Of a DNA stretch of 64,000 nt, positions 1 through 64,000 are shown piece by piece; within the stretch, counting starts at the first letter, position 1, and each line of letters opens with the position of its first letter. Source of the DNA: Pyrinomonadaceae bacterium (GTDB lineage Bacteria; Acidobacteriota; Blastocatellia; Pyrinomonadales; Pyrinomonadaceae); assembly GCA_025054715.1 (NCBI GenBank), contig JANWYH010000003.1:122781-186780 (forward strand). The letters run 5' to 3'. Both the position numbers and the translations under genes were made by a program. The notes under the pieces are model-generated. The model saw nothing but the letters and a program-made list of their open reading frames with translations, had not been told where the DNA came from and did not search any database.

Positions 1-146
1 GTATCTTGGGAAAAAGTTCCAGAAAATAAGAAAAATAACAGGAAAATAAGTGATAATTTTTTCATAATAAGCTTTTGAGTTTACAAAAAAGTTAAAGCTC
101 AGGCAAATTCAAGATGGTGAGTCTTGGGTATTTTTGATGTAGGAGA

Positions 147-176
147 GAATCGGGCGATTCTTCAATCGCCCGATTC
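147..176. terminator. Stem-loop terminator after the MBL-rhodanese gene
   Basis: A perfect 13-bp stem (GAATCGGGCGATT with its complement) closes a CTTC loop and lies 4 bp beyond the stop codon of the minus-strand MBL-rhodanese gene. The T-richer flank (TCTTTAATTTTT) is on the plus-strand side, so it may also stop transcription entering from the left. Confidence 0.7.
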
Positions 177-180
177 GTCT

Positions 181-1545
181 TTAATTTTTAGCAGGTTCTA
201 CTTCAAGATTTTCCTTCAGCCACGCATTAGTCCCACCGACAATGTTGTAGATTTCCTTAAAACCTGCATTCTCCAGTATGCTAGTTCCGATGCTCGAACG
301 ATAGCCGCTTTGGCATATCACATAAGTTGGTTTATCAGGATCAAGGCTTCCCAATTCCTTACTCAAAGTATGTAAAGGAATGTTTACGGCACCTTTTGCA
401 TGAACCGATTCGTATTCAGCCTTACGACGCACATCAACAAGTTGAGCTCCATTTCTTGACAAGGCCTCGTTTGCCTCTTTTGGTGATACTTGCGTTACAG
501 TCTTTTTCTCACCGGTGTAATTCTTTATCAATATGAATCCTTTGACCGATTCGTGACCCACACGAGCTAGACGAGTGAATGCTTCTTCAACCTGTTCTGC
601 AGTTTCGGCAACAATAGCTATTGGTGTCCCAATCGGTATCAAAGTTCCAGCCCAAGAAGCAAACTGCCCACCTAAACCTATGTTTATCGAGTTAGGGATA
701 TGCCCACTGCCATACTCACTTGATGGCCTCACATCAATCACCACACCTTCAAATTTCAAGATTTCTTCTGTAGAAAGCTCCTTCGGCCTCGGAAGCTCAT
801 CTAATGAAGGTGCTCCTTCGAGATTTTTGGCTGCAGATTTCGGGAAATACATCGGAACCTCAGGTTGATCGGCTGTCACTAATTTTATAAACTCTTCCTT
901 GCTCATCGGTTGCAAGGCATAGTTTGTGCGTTTCTGCTCACCTAAAGTTGACCAAGTGTCCTTTGATAAAGATTTGCCGCAAAGACTACCCGCTCCATGA
1001 GCAGGATAAACTTCGGTTTCATCCGGTAAGGTAAGAATCTTTTGATGAAGCGAGTCATAGAGCATAGAAGCCATCTGTTCAGCAGTATAACCTTTCGAAC
1101 CCACAAGATCAGGCCGACCTACATCGCCTATAAAAAGTGTGTCACCTGTAAACATTTTCATCGGCGCATCCGGATTTTCGGTATCTTGTGCTAAAATTGT
1201 TATACCTTCAGGCGTATGCCCTGGTGTTTCTAAAAATCTTAGCTTCACCTTCCCAATCATTAATTCATCGCCATCTTTTACTTTCAAGGCAGGAAACTTT
1301 GTGTCCGCTCTTTGACCATAAACAATCTGAGCTCCTGTTCTTCTAGCTAGCTCTAGATGTCCCGACACGAAATCCGCATGCGAATGGGTCTCGATCACAT
1401 ACTTGATCTTTTGCCCGTTCGCTTCGGCCTCATCTAGATACTGCTGAACGTCTCTTTGTGGATCAATCACTACTGCTTCATCTTCAGAGCCAATATAATA
1501 TGAAGCATGAGAAAGACAACCTAAGTAGAACTGTTTGAAAATCAT
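181..1545 (-). CDS. MBL-fold hydrolase with two rhodanese domains (persulfide dioxygenase-like)
   Basis: The 454-aa protein has an N-terminal metallo-beta-lactamase domain related to ETHE1-type persulfide dioxygenases (about residues 1-250). The metal motifs THSHADF, PGHTPEG, FTGDTLF and PAHGAGS are visible. Two rhodanese domains follow. The first (about 260-350) has no active-site Cys (the loop reads VAETAEQ) and is probably structural. The second (about 360-450) keeps VICQSGYRSS, a CxxGxR active-site loop. Expected role: oxidation or transfer of sulfane sulfur from glutathione or low-molecular-weight persulfides in the cytosol. It lies downstream of an ArsR gene and a second rhodanese on the same strand, separated from them by repeat copy 1. 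ATG start with a GGTCGGGG stretch upstream. Domain identity is secure; the precise substrate is inferred. Confidence 0.9.
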   Translation of the reverse strand: MIFKQFYLGCLSHASYYIGSEDEAVVIDPQRDVQQYLDEAEANGQKIKYVIETHSHADFVSGHLELARRTGAQIVYGQRADTKFPALKVKDGDELMIGKVKLRFLETPGHTPEGITILAQDTENPDAPMKMFTGDTLFIGDVGRPDLVGSKGYTAEQMASMLYDSLHQKILTLPDETEVYPAHGAGSLCGKSLSKDTWSTLGEQKRTNYALQPMSKEEFIKLVTADQPEVPMYFPKSAAKNLEGAPSLDELPRPKELSTEEILKFEGVVIDVRPSSEYGSGHIPNSINIGLGGQFASWAGTLIPIGTPIAIVAETAEQVEEAFTRLARVGHESVKGFILIKNYTGEKKTVTQVSPKEANEALSRNGAQLVDVRRKAEYESVHAKGAVNIPLHTLSKELGSLDPDKPTYVICQSGYRSSIGTSILENAGFKEIYNIVGGTNAWLKENLEVEPAKN

Positions 1546-1562
1546 AACCCCGACCTATTTAA

Positions 1563-1873
1563 CTAAAGTGTTCGAGATTTCGACACTTTAGGTCAGCGTA
1601 TTTATACCCCGCCTTTTCAGGCTGACCCACGCTGACTGGCGGCTTTTGGTCAGCCATAGCCCCTGCATCAGCAGGAACTAACCCTTCCGCCTCCCTATCA
1701 CAATTCATTACACAACTTCTCGGCATAAAAAGTCTCTCACAGAATAACTCTCAAAGATAGAAAAGCTAAGGGCTACCTCAGCAACTTGCCATCGCTTTCT
1801 TGCTTTTGCTTTACCTATCAACTGTTTCTTCCTTCCATTCATAGCTTCAGCCAATGGCTACTGCTGAGGCTTC
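1563..1873 (-). repeat. Dispersed structured repeat, copy 1
   Basis: This copy fills most of the 436-bp gap between two sulfur genes. Hand alignment of 1563-1699 with 45532-45668 gives 128 of 137 identical positions and no gaps. A second homologous block (1767-1873 against 45728-45832) is more diverged. On the minus strand it holds a CTAAAGTGT/ACACTTTAG hairpin, mutually exclusive GGTCAGC/GCTGACC and GGCTGACC/GGTCAGCC pairings, and a CCTGC-TGAT-GCAGG hairpin. A 49-codon frame (1559-1708) reads through the block, but its continuation into the second block is shifted. It could be a mobile-element remnant, a MITE-like element or a structured RNA. I do not recognise the family. Confidence 0.8.
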
Positions 1874-1981
1874 TTAGTAAAATCTCATCTACTTCGTTTT
1901 TCAAATTCTCTTTCACGCATGTAACAACGAATCACTTAAACTTGAAAAGCACGCATTTTTGCTAAGTTTTGTTAACCATTT

Positions 1982-2530
1982 TTAGTTACAACAAGCTGTC
2001 GTGGTGGATTCAGCTTGTCTTTTCTGATTCCATGGCATTTTTGCCAATAAGAGAGCCATTCCGCACCAATCCGTTGCACCCGCAAAAGTTAATCCGGCAC
2101 CTACAAAACCAGCAAGCCAAACAAAATAAGGATGGACAAAAACGCTCAATAGAACGCCTGTTAGAACCAAAAGACCTGCTACGAATCTGACTTGGCGCTC
2201 AAGCGACCAAGGTGCCTTTTCATCCCTTTCAACAGGCAGGTTCATCTTTTTCCATTCTTCAAATCCACCAACAACATTTATCACATTCTCAAAACCTAAA
2301 GCTTTGAGTTTTCTTTGTGCTTCCGCTGATCGGCGCCCGGTTCGACACATAACATATATTGGCTTTGTTTTATCAAGTTCAGTATAACGCTTTTCTATGT
2401 CTCCAAGAGGTATTAGCTTTGCTCCTGGAACCCTTCCGCCAGCGTACTCAGCATATTCACGAACATCAACCAAATAAATATCTTCCTTTCCTACTTTATC
2501 TTTCAAAGCTAAAACTGTGCATTCACTCAT
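1982..2530 (-). CDS. Rhodanese-like protein with C-terminal DUF2892 membrane domain
   Basis: The 182-aa protein has an N-terminal rhodanese domain (about residues 10-100) with active-site loop VMCRTGRRS, followed by a two-helix hydrophobic DUF2892 region (about 115-165). Rhodanese-DUF2892 fusions are membrane-anchored sulfurtransferases often found with sulfide-oxidation genes. The ATG at 2530 is chosen over a GTG at 2560 because AAAGGAGG sits 10 nt upstream of it. Its upstream neighbour is an ArsR regulator and an ArsR-like operator palindrome lies in the gap. It probably moves sulfane sulfur for the MBL-rhodanese downstream. Confidence 0.88.
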   Translation of the reverse strand: MSECTVLALKDKVGKEDIYLVDVREYAEYAGGRVPGAKLIPLGDIEKRYTELDKTKPIYVMCRTGRRSAEAQRKLKALGFENVINVVGGFEEWKKMNLPVERDEKAPWSLERQVRFVAGLLVLTGVLLSVFVHPYFVWLAGFVGAGLTFAGATDWCGMALLLAKMPWNQKRQAESTTTACCN

Positions 2531-2571
2531 CTTTTGAAAACCTCCTTTCTTACTATCCACTAAATAACAAT

Positions 2572-2587
2572 ATAACTATTCAGTTAT
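2572..2587. promoter_or_regulatory. Candidate ArsR operator O2, between arsR and the rhodanese gene
   Basis: ATAACT-ATTC-AGTTAT is a perfect 6-bp inverted repeat with a 4-bp spacer. It matches the architecture and 11 of the 12 arm bases of the palindrome upstream of the ArsR gene (2977-2992), so both are likely bound by the ArsR protein encoded here. Placement ahead of the rhodanese gene suggests a second regulated promoter. Confidence 0.6.
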
Positions 2588-2637
2588 CATTTGTCAAGAA
2601 AAAAATCTCAAAAAGTGGAAAAATTTTTCAGATTGCT

Positions 2638-2964
2638 TTAGGTAAAAATTCTGGCTTGGTTTTTGAAGCGCTGTTCGAGTGAGCTGCAAACTGTTTCACA
2701 TAAGGCGAATACGCTTTCATCTGCTATTGAGTAATATACTAGATTCCCTTCCTGACGGCGGTTGACTAGTCCTGCATCTTGTAGGATTCTTAAGTGCTTA
2801 CTAACGTTTGGCTGACTCGTATTTAACTCGTCTTTTAACTCGCTAACGCTTCTTTCTCCTTCTTGCAAAAGATGAATTATTTTAAGACGCAGCGGTTCCG
2901 ACAAAATCTTAAATCTCAAAGCTATTAACTCGAATGCCTCATCTGTAAGTCTTTTACTTGCCAT
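2638..2964 (-). CDS. ArsR/SmtB-family transcriptional regulator
   Basis: This 108-aa winged-helix repressor carries the DNA-recognition segment LNTSQPNVSKHLRILQDAG (about residues 47-65). The only cysteines are Cys89 and Cys93 in the C-terminal helix (ALCETVCSS). Thiol-sensing BigR/SqrR proteins use a different pair, one N-terminal and one near position 107, so this is not a straightforward BigR. The C-x3-C pair could still sense persulfide or metal. It heads the minus-strand sulfur gene set and is flanked by matching palindromes on both sides. Likely role: repression of itself and the rhodanese genes until a sulfur or metal signal is sensed. Confidence 0.9.
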   Translation of the reverse strand: MASKRLTDEAFELIALRFKILSEPLRLKIIHLLQEGERSVSELKDELNTSQPNVSKHLRILQDAGLVNRRQEGNLVYYSIADESVFALCETVCSSLEQRFKNQARIFT

Positions 2965-2976
2965 AAGTTTTATTGT

Positions 2977-2992
2977 ATTACTTAGTAGTTAT
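2977..2992. promoter_or_regulatory. Candidate ArsR operator O1, upstream of arsR
   Basis: ATTACT-TAGT-AGTTAT lies 13-28 bp upstream of the arsR ATG. It shares the 6-4-6 architecture and 11 of 12 arm bases with the palindrome at 2572-2587. Autoregulation by ArsR is the natural reading. Confidence 0.6.
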
Positions 2993-2996
2993 ATGG

Positions 2997-4601
2997 TCAA
3001 GACTTGCGTTTAACAATGAGTAAAGTTACATCGTCTTTGAAAGCAGAATTATTCGTAAATTTAGAAATGGCTGAATCTACTTTATCTCTTATTCTCGATG
3101 CTGAAAGTTCTATGTTTTTCTGGACTACATCTGCAATTCCATCGACGCCAAATTCTATGTTATCTTCATTTGATGCTTCCGTAATCCCATCTGAAAACGC
3201 TATCAAAAAGTCTCCTGGCTTTAGAAGCGCTTCTTTAATTTCATAATTTACATTCTGAAAAAGTCCTAACGGCAAAGCATTAGATTCCAGTTTTTCTACC
3301 TCTTTTTCTTTTCTTACGATCAGAGCTGGTTCGTGACCAGCATTTATAAATTTAACAACTCCACTCTTAATGTTTAACTCGGCAATAAAAAGCGTAACGA
3401 AGCGATTTTGAGGATAGCATTCCCAAAAATACTGATTAACAGCAGTCAAGATTCTCGTAAGATCAAAAGTGATCTGACTACGTATTGCGGCGTGAAGGCT
3501 TGCCATCATCAAAGCAGCCGAAGCTCCCTTACCAGAAACATCTCCCAATGCAAATACGACCGTATCATCATTTCGTAAAATGAAATCGTAATAATCTCCT
3601 CCTATCTCATAACATGGAAGGCTTATCCCTTCAAATTCATAGTTTTCAAGTTGTGGAATAGAATCCGGCTGCAGTCTTTGTTGGATTTCTGCTGCAAGTT
3701 TAAGCTCATATTCGAGCCTTTCACGCTCAAGTTTTTCCTCTATAAGTTTTGCCTTTTCAATGCGCGTTGAAACAACCGAAGCCAAAGTAGATATGATACT
3801 CAAATGTTCCTTATCAAAAATCCCTCCAAGAATGGAGGAATCTGCATAGATTACTCCCAAAACTTTATCCTCAGCAATCAAAGGAGCTACAATAATGGAG
3901 CCTACTCCAGAAAGTGATAGCGTTTGACTCGTTAGATTGATTTGATCACTACTAATTAAAATTGAACGCCTGCTTGATACAACTTCAGTGAGAACCTTTC
4001 GGCTTACCTTTATCTCATCCGAAAAACTATTTCGACTTCTTATTCTTGCTATCGCTAACTTAAAATCCGCCTGATCGTTTTCTCTTAAGAGAACAGCGCA
4101 TCTTTCAGCAGGAATAATCTCGAAAACCTTCGAAATAATTAGATTCAGAGTTTCCTCTAACGAGAACGAATCCAAAAGCGCCTCCCCGACCTTATCTATT
4201 AGGTCAATTAGCTCTTTACGATTTACTTCTTTTTTATTTACTTCAAAAAAGACGGTTTTCGATAGATCAAGTTCTTCGCCTTCAACAAAGGTAATTTCTC
4301 TACCGTCAAACTTATCGTCCAGAAAAATTATTTTCGTTTTACCTAAGATTATTTCGTCATTTGGCGAAAGTTTTACAGGCGAAAAAACTAACCTATCGTT
4401 GTGAAGAGTCCCATTTGCTGAACCTAAATCTCTGAGAAAAAACACATCGTTTTCCTGCCTTATTTCCGCATGGAATCTCGAAGCGAATGGATCAGGAATA
4501 CACACATCGTTTCTTACAGAGCGGCCTATAGTTGTGCGAACATTTTTTAAGGGAATAATGTTCTCCTTACCGCCGTTGCCTCTGATGAGTAGTTTAGGCA
4601 T
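2997..4601 (-). CDS. FHA-GAF-PP2C (SpoIIE/RsbU-type) serine phosphatase
   Basis: The 534-aa protein has an N-terminal FHA domain (about 22-90, GRS, SRFH and SANGT), a GAF domain (about 140-300), a short coiled coil and a C-terminal PP2C/SpoIIE phosphatase domain (about 320-534). Metal and catalytic motifs GGDYYDF, GDVSGKG, NAGHEPAL, FSDGITEA and DDVTLLI are intact. FHA domains bind phosphothreonine, so this is likely the phosphatase arm opposing the kinase encoded two genes upstream, with activity tuned by a GAF ligand. Its start overlaps the RDD gene by 8 bp, indicating translational coupling. It is the last gene of the operon. Confidence 0.92.
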   Translation of the reverse strand: MPKLLIRGNGGKENIIPLKNVRTTIGRSVRNDVCIPDPFASRFHAEIRQENDVFFLRDLGSANGTLHNDRLVFSPVKLSPNDEIILGKTKIIFLDDKFDGREITFVEGEELDLSKTVFFEVNKKEVNRKELIDLIDKVGEALLDSFSLEETLNLIISKVFEIIPAERCAVLLRENDQADFKLAIARIRSRNSFSDEIKVSRKVLTEVVSSRRSILISSDQINLTSQTLSLSGVGSIIVAPLIAEDKVLGVIYADSSILGGIFDKEHLSIISTLASVVSTRIEKAKLIEEKLERERLEYELKLAAEIQQRLQPDSIPQLENYEFEGISLPCYEIGGDYYDFILRNDDTVVFALGDVSGKGASAALMMASLHAAIRSQITFDLTRILTAVNQYFWECYPQNRFVTLFIAELNIKSGVVKFINAGHEPALIVRKEKEVEKLESNALPLGLFQNVNYEIKEALLKPGDFLIAFSDGITEASNEDNIEFGVDGIADVVQKNIELSASRIRDKVDSAISKFTNNSAFKDDVTLLIVKRKS

Positions 4602-5055
4602 AATCTTTTTCGCAAACTACCTTCGTATTTGAAATAAAATCATGCAAGGTCATACCTTGAGAATTAAAAACTGAAACGAGAAAACCTACACCAAGTGTTA
4701 AAATGCTAAACAAATAGCCTATCGAATGTCGAATCCAGATTTCCTTGTAACCTGCTTTTTTGCCGTCTCTTCTGACTATTTTCAAACCGGCGATCATCTT
4801 TCCCAAACTCCGCTCAACAAATACAGGAAGGAGCATAAGATTAAAAAGACCGATAAAAAAGCCGACAGTCAATCCAAGATTATACGGAACGCTTCTAAAA
4901 AGCCTTGAACCATCGTTCCCTAAGGCTCTTGCTATAATTAACCCAATCACAGGAGGTAAAATCACTACAATGTAGTCAATTGCTAGCGCTCCACAACGCA
5001 AAAGAAAACAATCAAGCTTTGTTCTTACGTCTTTCTCCAATAAAGTGCGGTTCAT
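4594..5055 (-). CDS. RDD-family membrane protein
   Basis: This 153-aa protein has three to four predicted hydrophobic helices and the RDD hallmarks: an R-x-G-A-L-A-x-D segment near the N-terminus (LLRCGALAIDYIV) and the ERSLGKMIAGLKIV loop. RDD proteins are small membrane proteins of poorly known function; some are linked to transport. It begins 3 bp after the kinase stop and overlaps the phosphatase start by 8 bp, so it is co-expressed with the phospho-signalling proteins. It may be a membrane-located partner or target of the kinase. That role is inferred from context only. Confidence 0.85.
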   Translation of the reverse strand: MNRTLLEKDVRTKLDCFLLRCGALAIDYIVVILPPVIGLIIARALGNDGSRLFRSVPYNLGLTVGFFIGLFNLMLLPVFVERSLGKMIAGLKIVRRDGKKAGYKEIWIRHSIGYLFSILTLGVGFLVSVFNSQGMTLHDFISNTKVVCEKDYA

Positions 5056-5058
5056 TTT

Positions 5059-6969
5059 TCATCCTATCACAAATCGTAAAACAGTATCACCAAGTTTTAT
5101 TTCGTCGCCATTGTTTAATAATTTTGGCTGTCTTGGTAAAAGTCTCTCTATCTCGCCGGTGCTTCTTAAAAGCACCGTCCCGTTAGAAGAACCGAGGTCT
5201 TCTATCATGAACCTATCATTTGCCAACCATATACGGGCATGACGCCTTGAAATTTTAGTCTGCAGGTCATACTTTGTAAGATCGACATCAGGATAAATTT
5301 TTGACAGTGGGTCGCGCCTACCTATCAAAATAGACTCTCCTTCCATTTCAAAAATCGCAACACTCTCCTCTTCGCTGATTACGTAAATTCTAGCCTTCAC
5401 TTTTTTCGGCTGTATTTGTTGTTTACTACCACAAAAAGGACAGAAAACATCTGTTTCTAGTATTTTCTCACCACACTTAAAGCAATGAACACTTTTTATC
5501 GCAGCAGGCACTTCTTCAGCATAAAAAATGCTTTTGCCAAATGTAACTTTTCCTGTTTCAAGATTCTGAAGATGCTCGACTAAAACTTCTTTCATTTCAC
5601 GAGCTGATGAAAATCTTTTTTCAGGTTTATATTCTACAGCTCGCATTATTATCTTTTCGATCTGCTCTGAAAGCATTGGATTTATTTGCCTTGGACGAGG
5701 GTTTTTACTGAAGTCAAAAATCAGCAGTGGATTACTTTGTGGGTCGGCGCCAGTCAAGAGGTGAAACATAGTAGCTCCCAAGCTGTAAATATCTGAGCGA
5801 GGGTCAGCTGTTCCAGCAAAAAGCTCTGGAGGAGCGTAACCCATCGTCCCAACAGCAGTTACGCCTTTTTCTTCTCTACGAATCCAACGGGCTATTCCAA
5901 AATCAACCAAAACTATCTTATCTGCTTTACTATCAATCATTATGTTAGACGGCTTCAAGTCCCGGTAAATTATTGGTGGCTGATGATTGTGCAAATAATC
6001 AAGAACATCTGCTATCTCTATTGCCCATCGCGTAACTTGTTTTTCTTCTAATCTTCCTTCAGGCGAAGCCTTCAAACGAGATAGTAAATCTCCGCCTGAA
6101 ATATATTTCATTACCAGATAGAATCTTCCCTCTTTTTCATCGTGAAAATAATCATAAATAGTAGGTATGGAAGGATGTTCAAGAGAAGACAGCAACAAGG
6201 CTTCGCGCTTAAAGTCATTCACTGCCTTTTCTTGCTTTTCTTCGTCAATGTATGATTGAATCATCTCTTTGACGGCACGAAAGACACCACCTAAGTTTCT
6301 GTCCTTTGCAAGGTAAACCGCCCCCATTCCGCCGCCACCAATTTTTCTTATAATCTCGTATCTGTCTGCTAGAACTGTTCCTTCGGTAAGAAGTTTAAGT
6401 CTTGCTTTTGTTTTCTTACCGCCTTCTTCTGGCGTATCTGCAACTAAAGAAGGTGAAGGACTGATTTCGGATACGGAAGGCTTAGGTATCTGCTCTTCTG
6501 GCAGATGTTCAAAAAAGGTTGGCTCCTTACTTCCCTGAGAAAAGTCGCCCCCCTGCTTTTGAGCTTTGCCTTCAAAAACCTCATCAAAAATAGTTTCTTC
6601 CAGTTCCAACGGTTTCTGTTCACTTTCCTCATGCGCTTGAGCTACATCTAACACTTCGCGCACTTTCTCAGAAGAAAGTTTCGCAACTAATTCTTGCCCA
6701 GAATGGCGCTCAGCACTAAAATCCTCTTCAGGCACCCTTTCAGAAGAAAACTCAGTGGCTATTTTTTCCTCAAAACGTTGATCAGCAGCAAATTCTTTTT
6801 CAGGTTCTTCTTCTGAAGACCCTACAACCGCTTCTTGAGCCTGAACCAAGTTGTCTTTAGACTCAAAAGGTTCTTCAGCAACCGTAATGCCTTTTAGATA
6901 AATCCCACAGTAAGGACAATAAATATCTTCAGCTCTTATTTCTTCTCCGCACTCTCGGCACTTAATCAT
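5059..6969 (-). CDS. Serine/threonine protein kinase with two zinc ribbons and C-terminal FHA
   Basis: The 636-aa protein has a zinc ribbon (C4, C7, C18, C21), a long Glu/Ser-rich linker (25-190), a Hanks-type kinase (about 204-465), a second zinc ribbon (C496, C499, C510, C513) and an FHA domain (about 545-632). Kinase motifs: GGGGMGAVYLAKD loop, K234, YRDLKPSN with Tyr replacing the HRD His (335-337), DFG (356-358) and GTMGYAPPE. FHA motifs: IGRR, SRRH and SSNGT. No membrane helix is seen, so it is probably cytosolic. The ATG at 6969 (AGGA upstream) is preferred to an earlier in-frame start; it overlaps the preceding FHA gene by 8 bp. Confidence 0.93.
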   Translation of the reverse strand: MIKCRECGEEIRAEDIYCPYCGIYLKGITVAEEPFESKDNLVQAQEAVVGSSEEEPEKEFAADQRFEEKIATEFSSERVPEEDFSAERHSGQELVAKLSSEKVREVLDVAQAHEESEQKPLELEETIFDEVFEGKAQKQGGDFSQGSKEPTFFEHLPEEQIPKPSVSEISPSPSLVADTPEEGGKKTKARLKLLTEGTVLADRYEIIRKIGGGGMGAVYLAKDRNLGGVFRAVKEMIQSYIDEEKQEKAVNDFKREALLLSSLEHPSIPTIYDYFHDEKEGRFYLVMKYISGGDLLSRLKASPEGRLEEKQVTRWAIEIADVLDYLHNHQPPIIYRDLKPSNIMIDSKADKIVLVDFGIARWIRREEKGVTAVGTMGYAPPELFAGTADPRSDIYSLGATMFHLLTGADPQSNPLLIFDFSKNPRPRQINPMLSEQIEKIIMRAVEYKPEKRFSSAREMKEVLVEHLQNLETGKVTFGKSIFYAEEVPAAIKSVHCFKCGEKILETDVFCPFCGSKQQIQPKKVKARIYVISEEESVAIFEMEGESILIGRRDPLSKIYPDVDLTKYDLQTKISRRHARIWLANDRFMIEDLGSSNGTVLLRSTGEIERLLPRQPKLLNNGDEIKLGDTVLRFVIG

Positions 6970-7468
6970 CGTTTTTTTCCTGCAAAATATAGAATCGCAA
7001 AAATGTTTTGCCAACTATTATCTCATCTCCGTTCTTAAGCTCTTGTCTCACTCCGACAGGTAAGCGTTTGCTTCTATTAACAAAAGTCCCGTTCGTTGAA
7101 CCAAGGTCTTCTATAAAATACGCTCCGTCCTCATAAATAATTTTAGCGTGTTTTCTTGAAACTTTTGCTTCAGGATCGTAAGGGTCTAGATCAATATCAG
7201 GAAATACCCCATTATCAGCATCCCAGCGACCTATGTACGACTCATTAGAAGTCAGATAAAACTTAGTCCCTACAGCAAATCCCTTTTCAATCATCAAAAT
7301 TGCATGCACCTGTTCCCTCAACGTTTCATCAACCATAAAACCGCTAAGCAAAAACGAATTCTCCTTCCTATTATTCCCTTCTCGAAAAGCTCTTAAATCT
7401 TTCCCACAAATACCACAAAAGTGTGCCGAAGCCAGACTCTCTTTTTCACAACTAGGGCACCTTCTCAT
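6962..7468 (-). CDS. Zinc-ribbon FHA-domain protein
   Basis: The 168-aa protein has an N-terminal CxxC-x10-CxxC zinc ribbon followed by an FHA domain (about 70-160, GRW, SRKH and STNGT). With no enzymatic domain it is likely a phosphothreonine-reading adaptor and a candidate substrate of the kinase translated next. It opens the FHA/kinase/RDD/PP2C operon. ATG 7468 is preferred over a TTG 12 bp upstream. Ribbon spacing and FHA sequence resemble the kinase's own ribbon and FHA, which suggests the modules arose by duplication. Confidence 0.88.
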   Translation of the reverse strand: MRRCPSCEKESLASAHFCGICGKDLRAFREGNNRKENSFLLSGFMVDETLREQVHAILMIEKGFAVGTKFYLTSNESYIGRWDADNGVFPDIDLDPYDPEAKVSRKHAKIIYEDGAYFIEDLGSTNGTFVNRSKRLPVGVRQELKNGDEIIVGKTFLRFYILQEKNDD

Positions 7469-7601
7469 CCCTTCTTCCAATCATCAAACTGCAGTTATTT
7501 TATCCTATAATCTAAAATTCTTCAAAAATTTTCACCCAGCTTTTAGACGAGAAAACTTTTGCCAAAATAAAAGCCTCTGTTTAACATTTTAGTTATTAAC
7601 A

Positions 7602-8162
7602 ATGAAAAAAATCTCGCTCACAGCAATAGCTACCATCACTCTGACAGGAGCGATTTGGTTTAACCATTATTGGATTCATCGCTATGATAAAATAATTCGA
7701 AAACAGTCCGAAATTTACCGTCTTGACGAGAAACTAGTCTGGAGCATAATTTATGAAGAAACCTACTTTCGACAGTGGAAGGTCGGCTCAGCAGGAGAAA
7801 TCGGGTTGATGCAAATCACACCGGCAGTTGCAAGAGAATGGGCAAAGGAGACGGGCATAAGAGAAATTGAAAAAGAAGTAGAAAATAACACAAAAGAATT
7901 CTTAAGCGACCCAGAAAGAAATATTCAAATCGGTTGCTGGTATTTAGAAAAGTTAAGAAATAGGTACAGAGGATTTCCTGCTGAAACAGCTATGACCATA
8001 GCAGCTTATAACGCAGGAGCAAGCCGTGTCAAAGAATGGCTTAAAGACTCAGACCCCGAAATTCTTTCTGAAGCAGAGTTTATAGAAAGAATTAACATAC
8101 CTTCTACGAAATCATATGTAACTTCCATCCTTAAAAGATATTATGAAGCTACTAATCGCTGA
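7602..8162 (+). CDS. Lytic transglycosylase (SLT family), membrane-anchored
   Basis: This 186-aa protein has an N-terminal hydrophobic segment (residues 4-22, signal or anchor) and an SLT/goose-lysozyme-like domain. The catalytic Glu is probably in IIYEETYF, and GEIGLMQITP and AAYNAGASRV are the family signatures. It cleaves peptidoglycan glycan strands in the periplasm. Its last 20 bp overlap the following amidohydrolase gene, which suggests coupled translation rather than a shared pathway. A second, longer SLT protein is encoded at 19225-20049. Confidence 0.9.
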   Translation: MKKISLTAIATITLTGAIWFNHYWIHRYDKIIRKQSEIYRLDEKLVWSIIYEETYFRQWKVGSAGEIGLMQITPAVAREWAKETGIREIEKEVENNTKEFLSDPERNIQIGCWYLEKLRNRYRGFPAETAMTIAAYNAGASRVKEWLKDSDPEILSEAEFIERINIPSTKSYVTSILKRYYEATNR

Positions 8163-9483
8163 TTACGTTCTTCCCATATGTTCACAACCGATAGAAAAAG
8201 GTGCTGTCTGCGTTGAAAACGGTAAAATCATTGCCATAGGAAAAGATCTCGATCTTAAAAGAAAATTTCTTCAAGCAGAAAGGCAGGTTTTTAAAAATTC
8301 AGCACTTATGCCGGGATTTGTAAATACGCATTCCCACCTCGAGCTCACTGTCCTACGCTCGTTCCTCGATTCTACAGAAAATAACTTCAAATCATGGCTT
8401 CTTAAACTAGCTAAAGCTAGAAACACTCTTTCACAAGAAGAAATAGAGATCAGTGCCTTAGCTGGAGCAATCGAAGGCATAAAATCAGGAGTAACTTTCT
8501 TTGCAGACGTAGGAAGATGCGCGGAAGCAAGCCTGAAAGCTCTAAAAAGACTAGGTCTAAGAGGTATAGTCTTTCAGGAAACAAGATTTTCACCCGACAC
8601 AACAAAATCAGAAGAAGATTTTCAATATCTAAAAGAAAAATTTTCGTCTATCAAACAATTAGAAACCACACTTGTAAAAGCCGGTATTTCTCCACATTCA
8701 CCATATACAGTCAACGGAAGACTTCTTGAAAAAATAGCCGACTACGCTGCACAAGAAGGGATTAAACTAGCAATCCATGCAGCAGAAAGTAAGCAAGAAA
8801 ACGTATTCCTTAAAAAAGGCAAGGGTTTTTTCAAATCCATCTACGAAAAAGCAGGTTACAAATGGATTCCCCCTGGAGAAACTACAATTAGATATCTACA
8901 GCAAACTGGCTTACTTTCCATCTCACCACTTCTTATTCACTGCATTCATGTTTCAGACGAAGAAATCGAGATAATTAAACAAAACAAATGCTCGATAGCT
9001 CACTGTCCAAAATCAAATGCAAAATTTGGTCACGGAAGGGCACCACTTGAAAAATTTATAGCAAATGAAATACCTGTCGGCTTAGGAACAGACTCCGTAG
9101 CAAGCAATAACATCTGTGACATGCTCGAGGAAACGCGTTTCGCTTGCTTCTTAGCTAGGCTAAAGAAATTCATAACGGCAGAAAAGATGCTTGAGCTTTT
9201 AACCAAAAGCACTCTCGCTCAGCTCGGATTTCCAAAATTAGGCTCCATAGAAGAGGGAAATTCTGCTGATTTGATCGCTATAAAACTTAACAGAACAGCC
9301 CAACTTCCTATTTTCGACGTTCAAGCTGCAATTCTCTTCTCATCTCATGCTTCAGATGTCGAATTCGTCATGATTGCAGGCAAAGAAATCTATCGTGACG
9401 GTAAGCTAAAAAACATAGACGAAAACCTTCTAAAAAAAGAACTCATCAAAATTGCTGACAAAATAAGGAGAAATATTTTATGA
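8143..9483 (+). CDS. Amidohydrolase of the ATZ/TRZ (SAH/MTA/aminofutalosine deaminase) family
   Basis: The 446-aa metal-dependent deaminase has the TIM-barrel signatures NTHSHLEL (two metal His), SPHSPYTV, AIHAAES (Glu/His), HCIHVS and GTDSVASNN (metal Asp), with the usual flanking beta-sandwich ends. Family members deaminate S-adenosylhomocysteine, methylthioadenosine or 6-amino-6-deoxyfutalosine, or dechlorinate triazines. A methylthioribose-1-phosphate isomerase gene lies about 9 kb away, so MTA-type nucleoside salvage is possible; a menaquinone futalosine role is equally open. The ATG overlaps the transglycosylase by 20 bp and the end overlaps the next gene by 4 bp. Confidence 0.88.
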   Translation: MKLLIADYVLPICSQPIEKGAVCVENGKIIAIGKDLDLKRKFLQAERQVFKNSALMPGFVNTHSHLELTVLRSFLDSTENNFKSWLLKLAKARNTLSQEEIEISALAGAIEGIKSGVTFFADVGRCAEASLKALKRLGLRGIVFQETRFSPDTTKSEEDFQYLKEKFSSIKQLETTLVKAGISPHSPYTVNGRLLEKIADYAAQEGIKLAIHAAESKQENVFLKKGKGFFKSIYEKAGYKWIPPGETTIRYLQQTGLLSISPLLIHCIHVSDEEIEIIKQNKCSIAHCPKSNAKFGHGRAPLEKFIANEIPVGLGTDSVASNNICDMLEETRFACFLARLKKFITAEKMLELLTKSTLAQLGFPKLGSIEEGNSADLIAIKLNRTAQLPIFDVQAAILFSSHASDVEFVMIAGKEIYRDGKLKNIDENLLKKELIKIADKIRRNIL

Positions 9484-10295
9484 AAAGACTGCTCTGCTAT
9501 ACTACTCTTATCATCTTGGCGTCGAATTTTGTCCATGCGCAGAAGAGCCGAAAAACAAGGATTGAAAAATCGCAAAAGCCTATGAATTTCAGAATACTTC
9601 ATGAATCGAACCATTGCGGAATTGAAAATCCATTTTTCTTTGTTGCAAGAGATGAAAAAACTCTTACGTTGCTACCCTTGAAGGTAGACGAAACAGTTGA
9701 CTTTTCGAAAGAAGCCGTAGTTGCAGTTTTTGCAGGCACGAAACCTACGCCCGGTTATAAAATTGAAATAAAAGCTTTTGATAACACCGTATCGACCAAA
9801 ATAATTAGCCCGCCAAAAGATGCTATATTAGCCCAAGTTTTGACAAGTCCCTGCAAAATCATTGCCGTTGAAATTCAAGAGGAAAAACCTTTACTCCTGA
9901 GAGCTTCGCCAGAATGGAAAATGAATGAATACTCAATGCTCAAAGGTAAAATCAGATATTCTGGCGGATTTGCTCCGAGAGAAAAAAGTTATGAAGTAGA
10001 AGGGAAAATTTTTTCGATCACAACCAACGGTTTAATCACTATAAACCTTGAGATAAGGGCTAAAAACAAACCGGAAATAAAAATTTCTGAAACGGTATCA
10101 GGCAAAATAGAAAATGACGAGGTTTATCTAAATAGAATTGACCCTAGCAATTTTTCCGAGCTTCCTCGCCCGATGATGAAAGCTCACGGCAAATTATCAA
10201 ACAAAAGAGTCTATCTTAAGTTTGAACCAAATCCAACTGTTATAATTGCTGATGGTTTCGAGGCGGAGGGATTTATCGAAGCCTTAAGAAAATAG
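9480..10295 (+). CDS. Secreted protein with PrcB-like C-terminal-type domain
   Basis: This 271-aa protein has a signal peptide (residues 1-20, ending near VHAQ). A region at about 60-145 resembles the PrcB C-terminal domain found in protease-complex subunits: VAVFAGTKPTPGYKIEI, then a conserved SPCKIIAVEI. The remaining C-terminal half (about 150-271) is beta-rich and unassigned. An ATGA overlap with the amidohydrolase stop indicates coupling. The stop lies 1 bp from the convergent neighbour. Function is unknown; a periplasmic protein-binding or protease-accessory role is a guess from the domain name. Confidence 0.65.
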   Translation: MKRLLCYTTLIILASNFVHAQKSRKTRIEKSQKPMNFRILHESNHCGIENPFFFVARDEKTLTLLPLKVDETVDFSKEAVVAVFAGTKPTPGYKIEIKAFDNTVSTKIISPPKDAILAQVLTSPCKIIAVEIQEEKPLLLRASPEWKMNEYSMLKGKIRYSGGFAPREKSYEVEGKIFSITTNGLITINLEIRAKNKPEIKISETVSGKIENDEVYLNRIDPSNFSELPRPMMKAHGKLSNKRVYLKFEPNPTVIIADGFEAEGFIEALRK

Positions 10296-10296
10296 G

Positions 10297-11145
10297 TCAT
10301 CTTTGAGTATCTGGAAGAAGCTCGTAATTTCCTATTTGTCGGTTGTGAGCATCTAAAGCGTTCACTGCTTCGGAGGTTTCATCAAGCATCTGCTTTGTCA
10401 TTGCAATCGAATTAGAAAGCTCTTCAAAGTCAAGAAGTGAAAATCTCTCAGGCGTGGAAATAGTGATTATTTCATCATTCAAGTAACCAAAGAAATTCTC
10501 TATTGATTGAAGCTGCCCTTCGACGTGCTTAACGCTTCTTTCTAGCTCATCAAAAGCTGCTAGGCGACGTTTCAGAATCTCTACATTCGTTTGTTGGATT
10601 CGACGCACTTTTTCATCTGGAGCTGACTCCATTGCTTCTATCGCCTGTTTTAGTTGATTTTCAATTGCTTGCTTGTTTATGCTTTTTAGATGTTGTTTTC
10701 GTCGTCTGTAAACATCAAGCAAATCAACAAAATCTTCCCAGCGCTGATCGAGTGATTGAAGATTGCTAGGAAGCTCTTTTGCTCCCGTAAGTCTTAGATA
10801 ATTTTTCTTTATCTGCTCTTTTTGATACCTAAGATATTCGACAGCCTCCCTTTCTCGAGGGCTGAATGTCTTGATAAGTTTTTCTCTTCTAGAACGATTT
10901 ATTTCGATTATCTGCTCCTTTTCTCGACGATTCACTAAGCGTCTATAAGCAGGAATGAAAGGAAGTGTCATTATGTAAACGGTTTCGAGAATAAGAGCAA
11001 TTAAAAGCGGTATGATTGAACCCGTGTAAGCAGCAGCTATCGCAAAACCAACTAATCCCCAGAAGTTAGCCGGCTCTTTTAACGCCTCCTTCACATACTT
11101 TGTGTTAAACCTATCTATTTCCTTTTTGTATTTTTCTATGTCCAT
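10297..11145 (-). CDS. Membrane-anchored coiled-coil protein, probable PspA partner
   Basis: I do not recognise a named family for this 282-aa protein. It has a short amphipathic N-terminus, one or two hydrophobic helices (about 28-65) and a long charged coiled-coil C-terminal region (about 70-260). It begins 24 bp after the PspA gene on the same strand, so the two are co-transcribed. A membrane coiled-coil protein next to PspA suggests a membrane-stress sensor or anchor for the PspA scaffold. ATG 11145 is taken in preference to a GTG one codon earlier; no clear ribosome site distinguishes them. Confidence 0.7.
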   Translation of the reverse strand: MDIEKYKKEIDRFNTKYVKEALKEPANFWGLVGFAIAAAYTGSIIPLLIALILETVYIMTLPFIPAYRRLVNRREKEQIIEINRSRREKLIKTFSPREREAVEYLRYQKEQIKKNYLRLTGAKELPSNLQSLDQRWEDFVDLLDVYRRRKQHLKSINKQAIENQLKQAIEAMESAPDEKVRRIQQTNVEILKRRLAAFDELERSVKHVEGQLQSIENFFGYLNDEIITISTPERFSLLDFEELSNSIAMTKQMLDETSEAVNALDAHNRQIGNYELLPDTQR

Positions 11146-11169
11146 CACACAAAATAGATGCTTAAGCGA

Positions 11170-11901
11170 TTAGTTTCGCTCCTCTGGAGCTTCACTTCCT
11201 GAAGCAATTTGCTTTGTTTCAGTCGGTGCATCAATAAGCCCCATCTGACGCTTGTATTCTAAAAGCTTATCCTGTAGCTGAATGTCCATAGCCTCTCTTT
11301 CAATATCGTGAATCTGCGCATCAACAGAGCTAGTGCTAAGTTGGAGTTTTGCTTCTGCAGCAGCAACACGACGTTCGATCTTTTCTCGCATCTCGTTAAA
11401 GGTAGAAGCATCGTCACCTATGTTGAAGGCTTCCATAGTTTGAGCCAGCTGTTCCTGAAGTTTGGCTTGTTTTGCCGCGCTTATAAGCTGCATTGCCTCT
11501 GCTGTGCGTTTTTTGAGGTTTAATACATAGTTATCACGCATCTTCAAGGCTTGTTTAGACGCTGCTTGGGCGTTTTCAAGCTGTATTGCTGTTCGCTCCA
11601 GATCAAGTTGTGCTTGCTGAAGTTGCCCGATGTAAGCCGTAGCTATGTCATCCCGTCCCATCTTGATAGCAGCCTTGATTTTTGAGTCAAGCTCTACAAT
11701 TTGCTTTTCAAGATTTTCTTTTTGCTTTGCAAGCAACCGCTCAGTAGCCATCACCTGCGCAACCGAGTTGTTAAGTTCAGGAATGCGCTCTCTCATGTCC
11801 CGAATTGTCTGCTGAAGTATGAGTTCAGGGTCTTCCATTTTATCTAAAGCCGCTCCTGTGCTGGCACGGAAAAGCCTTTTGATTCTTGCCCAAAGTCCCA
11901 T
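11170..11901 (-). CDS. PspA/IM30 family membrane-stress protein
   Basis: The 243-aa, almost entirely alpha-helical protein starts with MGLWARIKRLFRAS, an amphipathic helix typical of PspA/Vipp1. It continues with the family pattern DKMEDPELILQQTIRDMRE. PspA proteins form ESCRT-III-like scaffolds on the inner face of a damaged cytoplasmic membrane. AAGGAG lies 7 nt upstream of the ATG. It is followed by a membrane-anchored coiled-coil protein and diverges from the alpha-2-macroglobulin gene across about 200 bp. No pspF-type regulator is seen nearby. Confidence 0.9.
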   Translation of the reverse strand: MGLWARIKRLFRASTGAALDKMEDPELILQQTIRDMRERIPELNNSVAQVMATERLLAKQKENLEKQIVELDSKIKAAIKMGRDDIATAYIGQLQQAQLDLERTAIQLENAQAASKQALKMRDNYVLNLKKRTAEAMQLISAAKQAKLQEQLAQTMEAFNIGDDASTFNEMREKIERRVAAAEAKLQLSTSSVDAQIHDIEREAMDIQLQDKLLEYKRQMGLIDAPTETKQIASGSEAPEERN

Positions 11902-12104
11902 CTTTCAAGCTCCTTATAACTTCAAAATCCTAAACGAATACCGAAGAATTAAAGTTTCATGTCCGATTTAAGTATAACCAAAAAAAGCAATAAGTGTAAG
12001 CCCTGAAGAAAATTTATTTCCTCAATAAAAAAGTAGCTAAGAAACGATTTCACTCTCTTAAGCATCTCAAAGCAAGACATTACTTTCGTTGCTAAAAAAC
12101 AAAC

Positions 12105-15100
12105 ATGAAATTGCTAGCTTCTTCTTTGATACTTTCTTTAATCTACACGATGATCATCCCCTACCATATTTTTGCTGAACAAAATCCACAAGAGAAGAAA
12201 TCTGAAGGTTTAAAATTAACTCTTTCAGAAACGACGGAAAAACAAGCTGAAAAAAGAGAACGGTCAAGAATCGCTGAAGAAAAGCCATTAAGCGATTCGG
12301 AAATAAATTCTCTTTTTCAAAGGCTCAATGAAATCGAGCAAGCCGATACAGAAGAATTCGTCTTGCGCCCACAAACGCTTCCACCACCTAAGTCCGGAAA
12401 CATCATTTTGTCTAGCTTTCCTTACGACCGAAATGACTCGCCTCCTATTTCTACGGACATTTCGTCGGATGCTCCGCTAAAAGTTTTACGCTACTCGCCA
12501 GAAGGGGAAGTTTCTATAGCTTCGGACATTTCCGTAACCTTCTCCGAACCAATGATAGCCATAACCTCACAGGAGAAAGCCTCAGAAAAACTCCCAATAA
12601 ACGTAAGTCCACCTTTACCAGAAGGACAATGGCGTTGGTTAGGAACTAGAACCCTGATTTTTGATGCAAAAAATCGTTTACCAATGGCGACTGAGTTTAC
12701 TCTGAAAATCCCAGCAGGCACAGAATCTGCTACCGGAAAATCACTTGACAAAGACTTCACTTGGAAATTCTCAACGTCACCACCAAAAATAACAACAGCT
12801 TTCCCTGAAAATACAGTAACAAGCAGAAACACGCCCATACTCATCGCGTTTGACCAAAAAATCAATCCTCAACAGATGCTAAACTACATTCTTGTAAAAG
12901 CAGGCACACAAACAATTCCCGTAAGGTTGGCTACAGAAAAAGAAATTGAAAATGAGGCTAGGATAAAAGACCTCATAAAAGGAATACCGACGGATAGATA
13001 TTTAGTCCTGCAGCCACTAAAAAAAGACGGAAAAACTGACGATGCTCTGCCATTTAATTCAGAAATTAGAGTAGAAGTTCTAAAAGGTGCTCCTTCAGCC
13101 GAAGGGCCTCTGACTACAAAACAGACTCAAGGCTTTAGTTTTCGCACTTTTGGACCAATGCGCTTGACGAAAAGACAATGTCAAGATGAAAAATGCTCTC
13201 CGTTCAGCAGCTGGATTATTCAATTTACTAACCCAATAGACACACAATCTTTTGATCCTTCGATGGTCAAAATCGAACCGCAAATTGAAGATGTAAGCAT
13301 CTACCCAGTATCAAACCAAATAATCATCCAGGGATTTAAGAAAGCAAAAACAAACTACAAGGTCTTGCTTTCCGAACAGATAAAAGACATATTCGGACAG
13401 AATTTAGATAAACCAGTAGAAACTTCTTTTACCGTTGTATCAGCAGAACCTTCTCTTTTTCCTCATACAAAAGAATTTATTGTATCTGACCCATTCAAGG
13501 CTCCCACCCTTTCCATCTACTCAATAAACATTCCTGCGATTGACGTTTCGTTCTATAGAGTCAGTTACGAAGATTGGATACAATTTTGCCAAACTTTCAA
13601 TTCTCCCGAAAAAAGATTACCTAGCAACAAACTCATTAAAACAGAACGAATAAATATAAAAAAACTTACCGACCAAGTAGTTGAAACCGTAATAGACCTT
13701 TCATCGCTTCTTGGTCAAGAAACAGGTCAAATAGCAGTACTCGCAAAACCCGCCGTGCCCACAAAAGGCGATCAAAGCATCCTGGTTTGGTATCAAGTAA
13801 CTCAAATCGGAATAGAAACCATTACCGACAACGAAGATTTGTTCGTAAGAGTTTCAGACCTAAAAACTGGTAAACCGCTGTCAGGCGTTGAGATTAGCAT
13901 CTATCCCGATAATCCACCAGCAATAAAAGCCGAAACGAAAGGATTTTTCTCATGGCTAACAACTTTTATCAGAAATGAAAAAGACAACAACATAACGGAT
14001 GAAAGCGGAATGCTAAAATTTCAATTACCAAAAAAACCCATCAGCCAGCCTAGAATTATCATAGCGAGACGAGGTAAAGAAGTAGCAATTTTACCAGAAT
14101 ATGCCGAGACTTGTTATCTTGGCTACTCAAGCTGGCAAAACAACCTTCAACAAAATCTAGAATTAAAATGGTTCGTATTCGATGACAGAAAAATTTACCG
14201 CCCTGGCGAAGAAGTGAACGTAAAAGGATATTTGAGAATCCAAGAAAAAAGAAAATTAACTAATATTTCCGCCCCTAAAGAAGTGGAATACATAGATTAT
14301 TCGGTAGAAGATTCTCAACGAAATGAAATTGCAAAAGGAACGATAAGGCTTAATTCATTTGGAGCCTTCGATTTCAAGTTTAAGATCCCGGATAATGCTT
14401 CTACTGGACAGGCAATTATAAGCTTAAAGGCTTCGACTTTATTAGAAATCGGAAATAGTAACACGACGCAATACTTCCAAATTCAGGAATTTCGCCGTCC
14501 GGAGTTCGAAGTTAAAACAAAAGTTTTGTCAGAAACTCCGCACATTCTTAAAAACGACATACTTGTTCTGCTTGAGGCACGATACTATGCCGGCGGCGGA
14601 TTGCCAGACGCTCCAGTTACGTGGACTGCCAACACTATTGCAACAAACTATACACCACCTAACCGTTCCGATTACATATTCGGCATATGGCAGCCTTGGT
14701 GGATCCCCCAAAAGAGCTCTTCAACAGAAACAGTAAGCTTCCAAGGAAAAACTGATCATCTAGGAAAGCATATCTTGAAGATTCAAACAGAAGAAGCTTT
14801 GCCAGCTCGTCCATTTCTGATCAAAGTTTCTGGCGCAGTTGAAGATCTAAACCGTCAAAGATGGTCTTCTTCAACAAGCTTTCTACTTCATCCTTCATCC
14901 TTTTACATAGGACTCAAAACTAACAAGACTTTCATTCAAAAGGGCGAAACCCTAACCATCGAAGCGATAGTTACAGACATTGACGGCAATTTCACCACTG
15001 GCCAAAATGCCCAAATAAAAGCCGAGCTTTACAATTGGCAATTCATAAAAGGTAAGTGGCAAGAAGTGATAATTGATGAACAAGTATGCAATTTTGTCTC

Positions 15101-18100
15101 TTCAGAAAACCCTTTCAAATGCAATTTCAAAACACAAAAAAGTGGCAGATGGCAAATAAAGGCAAAGGTTTTCGATGAGATGGAAAGAGCAAATGAAACC
15201 GAGTTAAATGTTTGGATCGCAGGCGGCATCATTCCTCAAACAACAGAAACTTTGCAAAAGGAAGAAATAAAACTCATACCAGACAAAAAGGAGTATCAAA
15301 TCGGAGAGATGGCTGAAATCCTCGTCATATCTCCCATTGTGAATGCAAAAGGCTTTTTAACCTTAAGTCAAAACGGCATCTTTAAAGTAGAACCCATCTC
15401 CTTGGAAGGTCCATCAACGGTTCTTAAAATACCGATCGAAGAAACTTATTTGCCAAACTTCCATGTTCAATTAAATTTAAGTGGCATTAGCGACGAAGGC
15501 GAAAAGGGCACAAAACCTGTTTTTGCAGAAGGTAGAATAAACCTTTCAGTCTCATTGAAATCTAGAAATCTGAAAGTCACTGTAAAGCCTGAGCAGAAAA
15601 ACTTGTCTCCTGGTGATTCAACAAAGATACACCTTGAAATAAGAAACCATGAAAATAAACCCTTGCAAAATGCTGAAGTAGCAGTAGTTGTAGTTGACGA
15701 ATCAGTTTTAGCATTAACCGAATATAAAATTCCCAACCCCTTAGACATCTTTTACCAAGAAATCATTAGCTACCTTGTCGGCGATGATCTACGAAAGCAT
15801 GTGATACTCGGAAAATACGATAAAAACCAGAAAACCCTGAAAATGCATAGCGTCGAGTCTTTAAGCCTTGAAGTCTTTGCTTCCATAAGATCAACTGGTA
15901 GCGGCTCAGAATCAGGATATGCAATGGCAGATGCCCTTGGAACATCTCCTATACTAGTGCGAACGGATTTCTCGCCATTAGCCTTATTCGCACCTTCAGT
16001 TACAACTGACTCAAATGGTAAAGCCGAGATAAACATTAAACTTCCCGACAATTTGACACGTTACAGAATAACTGCCGTTGCAGTTGACAAAAGCGGAAAG
16101 CTCTACGGAATTGCCGAAGATACGCTGACCGCAAGAAAACCCTTGATGGTTCGCCCAAGTGCACCTCGTTTCATGAACTTCGGCGATAGGATACAATTTC
16201 CCGTAATTTTACAAAATCAAACTGATAAGGACTTGAAAGTTAACGTTGCTATTCGGGCATCGAACGCACTTATAAATGGCGTTGCAGGAAAAAGCATCAC
16301 GGTTCCAGCAAATGACCGAATCGAAGTGCGTTTTCCTGTATCTACGGTAAAAGCCGGTTCAGCTAACTTTCAAATTGTGGCGGTTTCAGACAAACTCGCT
16401 GACGCAGCGCAATTAACCCTGCCAGTCTTAACTCCAGCGACTTCAGAAAGTTTTGCAACTTATGGCAGTTCGGACAAAGATGAAACCATAGTCCAACCCG
16501 TCAGAATTCCCGATAACATCTATAACCAGTTTGGCGGGCTAGAGATCACAACCTCATCAACACAACTTCAAGAGCTTACTGATGCCTTCATCTATATTTG
16601 TGAATACCCATTTGAATCCTCAGAAAGCATAGCTTCTAGAATGATCTCTATCGCAGCACTTTACGACGTTCTTAAGGCTTTTAAAGTGGAAGGAATGCCT
16701 GACGAGAGAAAAGTCAAAGAAAGGTTTGAAAAAGATATAGAAATTTTAAGTTCGAGGCAAAGAAGCGATGGTAGCTTTGGTCTGTGGAAAGCGCAAGAAG
16801 AAAGATTTCGATATCCATTCGTCACGGTTCACGTAACACATGCATTGATGTTAGCAAGGGCCAAAGGCTACAAGGTTCCGAATGAAATGCTCAAAAAAGC
16901 CTTAGAAAACATAAAGAGTATTGAAGTTAGCTTCGACGAGTGGCACAAAAAATACAAGAAACTAGGATGGACTGTCTCTGCGTACGCACTATATGTTCGT
17001 AGTCTCAACCAAGATGCCGACGTTGCAAAGGCAAAAAGCATACTCAAAGAAGCTGGAATCGAAAACCTGCCTTTTGAAGCCATTGGCTGGATATTATCAG
17101 TATTGTCTCAAAACAAGAAAGATGCTGAAGAAGAAGCAATTAAAAGATATTTGATGAACAAAGTAGCAGAAAGCAGCAAAACAGCTCATTTTGTTACAGA
17201 ATACGAAGACGGCAAATGGTTAATAATGCACTCCAACCGCAGAGCCGACGCCGTCATTTTAGAAGCTTTGATAAAAGCCGACCCGCAAAACGACTTGATT
17301 CAGAAACTGCTTCGTGGTTTACTGGAACATCGCAAAAAAGGGCGCTGGAGTAATATTCAGGAAAATGTTTTCGTGCTTCTGGCTCTTAAAAAATACTTTG
17401 ATACTTACGAAAGCACTTCGCCTGACTTAGTTGCCCGTTTATGGCTTGGCGATAAACTCATTGACGAGCAGAATTTCAAAGGTAGGATCTCGGATTCAAA
17501 GCATATACGAATTCCTATGTCTTACTTTTCTCAAAAAGCGACCCAAATTACCTTACAAAGAAAAGGTCAAGGCAGACTGTACTATCGTATCGGCATAAAG
17601 TATGCCCCTTCAAATCTTAGGTTAGAACCTGCCGATTATGGCTTTACTGTTTTAAGAACATACGAAGCTATTGATTCGCCCGACGACGTTAGGAAAATGA
17701 ATGATGGAACATGGCTAATAAAGGCAGGCGCAAGAGTTCGCGTCAAATTAACTATGGTAGCTTCTTCAAAACGTTACCACGTGGCACTTGTTGACTATTT
17801 ACCCGCAGGGCTTGAAGTCTTAAATCCAGCTTTGGCAGTCACAGAAAGTTTGCCTAATCAACAAATGGATTCAGCTACTGCAAACTTCTTAGGATGGTGG
17901 TGGAAGCGTAATTGGTTTGAGCACCAAAATTTGCGTGACGATAGAGTAGAGGTATTTTCTTCTCTCGTATGGGGCGGTGTTTTTGAATACTCCTACTTTG
18001 CAAGAGCAACTACGATTGGTGATTTCATCGTTCCACCAAGCCGCGCAGAGGAAATTTATAGTCCCGAAACTTTTGGTCGTAGCGGAACAGACACAGTCAA

Positions 18101-18116
18101 AATAGTGGAAGACTAG
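12105..18116 (+). CDS. Bacterial alpha-2-macroglobulin family protein lacking the thioester
   Basis: This 2003-aa secreted protein (signal peptide about 1-25) has the full architecture: N-terminal Ig-like and MG domains (about 125-1100), the conserved segment around VRTDFSPLALFAPSV (about 1290), and an alpha/alpha-toroid (about 1490-1760) before the C-terminal receptor-like region. In thioester-bearing relatives the toroid starts with YPYGCLEQ-type sequence. Here it reads YPFESSESIASR, with Ser1505 for Cys and Ser1508 for Gln, so no covalent protease trapping is expected. Family role: periplasmic or surface protease inhibitor. No PBP1C gene is adjacent. The stop overlaps the convergent mtnA stop by 4 bp in a CTAG palindrome. 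Confidence 0.92.
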   Translation: MKLLASSLILSLIYTMIIPYHIFAEQNPQEKKSEGLKLTLSETTEKQAEKRERSRIAEEKPLSDSEINSLFQRLNEIEQADTEEFVLRPQTLPPPKSGNIILSSFPYDRNDSPPISTDISSDAPLKVLRYSPEGEVSIASDISVTFSEPMIAITSQEKASEKLPINVSPPLPEGQWRWLGTRTLIFDAKNRLPMATEFTLKIPAGTESATGKSLDKDFTWKFSTSPPKITTAFPENTVTSRNTPILIAFDQKINPQQMLNYILVKAGTQTIPVRLATEKEIENEARIKDLIKGIPTDRYLVLQPLKKDGKTDDALPFNSEIRVEVLKGAPSAEGPLTTKQTQGFSFRTFGPMRLTKRQCQDEKCSPFSSWIIQFTNPIDTQSFDPSMVKIEPQIEDVSIYPVSNQIIIQGFKKAKTNYKVLLSEQIKDIFGQNLDKPVETSFTVVSAEPSLFPHTKEFIVSDPFKAPTLSIYSINIPAIDVSFYRVSYEDWIQFCQTFNSPEKRLPSNKLIKTERINIKKLTDQVVETVIDLSSLLGQETGQIAVLAKPAVPTKGDQSILVWYQVTQIGIETITDNEDLFVRVSDLKTGKPLSGVEISIYPDNPPAIKAETKGFFSWLTTFIRNEKDNNITDESGMLKFQLPKKPISQPRIIIARRGKEVAILPEYAETCYLGYSSWQNNLQQNLELKWFVFDDRKIYRPGEEVNVKGYLRIQEKRKLTNISAPKEVEYIDYSVEDSQRNEIAKGTIRLNSFGAFDFKFKIPDNASTGQAIISLKASTLLEIGNSNTTQYFQIQEFRRPEFEVKTKVLSETPHILKNDILVLLEARYYAGGGLPDAPVTWTANTIATNYTPPNRSDYIFGIWQPWWIPQKSSSTETVSFQGKTDHLGKHILKIQTEEALPARPFLIKVSGAVEDLNRQRWSSSTSFLLHPSSFYIGLKTNKTFIQKGETLTIEAIVTDIDGNFTTGQNAQIKAELYNWQFIKGKWQEVIIDEQVCNFVSSENPFKCNFKTQKSGRWQIKAKVFDEMERANETELNVWIAGGIIPQTTETLQKEEIKLIPDKKEYQIGEMAEILVISPIVNAKGFLTLSQNGIFKVEPISLEGPSTVLKIPIEETYLPNFHVQLNLSGISDEGEKGTKPVFAEGRINLSVSLKSRNLKVTVKPEQKNLSPGDSTKIHLEIRNHENKPLQNAEVAVVVVDESVLALTEYKIPNPLDIFYQEIISYLVGDDLRKHVILGKYDKNQKTLKMHSVESLSLEVFASIRSTGSGSESGYAMADALGTSPILVRTDFSPLALFAPSVTTDSNGKAEINIKLPDNLTRYRITAVAVDKSGKLYGIAEDTLTARKPLMVRPSAPRFMNFGDRIQFPVILQNQTDKDLKVNVAIRASNALINGVAGKSITVPANDRIEVRFPVSTVKAGSANFQIVAVSDKLADAAQLTLPVLTPATSESFATYGSSDKDETIVQPVRIPDNIYNQFGGLEITTSSTQLQELTDAFIYICEYPFESSESIASRMISIAALYDVLKAFKVEGMPDERKVKERFEKDIEILSSRQRSDGSFGLWKAQEERFRYPFVTVHVTHALMLARAKGYKVPNEMLKKALENIKSIEVSFDEWHKKYKKLGWTVSAYALYVRSLNQDADVAKAKSILKEAGIENLPFEAIGWILSVLSQNKKDAEEEAIKRYLMNKVAESSKTAHFVTEYEDGKWLIMHSNRRADAVILEALIKADPQNDLIQKLLRGLLEHRKKGRWSNIQENVFVLLALKKYFDTYESTSPDLVARLWLGDKLIDEQNFKGRISDSKHIRIPMSYFSQKATQITLQRKGQGRLYYRIGIKYAPSNLRLEPADYGFTVLRTYEAIDSPDDVRKMNDGTWLIKAGARVRVKLTMVASSKRYHVALVDYLPAGLEVLNPALAVTESLPNQQMDSATANFLGWWWKRNWFEHQNLRDDRVEVFSSLVWGGVFEYSYFARATTIGDFIVPPSRAEEIYSPETFGRSGTDTVKIVED

Positions 18117-19156
18117 TCAAAGAGTTTTCTTAAGCTTTCTTCGTAAGGCGGCCTAGCTATACCTTTTTCCGTAATAATTGCTGAAATGTATTCGCTAGGA
18201 GTAACGTCAAAAGCTGGATTTGAAACCTGAATTCCCTCAGGAGCAAGCTGAATATCTCGAATATGCGTTATTTCCCTACCATTTCTTTGCTCTATCGGAA
18301 TTTCATTGCCGGTAGCACAGTTTAGATCAATGGTAGAAAGCGGAGCAGCTACGTAGAAAGGTATTTTGTTTTCCCTAGCAAGAACAGCAAGCGTGTAGGT
18401 TCCGATTTTGTTTGCTGTGTCCCCATTGGCTGCTATTCTGTCCGCTCCGACAACAACTGCTTGCACCTTACCTGTTTTCATCATGTAGCCGGCCATGTTA
18501 TCAGTTATTAAAGTTACAGGAATTTCATCCTTTACTAACTCCCAAGCCGTTAACCTAGCACCTTGGAGATACGGTCTCGTTTCATCAGCAATAACGGCTA
18601 CTTTTTTGCCCTGATGCTTTGCGCCACGAATAACACCAAGAGCCGTTCCCCAAACACCACCAGTCGCCAAAGCACCAGCGTTGCAGTGGGTCAACACAGT
18701 AGAGCCATCCTCTATCAGCCTACCGCCATACTCAGCTATCTTTTCCTGTGCCTTAATGTCTTCGTCGTGGATTCTTTTCGCTTCTTCGACCAAGATATGC
18801 TTGATCTCGCTAACTGACTTTCCTTCTGAAATTGCTTGCTGAAAAGTTTTTCTCATTCTTTCAATAGCCCAAAAAAGATTTATTGCAGTCGGTCTTGTTT
18901 TTGAAAGCACGTCGGCAACATATTCGAATTCATCTTCCATGTCAGTTTGGCTAGTTCCAACAAAATGCTTCATACCGAGCGCAAGCCCGTAGGCAGCACT
19001 AATCCCAATTGCGGGAGCACCGCGAACAACCATGTTACGAATCGCATCAGCAACCTCTACATAAGACCGCAAAACAAGCCACTTTTCTTCTGCCGGTAAA
19101 AGCCTCTGATCAAGCATTAGAACGCCTTCGTCCGTCCACTTAACCGGTACAATCAT
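18113..19156 (-). CDS. mtnA: S-methyl-5-thioribose-1-phosphate isomerase
   Basis: The 347-aa enzyme of the eIF2B-like family converts methylthioribose 1-phosphate to methylthioribulose 1-phosphate in methionine salvage. Signatures are RGAPAIGISAAYGLALG, THCNAGALATG (catalytic Cys) and VVGADRIAANGDTANKIGTY (catalytic Asp). ATG 19156 is preferred over a TTG 15 bp upstream because GGAGA sits 8 nt before it. It lies downstream of pilT and a transglycosylase on the same strand. No other mtn gene is in the window, except possibly the amidohydrolase at 8143-9483 if that deaminates MTA. Confidence 0.95.
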   Translation of the reverse strand: MIVPVKWTDEGVLMLDQRLLPAEEKWLVLRSYVEVADAIRNMVVRGAPAIGISAAYGLALGMKHFVGTSQTDMEDEFEYVADVLSKTRPTAINLFWAIERMRKTFQQAISEGKSVSEIKHILVEEAKRIHDEDIKAQEKIAEYGGRLIEDGSTVLTHCNAGALATGGVWGTALGVIRGAKHQGKKVAVIADETRPYLQGARLTAWELVKDEIPVTLITDNMAGYMMKTGKVQAVVVGADRIAANGDTANKIGTYTLAVLARENKIPFYVAAPLSTIDLNCATGNEIPIEQRNGREITHIRDIQLAPEGIQVSNPAFDVTPSEYISAIITEKGIARPPYEESLRKLFD

Positions 19157-19224
19157 CTTCTCCGTCTCCAAATTAATAGAAATGATAGCCGATTAAGCCT
19201 CTAAAAGGCAAAGCAATTCGAGTT

Positions 19225-20049
19225 TTATTGTGTTACAAGACGCATTCTACCGTCGGGAAGGCGAACTACTATAACCGATGGTTCATATATGCTTAGAGGT
19301 TTTGATTCCTGATGACTGAGTCTTGCAGCTTCCAATTCTGAAACTCGCTTTATTTTTTTAGGTCTATAACTTGGGTCTTGAATCATTCTGTAACGGGTAA
19401 GTATCCGTCGGACATATTCTCTAGTTTCACTGTAAGGCGGTATCTGCCAGCCATATTTCATAACTGCGCCTTCACCGGCATTGTAGCCAGCCAAAGCTAG
19501 ACTTAAATCTTGATTAAAGGTATCCAAAAGCCAACGCATGTATTTAACACCACCTTCGATGTTTTGTTTAGGATCAAATATGTCGGTCACTCCAAACCGT
19601 CGTGCCGTAGCTGGCATCAGCTGCATTAAACCGCGTGCACCTTTCGGTGAAACGGCTCGGCGATTGAAAGAAGATTCTTGATGCATTTGAGCATAAATTA
19701 AAAGCGGGTCAATTCCGTAGCGCAAACTCGATTCCACTATGTATGAGTCAATAAGAGGATCACCCGTTGTAAACCCTCTCAAAGACTTATTAACTGCCAT
19801 CCTTGTCTTCGTAAGCCCTCCTAGATAATCCCTTAAGGCAAGACTATCTTGAACGCTTCCTGTGTTGCTGATAGAAGTTTTCTTTACCAATCCTTTTTTA
19901 CTTTTCTTCTCAGGAACTTTTCTTTCAGGCTTTGGTGGTAGATGAATTTTAACGCCTGTTATAGTTGCATCAAAATTATCGAAAACTCTTTCTCGAATCT
20001 GTGCTCCGACACTACCGCAAAGAAGTAAGATAAGGCAAATGATTTTCAT
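19225..20049 (-). CDS. Secreted lytic transglycosylase (SLT domain)
   Basis: The 274-aa protein starts with a signal peptide (MKIICLILLLCGSVGAQ). A basic linker precedes an SLT domain (about 130-240) with signatures HQESSFN (catalytic Glu), GARGLMQLMPATA and ALAGYNAGEGAV. It is a periplasmic peptidoglycan-cleaving enzyme. The frame is open much further upstream into pilT, but the ATG at 20049 gives the signal peptide and lies 49 bp after the pilT stop, so the longer version is rejected. Adjacent to pilT, it may help the pilus machine through the wall; that link is inferred. Confidence 0.92.
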   Translation of the reverse strand: MKIICLILLLCGSVGAQIRERVFDNFDATITGVKIHLPPKPERKVPEKKSKKGLVKKTSISNTGSVQDSLALRDYLGGLTKTRMAVNKSLRGFTTGDPLIDSYIVESSLRYGIDPLLIYAQMHQESSFNRRAVSPKGARGLMQLMPATARRFGVTDIFDPKQNIEGGVKYMRWLLDTFNQDLSLALAGYNAGEGAVMKYGWQIPPYSETREYVRRILTRYRMIQDPSYRPKKIKRVSELEAARLSHQESKPLSIYEPSVIVVRLPDGRMRLVTQ

Positions 20050-20098
20050 AAACACTTTAAACCTTACAAACTGCGTTTTAGACACGAGCCCCAAAAAA

Positions 20099-21259
20099 TC
20101 ACATCCGAGAAAAGATGTCAGAAACTTGTTTATTGAGCCCACTGCTTTGCTTTTCCATCTCTTCTTTAGCCATCGAAACCGTGTCCTGAATGCCAGCAAG
20201 ACGAAGTCTAAACTCATCAGGATTCGTGCATCCCCGCAAAGCTTCGTCGAGCTGAATAAGGCCCGATTGATACAGGTAAAATAAAGATTGATCAAAGGTT
20301 TGCATTCCATATTGAGAAGTTCCTGCTGCAATGGCATCTCTAATTTGTGGGGTTTTCTCTTCATTTAATATGTAATCACGAATCAAAGGTGTGGAAACCA
20401 TCACCTCAACGGCAGGGACTCTACCGTTTCCTGTCGCATCTCTCATCAATCTTTGTGAGATAACTGCTTTTAAAAGAGAGGCAAGTTGCATTCTGACAGA
20501 TTTTTGCTGGAACGGGGGAAAGATCGAAACAATTCGCGATATAGTTTCGGCAGCATCGAGCGTGTGAAGAGTAGAAAGAACTAAATGACCGGTTTCTGCA
20601 GCTATCAGTGCAGTCTCTATCGTCTCGAGGTCTCGCATTTCTCCTACTAGAATAACATCTGGGTCTTGACGCAAAGCACTTCTTAGGGCTTCGGCAAAGG
20701 AGCGCGCATCAACATCTATTTCGCGTTGAGTTATGAAGGACTTTTTATCTTTGTGTATGAATTCAATCGGGTCTTCGATTGTTATTATGTGGCAATTGCG
20801 AGTTTGATTAATGTAATCAACCATAGCAGCTAGCGTTGTTGATTTACCACTTCCGGTTGTTCCAGTAACTAATATCAAGCCGCGCCTTTCATCGGCTATT
20901 TTGTTCAATATAGGAGGTAGTCTTAATTCAGCAAAACCCCTTATTCTCTCAGGTATGACACGAGCTACTAATGCAACCGAACCGCGTTGCTGAAAAATAT
21001 TCACTCTGAATCTGCCAAGCTCCGGCACGCTGTAACCGATGTCAACCTCATAAGTCTCCATGAAATGCTGTTTCTGACGATTTGACATCATCGAAAGTGC
21101 CATCTGAAGCATCTCATTAGTATCTAAGCGTGATGCTCCTGTCATTTGCCGAAGCTCGCCATTAACACGAATAACAGGATAGCTACCCGAACGTAAATGC
21201 AGATCAGAAGCTCCAAAATTAACTGCTATCCGTAACAACTCATCTATTTTGTTAGACAT
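20099..21259 (-). CDS. pilT: Type IV pilus twitching ATPase PilT
   Basis: The 386-aa hexameric retraction ATPase has Walker A GTTGSGKSTT, ITIEDPIE, an Asp-box GEMRDLETIETAL, a Walker B region and HLVLSTLHT. The N-terminal segment IDELLRIAVNFGASDLHLRSG is typical of PilT/PilU. ATG 21259 is chosen over a start 27 bp upstream because AAGGAA lies 7 nt before it. It is cytoplasmic and acts on the pilus base. No other pil genes are in the window, so PilT and PilU cannot be separated by context; sequence favours PilT. Confidence 0.92.
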   Translation of the reverse strand: MSNKIDELLRIAVNFGASDLHLRSGSYPVIRVNGELRQMTGASRLDTNEMLQMALSMMSNRQKQHFMETYEVDIGYSVPELGRFRVNIFQQRGSVALVARVIPERIRGFAELRLPPILNKIADERRGLILVTGTTGSGKSTTLAAMVDYINQTRNCHIITIEDPIEFIHKDKKSFITQREIDVDARSFAEALRSALRQDPDVILVGEMRDLETIETALIAAETGHLVLSTLHTLDAAETISRIVSIFPPFQQKSVRMQLASLLKAVISQRLMRDATGNGRVPAVEVMVSTPLIRDYILNEEKTPQIRDAIAAGTSQYGMQTFDQSLFYLYQSGLIQLDEALRGCTNPDEFRLRLAGIQDTVSMAKEEMEKQSSGLNKQVSDIFSRM

Positions 21260-21407
21260 AGAATTTCCTTCGAAAATATCTTGCAACCTGTTTTAGGTTG
21301 CTTTCAAAATTTTAACTTTGAAAAACATTTTTAGTCAATAATTTTTCAACTGACCGAAACTAAAATTATGCGTAAGACTCTTGTGCAGACTATTTGATAA
21401 ACGATTT

Positions 21408-21436
21408 TTGAGAAGATCTGGTTATTTTCTTATAAT
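21408..21436 (+). promoter_or_regulatory. Sigma-70-type promoter for the DUF486-argS pair
   Basis: TTGAGA (21408-21413), a 17-bp spacer, then a consensus TATAAT (21431-21436). The expected transcription start falls within a few bases of the DUF486 ATG at 21446, so that mRNA would be leaderless or nearly so. Confidence 0.7.
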
Positions 21437-21445
21437 TTCTTTTTT

Positions 21446-21796
21446 ATGAGCTTAAGTTCAGCCGCATTAACTGTAGTCTTGCTTATTATCTCAAACGTAT
21501 TCATGACTTTTGCTTGGTACGGTCACTTAAAGCGTAAACAAAGCACCTTGTGGTTAGCAATTTTGATTAGCTGGATGCTAGCTTTTTTCGAGTATGTTTT
21601 CCAAGTTCCGGCAAACCGAATTGGCTCAAACGTTTTTTCGATAACGCAATTAAAAATTTTGCAAGAGTGCATTACTCTGAGTGTCTTCACTGTGATTGCC
21701 TACCTGATGTTCGGCGAAACTCTGAAATGGAATAGCCTAGTTGCTTACCTTTTTATCATTGCTGCAGTCTTGTTCGCTTTTTGGGATAAGCTATGA
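21446..21796 (+). CDS. DUF486 / small DMT-type membrane protein
   Basis: This 116-aa protein has four hydrophobic helices with the DUF486 pattern: NVFMTFAWYGHLK, then SWMLAFFEYVFQVPANRIGS. DUF486 proteins resemble half-size drug/metabolite transporters; their substrates are unknown. Spacing to a consensus promoter predicts a leaderless start. It ends 19 bp before the argS ATG and probably shares its transcript. Confidence 0.9.
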   Translation: MSLSSAALTVVLLIISNVFMTFAWYGHLKRKQSTLWLAILISWMLAFFEYVFQVPANRIGSNVFSITQLKILQECITLSVFTVIAYLMFGETLKWNSLVAYLFIIAAVLFAFWDKL

Positions 21797-21815
21797 AAGC
21801 TCTCGAAGTGAAATT

Positions 21816-23810
21816 ATGAGAATACTAGAGATTGAAAAAGCCGTAAGTGACGAAATCAGAAAGCTGGCAGAAGAAAAATTCGGAATAAGGCTGGAAAAAA
21901 TCTCGTGTGAAGCCCCGCCAAGGATAGAATTGGGCGATCTAGCTTTACCAGTCGCCTTTGAAATCGCAAAACAGATAAAGCAAAAAACAGGTGAAAAGAA
22001 AAACCCACGCGACATAGCTGAGACACTAAAATCGAGCCTATCCGGTAACAGCGTAGTCGAGCGGATCGAAACGGCTGGAGCTGGCTACTTAAACATCTTT
22101 TACAACCGGGCTGAGATACTCGCCTATTTTGCCGATGCACCGCTCCTTTCTGAAGCTACTAAGCCGCACCAAAAAGTATGCGTCGAGCACACTTCCGTAA
22201 ATCCAAACAAAGCTGCTCATATAGGACATGTTCGCAATGCAGTCCTTGGAGACACCTTCGCAAGACTTTTGAAGGCTGTAGGTAAAAGAGTTGAAGTCCA
22301 AAATTATATTGATAATACCGGCGTCCAAGTAGCAGACACTGTCGTCGGTTTCGTTTATCTAGAAAAAATGAACCTGCAGTCAATAATTCATTTGGACGAA
22401 AGCCTCGCAAAAGAAGGCAAATCTTTTGATTATTATTGCTGGGACTTATACTCAAAAGTAGGTAAAGCTTATGAAAGCGATGAAAACCTTAAGGAAAAAC
22501 GCCAAATCGTTCTACACCTGATTGAACGAGGCGGCAATGAAGTTGCTGAAATCGCTGATTACGTAGCAATGAGAAATGTTCAGTGTCTTCTCGAAACAAT
22601 GGAGAAAATAAACATTAGATACGACCTACTACCTCGCGAATCTGAAATTTTGCACCTAGGATTTTGGCAAAAAGCATTTGAAGAAATGAAATCAAGAGGC
22701 GTGATTAGGTATGAAACTGAAGGCAAGCGTGCCGGTTGTTGGGTAATGCCTCTTGACTCACACGAAGGAACAGAAGAACACGACGCAGATAAAATCCTAG
22801 TTCGCTCAAATGGAACAGTAACTTACACTGGAAAGGACATAGCTTACCAGATGTGGAAGCTAGGCCTTTTGGGACTTGATTTTAACTATAGAGTTTTTCA
22901 TACTTACGCCGATGGTAAGAAGGTTTGGGTAACTAGCACATCTTCTTCAGAAAATGGTGTCATTCCAGAATTTGGTAAAAGCGAGATCGTGTATAACGTT
23001 ATTGACTCACGACAATCCTATCCTCAAGAAGTAGTAAAAAGAAGCATAGCAGCTATTTTCCCCGAAAAAGGTGAGCAATCAAGCATTCACCTAGCATACG
23101 AAATGGTTGCTCTTTCTAGCGCCGCAGCAGAAGAATTAGGATTTCAGATCTCTGAAGAAGACCGTAAAAAACCCTTTATTGAAATGTCCGGTCGAAAAGG
23201 ATTAGGTGTAAAAGCAAACGACCTAATCAACTTGCTCGAATCGAAAGCACTTGTAGAAGTAGAAAAAAGACACGCCGACATTTCAAAAGCTGAGTGCTTA
23301 AAAATAGCAAGAAAAATAGCAGTTGGAGCGTTGCGCTACCTTTTATTGAAATACACTAGAAATACAATCGTTGTTTTCGATTTCAAAGAAGCCCTTTCTT
23401 TCGAAGGTGAAACCGGAGTGTTCTGTCAATACTCTGCCGTTAGAGCAAACGCAATTTTCAAAAAACTAGCAAAAGATGAGCTAAAAACAGCTATTGAGAT
23501 CGTAAAAGCCAACAGACCAGAAGTTAACGAAATACTCAAAACCGAAAATGAAATCTGGTCGCTTTTGATGCAAGCTTTTAGGCTTGAAGAAATTGTTCAC
23601 AACTCCGTAAACAATAGAGAGCCTGCAATTCTAGCAAAATACTGTTTTAATCTTGCAAAAACTTTCAATCTTTTCTATCACAACCATCGAATTATAACCG
23701 AGAGCAATCAAATAAGAAGAGCCGTCTTGATAGTAACAGCTGATATTGTCAGGCGCACACTAACCTCATCTCTTGACCTAATGGGTATTCCAGTTCCTGA
23801 AAGAATGTAA
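21816..23810 (+). CDS. argS: Arginyl-tRNA synthetase
   Basis: The 664-aa class I synthetase charges tRNA-Arg. Visible are the N-terminal Add-1 region, NPNKAAHIGHVRNAVLGD (HIGH motif), TYTGKDIAYQMWK and the ArgRS-type replacement of KMSKS, EMSGRKGLGVKANDL, then the C-terminal DALR anticodon domain. ATG 21816 matches the family N-terminus; an earlier in-frame start at 21741 would lie inside the DUF486 gene. It is the second gene of the pair driven by the promoter at 21408. Confidence 0.96.
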   Translation: MRILEIEKAVSDEIRKLAEEKFGIRLEKISCEAPPRIELGDLALPVAFEIAKQIKQKTGEKKNPRDIAETLKSSLSGNSVVERIETAGAGYLNIFYNRAEILAYFADAPLLSEATKPHQKVCVEHTSVNPNKAAHIGHVRNAVLGDTFARLLKAVGKRVEVQNYIDNTGVQVADTVVGFVYLEKMNLQSIIHLDESLAKEGKSFDYYCWDLYSKVGKAYESDENLKEKRQIVLHLIERGGNEVAEIADYVAMRNVQCLLETMEKINIRYDLLPRESEILHLGFWQKAFEEMKSRGVIRYETEGKRAGCWVMPLDSHEGTEEHDADKILVRSNGTVTYTGKDIAYQMWKLGLLGLDFNYRVFHTYADGKKVWVTSTSSSENGVIPEFGKSEIVYNVIDSRQSYPQEVVKRSIAAIFPEKGEQSSIHLAYEMVALSSAAAEELGFQISEEDRKKPFIEMSGRKGLGVKANDLINLLESKALVEVEKRHADISKAECLKIARKIAVGALRYLLLKYTRNTIVVFDFKEALSFEGETGVFCQYSAVRANAIFKKLAKDELKTAIEIVKANRPEVNEILKTENEIWSLLMQAFRLEEIVHNSVNNREPAILAKYCFNLAKTFNLFYHNHRIITESNQIRRAVLIVTADIVRRTLTSSLDLMGIPVPERM

Positions 23811-23901
23811 GTTTTTTTGGCAAGCTAATTGCTAAACTACTCATTTTAGTAATAACTTTTGCTTACTTTCTTTGCTTTTTGCAAACAGATTTGCAAAAAC
23901 C

Positions 23902-24930
23902 ATGCTCGTAATAATGAAAAAAGAAGCTAGCAAAGAAGAAGTCTGCCTTGTAGAACAGACAATAAATAGGCTTGGTTTCTGCACAAATACGGTAAAAAAC
24001 TCCACCCGGACGATAATTTCAATAACTGGTAATCCCGACCAAGCTATCGTTTATTATCTTGAAAACTTACCCGGAGTCGCCGAAATCATAAAAGCTACAA
24101 AATCTTACATATTGGTTACAAAACAGTTTCACTCTGGCAAATCCGTTATCAAAGTCGGAAGCGCCGAAATCGGTGGTAGCGAATTGGCTGTTATTGCAGG
24201 TCCTTGTGCCGTCGAATCAAAAGAACAGGTTCTCAAAACCGCAGCAGTAGTTGCAAAAAGCGGAGCAAAATTCTTCAGAGGTGGAGCCTTCAAACCAAGA
24301 ACCTCACCTTATTCATTTCAGGGCCTAGGTGAAGACGGACTAAAAATGCTCGCGGAAGTCAGAGAAAGATTCGGCTTAAACATAATAACAGAAGCAATGG
24401 ATGAGCGCGGTGTTGATCTAGTCATCAAATATGCCGACTGTGTTCAAATAGGTGCAAGAAACATGCAAAACTTCTCTCTTCTTAAATATGTTGGGCGATT
24501 GAACATACCTGTTCTTTTGAAACGTGGAATGTCAGCTACACTTGATGAATTTCTGTTAGCCGCCGAATATATAATGTCTGAAGGCAATCATAACATCATA
24601 CTTTGCGAACGAGGCATCAGGACATTTTCAACACATGCTCGAAACACTCTGGACCTATCAATCGTTCCCGCAGTGCAAAATATATCACATCTTCCAATCG
24701 TTGTTGACCCGTCACATGGAACAGGCAGAAACTACATGGTTGCACCACTTGCAAAAGCAAGTGTAGCAGTTGGAGCAGATGGTCTAATGTTAGAAGTTCA
24801 TCCTTGCCCTGAAGAGGCACTTTGCGACGGAGCACAAGCACTTACTTTTGATCAATATACAAAACTTTACGAAGAAGTACTGGAAATAAGAAAGGTTTCT
24901 TGTGAAAAGACTGCAAATCTAACAATGTAA
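23902..24930 (+). CDS. aroF: 3-deoxy-7-phosphoheptulonate synthase (AroF/AroA-gamma type)
   Basis: The 342-aa enzyme condenses PEP and erythrose 4-phosphate, the first step of the shikimate pathway. It has an N-terminal ferredoxin-like regulatory domain (about 1-80) and a TIM barrel with AGPCAVES, FFRGGAFKPRTSPYSFQG, QIGARNMQNF, RGIRTF and VDPSHGTGR. This is the Thermotoga/Bacillus-type short DAHP synthase, often feedback-controlled through the N-terminal domain. ATG 23902 (MLVIMKKEA) matches the family start better than an upstream TTG at 23872. A strong terminator follows. Confidence 0.95.
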   Translation: MLVIMKKEASKEEVCLVEQTINRLGFCTNTVKNSTRTIISITGNPDQAIVYYLENLPGVAEIIKATKSYILVTKQFHSGKSVIKVGSAEIGGSELAVIAGPCAVESKEQVLKTAAVVAKSGAKFFRGGAFKPRTSPYSFQGLGEDGLKMLAEVRERFGLNIITEAMDERGVDLVIKYADCVQIGARNMQNFSLLKYVGRLNIPVLLKRGMSATLDEFLLAAEYIMSEGNHNIILCERGIRTFSTHARNTLDLSIVPAVQNISHLPIVVDPSHGTGRNYMVAPLAKASVAVGADGLMLEVHPCPEEALCDGAQALTFDQYTKLYEEVLEIRKVSCEKTANLTM

Positions 24931-24931
24931 A

Positions 24932-24962
24932 AGCAGCGCTTGTTCCCGAATCAAGCGCTGCT
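24932..24962 (+). terminator. Intrinsic-type terminator after the DAHP synthase gene
   Basis: A perfect 11-bp stem (AGCAGCGCTTG with CAAGCGCTGCT) has a 9-nt loop and is followed by ATTTTC. It begins 2 bp after the stop codon. Confidence 0.85.
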
Positions 24963-24964
24963 AT

Positions 24965-25005
24965 TTTCAGTTGACCGCCTCTTGCGTCTATAACGCCAAC
25001 TGAAA
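24965..25005 (-). terminator. Stem-loop at the end of the XRE regulator gene
   Basis: TTTCAGTTG pairs perfectly with CAACTGAAA around a 23-nt interior that itself holds a GCGT-CTATA-ACGC hairpin. It begins directly after the XRE stop codon. On the minus strand the 3' arm is followed by AAATAG rather than T residues, so termination strength is uncertain. Confidence 0.5.
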
Positions 25006-25006
25006 T

Positions 25007-25387
25007 TTACTTCTTCTTGGAAAACTGCTGGTAAGCCACTCTAAAAAGCTCTGAAAGTGCCTTTGCTGCCTCTGGAGTTAAATTTTTATCCGCTCTTAAA
25101 TGAGCCTCGACTATCTCAGGAACAGGCTCTTGAAGATAGTATACCACAAGCCCTTCGTCATTACTACTTGCTTTTTGCATTACTCTGTCAACCGGAATAT
25201 TCAACCAGCTTGCCAGCTTGGCTATATTATCAGCATCCGGTTTACCTGTTCCTTTCTCTATTCTTGAAAGAGTCGAAGCAGATATACCTATTTGAGAAGC
25301 TAAATCCCTCAAGCTCAAGCCTTGTCTTTCACGTTGCTCCTTAACCCTCTTTCCCAGCTCTTTTAAATCTACGAAACCTTCTACCAT
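25007..25387 (-). CDS. XRE-family repressor, DdrO-like size and context
   Basis: The 126-aa protein has a Cro/CI-type HTH (about residues 8-63, with LRDLASQIGISASTLSRIEKG) and a short helical C-terminal domain (about 75-122, EAHLRADKNLTPEAAKALSE). Regulators of this size and tail often pair with ImmA/IrrE-type metalloproteases, and Deinococcus DdrO (about 129 aa) is one of them. No ImmA/IrrE gene is in the window. It is transcribed away from the SWIM-Rad52 gene across a 157-bp gap full of palindromes, so it probably represses that gene and possibly itself. AGGAG sits just before the ATG. The HTH family is certain; the DdrO analogy is inference. Confidence 0.88.
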   Translation of the reverse strand: MVEGFVDLKELGKRVKEQRERQGLSLRDLASQIGISASTLSRIEKGTGKPDADNIAKLASWLNIPVDRVMQKASSNDEGLVVYYLQEPVPEIVEAHLRADKNLTPEAAKALSELFRVAYQQFSKKK

Positions 25388-25472
25388 AACTCCTAACCCT
25401 TCTATTCAGATATTTTTTTCATCTTAGAAAAGTACCACAAAAAAATTTCACGAGCAAGACTTCGTTTCACAC

Positions 25473-25501
25473 TTGACACAAAACATCACAAGTGATATCT
25501 T
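25473..25501 (+). promoter_or_regulatory. Promoter of the SWIM-Rad52 gene
   Basis: A consensus -35 TTGACA (25473-25478), a 17-bp spacer and -10 TATCTT (25496-25501). The start site would fall near 25508, inside the palindrome at 25501-25518, and leave a roughly 37-nt leader containing GGAAGGAG. Confidence 0.7.
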
Positions 25502-25518
25502 GTTTCATAGATGAAACA
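25485..25518. promoter_or_regulatory. Palindromic operator cluster in the XRE/SWIM-Rad52 gap
   Basis: Three inverted repeats overlap the promoter. ATCAC-AA-GTGAT (25485-25496) lies between the -35 and -10. ACAAG-N6-CTTGT (25488-25503) spans the -10. TGTTTCAT-AG-ATGAAACA (25501-25518) is a perfect 8-bp repeat over the start site. They are ideally placed for repression by the divergent XRE protein. Confidence 0.65.
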
Positions 25519-25544
25519 GAAATGAAGCGGAAGGAGTTTTCAAA

Positions 25545-26456
25545 ATGAAGGAAGAAAAGAAAGAGACACGAGCCAAAGAAATAGTGTCAAAGGGTTTGAT
25601 ATTACAGGAAGGCAGAATGTTTAAAATCAGTGATCCCTCGCCACAAAGAAAGAAGAAGTTTTACGAGGTAACAAAAAACGAAGAAGGAGTTTTGAAGTGC
25701 AACTGCTTCGAGGCTGAGGTTTTAACTAACGAAAGTTTTGAGTGTGAGCATATTATTGCTGTCAAGTACCTTGAAGAACTTGCTACAAACCAAGAACAGA
25801 ACCAAGTTTCATCAGAAAATATCACTGAGATAGACTTTCCTAAAAAACTTGAGCTTTTAAGACAAGAAGTTAGCCCAAATCTCATAAAACAAAAGGAAGG
25901 ATGGAAAGACAGAGAGGGACAAGCTCACTACGTTGATTACGTAGAATGGCATACAGTAGCCGATATTCTTGATGAGAAAGCTCCAAACTGGTCACATTCA
26001 ATACGCGATATAAAAAAGATAGGAAATTTTGTTGTTGTAACCGTAGCTATAACGATCGATAGCGTCACTCGTGAAGGAATTGGAACGGGAATAGCGGATT
26101 CTGAAGTTGGAATCAAAAAAGCAGAGCATGATGCTCTTAAACGTGCAGCAGCAAAGTTTGGTATTGCTCGCCACCTTTACAAAAAGGAGGCAGACGCGTC
26201 AGATTCGCCTATAAAACTTTCCGTAAACCCCTTAGCCCGTTCCGTCGGCGATTTAATAACCTCGAAACAGCTTAGCATGATTTATGCTCTAGGCCGAGAG
26301 ATAGGCGTTGACGTTGAGCAGGAATGTCAGTCAGTTTTTGGCTGCAGTCTTGACGAAATTTCAAAGCGAACCGCTTCTACCTTTATAAATTATCTGCAGG
26401 AGTTTAAGAAGAAGTTATCTGAACCCTCTGTAGAAAACCTACGGAAAGCAGTTTGA
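25545..26456 (+). CDS. SWIM zinc-finger / Rad52-like single-strand annealing protein
   Basis: The 303-aa protein has three parts. Residues 40-75 hold a SWIM zinc finger (C52-x-C54-x12-C67-x-H69). Residues about 100-213 match the Rad52/22 annealing fold, with AEHDALKRAAAKFGIARHLY as the clearest signature. Residues about 236-290 form a helical tail (SKQLSMIYALGREIGVDVEQE) of a kind often attached to Rad52- and ERF-like proteins. Expected role: annealing of complementary ssDNA in recombinational repair. GGAAGGAG precedes the ATG. The gene stands alone, opposite an XRE regulator. Bacterial Rad52-like proteins include DdrA of Deinococcus, so a DNA-damage role is plausible; a phage-derived recombinase is the alternative. 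Confidence 0.85.
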   Translation: MKEEKKETRAKEIVSKGLILQEGRMFKISDPSPQRKKKFYEVTKNEEGVLKCNCFEAEVLTNESFECEHIIAVKYLEELATNQEQNQVSSENITEIDFPKKLELLRQEVSPNLIKQKEGWKDREGQAHYVDYVEWHTVADILDEKAPNWSHSIRDIKKIGNFVVVTVAITIDSVTREGIGTGIADSEVGIKKAEHDALKRAAAKFGIARHLYKKEADASDSPIKLSVNPLARSVGDLITSKQLSMIYALGREIGVDVEQECQSVFGCSLDEISKRTASTFINYLQEFKKKLSEPSVENLRKAV

Positions 26457-26469
26457 AGACCACTCTACA

Positions 26470-26519
26470 AGGAGTTGCAAATAAAAGTCCACTTCCCCTT
26501 TCCTCACCTTGCAACTCCT
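26470..26519 (+). terminator. Inverted repeat after the SWIM-Rad52 gene
   Basis: AGGAGTTGCAA and TTGCAACTCCT form a perfect 11-bp stem around a 28-nt loop, 13 bp after the stop codon and 14 bp before the convergent DUF420 gene end. The long loop and missing T tract make it a weak terminator candidate. Confidence 0.45.
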
Positions 26520-26533
26520 CCCTCCACAAGAAC

Positions 26534-27085
26534 TTATTTATCAGCAGAAGGGTATAAAACGTTTACAAAAGCATAAACCATCACTCCAGTTACAGATACA
26601 TACAGCCATATTGGGTAAGCATATTTTACAATCGCCTTGTGCTTTTCAAATTGATTTGTCAAAGCGAAAAACATTGCTCTCAAAACCAAAGGTAGGACAA
26701 CAAGCGAAAAAGCAACATGAGTGATCAAAGTAAAAAAGTAAACATATCTTACAAAACCTTCACCTGTAAATTTATTCGGCGGATTGGAAAGATGATAAAT
26801 CACGTAGAGAACCAAAAACAAAGCTCCTAAAACGAATGAAATGCTCATTGCCAAGCGGTGAAGCTTTACGTTTTTTCTTTTTATGAAGATCAAGCCAGCT
26901 ATAAGCGAGACCGTAGTTATGGAATTTATAAGTCCAATGACGTGTGGGATCGAACGCGTCCATTCGCCAAAATAAAACTTATTTTGTATCGAAAGAAGTA
27001 TTGCAACTACCACAGGCACGATCACAGAAATTACGTTTATCCATAGATTAGCTCTTTTACCTGTAAGCTCAAAGGTCCTTTGCAT
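26534..27085 (-). CDS. DUF420 membrane protein (CtaM/YozB-like)
   Basis: This 183-aa protein has about five hydrophobic helices and family features such as the HVIGLINSITTVSLIAGLIFI helix and LHRLAM. CtaM (YozB) is required for maturation of some haem-copper oxidases in Firmicutes, and DUF420 genes are common in oxidase clusters. It follows a COX3-like and a ctaB gene on the same strand, forming an oxidase-biogenesis operon. ATG 27085 lies 4 bp after the upstream stop and is preferred to a TTG at 27106. Confidence 0.88.
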   Translation of the reverse strand: MQRTFELTGKRANLWINVISVIVPVVVAILLSIQNKFYFGEWTRSIPHVIGLINSITTVSLIAGLIFIKRKNVKLHRLAMSISFVLGALFLVLYVIYHLSNPPNKFTGEGFVRYVYFFTLITHVAFSLVVLPLVLRAMFFALTNQFEKHKAIVKYAYPIWLYVSVTGVMVYAFVNVLYPSADK

Positions 27086-27089
27086 AATA

Positions 27090-27830
27090 CTATCTATAAA
27101 AGGCAAGAAGAAAGATTATAACAATCCAAAGCATGTCCATAGTGTGCCAATACCAACTTAAAACTGTAGCAGATGTTTTTCTTCTTAAAAGTTCTTCCGT
27201 ATTAAACGTCCTCTCCCAAGCTCTTAAAACAACATAACCAAGACCTAGGATGCCACCTAGGACATGAACAGCATGAACTATTGTTAAAATATAAAAAAGT
27301 CCGGCATAAGGATTACCCTGTACATAAACTCCTTCACGGAAAAGTTTTAACCATAATAACATTTGTGAGGCGATAAACATTGCCCCTAAAACGGTCGTTG
27401 CAAGCAGCCATCTTTTCGCACTTTCCTGATGGAATTCAATCCTTCTCTTGGCTTTTTCTATTGTAAAAGTGCTTGCAAGGATTAAAACAGTACTTATCCA
27501 AACCTGCAGAGGTAAATAAAAAGGTTTCCATTCAACGGTTCTATTGGTGGCCAGCACTAAATACGCGCTTATTAGACCGCTAAATGTCATCAAGACAACC
27601 ACCAACAAAAACCACATCATTATTTTTAGTTTTTTTGGCTTAAATCCTTCGATTTCGCTTGCTGGATTCTTATCATCGAAATTGTCTCCACCACCCCCAC
27701 TGCCGCCGCCTCCGCGGCCACGTTTGTTGTGCCCATCACTACCTCCACTTGTTATACTTGAAGAAAGCTTTTTGCGCTTTTTGAGCTTTTCTTCCTTTGC
27801 TGTTTCTACAGTTCCTATCTTAACTTCCAT
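27090..27830 (-). CDS. Cytochrome c oxidase subunit III-like protein with glycine-rich N-terminus
   Basis: The 246-aa protein carries five hydrophobic helices of the COX3 family (about 70-246) with HAVHVLGGILGLGYV and SWYWHTMDMLWIVIIFLLAF. Residues about 28-55 are a Gly/Ser/Asp low-complexity stretch. It is encoded apart from the main cox genes, between ctaB and DUF420, with 5- and 4-bp spacings. It may be a second subunit III or an assembly factor. The main-cluster subunit III is at 45949-46833, so this is a paralogue. Confidence 0.88.
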   Translation of the reverse strand: MEVKIGTVETAKEEKLKKRKKLSSSITSGGSDGHNKRGRGGGGSGGGGDNFDDKNPASEIEGFKPKKLKIMMWFLLVVVLMTFSGLISAYLVLATNRTVEWKPFYLPLQVWISTVLILASTFTIEKAKRRIEFHQESAKRWLLATTVLGAMFIASQMLLWLKLFREGVYVQGNPYAGLFYILTIVHAVHVLGGILGLGYVVLRAWERTFNTEELLRRKTSATVLSWYWHTMDMLWIVIIFLLAFYR

Positions 27831-27835
27831 AACTT

Positions 27836-28732
27836 CTAGCTATCTAAAACTATCAAAGCAAATACTATTGGTAAATAAACGACTGAAGCAATAAGCACCT
27901 GTCTTGCCGAAGCAATGGTTCTCTTTCTGGCCATTTGAATAGCAGAATAAAGAAAATATGCTCCTAACAACATAGATACAGTCAAATACAAACTGCCAAC
28001 CATCCCTACAAAAAATGGAACAACGCTTGTCACTAAAAGTAAAACGGTAAAAGCTAAAACCTGTAAAATCGTAACTTTCCCCTGCTTATCAATTACGGGT
28101 AGCATCTTTATTCCTGCTTTTTCATACTCGTCACGATACATCCAGGCAATTGCAAGAAAATGCGGAAACTGCCAGAAGAAAATAATAGAAAAAAGAATCC
28201 AAGCATGGATCGAAATTTCATTTGCTGCGGCTGTCCAGCCCATAAGTGGTGGCATCGCACCGGGAAAGGCACCTATCACGGTCGAAAATGTCGTAACTTT
28301 CTTAAGTGGAGTGTAAAGTAAGACATATCCCAGAATAACTAAAATTCCTAAAATGCCGGTTAGAAAATTAACAAAAGAAAAAAGAATGAGCTCTGCGAGA
28401 ATGCACAGGATAATCCCAAAAATTAAAGCTTCCCTTGCAGTCAATCTACCCGAAGGCAATGGACGCGATGCTGTTCTTTTCATTAGGCGATCACTTTCAC
28501 GCTCCACGAATTGATTAAGTGTCGCAGTCCCGAAGGCTAGAAACGTTATCCCCAACATGGACACAACAAATAAACTCAAATCAAATTGACCAGAGCCAAG
28601 ATAAAATCCTGCTGCTGCCGTCAAAACCAACATGAAAGCTATTCTAGGCTTTGTAAGCTCAAAATAAGCTTTCACTTTGTCAGAAAAAGCTACATCCCGA
28701 GTTCGATTCACTTCGATAGCCAATTCTTCCAT
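27836..28732 (-). CDS. ctaB: Protohaem IX farnesyltransferase
   Basis: The 298-aa UbiA-family prenyltransferase makes haem O from haem B for the oxidase active site. Visible are the Asp-rich segment ATLNQFVERESDRLMKRT, RPLPSGRL, about eight transmembrane helices and WQFPHFLAIAWMYRDEYEKA (second Asp-type motif). It is the first gene of the ctaB / COX3-like / DUF420 operon. It sits about 17 kb from the oxidase genes it would serve. No ctaA (haem A synthase) is in the window. Confidence 0.95.
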   Translation of the reverse strand: MEELAIEVNRTRDVAFSDKVKAYFELTKPRIAFMLVLTAAAGFYLGSGQFDLSLFVVSMLGITFLAFGTATLNQFVERESDRLMKRTASRPLPSGRLTAREALIFGIILCILAELILFSFVNFLTGILGILVILGYVLLYTPLKKVTTFSTVIGAFPGAMPPLMGWTAAANEISIHAWILFSIIFFWQFPHFLAIAWMYRDEYEKAGIKMLPVIDKQGKVTILQVLAFTVLLLVTSVVPFFVGMVGSLYLTVSMLLGAYFLYSAIQMARKRTIASARQVLIASVVYLPIVFALIVLDS

Positions 28733-28879
28733 CTCTTATAGGATAATCTTTCAAGAAGATAATGTTCAAATTTTCTCAGTAAAGTATTTCTTTTTTGCTT
28801 AATTCACCCAACTAATAAGTCAGAAAACTTCGGATCACTTATGAGATAAGATTTAGAGAATCGGTTTGATTGAGAATCT

Positions 28880-29749
28880 CTAAGAAAATTGGGCAAAAGC
28901 ACTCTGAATCTTAAACGAAATATCAACTGCCCTTACCGAATGAGTCAACTTACCAACCGAGATCAAATCTACGCCTGCTTCTGCATAACTTCTTGCATTT
29001 TCTAAAGTAATACCACCTGAAGCTTCTATCAGAACATCAGGATTGAGCGAGCGAGCCATCTCGACGAGCTTTTTTACCTCCTCTGGTGTCTGATTATCAA
29101 TCAAGATTGCATCTGCTCCGGCTTCTATAGCCTCTCTAAGCTGTGCCCAGTTTGATATTTCAACTTCGATTTTGTGAAGATGTCCAACAGAGGCTTTTGC
29201 TGCTTCAACAGCTCGCTTTATGCCGCCTGCGAGAGCAATGTGATTATCCTTTATAAGAACACCGTCGTCTAAACCCAAACGATGATTCTTCCCTCCTCCA
29301 ACCGTGACCGCATATTTTTCTAGCATTCTCAATCCAGGTGTAGTCTTTCTAGTGTCAACTATCCTCGCATTAGTGCCTTCCACGGCTTTGACATATTGGC
29401 GAGTCATAGTTGCAATCCCAGATAATCTTTGCAAAAGGTTAAGTGCTGTTCTCTCTCCAGCCAGCAAAATATCGGCGTATCCTTTTTTAACAGCAAAGCA
29501 AATGCCTGAATGAACCTCATCTCCATCATGATAACTAGTTTCAAGCGGTGCAGAGTCCGGATCCAGACTCATAAAAACGGCTTCAGCTATTTCTAACCCA
29601 CAAAGAACAAGATTTTCTTTAGCCAAGAAAAATCCTACACTTTTAGTGTTAGGAGGGACACAAGCTTGAGTTGTTATGTCACCTCTACCTATATCTTCGG
29701 CTAAAAACTCACCGATCTGAGCTAAAAGATTTCCGTTATCTAGCCTCAC
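28880..29749 (-). CDS. nadC: Nicotinate-nucleotide pyrophosphorylase (carboxylating)
   Basis: The 289-aa enzyme converts quinolinate and PRPP to nicotinate mononucleotide in NAD synthesis. Signatures: EDIGRGDITT, ERTALNLLQRLSGIAT, VDTRKTTPGLRMLEKYAV, GGGKNHRLGLDDGVLIKDNH and EASGGI. The GTG start overlaps the valS stop (GTGA), indicating coupled translation with valS. An imperfect stem-loop (TTAGAGA/TCTCTAA, 28853-28883) covers the stop codon. No nadA or nadB is nearby. Confidence 0.96.
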   Translation of the reverse strand: MRLDNGNLLAQIGEFLAEDIGRGDITTQACVPPNTKSVGFFLAKENLVLCGLEIAEAVFMSLDPDSAPLETSYHDGDEVHSGICFAVKKGYADILLAGERTALNLLQRLSGIATMTRQYVKAVEGTNARIVDTRKTTPGLRMLEKYAVTVGGGKNHRLGLDDGVLIKDNHIALAGGIKRAVEAAKASVGHLHKIEVEISNWAQLREAIEAGADAILIDNQTPEEVKKLVEMARSLNPDVLIEASGGITLENARSYAEAGVDLISVGKLTHSVRAVDISFKIQSAFAQFS

Positions 29750-32457
29750 TTCAAAGCTTCTAGGTTTTGCCTTAAAGCCTTTATCTTCGCCTCTAGCTCT
29801 GCAAATTGAGAACGAGCTTGCTCAACTTTTTCAACCGGTGCCTTTTCCACAAAATTCGCGTTTTCTAGTTGCGCCCTCAATCGCTCGTATTCATTTTGGT
29901 ACTTTTTGAGCTGATTTTCCAGTCTCATAATCTCCTTCTGAAAGTCTATCAAACCCTCAAGTGGAACGGCTATTTCCGCATCCGCAGTAACAGCGCGTGC
30001 CGAGGCCTTCGGAGTATTAGCAAGTGTTTCCAAAAATATGAGCTTTTCGGCTCTTGCTAATTTAAGAATTTGGGCTTGATTTTCTTCAAAAACTTTCCGA
30101 TTCTCTGAAGCTGTAGCAATATGAACTACAACTCTATCAGATGGTTTTATCTGCATTTCAGCCCGTATGTTACGCACTTTTGAAATAAGTTCTATAATCA
30201 TTTGCATCTGCCTTTCCGCAGACTCGTCAATCAACTCCTCGTTGCCTTTAGGATAATCAGCCAGCATTATGGTAGCCTCAGCCGATTTATAGGCAGGATT
30301 GTGAAGTTTATTGGAAGTTCCGGGCAACATTTGCCATATTTCTTCAGTTATGAAAGGCATGAAAGGATGCAGAAGCCTTAAGGATTGCTCAAGAACAGAA
30401 AGAAGACGACTTCTTACAACCCTTTGCTTATCGGTTGAACCGTCGTTTCCACCGGAAATTTCGTCTTTGACAAATTCTATATACCAATCACAGAAATCAT
30501 GCCAGAAAAAGTGATAAAGAAGCGAAACAGCTTCGTGAAATTCGTATTTATCGAGCGATTCGTTAACCTTAATTGCTATTTTGTTTAACCTTGAAATTAT
30601 CCACCTATCTGCAATGCTTGCTCCGTCTTCAAGCCTTAAAGATTCAGAATTTACTTCAGCACCGTTGCTATTCATCAGGCAAAAGCGAGATGCATTCCAG
30701 ATTTTGTTTGCAAAGTTGCGATAAGTTTCAATTAGCTTATCGCTCCAACGGATGTCAGCACCAGTTGCTATCGCTGCAAGATAGATTCTTGTCGCATCAA
30801 CACCGTATTTATCAAACATTTCAAGCGGGTCAACACCATTACCTCGTGATTTTGACATGGGTTTACCATCCCGCCCCAAGACCGTTCCAGTAACTAACAC
30901 ATCTTCAAAAGGCTTTTTGCCAACAAACTTCAGCGTTGTCATCACCATCCTTGAAACCCAAAGGAAAATAATGTCTCTACCCGTAACCAAAACATCCGTC
31001 GGAAGAAATGTTCTAAGATCCTCTGTTTCAGTAACTTCTCCGTTCCAGCCAAAAACCGAAAACGCCCAAAGTGCAGAAGAAAACCATGTATCTAAAACAT
31101 CTTCTTCTTGAGTAAGCTCTTTAGTGCCAGCCTTTTCAGCAGCTTCTTCAAATGTTCGCGCTACATAAACATTTCCTTTTTTGTCATACCAAGCCGGTAT
31201 TTGATGACCCCACCATAGCTGCCTTGAAACTGTCCAATCCTTTATATTTTCAAGCCAATTTATGTAAACCTTTCTGTGAGGATTTTCTGGAATGAAGCGA
31301 GGAGAATTTTCATTCTTCATAAGGTTAAGGGCAAGATCGCGCATCTCGTCCATTTTGACAAACCATTGCTCTGACAAAAAAGGCTCAATAACAGTTTTAC
31401 AACGCTCGCAGACTGGGAGTGGAGTTTCATGCGGTTCTACTTTCTCCAAAAGACCTAGCTCTTCAAACTTTGCTACTACCTTCTTTCTAGCTTCAAATCT
31501 ATCTAGACCAACAAATTCCGTGCCCGCCGTCTTATTCATTGTTGCATCCTCGTTCATTACAAGAAGCTGAGGAAGATTGTGTCGCAATCCAATTTCGTAA
31601 TCATTCGGATCGTGCGCAGGCGTAACTTTTACCGCTCCAGTTCCAAACTCGGGGTCAACATATTCGTCCGCGACAACAGGAATTTCTCTTCCCGTAAGAG
31701 GTAAGACCACGACCTTGCCAACAAGATGCTTGTATCTCTCGTCATTCGGGTTGACGGCCACCGCCGTATCACCGAGCATTGTTTCAGGACGTGTTGTTGC
31801 AACGGTGATTTTTTCGTTGGAATCTTTTATCGGATATTGCAAATAATAAAGCTTTCCGTTTTTATCGGTTTCTTCTCTTACTTCCAGATCAGACAGCACA
31901 GTTTTGTCTTTCGGACACCAGTTTACTATTCTTTTTCCGCGATAAACCCAACCTTCTTCATACAACCTAACAAACACCTCACGGACGGCACGCGATAAAC
32001 TTTCATCCATTGTAAAGCGAAAGCGAGTCCAATCAACCGATGCTCCTTCGCGCCGCATTTGCAACAAAATTTCGTTCCCGTATTTTTCTTTCCACGCCCA
32101 AGCCCTTTTCAAAAATTCTTCTCTGCCTATCTCTTGCGGAGTTTTACCTTCTTCTACACGAAGTTGCTCAACCACTTTTCTCTGAACTGATATACCGGCA
32201 TGATCTGTTCCTGGAAGCCATAGCGTTCTGTATCCTTGCATTCTCTTTCTTCGGCAAAGAACATCCATCAAGGTATGCTGAAGAGCGTGCCCCATGTGAA
32301 GCGAGCCCGTGACGTTAGGCGGCGGGATAACTACCGAATACTTGGGAGCAGCAGGATTTTCGTTTATTTCCGGCTTGAAACAACCTATTCTTTCCCATCT
32401 ATCGTAATGCTTGCTTTCAGCTTCCTGCGGATTATAAGCCTTCGGTATCTCCATCAT
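29746..32457 (-). CDS. valS: Valyl-tRNA synthetase
   Basis: The 903-aa class Ia synthetase has the HMGH motif in PPNVTGSLHMGHALQHT, the editing (CP1) domain with TTRPETMLGDTAV, a KMSKS variant in KPMSKSRGN, an anticodon-binding domain (about 620-770) and the C-terminal coiled-coil arm (about 835-903) that contacts tRNA. Two adjacent ATGs open the frame, and the first is used here. It is followed by nadC in a 4-bp overlap. Confidence 0.97.
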   Translation of the reverse strand: MMEIPKAYNPQEAESKHYDRWERIGCFKPEINENPAAPKYSVVIPPPNVTGSLHMGHALQHTLMDVLCRRKRMQGYRTLWLPGTDHAGISVQRKVVEQLRVEEGKTPQEIGREEFLKRAWAWKEKYGNEILLQMRREGASVDWTRFRFTMDESLSRAVREVFVRLYEEGWVYRGKRIVNWCPKDKTVLSDLEVREETDKNGKLYYLQYPIKDSNEKITVATTRPETMLGDTAVAVNPNDERYKHLVGKVVVLPLTGREIPVVADEYVDPEFGTGAVKVTPAHDPNDYEIGLRHNLPQLLVMNEDATMNKTAGTEFVGLDRFEARKKVVAKFEELGLLEKVEPHETPLPVCERCKTVIEPFLSEQWFVKMDEMRDLALNLMKNENSPRFIPENPHRKVYINWLENIKDWTVSRQLWWGHQIPAWYDKKGNVYVARTFEEAAEKAGTKELTQEEDVLDTWFSSALWAFSVFGWNGEVTETEDLRTFLPTDVLVTGRDIIFLWVSRMVMTTLKFVGKKPFEDVLVTGTVLGRDGKPMSKSRGNGVDPLEMFDKYGVDATRIYLAAIATGADIRWSDKLIETYRNFANKIWNASRFCLMNSNGAEVNSESLRLEDGASIADRWIISRLNKIAIKVNESLDKYEFHEAVSLLYHFFWHDFCDWYIEFVKDEISGGNDGSTDKQRVVRSRLLSVLEQSLRLLHPFMPFITEEIWQMLPGTSNKLHNPAYKSAEATIMLADYPKGNEELIDESAERQMQMIIELISKVRNIRAEMQIKPSDRVVVHIATASENRKVFEENQAQILKLARAEKLIFLETLANTPKASARAVTADAEIAVPLEGLIDFQKEIMRLENQLKKYQNEYERLRAQLENANFVEKAPVEKVEQARSQFAELEAKIKALRQNLEALK

Positions 32458-32492
32458 AGGAAACTACAAAAATCAATGATAAAACAAAATCA

Positions 32493-34252
<1,760 letters not shown>

Positions 34253-34350
34253 CTAGGTTTGTCTCAAATGAAAAATTTTTCTAAAATTCAAGTTTTGCTT
34301 TACAAAAAAGCAAAATACAAATTTAGCAGTAATTTCCGGAAAATACCAAC

Positions 34351-35241
34351 ATGAACGAGAGAAACAAAAAAATACGAAAAGCAGTCTTCCCGGCAGCAGG
34401 ACTTGGAACTAGGTTTTTACCTGCAACAAAAGCATCCCCAAAAGAGATGCTTCCGTTAGTTGATAAACCCCTAATTCAGTACTCAGTAGAAGAAGCCGTA
34501 GATTGTGGAGTAGAGTCCATTTTGATAATCACCGGACGCGATAAAACGGCGATCGAAGATCACTTCGATATATCCTTCGAGCTTGAGCAAGTGCTTCTTG
34601 AACGTGGCAAAACCGAAATGTTTGAACTCGTCCGAAGAGTCTCAGAACTTGCAAAAATAAGCTATACTAGACAAAAACAAGCCTTAGGACTCGGACACGC
34701 AATCTATCAAGCACGCGATTTTGTAAACAACGAGCCTTTCGCTGTCTTGTTAGCAGATGATGTGGTTGACGCACCTAGAAAATCAGCCCTTCAACAATTG
34801 ATCGATGTTTACGAAAAATATTCTGCTCCCGTAATTGCGACAATGCGCGTTCAAGGAGAAGCAATATCACGTTTCGGCGTAATTGATGCCGAACAAGTAG
34901 AAGAACGCGTTTTCCTTATTAAAGACATGATTGAAAAACCAAAACTTGAAGAAGCGCCATCAGACCTTGCAATCGTCGGAAGATATATCTTCACGCCGGA
35001 CATCTTCGAAGCTATCGAAAGAACTGAAAAAGGTGCTGGCGGCGAGATTCAAATAACCGACGCAATGCGCTTGATGGTAAAGGAAGGCAAAACCTTTTAC
35101 GCTGTTGAACTAGAAGGAACACGCCATGACGCAGGCGATAAGCTAGGATTTCTCATCGCAACAGTTGAGTATGCTCTCAAACATGAAGAACTTGCAGAAG
35201 ACTTCAAAAATTATCTAAAATCTTTACAAACAAGACTATAA
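34351..35241 (+). CDS. galU: UTP-glucose-1-phosphate uridylyltransferase
   Basis: The 296-aa nucleotidyltransferase makes UDP-glucose for envelope polysaccharides. Signatures: GLGTRFLPATKASPKEMLP, VDKPLIQYSVEEA, LGLGHAIYQA, VLLADDV and GTRHDAGDKLGFL. It starts a plus-strand run leading to Mpo1-like, lipoprotein and pyrF genes. The upstream gap holds a TTTTGCTTT/AAAGCAAAA hairpin but no convincing promoter. Confidence 0.95.
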   Translation: MNERNKKIRKAVFPAAGLGTRFLPATKASPKEMLPLVDKPLIQYSVEEAVDCGVESILIITGRDKTAIEDHFDISFELEQVLLERGKTEMFELVRRVSELAKISYTRQKQALGLGHAIYQARDFVNNEPFAVLLADDVVDAPRKSALQQLIDVYEKYSAPVIATMRVQGEAISRFGVIDAEQVEERVFLIKDMIEKPKLEEAPSDLAIVGRYIFTPDIFEAIERTEKGAGGEIQITDAMRLMVKEGKTFYAVELEGTRHDAGDKLGFLIATVEYALKHEELAEDFKNYLKSLQTRL

Positions 35242-35255
35242 AGGAGCGAGACTTT

Positions 35256-35558
35256 ATGGTAATGGGCGGAAGAAGTTGGGATGATTGGATCGAGGAATAC
35301 TCGCAAGGTCATCAAAACAAATGGAATCAGCTTACACACAAATTCGGTATTCCCATGATCGCCATATCACTGCTTTTGGTGATCCCGAGTTTTTTTATTG
35401 CAGGATTGTGGAAAGTTGCCTTATTTCTTTTCGTTTTCGGTTGGATTCTGCAGTTTGTTGGTCATGCTATTGAAAGAAAACCACCAGAATTCTTCAAAGA
35501 TTGGCGTTTTCTTTTGGTTGGACTTCGTTGGTGGTTTGCGAAAACCTTGAAACGATAG
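35256..35558 (+). CDS. Mpo1-like (DUF962) membrane protein
   Basis: The 100-aa protein has two hydrophobic helices (about 33-72) and the DUF962 pattern: YSQGHQNKWNQLTHKFGIPM with the conserved His residues, then QFVGHAIERKPPEF. Yeast Mpo1 is an Fe(II)-dependent dioxygenase that alpha-oxidises 2-hydroxy fatty acids. The bacterial homologue keeps the His-rich core, so lipid oxidation is possible but unproven. AAAGGAG lies 9 nt before the ATG and right after the galU stop. Confidence 0.85.
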   Translation: MVMGGRSWDDWIEEYSQGHQNKWNQLTHKFGIPMIAISLLLVIPSFFIAGLWKVALFLFVFGWILQFVGHAIERKPPEFFKDWRFLLVGLRWWFAKTLKR

Positions 35559-35594
35559 TTGAATAATTCCTCAAAATTAGTCAAAATTTCGAGT

Positions 35595-36182
35595 ATGAAG
35601 CTCGAAAAATTGATTCTTTCTGTTTTCATAAGTGCGATTTTTCTGTCAGCCTGTAACAGCACCAACACGCCTCAAACCCAGCAGACAAGCGTAAACAAAA
35701 AGGATGAAACTAAGCTACCGGAAGGTTTTGGAAATGCAAATGTCGAACAAACCAAAATCCCAGAAGAAGGTCAACAACAACCTGAACAGAAAAGTCTTAT
35801 TGAGTTAAAAGAAGAAGAAAAACGCAAGTTTGCCCTTAAAGCCCAGCAAAATCCTGTTCCTATTGATATATCTAAACAAGCAAAAACCCGACTTTCAGAT
35901 GGCTCTGAGTATTGGGCTATTCTGGATGAAAAAGGCGTTACAGAAACGCGTGAGTTTAAGAATCATCCGCAACTAGCGAAAATCGAAAAATTTACTCAAG
36001 GCAAAAATTCAACCGTTAAAGCTTATCTTAAAGACGGAAGAGTCCTTCAAATTCCGGCTAACAAAATTCGTGATTTTGCACAAGATACAGCTGAGCAAAT
36101 ACTGATGGCTGCTGGTATAAAAACAGTTACTAAACCTGTTGAGAATCAAACTAAAGAAAGAAAGGAAGAGTCAAAGCAGTGA
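35595..36182 (+). CDS. Hypothetical lipoprotein
   Basis: This 195-aa protein has a lipoprotein signal (LILSVFISAIFLSAC, lipobox LSAC with Cys20). A Gln/Glu-rich linker follows, then a region at about 85-190 including RLSDGSEYWAILDEKGVTET and VKAYLKDGRVLQIPANKI, which looks like two beta-type repeats. I do not recognise the family. ATG 35595 is preferred to a TTG at 35559 because it gives the lipoprotein signal directly. The stop overlaps the next gene's ATG by 1 bp. Confidence 0.8.
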   Translation: MKLEKLILSVFISAIFLSACNSTNTPQTQQTSVNKKDETKLPEGFGNANVEQTKIPEEGQQQPEQKSLIELKEEEKRKFALKAQQNPVPIDISKQAKTRLSDGSEYWAILDEKGVTETREFKNHPQLAKIEKFTQGKNSTVKAYLKDGRVLQIPANKIRDFAQDTAEQILMAAGIKTVTKPVENQTKERKEESKQ

Positions 36183-36466
36183 TGGACAAATTTACGATAA
36201 TATGCCCGCATTGCGAAGCCGTGCTGATTATTGACGCAAAAAGCGGAGCTATACTTTCACACGAAGAGAAGCAAAAACCTGTAACCTCTTTTGAAGAATT
36301 ACAAGCACAAGCAGAAAAACAAAAACTCCTTCGAGAACAACTCTTCGCACAAGAAATGGCTTCTTTGAAAGAAAGAGAAAGAATTTTAGAAGAAAAATTC
36401 AAAGAAGCGATGAAAAAAGCTGAAGAAAAGGAAGAAATAATAAAGAATCCTCTCGACTTAGATTAA
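36182..36466 (+). CDS. Small zinc-ribbon coiled-coil protein
   Basis: The 94-aa protein begins with a single CPHC knuckle (MDKFTIICPHCEAVLIID) followed by a highly charged coiled coil (about 35-90). One CxxC is only half a zinc ribbon, so zinc binding would need dimerisation. It overlaps the upstream lipoprotein gene by 1 bp (TGATG) and precedes pyrF by 24 bp. No family recognised. A GTG one codon upstream is an alternative start. Confidence 0.7.
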   Translation: MDKFTIICPHCEAVLIIDAKSGAILSHEEKQKPVTSFEELQAQAEKQKLLREQLFAQEMASLKERERILEEKFKEAMKKAEEKEEIIKNPLDLD

Positions 36467-36490
36467 AACCTCAAAGGAGAAAGCAAATTA

Positions 36491-37204
36491 GTGAAAGAAA
36501 GGTTGATGCTCGCACTCGACACATCCTCCGAAAAAGAAGCTTTGAATTTAGCAAAGGAGCTTAAATCGCATGTTGGAGCATTTAAAATAGGACTACAGCT
36601 TTTTCTCTCAGCTGGGAATAGGTTTGTTGAGAAATTAGTTAGCGAAGACTTAAAAATCTTCCTTGACCTTAAATTACACGACATACCGAATACTACCTCG
36701 AAGGCAGCAATTGAAATCACAAAACTAGGCGTCTGGATGTTTAACTTGCACGCAATCGGTGGTTTCGAGATGATGCAACGCACTGTCGAAGCAGTCGCCG
36801 AATTTTCTCAATCCACAAACTTACAAAAACCTAAAATCATAGCTGTAACAGTCTTAACAAGCATGAATCAGAAAAACTTAGAAGATGTAGGAATATCCGA
36901 AAGCATTACTTCCGAAGTAATTAAACTATCAAAATTAGCTCTGCGCGCTGGGCTTGATGGCGTTGTAGCTTCAGCTCAAGAAGCTGCCCAGATAAAAAAC
37001 GCTACCAAAAAAGAATTTATGGTAGTTACTCCAGGAATCCGACCTAGTTTTGAAACATCCGATGATCAAAGACGTGTAATGAGTCCGAAAGATGCAATAA
37101 GAAACGGTGCTGATTTTATCGTTGTAGGTCGTCCCATTTTACGGGCACAAAATAAGATTGAAGCAATTGAAAAAATCTTGGAAGAAATAGAAGAAACTCA
37201 ATGA
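36491..37204 (+). CDS. pyrF: Orotidine 5'-phosphate decarboxylase
   Basis: This 237-aa TIM-barrel enzyme makes UMP. Signatures: LALDTSS, FKIGLQLFLSAG, IFLDLKLHDIPNT (catalytic Lys-Asp), VTVLTSM, TPGIRP and GADFIVVGRPI. The GTG at 36491 is used because AAAGGAG precedes it at about 12 nt; an ATG at 36506 is the alternative. The stop overlaps the next start in ATGA. Confidence 0.95.
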   Translation: MKERLMLALDTSSEKEALNLAKELKSHVGAFKIGLQLFLSAGNRFVEKLVSEDLKIFLDLKLHDIPNTTSKAAIEITKLGVWMFNLHAIGGFEMMQRTVEAVAEFSQSTNLQKPKIIAVTVLTSMNQKNLEDVGISESITSEVIKLSKLALRAGLDGVVASAQEAAQIKNATKKEFMVVTPGIRPSFETSDDQRRVMSPKDAIRNGADFIVVGRPILRAQNKIEAIEKILEEIEETQ

Positions 37205-38601
37205 TAAAAGCCGCAATTGTTATAATTTTCTTGGCAACTAGTCTCTATTCGCAAAGCCAAGCATATAAAATCGGCGAAAGAATAAGCTACAATGTCTCAT
37301 TTGAAAAAGTAAAAGAAGCAGGATATGTCGAATTATGGGTTGCTTCTCAAGGAAAATACAAAAATGAAGACGCTATAGAGCTTAGAGCAATAATTAAAAC
37401 CACTGGACTTTTAAGTGCCATCCACCATATTGACCAAAACAGAGTTTGCCTAGTATCAGCAAAGACAGGACTTCCTCTTTACAACCGCATCATTTCAAAT
37501 GAAGAAATTTTGCCTAAAGATTTCGTTCAGGAAGCGCCTGCTTATCACAATCTCATAACCGCAATTTATCAAATACGCTTTGGCTCTATCAGTAATCTCG
37601 TCTTTCAGGAAGGTGAAAAGCTATATTCGTTAACATGGCAAAATATCTCAAAGGAAAAAGTGAAAACTGATTTGGGCGAATTTGAAACTTCACTAATCGA
37701 ACTACAAAGCGATTTTTTTAATGAAAATCAAATGGAAAACTTTCGGATAAACATAACAGAAGACGAAAATCGTTTACCAGTTCTCATCAGATTTAGAACA
37801 AAAAGAGGAAGCTTTACAGTAAAGATTGCAAGTTTTCAAATAATTACAAAAGAGCCTCCTATGGAAACACCTCAACCTCCGCAAGTGATTTTGCAGCCAA
37901 CACCCACGCCAACTCCAAAGCCCTACATAGAAAATCAGCCATTGTCAGAAGACTTGCCATTTTCTTTGGGTGAAACACTAACTTTTAATGTAATGTCACA
38001 AAATCGAAATGTAGCAGTTGTAACCTTGCAGGCAAAGGAAAGACGTCTTTTTAAAAACAAGGATGCACTTTTGGTAAAGGCTGAAGTTACGCAAAGCTCG
38101 ACGCAGCTTTTCTCTGGAAGTCTTTTTGTCTCTTGGATTGATCCACTGGTTCTTGTACCATTTCAATTTGAAACTAAACTTCCAATCCCTTTTGTGAGGT
38201 TCAATCAATCGGTTGAATTCGACCAAGAAAATGGTTTCGCCTCTGACCTATCAAATGGCATAAAAACCGAGATCCCGGTCGGAACTCACAGCATATTGTC
38301 TCTTGCTTATGCAATTCGGACTTTTAGGATAGACTATCAAAGAACCTCCCAAAAAGACGTTCGTGTCGCGGTTTTTTGGAATAAAAAATACTATATCTTG
38401 ACTTTTCGTCCGGTTTCTCAAGAAACCTTAGAAATTTCCGGAAGAAAGATTGAGTCAATCGTGGTATCAATTACCGGTGAAAAAACGCTCGATCGTCTAA
38501 ACGCCAGACTCTGGATTTCTAACGACAATGCAAGGCTTCCTTTGAGATTCATGATTGGAGACTACAGAGCGGATTTAATCTCAGTTAAGATTGCTCGTTA
38601 G
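37201..38601 (+). CDS. Secreted protein with two tandem DUF3108 domains
   Basis: The 466-aa protein has a signal peptide (about 1-20), a first DUF3108 domain (about 22-225: FKIGERISY-like opening YKIGERISYNVSFEKVKEAG), a Pro/Thr linker (about 226-248) and a second DUF3108 domain (about 250-466: LPFSLGETLTFNVMSQNRNV). DUF3108 domains are beta-barrel-like envelope proteins of unknown function. Typical members carry one copy, so this is an internal duplication. It is coupled to pyrF by ATGA overlap. Its 3' end overlaps the convergent lpxD end by 17 bp. Confidence 0.85.
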   Translation: MIKAAIVIIFLATSLYSQSQAYKIGERISYNVSFEKVKEAGYVELWVASQGKYKNEDAIELRAIIKTTGLLSAIHHIDQNRVCLVSAKTGLPLYNRIISNEEILPKDFVQEAPAYHNLITAIYQIRFGSISNLVFQEGEKLYSLTWQNISKEKVKTDLGEFETSLIELQSDFFNENQMENFRINITEDENRLPVLIRFRTKRGSFTVKIASFQIITKEPPMETPQPPQVILQPTPTPTPKPYIENQPLSEDLPFSLGETLTFNVMSQNRNVAVVTLQAKERRLFKNKDALLVKAEVTQSSTQLFSGSLFVSWIDPLVLVPFQFETKLPIPFVRFNQSVEFDQENGFASDLSNGIKTEIPVGTHSILSLAYAIRTFRIDYQRTSQKDVRVAVFWNKKYYILTFRPVSQETLEISGRKIESIVVSITGEKTLDRLNARLWISNDNARLPLRFMIGDYRADLISVKIAR

Positions 38602-39619
38602 AAAGTTCGGATACTTGCTTTTCAAGTTGGCGTATCCTTTTAGCTATTTCATTTAATCTTTTGAAAACCGCAACTGCCCGAAGCCATTCTTTGTTGTCAA
38701 AAGCTGGAATACCTGAGATGACTTTTCCATCTTCCACGTCATGTGAGGTTGCGGATTTTGCAGTAATAACAACGTCATCTCCAATTCGTAAATGCCCAGC
38801 TATACCTACTTGTCCTGCTAAAATCGTGCGTTTGCCAATGTAAGAGCTACCTGCCAATCCCGTTTGAGCGCAAATCAAGGCATCTTCGTCAACTACGCAA
38901 GAATGTCCAACTTGCACAAGATTATCAATTTTTGCTCCGCGTTTTATGCGGGTTTCACCAACAGAGGCTCTGTCAATTGTCGTATTTGCGCCGATTTCAA
39001 CATCGTCTTCTATGACTACGTAACCCACTTGAGGAATCTTCAGCCATCTTTTATTCTCATCCCGAGCATAACCGAAACCATCCGCTCCTATAGTTGCGTT
39101 ATTTTGAATCACACAATTTTTCCCTATTTTAGTGCCTTCTCTTATAGAAACGCCCGAATGAATCACCGTATTAGCGCCTATTTTTACATCGTCGTAAATG
39201 GTAACATTAGGAAAGATTTTCACGTTTTCTTCTATTTCGCAATTCTTCCCAATCACTACATTTGCCATTATTTCTACACTTTTAGAAATTTTCGCTGATG
39301 GATCAATAACAGCGGAAGGATGAACCGAAGGTTGTATAGGTTTTTCCGGATGAAACAGACGAAGCGCGCGCGTATAAGCAAGATACGGATCGCTTGCTCG
39401 CAAAATGGCTATATCGCTTCTTTCTATTTGCTCATTTCTATTCAGAAATATGGCACTTGCCTGAGTTTTGCTAACTTGCGAAGTGTATTTAGGGTTTGCA
39501 AGAAAGGTAATCTCGCCCGGCTGAGCTGTGTTTAATCCTGCCGCACCAATAATTTCCATTTCTGGATCACCGCTTTCAATAATGGAAAAAGTTCTCTCTG
39601 CAATCTCTCTTAACTTCAT
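38585..39619 (-). CDS. lpxD: UDP-3-O-acylglucosamine N-acyltransferase
   Basis: The 344-aa protein has an N-terminal uridine-binding domain (GEITFLANPKY), a left-handed beta-helix of hexapeptide repeats (about 105-300; HPSAVIDPSAKI, GVSIREGTKIGKNC, GADGFGYA) and a C-terminal coiled coil. The catalytic His is probably in VQVGHSC. It adds the second acyl chain in lipid A synthesis, which supports an LPS-bearing outer membrane. ATG 39619 is preferred over an upstream start at 39661. No other lpx gene is adjacent. Confidence 0.95.
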   Translation of the reverse strand: MKLREIAERTFSIIESGDPEMEIIGAAGLNTAQPGEITFLANPKYTSQVSKTQASAIFLNRNEQIERSDIAILRASDPYLAYTRALRLFHPEKPIQPSVHPSAVIDPSAKISKSVEIMANVVIGKNCEIEENVKIFPNVTIYDDVKIGANTVIHSGVSIREGTKIGKNCVIQNNATIGADGFGYARDENKRWLKIPQVGYVVIEDDVEIGANTTIDRASVGETRIKRGAKIDNLVQVGHSCVVDEDALICAQTGLAGSSYIGKRTILAGQVGIAGHLRIGDDVVITAKSATSHDVEDGKVISGIPAFDNKEWLRAVAVFKRLNEIAKRIRQLEKQVSELSNEQS

Positions 39620-39937
39620 ATCTTCTAAAATTTCGATTTTACAAAAACAATACCAAGACACATAAACCGAACTCTCTACTTCACTCCAAAAGTAGAGCTT
39701 CCTATTTTTTCGAGGTAGCTTGTAAGTATGCAGGGGCTACCTTCCAATATCTGCACAGAGAATAAACTCTAGCACAAGTCTGGTTCGGCCTTGTTTTCTG
39801 ATTCTACCTACTCAGATTACCAGAAAGAAAGTTAATTACCCTATCTGAAAGGGTATGATTTTACTAGAGTTAAAGCAACTCTAGTTCAAAACAGTCAAGC
39901 TTTTCGTAAACTAATCAATCAGTTATATTATAGTTTT
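39620..39937. other. 318-bp gap between lpxD and argH with several hairpins
   Basis: No gene is seen. Perfect stems: CTCTACTT/AAGTAGAG (39674-39697), AGGTAGC/GCTACCT (39713-39742), TACCC/GGGTA (39837-39855) and ACTAGAGTT/AACTCTAGT (39863-39885, 5-nt loop). A nested TTTCTG/CAGAAA with TCTGA/TCAGA lies between the second and third. A TATATT box (39924-39929) is 9 bp before the argH ATG, with no good -35. It could be an argH leader or lpxD upstream region. Confidence 0.5.
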
Positions 39938-41347
39938 ATGTCTAAAGCCGAAAATCTTTGGAAGGGAAGATTCGTCAAAGAAAGTAATGCTACCTTTACT
40001 GAATTTAACAATTCTTTCAGATTCGATAGACGCCTCTTTGAAGCTGATGTGATCGCAAGTCTTGCTTACTGTAATGCGCTTTTTTATGCTGGTGTTTTAA
40101 CTAAAACGGAAGCTGAAAAGATTCAAAGCGGACTGAAAACTTTACTGAAAAGGGCTGCCTATAGCTCCAGTTTTTTTGACGAAATGCAAGCAGAGGATGT
40201 TCACAGTTTCATAGAAGCGAAGCTTACACAGTTAATAGGTGAAACTGCCAAAAAACTACACACCGGACGAAGTCGTAACGATCAAGTGGCTACAGCCCTT
40301 CGCCTATGGCTTAGGGAAGAAATAAAGAAAATTGTTAGTTTAACCATAGACCTCCAATTCTCGTTAATACTCTCGGCAGAATCAAATATAGACGCCATAA
40401 TGCCAGGTTACACTCATCTTCAACGCGCACAACCAATTCTTTGGTCTCATTGGTGCCTAGCCTATTTTGAAATGCTAAAAAGAGATAGAGAAAGGTTTGA
40501 AGATAATTTTCGACGAACCAACATATTACCTCTCGGCTCTGGTGCTCTCGCTGGAACAAACTATGAGATTGATCGCGAAGAAATAGCATACGAATTAGAA
40601 TTTGACTCTGTAACTACAAATAGTCTTGATGCGGTGAGCGACAGAGACTTCGCAATCGAATTCTTATCTTCTTGTTCGATTCTTATGATGCATCTTTCTC
40701 GATTTGCTGAAGACCTAATACTTTATTCTTCACAAGAATTTGATTTCATAGAGCTTTCAGATTCGGTATCTACCGGCTCGAGTCTAATGCCTCAAAAAAA
40801 GAACCCAGATGCTTTGGAGCTTATTCGTGGTAAAACAGGTAGAGTTTTCGGTCATCAGATTGCTCTACTTACAACGCTAAAAGGTCTTCCACTTGCTTAC
40901 AACAAAGACATGCAAGAAGATAAAGAAGCCATTTTTGATACGGTTGACACGGTTAAGTCGTGCCTTAAAATAGCTAAAATCGTCATTGAGAATATCAAAC
41001 TCAAGAAGGAAAAAATGCTTGCAGCGGCAACTAAAGGTTATTTGAATGCTACGGAATTAGCTGATTACCTCGTCCAAAAAGGCATAGCCTTTCGCGATGC
41101 CCATTACATAACTGGCCAAATCGTTCTTTACGCAATCAACCAGGGAAAAGAACTAAACGAACTAAGCATGGATGAAATGCATCTTTTTTCCGAAGCAATC
41201 AGCGAAGATGTCTTCGATTATCTTTCCGTAAAAAAGGCCATCTCAAATAAAAACCAGATAGGCGGTACCGCAACTGAAAGAGTTGCAGAATGTATAAAAA
41301 AGGCAAAAGATGAGATCCGTAAAATCAATCCACACTTAAAATTCTAG
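39938..41347 (+). CDS. argH: Argininosuccinate lyase
   Basis: The 469-aa fumarase-superfamily enzyme splits argininosuccinate into arginine and fumarate. Signatures: [45 protein letters not shown] (catalytic region), [11 protein letters not shown] (mobile loop) and GTA near the end. The last 23 bp overlap the 3' end of the convergent radical SAM gene, so the two transcripts are antisense over their ends. Other arg genes are not in the window. Confidence 0.96.
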
Positions 41348-42341
41348 CTATCGTTTCTCGCTTGATCCTGCGCTTCTTATACTCATCAGGTGGCACTTGT
41401 GGGTCTCGCCATGCGTCTAAATGAGCAACTTGATGAACACATTGTATTGTGCAGGTAGGAGCGCACCATTTTTCCGTAAAGTACTCTCTTCGCATGTCCT
41501 CAAGTGTGTATTCATAAAGCGATATTCCTGGTGTGCCTCTTTGCTGCGAGCACCAGTGAACAAGTCCGTCTTCGCAAATGTAAAGATACCTAGCGCCTGC
41601 TCTACAACGCCACTTGTATTCTTTGCCCTCTACAAGATAATCTTGAAACCAATTCCAACGTGCATAACTCCTAGCACCAAGAGCTTTTATTTGACGATAG
41701 ACCTCCTTTTCTCTTTCACTAAGTGGTTTTAGAAGCCCCATTCCATCGTGAATTACACCAACAGTTGACGAAAAACCTAACTCCCTAGCTCTTTTTGCGA
41801 TTACTAGCGCATCTTCCGGATTACGCACACCGCTTCCAATCACAGAATTTATATTAACCTTAAACTTTGCGTATTTTTTCAAGTTCACAAGCTTCTTGTC
41901 TAAAACTTTAAGGCTCTTTTTCGAAACCTCGTCAGGATTAACGTTGTCAATCGAAATTTGTAAATAATCTAGACCCGCATCATTCAACTTTAAGATTTTC
42001 TCAGGCTGAAAGTAATATCCATTAGAAATAAGCCCGGCTATCATTCCGTGGTAACGGATTCTTGCTATGATTTCATATATCTGCGGATGAAGCATCGGCT
42101 CGCCACCGCTTATGGTTACGACCGAAGTTCCTAAAGCAGCGAGACGATCAATTCTTCTTATCATCTCCTCTATAGGCACTGGAGAGCTTGTCTTGTCGTA
42201 CTCATTGCAATAAGCGCAGGAAAGGTTACATCTACGTATTGGCACTATATGCACCAAAACAGGATGCTTTGTTGAAATAAATGCCCTAACCGTGTGTTTA
42301 ACTCCCCTTATGAAACGACTAAGACCATTCGACTTCGGCAT
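41325..42341 (-). CDS. Radical SAM protein with SPASM-like C-terminus
   Basis: This 338-aa protein has the radical SAM cluster motif CNLSCAYC (about 38-45), GGEPMLHP and a partial TIM barrel. Its C-terminal third has clustered cysteines ([35 protein letters not shown]), consistent with SPASM-type auxiliary Fe-S binding. It differs from known peptide-maturase neighbourhoods, as no small precursor peptide gene is visible. It lies downstream of the LolA-like gene on the same strand. ATG 42341 is preferred over TTG 42347. Substrate unknown. Confidence 0.85.
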
Positions 42342-42378
42342 AACCAAAATTATAGGGCTTCCATCAGAAAAGCTGAAA

Positions 42379-43056
42379 TCAACCTCTTATAGGTTTGATA
42401 TTACTCGGATATTTAATTTCAAAATCAGATCCTCGTAAAGTAACGTTTTTCTGAATGTTGTATAGAAAAATAGTCGTAGTATCTCCGTTATTTTCAACTA
42501 CACGAGCCTGCCTCGGCATTCCATCCACATCTACCCATAAATAAGCAGCTCTGTAACTTGACGATCTTTTAGGTATCAATTCCAAATACCATGTCTCAAC
42601 TCCGTCACGTATCTTCTCTTTGCCTAAATAATTAACCGTATAATTTTCTTTTAACTCTTGTCTTGACATGTTCATAAAAGCCAATGCATTTCCAACCTTC
42701 GCATTATTTTTTGCTTCATCGGTCTTGCCAACATAAACCTGATTGAGTCTCGGACGATAAAGAGTGTAAGCATTTCCAATTATGGCTATCTGCTCAACTA
42801 CAGGCTTTGTCCAGTCAAGCCTTACATACATGCTCCTTCGCCCGGTTTTCGGCAGATACTTCACAACTCCTTCGAAAATATCCCTTTCATCAAGCTGAGC
42901 ATTATATTTTTCCATCGTTACGCTCGCTTGAAGTGAAGTTAAAGCTTTGTGATGCTGGTCCATCCTTTTTAGAATTTCGTTCAGAAGAAGCTGTCCACTT
43001 GCCTCAAATGCAAAAAGCAAAATAAGAGTTAATGAATAAAGCCATTTGACTTTCAT
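42379..43056 (-). CDS. LolA-like outer-membrane lipoprotein-sorting protein
   Basis: The 225-aa protein starts with a signal peptide ([21 protein letters not shown]) and shows the LolA/LolB half-barrel pattern: [21 protein letters not shown], later [21 protein letters not shown] and [16 protein letters not shown]. It probably carries lipoproteins or lipids across the periplasm. Upstream on the same strand are a LolD-like ATPase, a small membrane protein and a lipoprotein. ATG 43056 is preferred to an upstream start. It differs from Proteobacterial LolA enough that the name LolA is not asserted. Confidence 0.85.
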
Positions 43057-43093
43057 AATTAATTCTATGACAAGTCTTGCATCCAAAAAGTTT

Positions 43094-43396
43094 TTATCTT
43101 AAATCAACCTCGTAGAAAACTTCACCTTTTTCGTTGCGACGCTCTCTCCACGCAACTACTTCTACGCGTGGATCACCAACTATCTGTCTTACCTGATTTT
43201 CTATCTGTTCTTTACTTTGTAAAAAATCTTCTTGTTTTATAACAACTCGACCTCTAGCCGTCGTAGTCTTAAATTCTTTTTCAAACCAGCTCTTAGGAGT
43301 CAGAAAAATAAATGCTATTATTAACGCACAAAGCAAATCATATTGCCAAGTGCCACGTTCGTATTCCCAGAGAATCACCTTCTTCAAAACGCTCAT
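43094..43396 (-). CDS. Small single-helix membrane protein of the LolA/LolD-like cluster
   Basis: This 100-aa protein has one hydrophobic helix (about 19-36, [19 protein letters not shown]) and a charged C-terminal domain (about 55-100) rich in Glu/Arg. No recognised family. It is coupled to the ABC ATPase gene by ATGA overlap, so it is made with it, but a single helix is too small for the permease of a LolCDE-type transporter. Confidence 0.75.
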
Positions 43397-44079
43397 TTAA
43401 CTATTTCGCCAACTATTAATCCATCTCGCATCTGAATTATTCGATGACAAGCTCGAGCTGCTTCCGGATTGTGAGTAACCATAACAATTGTTTGACCGAA
43501 TTTTTCGTTTAACTTCTGAAACATTTCCAAAACTATGCGCGAATTTTCAGAATCAAGATTTCCCGTCGGCTCATCAGCTAGAATTATTGCAGGCTTATTA
43601 ATTACAGCTCGCGCTAAAGCAACTCTTTGTTGTTCTCCACCAGACAGTTCCATCGGCTTATGATGCATTTTATTTTCTAGCTGAAGAAGCCTTAAAATTT
43701 CTCTTCTTCTAGAATCATCTCGATTGCCATTACCGCTGTAAATTCTTTCTGCAAGTCTAAGATTACCTTCTGCAGTAAGCGTTGGGAAAAGATTAAACCT
43801 CTGAAATACGAAACCTATCTTTCTTCTTCTTATTTCTGTTCTTTTGGAGTCAGACATAGAGGATATATCTTCGCCATCAACTATAACTCTGCCACTTGTA
43901 GGCTTTAATAAGCCTCCCATTATGTGCAATAGCGTTGATTTACCGCATCCAGAAGGACCCATTATAGCGATAAATTCGCCTTCTTTCACTTCGAGTGAAA
44001 TACCATGTAAAACAGGCGTTTCCACCTTGCCAACTCGGTAGGTTTTCCGTAAATCTATTGTTTGCAAAATACTTTTCAT
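43393..44079 (-). CDS. ABC transporter ATPase, LolD/MacB type
   Basis: The 228-aa ATPase has Walker [13 protein letters not shown]-loop [10 protein letters not shown], signature [14 protein letters not shown], Walker [12 protein letters not shown] and switch VTHNPEAA. Its sequence is of the LolD/MacB/FtsE class that drives lipoprotein release or efflux across the envelope. It overlaps a lipoprotein gene upstream and a small membrane protein gene downstream, both by ATGA. The permease expected for this class is absent from the cluster and must be encoded elsewhere. Confidence 0.93.
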
Positions 44080-45080
44080 TTGCCACGAAAACCAGAATGA
44101 AACTCTGCCAGCTTCTTATCAAGATCGATTTCAGGAAGATTCCAATTGTTTTTTAGCTCAAAGGCTGACTGTGGATAGCTCTTACCAATAGACACCCCTG
44201 TAGGGTCTTGATAAGTTAAACTCATCCTGTATTTCTCCTTTGGTCGCGTAACTTCTATGCGCAAAGGCATGTTTGCATAATTAGACAAAGTGCCTTCTCT
44301 TCCATAAACTATGTCGGATTCAAGATTGCCTTCATAATCAAATATCTGTTGTCTAGCCAGCCTGATACCACCTACTCGGTCAAACCAAAATCTCCTTGTC
44401 AACCTTAAATTGTTATCAGCTTCTCTTTGAAGTTCATCCAAAATGTAATAACCTCTAAGAACCCACCTTAAAGGAGACTGCTTTTGAGCGTTCAGATCAA
44501 ATTCCTCCTGAAATATCTCACTCTGAACATAAATACTTTCGGTGCTAATTGGGCGAACTAAAATTGCCTCAGTAAAGTGCTGAGGACGCAGGTTAACGAA
44601 AGCATTTACGTTCTTCTTTATAACTTTTCCATTTTCAATCCGCTCAACTTCTTTTGCAAGCTCTGAGTAATCCCTATCGTTACTACCACAAATGAATCTT
44701 TTGTAACGACCATCACCACCATCATTTAAGATTGCCACACAGAACCTTGTTCCATTAGAAGCCATCTGAGCAATATCAGTTCTAACGACAGGGAGCTGAA
44801 CCTTTAAAACTATGTTAGCAGGTCTTTGAACAACTATCTCCCCATCAGCTGTTCTGTACTTTTCTCCTATTCCGATTTCAGCAAAAGAGTTATCCTCAAA
44901 CTTCAGATCTACTCTAGCCCTTATAGAGCCTATCCTTGAAAGTCTTTCAATTTCTGCAATAAGTTGTTCTTTTGACGCATCTTCAGTTTTCAATAATGTC
45001 GGACGGGTTACTCTTTCCTTTGGTGACAAACAAGCCGATGAAATGAGTGCTAAAAATAAAAATAAAAGCTTAAGTTTCAT
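44076..45080 (-). CDS. Hypothetical lipoprotein of the LolA/LolD-like cluster
   Basis: The 334-aa protein has a lipoprotein signal ([17 protein letters not shown], lipobox SSAC). The body resembles LolA/LolB- and DUF4292-like half-barrels in layout: [37 protein letters not shown] and [12 protein letters not shown] early, then a long beta-rich region. It is the first gene of the four-gene cluster. A LolB-like outer-membrane acceptor role is suggested by gene order and fold hints only. ATG 45080 is preferred to an in-frame start at 45176. Confidence 0.75.
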
Positions 45081-45144
45081 TATTAATTTACCTTCGTAAG
45101 TCTTGCAAAACTTGATGATAACAAACTCTTCGCTAAAAACAAAG

Positions 45145-45176
45145 ATGCTTGCAAAGGTGTTTTCCTTTGCAAGCAT
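45145..45176. terminator. Strong terminator after the act-cox operon
   Basis: ATGCTTGCAAAGG and its perfect 13-bp complement enclose a 6-nt loop. The plus-strand side is followed by TTTTTAC and the minus-strand side by CTTTGTTTTT, so it can act in both directions. It lies 22 bp past the coxIV stop and also just upstream of the lipoprotein gene. Confidence 0.85.
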
Positions 45177-45198
45177 TTTTACTTTACTTAAATAAAGC

Positions 45199-45513
45199 CT
45201 ACCTTCCTATGACAGACCGAGTTAAATAATCTTGCATCGTAAAAGCAAACATTATTGCTAACCAAAAGAATCCACCAAGCGCAGTAAGCCATATAAACCG
45301 CGACTGCCAACGAACATGCATGAAGTAAAGAACCACAAAAGTCATTTTCGTAAAGGCAATTGCTAAAGCAACAAGCGTGTTTGCACCAGGAAAAATCCAG
45401 TCTAAATCAAACAAGGCAACATAATATGTCAAAATGGTTCCTACGACAAGAACAGCAAAAACCCCTAAATAACCCGGAATACCAATATGAACTTCCCCAT
45501 TATGCCCAGCCAT
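45199..45513 (-). CDS. Cytochrome c oxidase subunit IV (prokaryotic)
   Basis: The 104-aa protein has three hydrophobic helices (about 12-34, 42-62, 73-95) with the family pattern LVALAIAFTKMTFVVLYFMHVRWQ. It is the small accessory subunit of caa3-type oxidase. It is the last cox gene and is cut off from coxIII by 435 bp occupied by repeat copy 2. The AGGTAG just before its ATG lies at the edge of that repeat. Confidence 0.9.
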   Translation of the reverse strand: MAGHNGEVHIGIPGYLGVFAVLVVGTILTYYVALFDLDWIFPGANTLVALAIAFTKMTFVVLYFMHVRWQSRFIWLTALGGFFWLAIMFAFTMQDYLTRSVIGR

Positions 45514-45531
45514 TAGTAGCTACCTGACTGA

Positions 45532-45832
45532 CTAAAGTGTTCGAAATTGCAACACTTTAGGTCAGCGTATTTATACCCCGCCCTTTCAGGCTGACCCAAA
45601 CTGACTGGCGGCTTTTGGTCAGCCATAGCCCCTGCATCAGCAGGAACTAACCCTTCTACTTCCCTATCCCTCAACTTCTTAAAGAAACCCCTCTCAATCA
45701 ATTCCTCAAGAATAAGAACAGGAAAGTTAAGGGCTACCTCAGCAACTCGCCATCACTTTCTTGCGCCACTCATCAACTGCTTCTTCCTTCCGCTCATAGA
45801 ACTTCCGGCCAATGGCTCGCTGCTAAGGCTTT
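45532..45832 (-). repeat. Dispersed structured repeat, copy 2
   Basis: This copy lies inside the cox operon between coxIII and coxIV and fills most of a 435-bp gap; 45833-45948 shows nothing recognisable. It is in the same orientation relative to transcription as copy 1. Its minus-strand frame reads MSGRKKQL...ARK-stop-WRVAEVALNF, then LRDREVEGLVPADAGAMADQ and beyond. Copy 1 has ARKRWQVAEVALSF at the same place without the stop but is shifted further on. This looks like decay of a short coding element, or a structured RNA with an accidental frame. Confidence 0.8.
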
Positions 45833-45948
45833 TCAAAAATCCTTTTCGTCTGTTCCTCTACAAACTTTTGTTCGTATTATCTTTCTTTGCCTCTTTCTTT
45901 AGCTATAACAAAAGCATGTCTTTTCCAATAAGTCTGACTGTTCTAACC

Positions 45949-46833
45949 TCAATGCAAAAAGTGTCTTCCGAGCAAATAAAGCAAAGGAAACAAGAAAATC
46001 CAAACAATATCAACAAAGTGCCAGTATAAACCCGATATTTCTACAGGTGAGTAGTATTCAGCAGAAAAACTACCTTGCCATGCTTTCCACAAAAGCCACG
46101 TCATTATGATAATCCCTACAACCATGTGCAAAGCATGAAGTCCCGTCATTGCAAAATAAAGCCAGTAGAATATTCTGACCTTGTTTTCAAATCTTTTCGG
46201 ATCGAACTCTTTAGTTATCGGATCAAAATAACCTATTTTCTCAGCTTCTGTGAGCCAGCCCTTCTCTTTGGCAAGCATAACAAGGTCTTCACCACCGTAA
46301 TTCCACTGAAAATCGCCATTTGGATTCACGTAAGGCTTTTCTTTGTGTGAATCGTGAGTTTCCTTAGCTTCTGCTTTAGTTTCAAAGGGAAGAGCGACTA
46401 CTTGTTTCGAAGTCTTTTTATTCCAACCAGTCACTGGAATTAAACCATGATTATATTTGTCGCTATATTCGATGACCTTGACTCCTAGAAAGACCAAACC
46501 AAAAAACATTGTCAGCAGTATCATCACAACTTGCATAGCGCGATTGCTTTTCTGAGCATAATAAACCGTAAGAGCCATTGTTAAACTGCTGACAATGAGA
46601 ACGAGGGTATTTAAGCCTCCCCAAAAAGCATCCAGATGATTGCTTCCTGCAGCAAAAGCCATCGGATATCGAGAACGGTAGACCAAGTAAGCAGTAAAAA
46701 GTCCACCGAAGAACATTATTTCCTGCACCAGGAACATCCACATACCTATAGTGGCTGATTCCTGCTGTTGCTGCATGTCATCAAATTGATGCTGAAGACC
46801 TTTCACGTGATGAGTTTTATGAGTATCTGCCAT
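45949..46833 (-). CDS. Cytochrome c oxidase subunit III
   Basis: The 294-aa protein has seven hydrophobic helices and COX3 signatures: MWMFLVQEIMFFGGLFTAYL early and YWHFVDIVWIFLFPLLYL at the end. A hydrophilic loop of roughly 70 residues sits between helices 4 and 5 (around KKTSKQVVALPFETKAEAKE). ATG 46833, with GAGG upstream, is preferred to a TTG at 46848. Upstream is coxI, separated by a strong hairpin. Confidence 0.95.
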   Translation of the reverse strand: MADTHKTHHVKGLQHQFDDMQQQQESATIGMWMFLVQEIMFFGGLFTAYLVYRSRYPMAFAAGSNHLDAFWGGLNTLVLIVSSLTMALTVYYAQKSNRAMQVVMILLTMFFGLVFLGVKVIEYSDKYNHGLIPVTGWNKKTSKQVVALPFETKAEAKETHDSHKEKPYVNPNGDFQWNYGGEDLVMLAKEKGWLTEAEKIGYFDPITKEFDPKRFENKVRIFYWLYFAMTGLHALHMVVGIIIMTWLLWKAWQGSFSAEYYSPVEISGLYWHFVDIVWIFLFPLLYLLGRHFLH

Positions 46834-46864
46834 TTTCCAACCTCTCAACCATCAAAAAATGAAT

Positions 46865-46899
46865 TTCCGAGATAGCCATCGGCGATGGCAATCTCGGAA
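46865..46899 (-). terminator. Stem-loop between coxI and coxIII
   Basis: TTCCGAGAT-A-GCCAT pairs with ATGGC-A-ATCTCGGAA: 9 plus 5 bp with one A/A mismatch and a CGGCG loop. On the minus strand it begins directly after the coxI TGA and its 3' side runs into ATTCATTTTTTG. It has the form of an intrinsic terminator inside the operon, so some transcripts may end after coxI. Confidence 0.7.
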
Positions 46900-48555
46900 T
46901 CACACCGTAGCCAATTCTTTCTTTACCTTTTCAACATCTAAACCGTTTTCATCACTAAAATCATAAGCTTCCCACGTAACAACCGGAGTTTGCTCAAAGT
47001 TTTCTGTCGGTGGTGGCGACGAAGTTCTCCATTCAAGCCCCGGTAGCAACCACGGATTATCAGGTGCTTTTTTGCCCCAAACTAACGAGTGAACAAGATA
47101 TATTACAGGAAGAAGTAATCCTACCCCTAAAACGGAAGCTCCGGCCGTTGAGAAGATGTTTAGAACTTGAAGCTCGGGTGGATAAGCTGCATAGCGGCGT
47201 GGCATCCCCATGTAGCCTAAAATGAACTGCGGAAAGAAAGTTAAGTTGAAGCCAATGAAAACCAGCATTGCTGAAATTTTGCCCCAAAACTCTGAATATA
47301 GCTTCCCAGTCATCTTTGGCCACCAGTAATGCAAACCGCCCAAATATCCGAGAACCGTTCCTCCAACCATTACATAATGAAAGTGAGCTACAACAAAATA
47401 AGTATCCGTTAGATGAACGTTCATTCCCATCGCTCCTAGGAACAACCCTGTAAGCCCACCTATCAAAAACAATCCGATAAATCCTAGTGCGTAAAGCATC
47501 GGAGTATCATAAGAAACTTGTCCTTTATAGAGAGTAGCAGTCCAGTTGAAAACTTTTATCGCGGAAGGAACAGCAACAATCATTGTAAGAATCGAGAAAA
47601 CCAATCCTGCATAAATCGACTGGCCGCTAACAAACATGTGATGTCCCCAAACCAAGAATCCAAAAACTGCTATGGCTATCGAAGAAAAGGCAATGAATTC
47701 ATAACCAAAAATCCTCTTACGAGAAAAATTGGAAATCAGCTCTGAGATAACTCCCATACTTGGCAAAATCATTATGTAAACTGCAGGATGCGAATAAAAC
47801 CAGAATAAGTGCTGGAAAAGTATCGGGTCACCACCAATTGTCGGATCGAAAATGCCTATACGAGCAATTCTTTCAAGTGCCACTAACAATATAGTTATGG
47901 CTACGACCGGAGTTCCCAAGATCATTACAAGACTAGTAGCATAATGTGCCCAAACAAACAAAGGCAGTCTAAACCAAGTCATCCCTGGTGCTCGCATCGT
48001 GTGAATAGTAACTATGAAATTCAGTCCCGTTAGAATCGAAGAAAAGCCATTGATAAATATTCCCAACCCAGTCGCAACAACATAAGTGTTTGAAAAAGTA
48101 GTTGAGTATGGGGTATAAAAGGTCCAGCCTGTATCAACTCCACCTTGAAGTAATGCCCAAAGAATAATTGCGCTACCCAACCAATAAATATACAAACTTA
48201 AAAGATTTATGCGCGGAAAAGCAAGATCTCTTGCACCAATCATTATCGGAATCAAGAAGTTACCCAAAACAGCTGGTATCGCTGGTATTAGGAATAGAAA
48301 AACCATTATGATTCCATGATGAGTGAAGACTTTGTTATATGTTCCGGTCTCAAAAAGATCACTTTGAGGAGTTAAAAGCTCAAGTCTTATTCCTGCAGCA
48401 TATATCCCGCCTATAAGAAATATGACAGAGATGCTTATTAGATACATTATTGCTATGCGTTTGTGATCTTTGGTAAAAAGCCATGACCAAACGCTATAGC
48501 CATTATTTAAGTAGTTCGGCTTCGTCTGTTCTGCTCTAACCTCAACTTTTTCCAT
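46900..48555 (-). CDS. Cytochrome c oxidase subunit I
   Basis: The 551-aa catalytic subunit has twelve predicted helices. Active-site residues sit in HHGIIMVF (low-spin haem ligand), [18 protein letters not shown] (CuB His and Tyr) and [17 protein letters not shown] (haem ligands). The YSHP motif of A-type oxidases is present. ATG 48555 is chosen because AAAGGAGG lies 10 nt upstream; a TTG at 48564 would leave no spacing. It follows coxII at 18 bp. Confidence 0.97.
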
Positions 48556-48573
48556 AAAATCCAAACCTCCTTT

Positions 48574-49539
48574 CTACTTTGACATGCTTGCTGTTTCGTT
48601 GCCTAGAGACTTTATATATTCAACTAGAGCAACCAATTGCTCTTCGGTAACTTGCCCTTTAAAAGTCGGCATGATAGGTTGGTAACCTTCTACTATCTGC
48701 CCTTGCGGATTTAGAATCGAATTACGAATATACTCTTCATCGGCTACTACTGTTTGACCATTTGTTAGTTTAACCTGCTTTCCAAATAGACCTGCAAGCT
48801 TCGGACCTCTTCCTTGATCAGTTTGCTGATGACAGGAAGCACAACCAAGCTTTGCCTCAAATAATTCTCTTCCTGCTTGAGCAGGTGTCTGACTTGAAAC
48901 ATTCCCTGCTAGCCAATTTTCATAATCCTTCTGCTCCATCACATAAACCCAACCAATCATTCCAGAATGATTAAGCCCACAATACTCGGCGCAGTAAAGA
49001 TGATATTTTCCTGGTTTTGTCGCTTCAAACCAAAGAGTCGTGTATCTACCTGGAACAGCGTCTGCTTTCGTCCTAAAAGCAGGCACGTAGAGATCGTGTA
49101 TTACGTCTTCAGAAGTCATTATAAGCTTTATCCTTCGATTAACTGGAACATGAAGCTCGTTAATCTCTCTTTGGCCTGTAGGATGTTGGAATTTCCACAT
49201 CCACTGCTTACCGACAACATAAATCTCCATTGCATCTTTCGGAGGACGATATTGATTGTAATAAACAATTGCGCCACCTAGGAATATGGTCATCGAAAGC
49301 AAAAATGGAATAGCAGTCCAAGTGGTCTCCAGAAGTAGCGACCCGTGAATCTCAGCGCCATTTTGAAACTTCTCCTTTTCGCGATACTTAATTGCAAAGT
49401 AAAAGATGGCGGCTACTACTATTACCGTAAAAAAGGCACTTATTGCTATTAAATAAAAATACAGAGCATCCACTTGCCAAGCAAATGATGAAGCCTTTTC
49501 TGGAAACAACGGCACCCAATTATTGCTTTGCTGTATCAT
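48574..49539 (-). CDS. Cytochrome c oxidase subunit II fused to cytochrome c (caa3 type)
   Basis: This 321-aa protein has two N-terminal helices, a cupredoxin domain with the CuA site (HLYCAEYCGLNHSGMIGWV) and a C-terminal cytochrome c domain (CASCH, with axial Met probably in PIMPTFKG). The fusion marks a caa3-type oxidase that accepts electrons directly from soluble or complex-bound cytochrome c. It lies just downstream of sco, which loads copper into CuA. Confidence 0.96.
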   Translation of the reverse strand: MIQQSNNWVPLFPEKASSFAWQVDALYFYLIAISAFFTVIVVAAIFYFAIKYREKEKFQNGAEIHGSLLLETTWTAIPFLLSMTIFLGGAIVYYNQYRPPKDAMEIYVVGKQWMWKFQHPTGQREINELHVPVNRRIKLIMTSEDVIHDLYVPAFRTKADAVPGRYTTLWFEATKPGKYHLYCAEYCGLNHSGMIGWVYVMEQKDYENWLAGNVSSQTPAQAGRELFEAKLGCASCHQQTDQGRGPKLAGLFGKQVKLTNGQTVVADEEYIRNSILNPQGQIVEGYQPIMPTFKGQVTEEQLVALVEYIKSLGNETASMSK

Positions 49540-49557
49540 ACCTAAACCCCCTAAGTT

Positions 49558-50418
49558 CTATTTTAACCTACTCACTCTCCCTTTACGCCAGAAGTAAATA
49601 AACATCCCAGCTAGCCCAACAAGAGTCAAAACACCAGCAACTCTAATCACTCTTAAAATGGCAAAACCATAAGTCCCCGCAGCCGGATCGTAATGATAAC
49701 AATAAAGTAAAAGCCTATCTGTTAAACTTCCTATCTTTTCTTCAGAAGCTTCGATCAAAGCTAGCTTCAAATCTAGCGGTGAATATTCTATTCCATAGAA
49801 GTACTTTGAAACCCTTGCTTCTGGCGTTAACACGATTACACCGCCTACATGAGCAAATTGATTTGTTTTTTCATCCCAGCGGTATTGAAACCCAACTGCT
49901 TCCGTCACAGCATCAATTGACTTTTGAGTCCCAGTCAAAAAGTGCCACCCATTTTCGGCACCGGTACGCTCGTATCTTCTCAGATAAGCAGCCTTTTTGT
50001 TTTTCGCAAGCTCAGGTATATCGTTTTCTCTTGCATCAAAGCTTATCGCCAAAACATCAAAATCTTTGCCGGCATCAAGCGAAATTCCTTTTAACGCTCC
50101 GGTAAGACCGTTCAAAACCTCGTTACAAAGCATCGGGCATTCATAATAAACCAAAGCAAGTATTACAGGGCGTCCTTTACCGAAATAGTTTCCAAGTTCA
50201 ACTATTTGCCCATCTTCATTTTTGAACTCAACATTTAATGGAAGCTGATTGCCTAGTTTCTGTTCTATTCCTACTTCTTTGAGTATCTGCGGAATACCTA
50301 CATTCTGACCAGGCTCGTAGTTTCTAGGCGCGTAAAGAGGAGAATTATAGTGCTGCTGCCCCTGGACAAAAATCGAGGCAACCAAGATGAGAATATAAAC
50401 TTTGCTCAAAAACCTCAT
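49558..50418 (-). CDS. SCO1/SenC copper chaperone
   Basis: The 286-aa thioredoxin-fold protein has copper ligands CPMLC and a distal His in FAHVGG. It has an N-terminal signal or anchor and an unusual C-terminal hydrophobic helix (about 262-280) with a basic end, so it may be anchored at the C-terminus. It delivers copper to the CuA site of the coxII product encoded next. AAGGAGG lies 3 nt before the ATG. Confidence 0.93.
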   Translation of the reverse strand: MRFLSKVYILILVASIFVQGQQHYNSPLYAPRNYEPGQNVGIPQILKEVGIEQKLGNQLPLNVEFKNEDGQIVELGNYFGKGRPVILALVYYECPMLCNEVLNGLTGALKGISLDAGKDFDVLAISFDARENDIPELAKNKKAAYLRRYERTGAENGWHFLTGTQKSIDAVTEAVGFQYRWDEKTNQFAHVGGVIVLTPEARVSKYFYGIEYSPLDLKLALIEASEEKIGSLTDRLLLYCYHYDPAAGTYGFAILRVIRVAGVLTLVGLAGMFIYFWRKGRVSRLK

Positions 50419-50419
50419 C

Positions 50420-50956
50420 TTACCTCCTTATTTCGTTTGCAAGCCTTCCACTGCTAGAGTAAGAGATGATTTTTTTTGAATTTTCATATTGCTGCTTTGC
50501 CTTTTCGTCGTTTTTGGCTTTGATTAATCCTTCTTCGAGCACCCTTCTTTTTGCCTCTTCTATTGGCAAGGTAATAACCATGCCAGTCTTCGGATCTACT
50601 TGCCCTTTTGCAAGCTCTTCATCCCAAATTTTCTTAATTTCCCACCATTCCGCCTGTGGTGGTTTTAGTTCTAGGCTAATTCTTCCAGAAGGTCCGTCAA
50701 CCCCATGACCAGGAGCAGCTTGAAGTCTAGGCTCTGGCGGTAAGAAGGCTTGCGGATTATCTTTTAAAATAGCTTCTCTTACAGGATTTACTTCGTCTTT
50801 TGTAGCTGCAGCTTGCTCTTCCATGTAGCTTTCCAAGACATACATCAACCAAAAGGAAATAACTATCAAAATGGCAAGCCCTATCCCGAAAATGACTATA
50901 CCCTTCACGCTTACTATGTTCTCTTCGTAACCTTTTGTACCAAGCTTTTCTGCCAT
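50420..50956 (-). CDS. Single-helix protein of the alternative complex III cluster (ActG-position)
   Basis: This 178-aa protein has one transmembrane helix (about 20-42). A C-terminal region (about 120-145, DPKTGMVITLPIEEAKRRVL) resembles a short motif seen in small proteins of quinol-oxidase clusters, and LPPEPRLQ is also common there. It sits between actF and sco. I assign it to the complex by position and motif, not by known function. ATG 50956 has GGAGAGG upstream and is preferred to an earlier start. Confidence 0.7.
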   Translation of the reverse strand: MAEKLGTKGYEENIVSVKGIVIFGIGLAILIVISFWLMYVLESYMEEQAAATKDEVNPVREAILKDNPQAFLPPEPRLQAAPGHGVDGPSGRISLELKPPQAEWWEIKKIWDEELAKGQVDPKTGMVITLPIEEAKRRVLEEGLIKAKNDEKAKQQYENSKKIISYSSSGRLANEIRR

Positions 50957-50971
50957 AAACCTCTCCAAGCC

Positions 50972-52186
50972 TTAATGAGATTTGCCATGTTCTATGGCTG
51001 ATTCAAGAAAAGGATCATTTACCGGAACTAAAGGTCGCTTCTGAAGTTCTCCGAAGAAATACCACAACCAAAGCCCTCCAACAGCAAGCGGACCTACGAA
51101 ATCCATCCAGCTTATCGATTCTGAAAATGAAAGCTTTGCTCCGTGCAGCGTTACTCTTGGAGAAGGACCAATTATGTAATAAAGATCAACAAAACGCATA
51201 ACAATAATAAAAATGGCTATCGAAGCAAGCCATCTAGCATTTCTTTTCACATCTCTAGAAAGCAAAACTACAAACGGAAAGGCAAAATGAAAGACTATGA
51301 GAATTACTCCGATTATTCCCCAACCGCCTTCCATTCTTTCCAAATACCAAAAAGTTTCTTCAGGTAAGTTACCCGACCAGATAATCAAAAATTGTGAAAA
51401 GTTAAAATAAGCCCAAACCATCACGAAAGCCAAAAGAAGTTTTCCTAAATCGTGAAAATGCCTTCTTCCTATGACTTGATTCATAGGCTCCCGAGTAGAA
51501 AGCCATGCTAAAACAGCTATAGTAAAAGCATAGCTTGCAAGCCCCCAACCAGCGGCAAATAAAAATCCCCAAATTGTTGAATAAAAATGAGGATCAAGCG
51601 TCATCACCCAGTCGATCGAAGCAAAACTCACCAGAAGAACGAAAAACACCATGGCTGGACCGCTAAACTGAGAAGCTTTTTTAAGAAGCTTCCAATCTCC
51701 AGTCTCGTCCATCTGTTTCGACCATTTGTTTAGAAGGTAAACCATCAAGAACCACAAACCAAAGTAAATTACTGCCCTTGCAATCCAAGCCGGCAGATTT
51801 AAGTAAGGAGCGCGATGGTCAAGAATTCTCTTCAATGTTTCATCAGCCTTTTCCGGATGAGTCCACTCATAAATCGTACTAGCCCCCAACAAAATAGGTA
51901 TAAACATTACGGCTACAAGAGTAAGCGTTCTAGAGCTAGCTTCAACAATTCTTCTTATTATGACTCCCCAGGCTCCACCAGTTAGGTATTGTAGAAGTAG
52001 AATGCCAAGAGAACCTATCGAGATACCCCCCCAGAAAACAAATCCCAAAAGCCATGATCTTAAGGCTTGTTCACGCATTTCTGGCGAAATAAGCCCTCCG
52101 ATCAGTAAAGCCAGAGTCCCTATGCCACCAACGCCTAAAGCTATCCTCTGAAAATTCTTCAGTTCTTCTGGAGCTTTGTAGGACAT
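50972..52186 (-). CDS. actF: Alternative complex III subunit ActF (NrfD-like, quinol-binding)
   Basis: The 404-aa protein has about ten transmembrane helices of the ActC/ActF/NrfD type. Visible features include HPEKADETLKRILDHRAPYL in a loop and a second half with LLAFVMVWAYFNFSQFLIIW. With ActC it forms the quinol-oxidising membrane part of the complex. The ATG overlaps the actE stop by 1 bp and has GGAGG upstream. Confidence 0.9.
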   Translation of the reverse strand: MSYKAPEELKNFQRIALGVGGIGTLALLIGGLISPEMREQALRSWLLGFVFWGGISIGSLGILLLQYLTGGAWGVIIRRIVEASSRTLTLVAVMFIPILLGASTIYEWTHPEKADETLKRILDHRAPYLNLPAWIARAVIYFGLWFLMVYLLNKWSKQMDETGDWKLLKKASQFSGPAMVFFVLLVSFASIDWVMTLDPHFYSTIWGFLFAAGWGLASYAFTIAVLAWLSTREPMNQVIGRRHFHDLGKLLLAFVMVWAYFNFSQFLIIWSGNLPEETFWYLERMEGGWGIIGVILIVFHFAFPFVVLLSRDVKRNARWLASIAIFIIVMRFVDLYYIIGPSPRVTLHGAKLSFSESISWMDFVGPLAVGGLWLWYFFGELQKRPLVPVNDPFLESAIEHGKSH

Positions 52187-52842
52187 TAACGATTTCCTCC
52201 CTTTTCAACGTTCTTTGCTACTTTATTCTCTGAAATAACAAGCGGTTTCATTCCGTTTGGATTTTGGCTATATTGCAAGGCTCTTATGTAAGCAACTATC
52301 GCCCATCGGTCGGCAGGTTGAATCTTTTCTGCATATCCATTCATTCTTCCCCAGCCATTTGTTATGACATCGTAAAAATGCCCGACAGGAGCGTTCCTTA
52401 ACCTATCGTCATGATAGGTAGGCGGTCTTACAAATCCGCGCCTTACAATCATCCCATCACCGTTTCCCGTAGGACCATGACAGACGATACAATAAATGTT
52501 ATATCGCTCTTGTCCACGATCTATTAGCTCTTTCGTTACTGGAATAGGAAACTCCTCAATTGCATCCGGAAAAGAAGTAACTACCGTGTTACCGCTGGCA
52601 TCAGTCGTTGTTTGCACCTGAACATTAGTTACTCCTTCCTTTTTGCCTGTGAAGAATGATTTGTCATCACGCAAAAATCCACGTGGGACTACTCCAGCCG
52701 GAAGATCACGCGATGCCCTACCGTCGGCGAAAAACTCACTCTTCTTGTAAGGTTTATACTTTGGCTGATCCTGCATGTCGTATCTACATGCGCTTGTAAA
52801 AATAAGCAAGGCGCTTATCAATAAAAAGCTACTCCTCAACAT
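52186..52842 (-). CDS. actE: Alternative complex III cytochrome c subunit ActE
   Basis: The 218-aa lipoprotein (signal MLRSSFLLISALLIFTSAC) has a single haem site CIVCHG and a probable Met ligand in GWGRMNGYAEKI. It is a periplasmic monohaem c-type subunit carrying electrons from the ActA/ActB side. Its start overlaps actD by 14 bp and its stop overlaps actF by 1 bp. Confidence 0.9.
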   Translation of the reverse strand: MLRSSFLLISALLIFTSACRYDMQDQPKYKPYKKSEFFADGRASRDLPAGVVPRGFLRDDKSFFTGKKEGVTNVQVQTTTDASGNTVVTSFPDAIEEFPIPVTKELIDRGQERYNIYCIVCHGPTGNGDGMIVRRGFVRPPTYHDDRLRNAPVGHFYDVITNGWGRMNGYAEKIQPADRWAIVAYIRALQYSQNPNGMKPLVISENKVAKNVEKGGNR

Positions 52843-53365
52843 CGAAAACCTCCTGCGGATTCAAACTTTCCATAAACTTTCTAGTTTCTTCATATTCAAA
52901 CTTAGGGTCTCGCCTCTCTATCAAAAGGAAGAACTTATCTCTTGAGGCTAAGGCAAATCTCGGCACATTAAACACTGGATGATAAGGCATCGGCAAACCA
53001 TTTAAGAAAAGCATACCGAAAACCGCTGTAAATGAAGCAAACAAAATAGTTAGTTCATAAGCTGGAGGAATAAATGCTGGAAGACTAAAATGAGGTCTTC
53101 CGCCAACTATAATTGGATAATCAATCACGTGAGTGTAATATTGCAAGCCAAGCCCTGTAAGAAGCCCTAGAACTCCTCCACCAAACACCAAGAAGGGCAG
53201 GATCGAACGGCGAATCCCTAAAGCTTCATCTATCTCGTGAATAGGAAAAGGAGAAAATGCGTCAGTTTTGGTGTATCCAGCATCACGAACGCGCCTTGCT
53301 GCATCAACCAACTCTGTTGGTGTGTCAAATTCAGCCATTATCCCGTATAACTTCTTTTCGCTCAT
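52829..53365 (-). CDS. actD: Alternative complex III subunit ActD (DUF3341)
   Basis: The 178-aa protein has a cytosolic N-terminal domain (YGIMAEFDTPTELVDAARRV) and two transmembrane helices (about 60-80 and 95-120). The SPFPIHEIDEALG motif is diagnostic of DUF3341. It is a small structural subunit. ATG 53365, preceded by GGAGAGAAG, is preferred to an in-frame start at 53404. An 84-nt stem-loop separates it from actC. Confidence 0.9.
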   Translation of the reverse strand: MSEKKLYGIMAEFDTPTELVDAARRVRDAGYTKTDAFSPFPIHEIDEALGIRRSILPFLVFGGGVLGLLTGLGLQYYTHVIDYPIIVGGRPHFSLPAFIPPAYELTILFASFTAVFGMLFLNGLPMPYHPVFNVPRFALASRDKFFLLIERRDPKFEYEETRKFMESLNPQEVFDVEE

Positions 53366-53383
53366 AACTTCTCTCCGCATCTT

Positions 53384-53467
53384 AGCCGTTCTGGACGCCG
53401 GCAATATTTAGGCTCGGGTGAGAAAGCCTCCTACAAAAGACTATTGCGGGCTATCCCCAGAACGGCT
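53384..53467 (-). other. Long stem-loop between actC and actD
   Basis: Three nested pairings: AGCCGTTCTGG/CCAGAACGGCT (11 bp, perfect), GCCGGCAATA/TATTGCGGGC (9 of 10) and AGGCT/AGCCT (5 bp, 10-nt loop). It starts 1 nt after the actC stop and ends just before the actD ribosome site. No T tract follows, so it is not an ordinary intrinsic terminator. It may control mRNA decay or stoichiometry. Confidence 0.8.
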
Positions 53468-53468
53468 T

Positions 53469-54902
53469 TTAAGGTTTATCTATCTTTTCAATCTCAACTT
53501 CGTTAACAATTTCTTCGAAATCTTGATGATGTCCGTGAACATGAGCTTCAGGAAGTAGTGTTCTAACTTCAAAAATTGAAATTATCGGCACGAAACGAAC
53601 AAACAAATAAAAGAGTGCAAAGAAGAAACCAATCGTGCCTATAAACATTGACCAGTCAAAAATCGTAGGTGAATACATCGCCCAAGAAGAAGGTAAAAAG
53701 TCCCTGTGCAAGCTCGTTACGATAATGACAAATCTTTCAAGCCACATTCCAATACTTACGATCACAGAAATTGTAAACAGCCAGAATTCACTTTGACGGA
53801 ATCGTTTAAACCACAGCAGTTGGATTGATATTCCGTTGCAGAGTATCAAAAGCCAGTAAGACCACCAATAAGGCCCTTCCCATATACGATTGCGTATCAT
53901 GAAGTATTCGTATTGTGCGGCACTATACCAACCAAAAAATGCCTCCATTGCATAGCCATAACAAACTATCAGACCCGTTGCCAGCATTATCTTGCCCATG
54001 TAGTCAAGATGAGTCATCGTCACAAAATCCTTCAGATTATACCAATGCCGAAGCGGTATGGAAAGAATCAATACCATTGCAAATCCAGCAAAGATAGCAC
54101 CAGCAACAAAATACGGCGGAAAGATGGTTGCGTGCCAACCCGGCAACTGCGAAACCGAGAAGTCAAACGAAACTATGGAGTGCACCGATAGAACCAGTGG
54201 TGTTGAAAGCCCTGCTAATAAAAGATAAGCAATTTCGTAACGATGCCAATGACGAGCCGAGCCGCGCCAACCCCAAGATAAAACTCCATAGATTATCTTA
54301 AAAACTTTACTCTTCGCCCTATCACGCAAAGTAGCAAAATCTGGTATCAAACCAACATACCAGAAGAGAAGCGAAACAGTCGCATAGGTTGAAACCGCAA
54401 AAACATCCCACATCAAAGGAGAGCGAAATTGTGGCCACATCCCCATTGTATTTGGATATGGCAAAAGCCAGTAAGCAAGCCACGGACGACCCGTGTGTAG
54501 CAAAGGAAACAGCCCCGCGCATGCTACTGCAAACAGCGTCATTGCTTCGGCAAAACGGTTAATCGAAGTTCGCCATTTTTGGTTCAAAAGTAGCAGAATT
54601 GCCGAAATCAAAGTTCCAGCATGCCCGATACCAATCCACCAGACAAAATTTATAATGTCAAACGCCCAGCCGACCGGCTGATTATTCCCCCAAATTCCAA
54701 CACCGGTCAAAACCAGATATGTAATTGTCATCAAGAGAACTTGTGTAATTAAAAATGCAATTGCAAAGCCTACAAACCAATGAAAAGGAGTTTTTCTTTT
54801 CAGCGTTATATCCCCTATCTTATCTGATACGGTTGCAAAGTCGTGCTTACCTTCTAGAATGGCTGGCTGCATCTGCTCTCTAAACTCTTTCACGTCCTGC
54901 AT
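53469..54902 (-). CDS. actC: Alternative complex III subunit ActC (NrfD-like)
   Basis: The 477-aa integral membrane protein has about ten helices with NrfD/PsrC features: TPFHWFVGFAIAFLI, WWIGIGHAGTLISAILLL (conserved His near the haem/quinol site) and LVLSVHSIVSFDFSVSQLPG. It anchors ActB and forms one quinol site. Spacing to actB is 23 bp. Confidence 0.95.
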   Translation of the reverse strand: MQDVKEFREQMQPAILEGKHDFATVSDKIGDITLKRKTPFHWFVGFAIAFLITQVLLMTITYLVLTGVGIWGNNQPVGWAFDIINFVWWIGIGHAGTLISAILLLLNQKWRTSINRFAEAMTLFAVACAGLFPLLHTGRPWLAYWLLPYPNTMGMWPQFRSPLMWDVFAVSTYATVSLLFWYVGLIPDFATLRDRAKSKVFKIIYGVLSWGWRGSARHWHRYEIAYLLLAGLSTPLVLSVHSIVSFDFSVSQLPGWHATIFPPYFVAGAIFAGFAMVLILSIPLRHWYNLKDFVTMTHLDYMGKIMLATGLIVCYGYAMEAFFGWYSAAQYEYFMIRNRIWEGPYWWSYWLLILCNGISIQLLWFKRFRQSEFWLFTISVIVSIGMWLERFVIIVTSLHRDFLPSSWAMYSPTIFDWSMFIGTIGFFFALFYLFVRFVPIISIFEVRTLLPEAHVHGHHQDFEEIVNEVEIEKIDKP

Positions 54903-54925
54903 AACTTACACCTCTACTTGCTCGA

Positions 54926-57900
54926 TTAGTGTTTGTGCTCGTCTTTATCAGCCTTCTTCTTATGTTTGATTTCGGGCGGCCTCACGTAATCAGGCATCTC
55001 AGGATTTTGATTTTTCAGAGCCGCCAAATAGGTTGTTCTAGGTTGAGTATTAAGCTCATTAAGCAAAATATAGTTACGCTTGTCTTTCTTCATTTTTGCT
55101 ACAAGGCTCGTTTCATCATTCCAGTCGCCGAAGACTATTGCATCAGCAGGGCAGACTGTTTGACAAGCAGTTGTAGCTTCTCCATCACGAACTCGACGCC
55201 CTTGTTTACGAGCCTCAATTCTAGCTAACGACAGCCTCTGCACGCAATAAGTGCATTTTTCCATTACACCGCGGCTTCTTACGGTAACTTCAGGATTACG
55301 CATCAGCTTATACTGAGGCGTGTTCCAATCTTGATAAAGCAAGAAATTAAATCGCCTAACTTTGTATGGACAGTTATTCGAACAGTATCTAGTCCCAACG
55401 CAACGATTGTAAACCATGTCGTTAAGCCCCTCGGGACTATGAACCGTTGCGTGAACTGGACAGACCACCTCACACGGCGCAAGCTCGCACTGTTGACATA
55501 AAACGGGCTGAAACGCTAAATCTTGCGGATTATTAACATCTTCGCCCACATAATACGCATCTACGCGCATCCAATGCATTTCTCTGCTTCTTTCTACCTG
55601 TTCTTTACCAACAACAGGAATGTTATTCTCTGCTTGACAAGCAATTATACAGGCATTGCACCCTACACAGGCATTTAGGTCTATGGTCATCGCCCATTTG
55701 TGTTTCCACTCTGCGTTTTCATCTGAGTAGTCATAGCGAGGATATAAAGACTTTGGGTATTCATCGTGCTGATGCCCCATATCGGGATGTTCTTTGTATT
55801 GCTCGACATCCCAGATACGCAATATGTCGCGCCCTTCCATGTTAAAATGAGTTTGCGTTGAGGCAACCCTTGTTTGCTGACCTGTTTTTTCTAAACTACC
55901 GAAGCCAAAATATTGAGCATCAGAACGACGAACTTCGTAAGCATTGTAGCCTAGTCCTGTTCCAACTCGTCCAGCTCGCCAACGTCCGTAACCCAAAAAT
56001 ATAGTTATCACATCGTCAGGTTGACCCGGCTGAATCCACACTGGAACTGGCTTTGATATTTCTGCTTCATTGGCTTTTAGTTTGACAAGATCGGAGAAAA
56101 GATTTCCTCCTTTCGTGTTGATGAAGCTTATTCCTTCAGCTCCACCGGCTCTCGAACGTGGATCCCAACCTTGATTTAATCCAAGCCTTTCGGCTGTTCT
56201 GGGGCTTACCAAGGCAACATTTTCCCAAGTTACTTTTGTTATCGGATTTGGCAGTTCCTGTAACCACCCGTTATTACAAAAACGCCCGTCATATATGCTC
56301 GGATCAGGCAAGATTGCTATTTCAAGCTCACCGCTTGTTTTAGGTTCACGAATTTGACTAATGAAAGCAGTGTTTAAGTTTACCGCTTTGGCTTGCGAAG
56401 CAGTATTTTCAATAAACCCGTCATGAATTATCTTCCGCCACCGCTTTTCAAAATCCACCTCTTGAGAAGACTGCCCTTGCCAAAATCCCTTCACTATATC
56501 CAAATCTGTCTTATCGTAATTCTCCTTGAAAAAAACTTGTACGACTTCGTAAATACTTTTACTGTCGTAAAGAGGCTTTATCAAGGGCTGAACCATTGTG
56601 ACCGTACCGTCATACGCCCTCGTATCTGCCCACGATTCAAGATAATGCTTTTCAGAAACGTGCCAATGACAAAGCTCTGCTGTCTCATCTACGTAAAGAC
56701 CAACGTGTATGCGAAGTGGAACTTTGTCAAGTCTCTCTCGACTAAGTTTCAGATCTGCAGGCGTGTTATACACAGGATTACCGCCTAGAATCACTAATAA
56801 CTTTACTTCGCCTCTATCAATTTCCTGAATGAGCTGACGAAGTTGATCAATTTGCAAAGTCTCAGCATTAGGCACAAATGGCTCGATATAAACAACTGTC
56901 TTTCCTACATTTTCAAGCACAGCATTCATTGCATGAGCCAACGCATGAACTTCCGGAGATTGATTATCCCCAACCATCACAACCGAGCGACCCTTGTGAG
57001 CCAAAAGGTCTTTCGCCATCGCTTGAATCCACTTGTTTGTCCTCTCATCCAGAAGCGAGGCATCGAAGTTTACTCCCGATACTCCTAAAGCCGCAGCTAT
57101 CGCCTTTGCAATTAAAATCATCTGGCTCGGTTTTACAGCCAAACGATGATCAGCTTTTGCACCGGCCAAAGTGAGTGTGGTTTCAACTACATACAAGCGA
57201 TTTATTTCTTTCTTTTCATCGTTAAAGGCACGCCCCTTCGCAAAATCCTTTATGTAACGAACATTGAACTCACTGAATATGTCCTTATCAAGCGAAAGTA
57301 TTCTATCGGCTTTGTCTAGTTTATAGACGGTCTGAACGGGAGTGCCGAAAGCTAGCTTAGCACCTGCGAATACGTTGTCTTTATTTATGGGTTCATATTG
57401 ATACCATCTTGCATTTGGTAGTTCGGCTAAAAGTTTCTTCATTTGATCGGCAAGAGTTGGTGAGACAACAGTTTCACTCAAAAACCTTATTCCTGCACCA
57501 CCAGAAGCCCTTAGTTGTTCAACCTTCGCTCGCACCTCGGTCATAAAATTTTGCCACGTTCTAGGGCTTCCTAGGTACGTTATATTCTGCGAACGATCCG
57601 GATCATACATTCCAAGAAGCGAAGCTTGAGCATAGACGTCAGTTGCGCCTAGGCTGCCGGGATGTTCCGGGTTTCCTTCTATTTTCGTAGGTCTTCCTTC
57701 ATTTGACTTTGCTAGAAGACCTGTGGCAATCCCACCTAGCGTCATTGCCGTCGCAAAAAAGAGCGGCTTGCCGGGGAGTATCTCCTCTGGCTGCTTAACG
57801 TAAGGAACAATCTTTTCCGGCGGCTGTATAACGCAACCGCTGATCCCGGCTAAAGCCAGAGAAGCTCCCATAAGCTTGATAAAGTTACGTCGGCTGAGAG

Positions 57901-58045
57901 AATTATCCCATTGTTCGGCTTGATGCGGAAACTCCCGCTTTATAAACTCCGCAAATTCAGGCGTATCGGCAAATTCTTCTAGACTACGCCAGTACATTCT
58001 TCCTTCCTGCGCTAGTATCTTTTTTCTGATTTCAGCAAAGCTCAT
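54926..58045 (-). CDS. actB: Alternative complex III iron-sulfur subunit ActB
   Basis: The 1039-aa protein combines a Tat signal (SRRNFIKLMGASLALAG), a molybdopterin-oxidoreductase-like domain (about 80-720) without an obvious molybdenum ligand, and a C-terminal ferredoxin-like domain (about 790-990). The last has four Fe-S sites: CVGCNACIIAC, CQQCELAPCEVVCP, CVGTRYCSNNCP and CTYC...ACQTVCP. It relays electrons between ActC and the cytochromes. A GGAAGG site lies 7 nt upstream of the ATG. Confidence 0.96.
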   Translation of the reverse strand: MSFAEIRKKILAQEGRMYWRSLEEFADTPEFAEFIKREFPHQAEQWDNSLSRRNFIKLMGASLALAGISGCVIQPPEKIVPYVKQPEEILPGKPLFFATAMTLGGIATGLLAKSNEGRPTKIEGNPEHPGSLGATDVYAQASLLGMYDPDRSQNITYLGSPRTWQNFMTEVRAKVEQLRASGGAGIRFLSETVVSPTLADQMKKLLAELPNARWYQYEPINKDNVFAGAKLAFGTPVQTVYKLDKADRILSLDKDIFSEFNVRYIKDFAKGRAFNDEKKEINRLYVVETTLTLAGAKADHRLAVKPSQMILIAKAIAAALGVSGVNFDASLLDERTNKWIQAMAKDLLAHKGRSVVMVGDNQSPEVHALAHAMNAVLENVGKTVVYIEPFVPNAETLQIDQLRQLIQEIDRGEVKLLVILGGNPVYNTPADLKLSRERLDKVPLRIHVGLYVDETAELCHWHVSEKHYLESWADTRAYDGTVTMVQPLIKPLYDSKSIYEVVQVFFKENYDKTDLDIVKGFWQGQSSQEVDFEKRWRKIIHDGFIENTASQAKAVNLNTAFISQIREPKTSGELEIAILPDPSIYDGRFCNNGWLQELPNPITKVTWENVALVSPRTAERLGLNQGWDPRSRAGGAEGISFINTKGGNLFSDLVKLKANEAEISKPVPVWIQPGQPDDVITIFLGYGRWRAGRVGTGLGYNAYEVRRSDAQYFGFGSLEKTGQQTRVASTQTHFNMEGRDILRIWDVEQYKEHPDMGHQHDEYPKSLYPRYDYSDENAEWKHKWAMTIDLNACVGCNACIIACQAENNIPVVGKEQVERSREMHWMRVDAYYVGEDVNNPQDLAFQPVLCQQCELAPCEVVCPVHATVHSPEGLNDMVYNRCVGTRYCSNNCPYKVRRFNFLLYQDWNTPQYKLMRNPEVTVRSRGVMEKCTYCVQRLSLARIEARKQGRRVRDGEATTACQTVCPADAIVFGDWNDETSLVAKMKKDKRNYILLNELNTQPRTTYLAALKNQNPEMPDYVRPPEIKHKKKADKDEHKH

Positions 58046-58072
58046 CTTTAAGCCTTCCCTTCAAAAAATTTT

Positions 58073-58729
58073 TTAACGATGACACGTAGAACAACTTGTA
58101 AGCATTTCTGCTGGTCTTATCTTGTACTCTTCTTTAAGTTTCTTTTTCTCTTCTGGAGTAAGATTGTTAACCCAAGCAGTGTTGTAAATTTCTTCCTTTG
58201 GCCTTACAAACTCTTCTGGATTTCGATGACAGGACAAACACCACTCCATCTGCAAGGTATTGACTTGGTAAACAGCAGGCATATTTGCTACGTCTCCGTG
58301 ACAAGAAGAGCAACCTATGCCCTTATTGACGTGAATCGAGTGATTAAAGTAAACATATTCTGGCAAATCATGCACCCGCTCCCACTCTATCGGTTTATTT
58401 TCTCGATAGCTAGCCCGAACGATTTCAAGGTAAGGGCTGTCAGCCCATATTTGAGAATGACAATTCATACAAGTCTGCGTCGAAGGCATACCAGCAGATG
58501 CCGTGGTTTCCACAGTCGTATGACAATATCTACAATCAATACCATCATCTCCTACGTGATGCTTATGGCTAAATTGAACAGGTTGCTGACGCTCTAAATA
58601 AGTCCCTGTCAAATATGACGAACGAGCAAGCTGTGTAACAACATAAAACGACAAGCCAGCTAGAATCACCGCCAAGGCTATGCTTGCCTTTGCTATTGTA
58701 TTTGCACTCTTGTGAAAAACCTGCGCCAT
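58073..58729 (-). CDS. actA: Alternative complex III pentahaem cytochrome ActA
   Basis: The 218-aa protein has an N-terminal transmembrane anchor (about 12-33) and five CxxCH sites (CRYCH, CMNCH, CSSCH, CLSCH, CSTCH). It is the periplasmic multihaem subunit. It is the first gene of the 13.5-kb act-cox transcript; AGAGGTGGG lies before the ATG. I could not find a consensus promoter in the 190 bp upstream. Confidence 0.95.
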   Translation of the reverse strand: MAQVFHKSANTIAKASIALAVILAGLSFYVVTQLARSSYLTGTYLERQQPVQFSHKHHVGDDGIDCRYCHTTVETTASAGMPSTQTCMNCHSQIWADSPYLEIVRASYRENKPIEWERVHDLPEYVYFNHSIHVNKGIGCSSCHGDVANMPAVYQVNTLQMEWCLSCHRNPEEFVRPKEEIYNTAWVNNLTPEEKKKLKEEYKIRPAEMLTSCSTCHR

Positions 58730-58918
58730 TTCCCACCTCTTTAAGTCTATAAATTTCCAAAGTTTGCACTAAAATCTAACTTTTTGCAAAAACGAATACA
58801 CAATTTTTTAGCTAAACACTACCCTGACCTTTCATAGAAAAAGATAAAATTTTTCTTAACCTTGTGCAAGTTTTCACTTGATTAGTTTCGCTAATAGATT
58901 AAATTTTCCTTCCTAAAT

Positions 58919-59803
58919 TCAAGAAGCTAGTAAAGCTGCTCCTATGGCGGAAGCACGATCGCCGAGCTCCCCCGAAATTATTTTCGCACTGTTAAAACCA
59001 GGCTTAAAAGTATAGATTTCAGCGCTTTGTTTAACGCCTTTAAGAATTGGTTCGCCTGCCTGCATAATGCTGCCGCCTAAAATCACCTTCTCAACATTCA
59101 ATAAGTTCAGCGCGTTGGCAACAGCTATGCCGATAAAGTTTCCCGTGCGCTCTAACATCATCTGCGTAAATTCATCTTTGTTGTTTGCCTCGCGAATTAT
59201 ATCAGTTATCGTGATAAGTTCTTCGCTTATGCGAGCAAGCGAGGACGTATGATCTTGATGAATTCGGTTTTTTATTCGTCTAACTATACCGTCAGAAGAA
59301 GCCACTTCTTCAAGTCTCAAGTTTTCTTCTGTATCAACAGGAATCTGTCCGATTTCACCGGCAAAACCGTCAGCTCCACGCCAAATGCCGCCATCGAGAA
59401 TAAAAGCTCCACCAACTCCTTTACCTAGAAGAACATAGAAAATGCTTTCGCTTCCACGGCCAGCTCCAAGCTTATATTCTGCCCAAGCCGCTGCATTCGC
59501 ATCATTTTCCAAGTAAATTTTTACACTGCACTCTGACTCTACATTTTTAATGAAATCCGTAGCCGTTAGTTCTGCGAAATGTCTGGAATAAAGAACGCGA
59601 TCTTTGTGCTTAGAAACTACGCCAGAAACTGCAACTCCAAGCTTTTCAAAGCGTCCGAACTTTTCTTGCAAATGCCTTATAAAAGCTATGACTTGCTCTT
59701 TAAGACCCTTGTTAAAATCCAAAACCACCTCTTCAAAACCAAACTTACTATCCTCTACGCTTGCAAATTTCATGCTTGAGTGGGTAATCTCTAAGCCTAC
59801 CAT
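58919..59803 (-). CDS. ROK-family protein lacking the zinc motif
   Basis: This 294-aa protein has the actin-like ATPase fold of ROK kinases. Conserved pieces: YLENDANAAAWAEYKLGAG (catalytic-site Asp), LLGKGVGGAFILDGG and GFAGEIGQIPVDT. In ROK glucokinases this last part reads GEIGH and is followed by CxCGxxGCxE. Here the His is Gln and the whole Cys-rich zinc loop is missing, going straight to LRLEEVASSDGIVRR. No N-terminal HTH, so it is of the kinase rather than repressor type. Sugar kinase activity is possible but unproven. Confidence 0.85.
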   Translation of the reverse strand: MVGLEITHSSMKFASVEDSKFGFEEVVLDFNKGLKEQVIAFIRHLQEKFGRFEKLGVAVSGVVSKHKDRVLYSRHFAELTATDFIKNVESECSVKIYLENDANAAAWAEYKLGAGRGSESIFYVLLGKGVGGAFILDGGIWRGADGFAGEIGQIPVDTEENLRLEEVASSDGIVRRIKNRIHQDHTSSLARISEELITITDIIREANNKDEFTQMMLERTGNFIGIAVANALNLLNVEKVILGGSIMQAGEPILKGVKQSAEIYTFKPGFNSAKIISGELGDRASAIGAALLAS

Positions 59804-59933
59804 TCAGCCTCCTAACTTTTAGAAGATTATACTTCAGAATGCCCACAAAAAAGAAAAATCTGTGGCGACAGAATTTGCGATTTTTTATAAATTCAAGCAA
59901 ACTAAATCTGTTTTCTAGAGGCTTGTTTTCAAG

Positions 59934-60491
59934 GTGCAAAACGACCATATAATTGCATACGTTTCAATAGGCTCAAATCTCGGTGACCGAGCAGGAAATC
60001 TTTTGCTTGCAATCCGTGGTCTTCTTGAGGCACACCTTGAGGTCTGCCGTCTTTCGGCAATTTACGAAACCGAACCAGTCGAGGTAGAAGAACAAGAACA
60101 TAACAATTACCTGAACCTGGTAGCCGAAATACGCGTGTCAAACATCACGCCCGATCAAATCATGGCAAGAATGCTCCGAGTTGAATATCTGCTTGAAAGG
60201 AAAGAAAAGTTCTTAAAAAAGCCTAGAACAATAGACCTTGACCTTCTTTTTTATGGCAGCATCCAATGCGAAACTCCATTCTTGACGTTGCCACATCCTC
60301 GACTCCACCAAAGAAAGTTTGTTTTAGTGCCATTAGCAGAATTAGCTCCTGATTTGGTTCATCCCGTGTTTAACCAAACGATCCTTCAGTTACTTGAAAA
60401 AACCGAAGACAAATCTATCGTCAAAAGGTGGAATCCGAACAAAGGTTTGAATACAGAAACAAAAAAAATTTTGCTAGACTTAAAGCGTTAA
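59934..60491 (+). CDS. folK: 2-amino-4-hydroxy-6-hydroxymethyldihydropteridine pyrophosphokinase
   Basis: The 185-aa HPPK enzyme makes the pyrophosphorylated pterin in folate synthesis. Signatures: VSIGSNLGDRAGNLLLAI, YETEPVEVE, KKPRTIDLDLLFYG and LPHPRLHQRKFVLVPLAELAP. The GTG start has no nearby ATG alternative. It precedes panB by 4 bp; pairing of folate and pantothenate genes is common. Confidence 0.94.
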   Translation: MQNDHIIAYVSIGSNLGDRAGNLLLAIRGLLEAHLEVCRLSAIYETEPVEVEEQEHNNYLNLVAEIRVSNITPDQIMARMLRVEYLLERKEKFLKKPRTIDLDLLFYGSIQCETPFLTLPHPRLHQRKFVLVPLAELAPDLVHPVFNQTILQLLEKTEDKSIVKRWNPNKGLNTETKKILLDLKR

Positions 60492-60495
60492 AGAT

Positions 60496-61356
60496 ATGGC
60501 ATATTTACAACCTGATAAACCTGGAAAAGTTTACCTACCGGCTATTCGCCAAGCAAAGGAAAGAGGGGAAAAGCTTGTTTGTTTAACGGCATACGACTAC
60601 CCTACTGCTAGAATCATTGACGAAGCCGGTGTTGACATGATTCTAGTTGGAGATAGCATTGGGAATGTAATTTACGGATACGGAAATACGATCCCTGTTA
60701 CTTTGGAAGAAATACTTTCTGCTTGTATTGCCGTAAAAAGAGGCACTGAGCGAGCCATGGTTATAGCAGACATGCCCTATGGAACTTATCACATAAACGA
60801 AGACGAAACTGTAAAAAACGCATTACGATTGATGAAATACGGCGGCGCAGAAGCTATCAAAATAGAAGGCGGGCGAAACCGTGTCCACATAGTAAGAAGA
60901 CTCGTCGAAGAAGAAATTCCAGTTGTAGCTCATATCGGATTGACTCCTCAGTCAGTTTACAAATTAGGCGGATACCGCGTTCAAGGAAAAACTGCTGACG
61001 CAGCTAAAAGACTCATAGAAGATGCCTTGATGCTCGAAGAAGCAGGCGCTTTTGCAATCGTCCTTGAGCTTGTGCCAAGAGAAATTGCTGAAATCATTAC
61101 TAAAAGACTAAGAATTTCAACTATTGGCATCGGCGCAGGTTCCCATTGTGACATTCAAGTTTTGGTTCTTCACGACTTGATTGGAATGACTTTCGGCAGA
61201 CAGCCTCGTTTCGTAAGACAATACGCAAACGTTCGCCAGATTATACACGATGCCGTGAAAAATTGGATAGAAGACGTTAAAAATGGTAATTACCCAAATG
61301 AAAACGAATCTTACGGCTTGCCAGAAGAAACGAAAAGAGAATTAAACATAGAGTAA
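60496..61356 (+). CDS. panB: 3-methyl-2-oxobutanoate hydroxymethyltransferase
   Basis: This 286-aa enzyme makes ketopantoate, the first committed step to pantothenate and CoA. Signatures: LTAYDYPTARIIDEAGVDMI, VGDSIGNVIYGY, ADMPYGTYH, IKIEGG and HIGLTPQSV. It uses methylene-tetrahydrofolate, a functional link to folK next door. Ends 4 bp from the convergent photolyase gene. Confidence 0.96.
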   Translation: MAYLQPDKPGKVYLPAIRQAKERGEKLVCLTAYDYPTARIIDEAGVDMILVGDSIGNVIYGYGNTIPVTLEEILSACIAVKRGTERAMVIADMPYGTYHINEDETVKNALRLMKYGGAEAIKIEGGRNRVHIVRRLVEEEIPVVAHIGLTPQSVYKLGGYRVQGKTADAAKRLIEDALMLEEAGAFAIVLELVPREIAEIITKRLRISTIGIGAGSHCDIQVLVLHDLIGMTFGRQPRFVRQYANVRQIIHDAVKNWIEDVKNGNYPNENESYGLPEETKRELNIE

Positions 61357-61360
61357 GCAT

Positions 61361-62761
61361 TTACAAATCGTCAGTCTCTTTAGCAAGTCGTTTTGTCCAT
61401 TCAATATATTTGTCAGCATTGAATTTCTTTCCCGTGCTTGCTGAACTCATGTATCGGATTTTGCCGAAAACGGGTCTTTCCATCCAAGGTCGGTCATGCT
61501 TGCCAAAACACCATAAAATGCCGGCGTAGGAATTAGGATCACGACCATCCAGACAATATTTGTTATTCAGATGCACCAAAATCTCAAACGCCTCATTGTA
61601 ACTTGAAGTCCAAGCAATTACACTCTTTCCCCAAAGCATTCTTATGTAGTTATGCATCTCCCCGGTTACTAACATCTCACGCTGCGCAGCATTCCAAAGT
61701 TCATCATGAGTTTGAGCGTTTTCGAGTTCTTTCAAAGAATAAATGAAATCTCGCCTATCTGAAGCATGCTTTTGCATAGTTTTCAACGCCCAATCGGGCA
61801 AAGCTTCAATAGAAGAGTATTTTGGGTTGTGCCTCGTGAAGTTAAAGGAAAGCTCACGGCGAACAATCAATTCCTCAAGAAATGCCTCTTTTGATTCCTT
61901 TGGAGCTTCTGTATCCAAAACCGCAAGCGCTACTTCAAGCGACGATATGAATCCAAAATGAAGGTAAGCACTCAAACGGCTTGAACCGTCTATTTCGGGT
62001 TTATTGCGAGTCTCAGCATAGTTTGGCAGAATTTCCTTCAAAAACTTTTTAAGTCGTTTCCGAGCATTATTCGTTCCGCCGTGATAAAACCTAGAGGGTT
62101 TAACCGAATGATCAATTGCACACTCGGAAACAAGTTCTGCAATGTTGCCAGAATTCACTTCGGTATCCGGGCAATCTAATTGCAGATTGTCAGCAGCGAC
62201 CAAAACTTCTTCTTCCCTAAAAGGTTTAAGGTAATAGGGCAGAAGCTTCTTTATCTTCGGTCTAATCGTATAAGCAGCATATTCTTCTTTATCAAACAAA
62301 GACATCGGAATTATTCCGTTAGAATCTACTGCATAGACGGGCAGATTAAGTTTCTTTGAAATAGACTGATTGTGCTCAGGGATTATAAAGCAAGGATAAT
62401 CATCTGTAACTAAAATGACTGCATTTTCGGCTAGTTTCTTTACGATTTGCTTCGGCGAGTTCTCATCCTTCTGAAGATAGAAAATATACTTTATTCCCCG
62501 GTCTGAGAAAGCTCTTCTTTTTTCTTCGACCCCTTCGAGTATAAATGCATGAATTCTATCCGATGCCCACGGATAGTAATACTTCAATCCCTCATAAACT
62601 ACCAGAGGAAGCCGTCTCCGATTGGCTTCCTGAATGGCAAAATTAAGAGCATGATTGAACTCGGCACGCTTGAAAATCTGCATCCAGTAAAGAACGTATC
62701 GTCCTTTCGTGTTTTCAGAAGCTCTATTCAAAAGCCTAACCCTTTCGTTTATCTGCATCAT
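61361..62761 (-). CDS. Class II CPD photolyase
   Basis: The 466-aa FAD-dependent enzyme splits cyclobutane pyrimidine dimers using blue light. Class II hallmarks: RYVLYWMQIFKRAEFNHAL at the N-terminus, MLWGKSVIAWTSSYNEAFE, YCLDGRDPNSYAGILWCFGK and RPVFGKIRYM at the C-terminal FAD-binding end. It begins with two consecutive ATGs. It is a stand-alone repair gene, unconnected to the Rad52-like locus. Confidence 0.93.
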   Translation of the reverse strand: MMQINERVRLLNRASENTKGRYVLYWMQIFKRAEFNHALNFAIQEANRRRLPLVVYEGLKYYYPWASDRIHAFILEGVEEKRRAFSDRGIKYIFYLQKDENSPKQIVKKLAENAVILVTDDYPCFIIPEHNQSISKKLNLPVYAVDSNGIIPMSLFDKEEYAAYTIRPKIKKLLPYYLKPFREEEVLVAADNLQLDCPDTEVNSGNIAELVSECAIDHSVKPSRFYHGGTNNARKRLKKFLKEILPNYAETRNKPEIDGSSRLSAYLHFGFISSLEVALAVLDTEAPKESKEAFLEELIVRRELSFNFTRHNPKYSSIEALPDWALKTMQKHASDRRDFIYSLKELENAQTHDELWNAAQREMLVTGEMHNYIRMLWGKSVIAWTSSYNEAFEILVHLNNKYCLDGRDPNSYAGILWCFGKHDRPWMERPVFGKIRYMSSASTGKKFNADKYIEWTKRLAKETDDL

Positions 62762-63112
62762 ATAAAATCATTTTACACCACGAGGAAACTGCACCATTGT
62801 CGCAAAAGCATCTCTTTGAATAAACCTATCGTTTCGTAGCAAGTAAGCTTGACTCATTCGAGTTTAAGATTGCTGATGAGAACTTTTTCAAATTCGGGCC
62901 AACTACAGAACTATCGTGTTTCTAGCCTACTTGTGCAAGCTAGTTTCACGATATACATATACAATGTTACGATATGCTGATTTTGTTCGCAGAGCCATCT
63001 GGAAGATTTGTCCTTACCTCGCTTGCTTTACGTGGTTTTTGAAAGTGCTCGAAATTACTAAATTAGTCTCAAGAGTCAAAAGAAAGTGTTGCAGATAAAG
63101 CCTTTTCGGAAT
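62762..63112. other. 351-bp intergenic region with a symmetric hairpin
   Basis: No convincing gene. One notable structure at 62912-62953: TATCGTG-TTT-CTAGC pairs with GCTAG-TTT-CACGATA around a 12-nt loop. A 60-codon plus-strand frame (62916-63098) overlaps it but has no ribosome site or family match and is not called. Confidence 0.5.
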
Positions 63113-64000
63113 CTACTCAGGCTGAACAATTACGCCTTCTTGTATTAGTTTTTCTATTACCTTCTGCTGCGTTTCTATAAAGTGAGAACGTTCAGCTTTT
63201 TTCCCGATCAGGTTATTTGCAGGATAGAAGGAGTGCTTAGAATAAAATGGCGCATAGAGTTCAAATCTTTGACGAGAAAGCAAGTTAACCAATCCTAAAC
63301 GGCATCTATTTCGTCGTAAAGCCTCGATGTCAATCTCTGCAAAGGCTCCCATTGACTCACCTTGAGCCGTTTCAGCAATCACCAAACCTCTGTAATCAAT
63401 TATCTTCGAGCCGCCATCAGCAGAATTTTCCGGAATCGGTATGTTAGCAATTCCTGCTGAATTTGCTGATATAACGTAAGCCATATTTTCATAAGCTCTT
63501 GCGAGCTTCGCAACGTCTTTTGGCGAGTGACTTTTTGCGTAAGCTTCAGACGTCAGATGACAAAAAACCTCTGCACCGCGCATTGCTAGACATCTTGCTA
63601 TCTCAGGATAAAGTATCTCTTCAGATGCTAGACAAGCTAAGTTTCCTATCTCGGTTTTTGCCACTGGGAAAAGCGATTCGATACCGTAAATTTCAATGTA
63701 TTTATCGAGAATATCGTGAGGAGTCGGCGCAAACATTGAATTCAAACGCCTATAACGTAAAATAAGCTCTCCGTTTGGAGAAATTATAAAGCAAGTTTGA
63801 AAATAAAGCTCTGGAAAATTCTCATCTATTTCGTAGGCGTTACCACACAAGTAGATCGAATTTTCAGACGCTATCTTACCAAGAAGCTCATATATTTCGT
63901 CATTATGTTCAAGGCAAGCCTTATCACGCCATTCTTCTATTGACTCCTGCAAAGGAAATCCAGTCAAGAAATACTCCGGCAGTACCACAAGTTTTGTATC
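63113..64000 (-). CDS. Nitrilase-family (carbon-nitrogen hydrolase) protein, 5' end outside the window
   Basis: At least 295 residues are visible; the frame continues past the right edge (DTKLVVLPEYF), so the true start is missing. The catalytic Glu lies in VLPEYFLTGFP. The region that normally carries the catalytic Lys reads RYRRLNSMF (Arg instead of Lys). The nucleophile segment IGNLACLASEEILYPE aligns its Cys when anchored on the left but a Ser when anchored on the PE. The function is probably amide or nitrile hydrolysis, or the protein may be a divergent non-catalytic member. Confidence 0.85.
   Translation of the reverse strand, partial: DTKLVVLPEYFLTGFPLQESIEEWRDKACLEHNDEIYELLGKIASENSIYLCGNAYEIDENFPELYFQTCFIISPNGELILRYRRLNSMFAPTPHDILDKYIEIYGIESLFPVAKTEIGNLACLASEEILYPEIARCLAMRGAEVFCHLTSEAYAKSHSPKDVAKLARAYENMAYVISANSAGIANIPIPENSADGGSKIIDYRGLVIAETAQGESMGAFAEIDIEALRRNRCRLGLVNLLSRQRFELYAPFYSKHSFYPANNLIGKKAERSHFIETQQKVIEKLIQEGVIVQPE

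Follow-up and report, generated by a model that had tools for sequence, protein, structure and literature searches.

A divergent XRE regulator and SWIM-Rad52 gene pair as the probable core of a DdrO/IrrE-like DNA-damage response in Blastocatellia (Acidobacteriota)

In a 64,000-nucleotide stretch of Pyrinomonadaceae DNA (the window), a gene for a small XRE-family regulator stands divergent from a gene for a protein with a SWIM zinc finger and a Rad52-like core. A preliminary description of the window proposed that the two might form a repair module of the DdrO/DdrA type, with the XRE protein as the dedicated repressor of the fusion. SOS-independent damage regulons built on an XRE regulator and an IrrE-fold protein are documented mainly in Deinococcus-Thermus (PMC8072749). 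Does the pair belong to such a response in another phylum, and how far does the regulator's control extend? We conclude, with a probability of roughly 70%, that the two genes form the centre of a DNA-damage response of the DdrO/IrrE kind, which Blastocatellia (Acidobacteriota) possess alongside LexA.

The gene pair and the Rad52-type protein

An ORF check of the window returned both reading frames, divergent across a gap of 157 bp, with the strands and lengths given before (Table 1). Elsewhere in the window, positions 32493-33065 encode a cpYpsA-type SLOG protein (PF12694, E 9.9e-57), the frame of which overlaps the adjoining gene, serS by eye.

Table 1. Annotated features of the XRE/SWIM-Rad52 locus, in window coordinates
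Feature	Position	Strand	Evidence
XRE-family regulator, 126 aa	25007..25387	-	PF01381 HTH_3, E 8.7e-17
SWIM zinc-finger / Rad52-type single-strand annealing protein, 303 aa	25545..26456	+	PF04098; AlphaFold model; RAD52 fold
SWIM CxCx12CxH ligands, residues 52-69	25698..25751	+	Ligand alignment; Pfam SWIM in relatives
Rad52 core, residues 93-214	25821..26186	+	VIA-align to 8bjm, 1kn0, 5xrz
C-terminal helical domain, residues 234-292	26244..26420	+	8tg7 alignment
Candidate operator O1, perfect palindrome TGTTTCATAGATGAAACA	25501..25518	.	Common to relatives
Degenerate candidate operator O2 CGTTTCACACTTGACACA	25463..25480	.	Overlaps -35 box, 38 bp before O1
Predicted sigma-70-like promoter of SWIM-Rad52 gene, TTGACA-17-TATCTT	25473..25501	+	10/12 matches; shuffle mean 0.4

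The SWIM-Rad52 gene was found in most genomes of the family, and wherever both genes are present in a relative's locus they are divergent (27/27). A survey of named genomes gave 165 relatives; among the best 80 of these 165 loci, which by their titles are Acidobacteriota (many of them Pyrinomonadaceae) save one titled only 'bacterium', a divergent XRE gene is present in 72, six of the remaining eight run off the contig, and L227 and L283 are the two real exceptions. The survey proposed in the preliminary description thus speaks for a conserved XRE neighbour. When 297 genomes were sampled evenly across the phylum, all 23 matches to the XRE family (E ≤ 1e-30) fell in the same class. The HTH profile of the XRE protein matches the DdrO structures 6rnz, 6rmq and 6jq1 with E values of 6e-6 to 2e-5, several other XRE proteins being at least as good, and the match to DdrO is confined to the HTH. 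It is followed at the C-terminus by a short conserved segment, IVEAHLRADxxLxPExAxALxELFRVAYxQF.

The place opposite the XRE gene is occupied differently in some loci. L299, L300, L301, L302 and L303 have no Rad52 gene; there the neighbour of the XRE gene encodes a 550-600-aa secreted protein, which by eye resembles a C-terminal processing peptidase. Three family genomes (L051, L052 and L058) carry, beside XRE and in the Rad52 position, a divergent protein that has lost most of the conserved Rad52 residues. Opposite the XRE-IrrE pair of family f6 stands a divergent gene (L296:3129-3782, L297:3021-3719) that by eye is that of an ECF-type sigma factor, not Rad52.

The 303-aa protein matches the Pfam family Rad52_Rad22 (PF04098) over residues 105-219 with 33.2 bits (cut-off 20.3), as do 22 of 22 aligned SWIM-Rad52 sequences. 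A comparison of folds was needed because profile searches against the sequences of solved structures gave no match for SWIM-Rad52 and nothing relevant for the IrrE-like partner described below. Structure prediction, a check named in the preliminary description, bore out the Rad52-like core: the AlphaFold2 model (alignment of 22 sequences, mean pLDDT 86.5) has the fold of RAD52, followed by a tail of helices, and is matched to human RAD52 with a Foldseek E of 1.3e-7 and a VIA Z of 12.7 (rmsd 2.5 Å, 117 residues). It also matches Sak of phage 80alpha (Z 11.4) and yeast Mgm101. The tail of the model aligns with 8tg7, a structure of the C-terminal domain of Red-beta together with the C-terminal peptide of SSB (Z 7.6, rmsd 2.1 Å, 59 residues); this likeness to an SSB-tail-binding domain is suggestive only, as the Z is typical of common helical arrangements.

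The SWIM ligands C52, C54, C67 and H69 sit exactly where they had been placed, and they are invariant in all 20 aligned sequences having the region. Of the 22 aligned sequences, 19 are matched by the Pfam SWIM model, the window protein itself being unmatched at E ≤ 1, and the predicted structure has the beta-beta-alpha context of a SWIM finger (strands 39-44 and 50-52, then helix 68-86). Forty of the 80 surveyed loci, some of them cut by a contig end, show no SWIM part, and several of these encode short Rad52 forms of about 245 aa. Judged from this comparison of sequences, the finger is dispensable, and it is XRE together with Rad52 that forms the conserved core. No paper joining a SWIM zinc finger and a bacterial Rad52 was found among the open-access papers searched. 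The SWIM-Rad52 annealing proteins make up a family of candidate recombination tools.

The operator and the genes that it marks

The XRE/Rad52 intergenic regions, the only regions from which the motif was derived, have in common the palindrome TGTTKCAYnnRTGMAACA. In the window the perfect palindrome O1 abuts the -10 of the predicted promoter; the promoter positions are conserved in 25 loci, and the 38-bp spacing of O2 and O1 is preserved in nearly all aligned loci. Searched for exactly in 60 genomes, the motif gave 50 sites in 31 genomes, while the reversed control gave none in any of the 60. With one mismatch allowed, 89 sites were found in 8 genomes against 13 in the control, so about one in seven is expected by chance.

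Of the exact sites, 29 lie outside the XRE/Rad52 promoter, and 8 of these 29 are upstream of recA (binomial 2e-22, a rough figure that assumes 3,500 promoters per genome and ignores the kinship of the genomes). About 8 of the 29 precede other genes or no evident gene. When recA genes were located independently, 32 of 32 family genomes from beyond the genus of the window had an operator with at most two mismatches, 89-167 bp ahead of the recA start; 450-bp shuffles give such matches at a frequency of ≤ 0.005. Five of these 32 genomes, which lack a Rad52-gene match, retain both XRE and the recA operator. The operator is absent at recA in the window's own genus, and in families f2 and f6 recA is without it despite the presence of XRE. 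At recA a degenerate half-site covers the inferred -35 box, and the palindrome sits just before that box.

Further predicted targets, each in single genomes, are ruvA, ruvB, uvrB, ribonucleotide reductase, a small second Rad52, a Sak4-like ATPase, topoisomerase IB and DinB-family genes; the operator-bearing ruvB has a divergent XPB-type helicase. The operator is also linked to a radical-SAM protein, spore-photoproduct-lyase-like by eye, and to a family of 180-aa proteins with no assigned function. A family of about 160-180 aa (L135:4068-4607, L137, L124, L115, L046:8309-8851, L304:1500-1976), with no Pfam or PHROGs match, is repeatedly found behind the operator, either divergent from topoisomerase IB or adjoining SWIM-Rad52/XRE, and occurs in another family of the class as well; it is a candidate member of the damage regulon. 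At the Sak4-like promoters (L306:2016/2055, L309:2032/2071, L317:840/879) two operators stand 39 bp apart, near the 38 bp at Rad52.

The genome of the window, searched by pattern and in stretches, looks different from those of its relatives. O1 is its sole match with fewer than two mismatches, the examined two-mismatch sites other than O1 lie within genes or before non-repair genes, and with three mismatches the 54 sites found are at the noise level of the control (45). The regulon of this genome is apparently reduced to the SWIM-Rad52 promoter. The proposed search for operator palindromes upstream of repair genes finds them at recA, ruv and uvr in relatives, and in the genome of the window at the SWIM-Rad52 promoter only, and the term 'dedicated' does not suit a repressor that in relatives appears to govern a regulon. 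At the level of the family, that regulon is well supported by comparative genomics.

An IrrE-fold partner and the proposed circuit

The observation that the window holds no ImmA/IrrE gene stands: a genome-wide search gave a single PF06114 match, outside it, at C5:20815-21105 (51.3 bits). This protein of 197 aa is encoded by a gene that overlaps the upstream gene, mltG-like by eye. Proteins of about 200-250 aa in relatives share 48-65% identity with it. Most of them are encoded near the XRE gene and on the same strand, in about 20 relatives as an orthologue adjacent to it; in family f6 the XRE and partner genes form a tandem with no Rad52 gene alongside. The model of the partner (pLDDT 89) matches IrrE/PprI, CapP and a Mycobacterium transcriptional regulator, with 3dti best in Foldseek, a Z of 10.6 for 8sln, and CapP as the best structural match (Z 12.5). 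Residues 9-195 of the model align to PprI 23-181, that is, to the peptidase and HTH part only, and the protein ends about where the GAF-like domain of PprI starts.

In 20 of 20 partner sequences (e.g. L141:3758-4351) the motif reads EExxH, not HExxH, the first His being replaced by Glu, whereas three paralogues in the class keep HEYSH or HEYGH. E107, E108, H111 and downstream glutamates are invariant, which suggests a retained metal site, and EExxH may not be a peptidase site. An IrrE-fold gene is present in the genome, though one encoding neither the canonical HExxH nor a GAF domain.

The pair, the operator, the target set and the partner are established at the level of sequence. From them we infer a circuit in which an XRE dimer would bind the palindrome and thereby control, by repression, the divergent promoter, from which the annealing protein of Rad52 type is expressed, and across most of the family also recA and other repair genes. 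The IrrE-fold partner, its gene beside XRE in many relatives and unlinked in the genome of the window, would sense damage (probably as ssDNA) and inactivate XRE, possibly by cleavage, by analogy with Deinococcus, in which ssDNA activates PprI to cleave DdrO (PMC10904395). Damage would then raise the levels of Rad52-type annealing proteins and, in relatives, of RecA and others. In the window's genus, where recA carries no operator, the regulon would have shrunk to the SWIM-Rad52 promoter. The idea of a DdrO/DdrA-like repair module was, on this evidence, largely right at the family level, and it overreached for a genome in which apparently one promoter is left.

Other readings and comparison with known systems

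The operator set itself raises the question of whether the lineage uses the palindrome as its LexA (SOS) box, XRE being merely one SOS-controlled gene. The genome of the window encodes a LexA that has an S24 peptidase domain, LexA matches occur in most relatives, and recA, ruvAB and uvrB belong to the classical SOS set. LexA usually autoregulates, however, and the region upstream of lexA lacks the motif (at least three mismatches) in 22 of 22 family genomes; a common palindrome sought upstream of lexA was likewise not found. Moreover, the XRE-locus operator is present in two genomes that show no LexA match (G037, G048), and class genomes with LexA and without XRE (such as G038, G042 and G044) have no motif at recA. 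We regard this reading as quite improbable, and give very little credence to a domesticated prophage recombination module, a phage-type repressor and SSAP kept by chance. The resemblance of core and tail to phage Sak and a PHROGs Erf-like match of the SWIM-Rad52 protein would suit a phage origin, but 2.9 million viral contigs held no close viral relative, 50,697 phage records gave one weak partial match only, and the regulon is made of chromosomal repair genes. Nor did relatives show the phage-module context that the preliminary description had named as pointing to a prophage recombinase: in several of them the pair keeps its synteny to argS and to a gene of the DAHP-synthase family. A toxin-antitoxin or CBASS reading was also rejected, as the PADLOC matches are regulators only (capH, capP and other HTH models).

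The placement of the operators, against the -10 at Rad52 and, at recA, ahead of the inferred -35, bears on the mode of regulation. Because of this position at recA, activation would also fit there, and XRE could be a dual regulator that represses Rad52 and activates recA, with the partner as a non-proteolytic ligand or redox sensor. The uniform EExxH of the partner, set against the HExxH of its same-class paralogues, and the presence among its best structural matches of a transcriptional regulator from Mycobacterium that shares the fold agree with such a role, which we consider possible though rather unlikely: the half-site over the inferred -35 of recA is compatible with repression, and the invariant residues of the partner suggest that the metal site was kept. 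Doubtful, too, is a bolder form of the DdrO/IrrE-like reading, in which Blastocatellia built the response independently, an EExxH IrrE-fold protein controls XRE without ordinary proteolysis, and the prime local target, SWIM-Rad52, might connect ssDNA coated by SSB to the Rad52 ring.

If the DdrO/IrrE-like response is real, XRE/IrrE-type circuits control recA more widely, with a different operator, and a counterpart sits in a widespread, little-studied soil phylum. The operator is defined for testing in Pyrinomonas methylaliphatogenes K22, which is among the named genomes. The parts are of known kinds and their arrangement is apparently undescribed; no paper in the open-access literature searched combines DdrO, IrrE and Acidobacteri*, which is weak evidence of novelty, as most subscription papers lay outside the search.

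Several known systems share parts with this one. With the annealing proteins Sak, Rad52 and Red-beta the window protein has the Rad52 core in common, together with a Red-beta/Sak-like helical tail, and it adds an N-terminal SWIM finger and linker. CapH/CapP of CBASS are likewise an XRE and an IrrE-fold protein, and the PADLOC capH model matches XRE residues 10-113 (HTH and beyond) while capP matches the partner weakly, but here the motif stands at genes for repair rather than at a CBASS operon. ImmR/ImmA of ICEBs1-type elements resemble the tandem of XRE and M78-fold genes seen in relatives; here, however, no integrative element was seen, and the pair is chromosomal and conserved across the family. 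DdiA, a co-regulator in the damage response of Myxococcus xanthus (PMC12288472), is similar in being an XRE protein and in acting in a response independent of LexA, a likeness drawn at the XRE fold only. IrrE/DdrO-related pairs are widespread, with close homologues named only in Deinococcus-Thermus (PMC8072749).

The closest comparison is with DdrO/IrrE (PprI) of Deinococcus, where an XRE repressor of about 129 aa coexists with LexA and its palindrome sits upstream of recA, ruvB, uvrB and a Rad52-like gene (PMC8072749, PMC8533742). The Blastocatellia system has an XRE protein of DdrO size, an IrrE-fold partner, coexistence with LexA, and an operator at the same four kinds of gene, albeit in relatives, the genome of the window having it at Rad52 only. 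It differs in that the C-terminal part of XRE is unmatched by DdrO at the sequence level, and in its operator, which is not the RDRM of D. radiodurans, TATGYYHTTARCRKA (PMC8533742). PprI has a HEISH motif and a C-terminal GAF-like domain (PMC10904395), whereas the partner has EExxH and ends before such a domain. Finally, the system belongs to another phylum, and in the window's genome its regulon is nearly lost.
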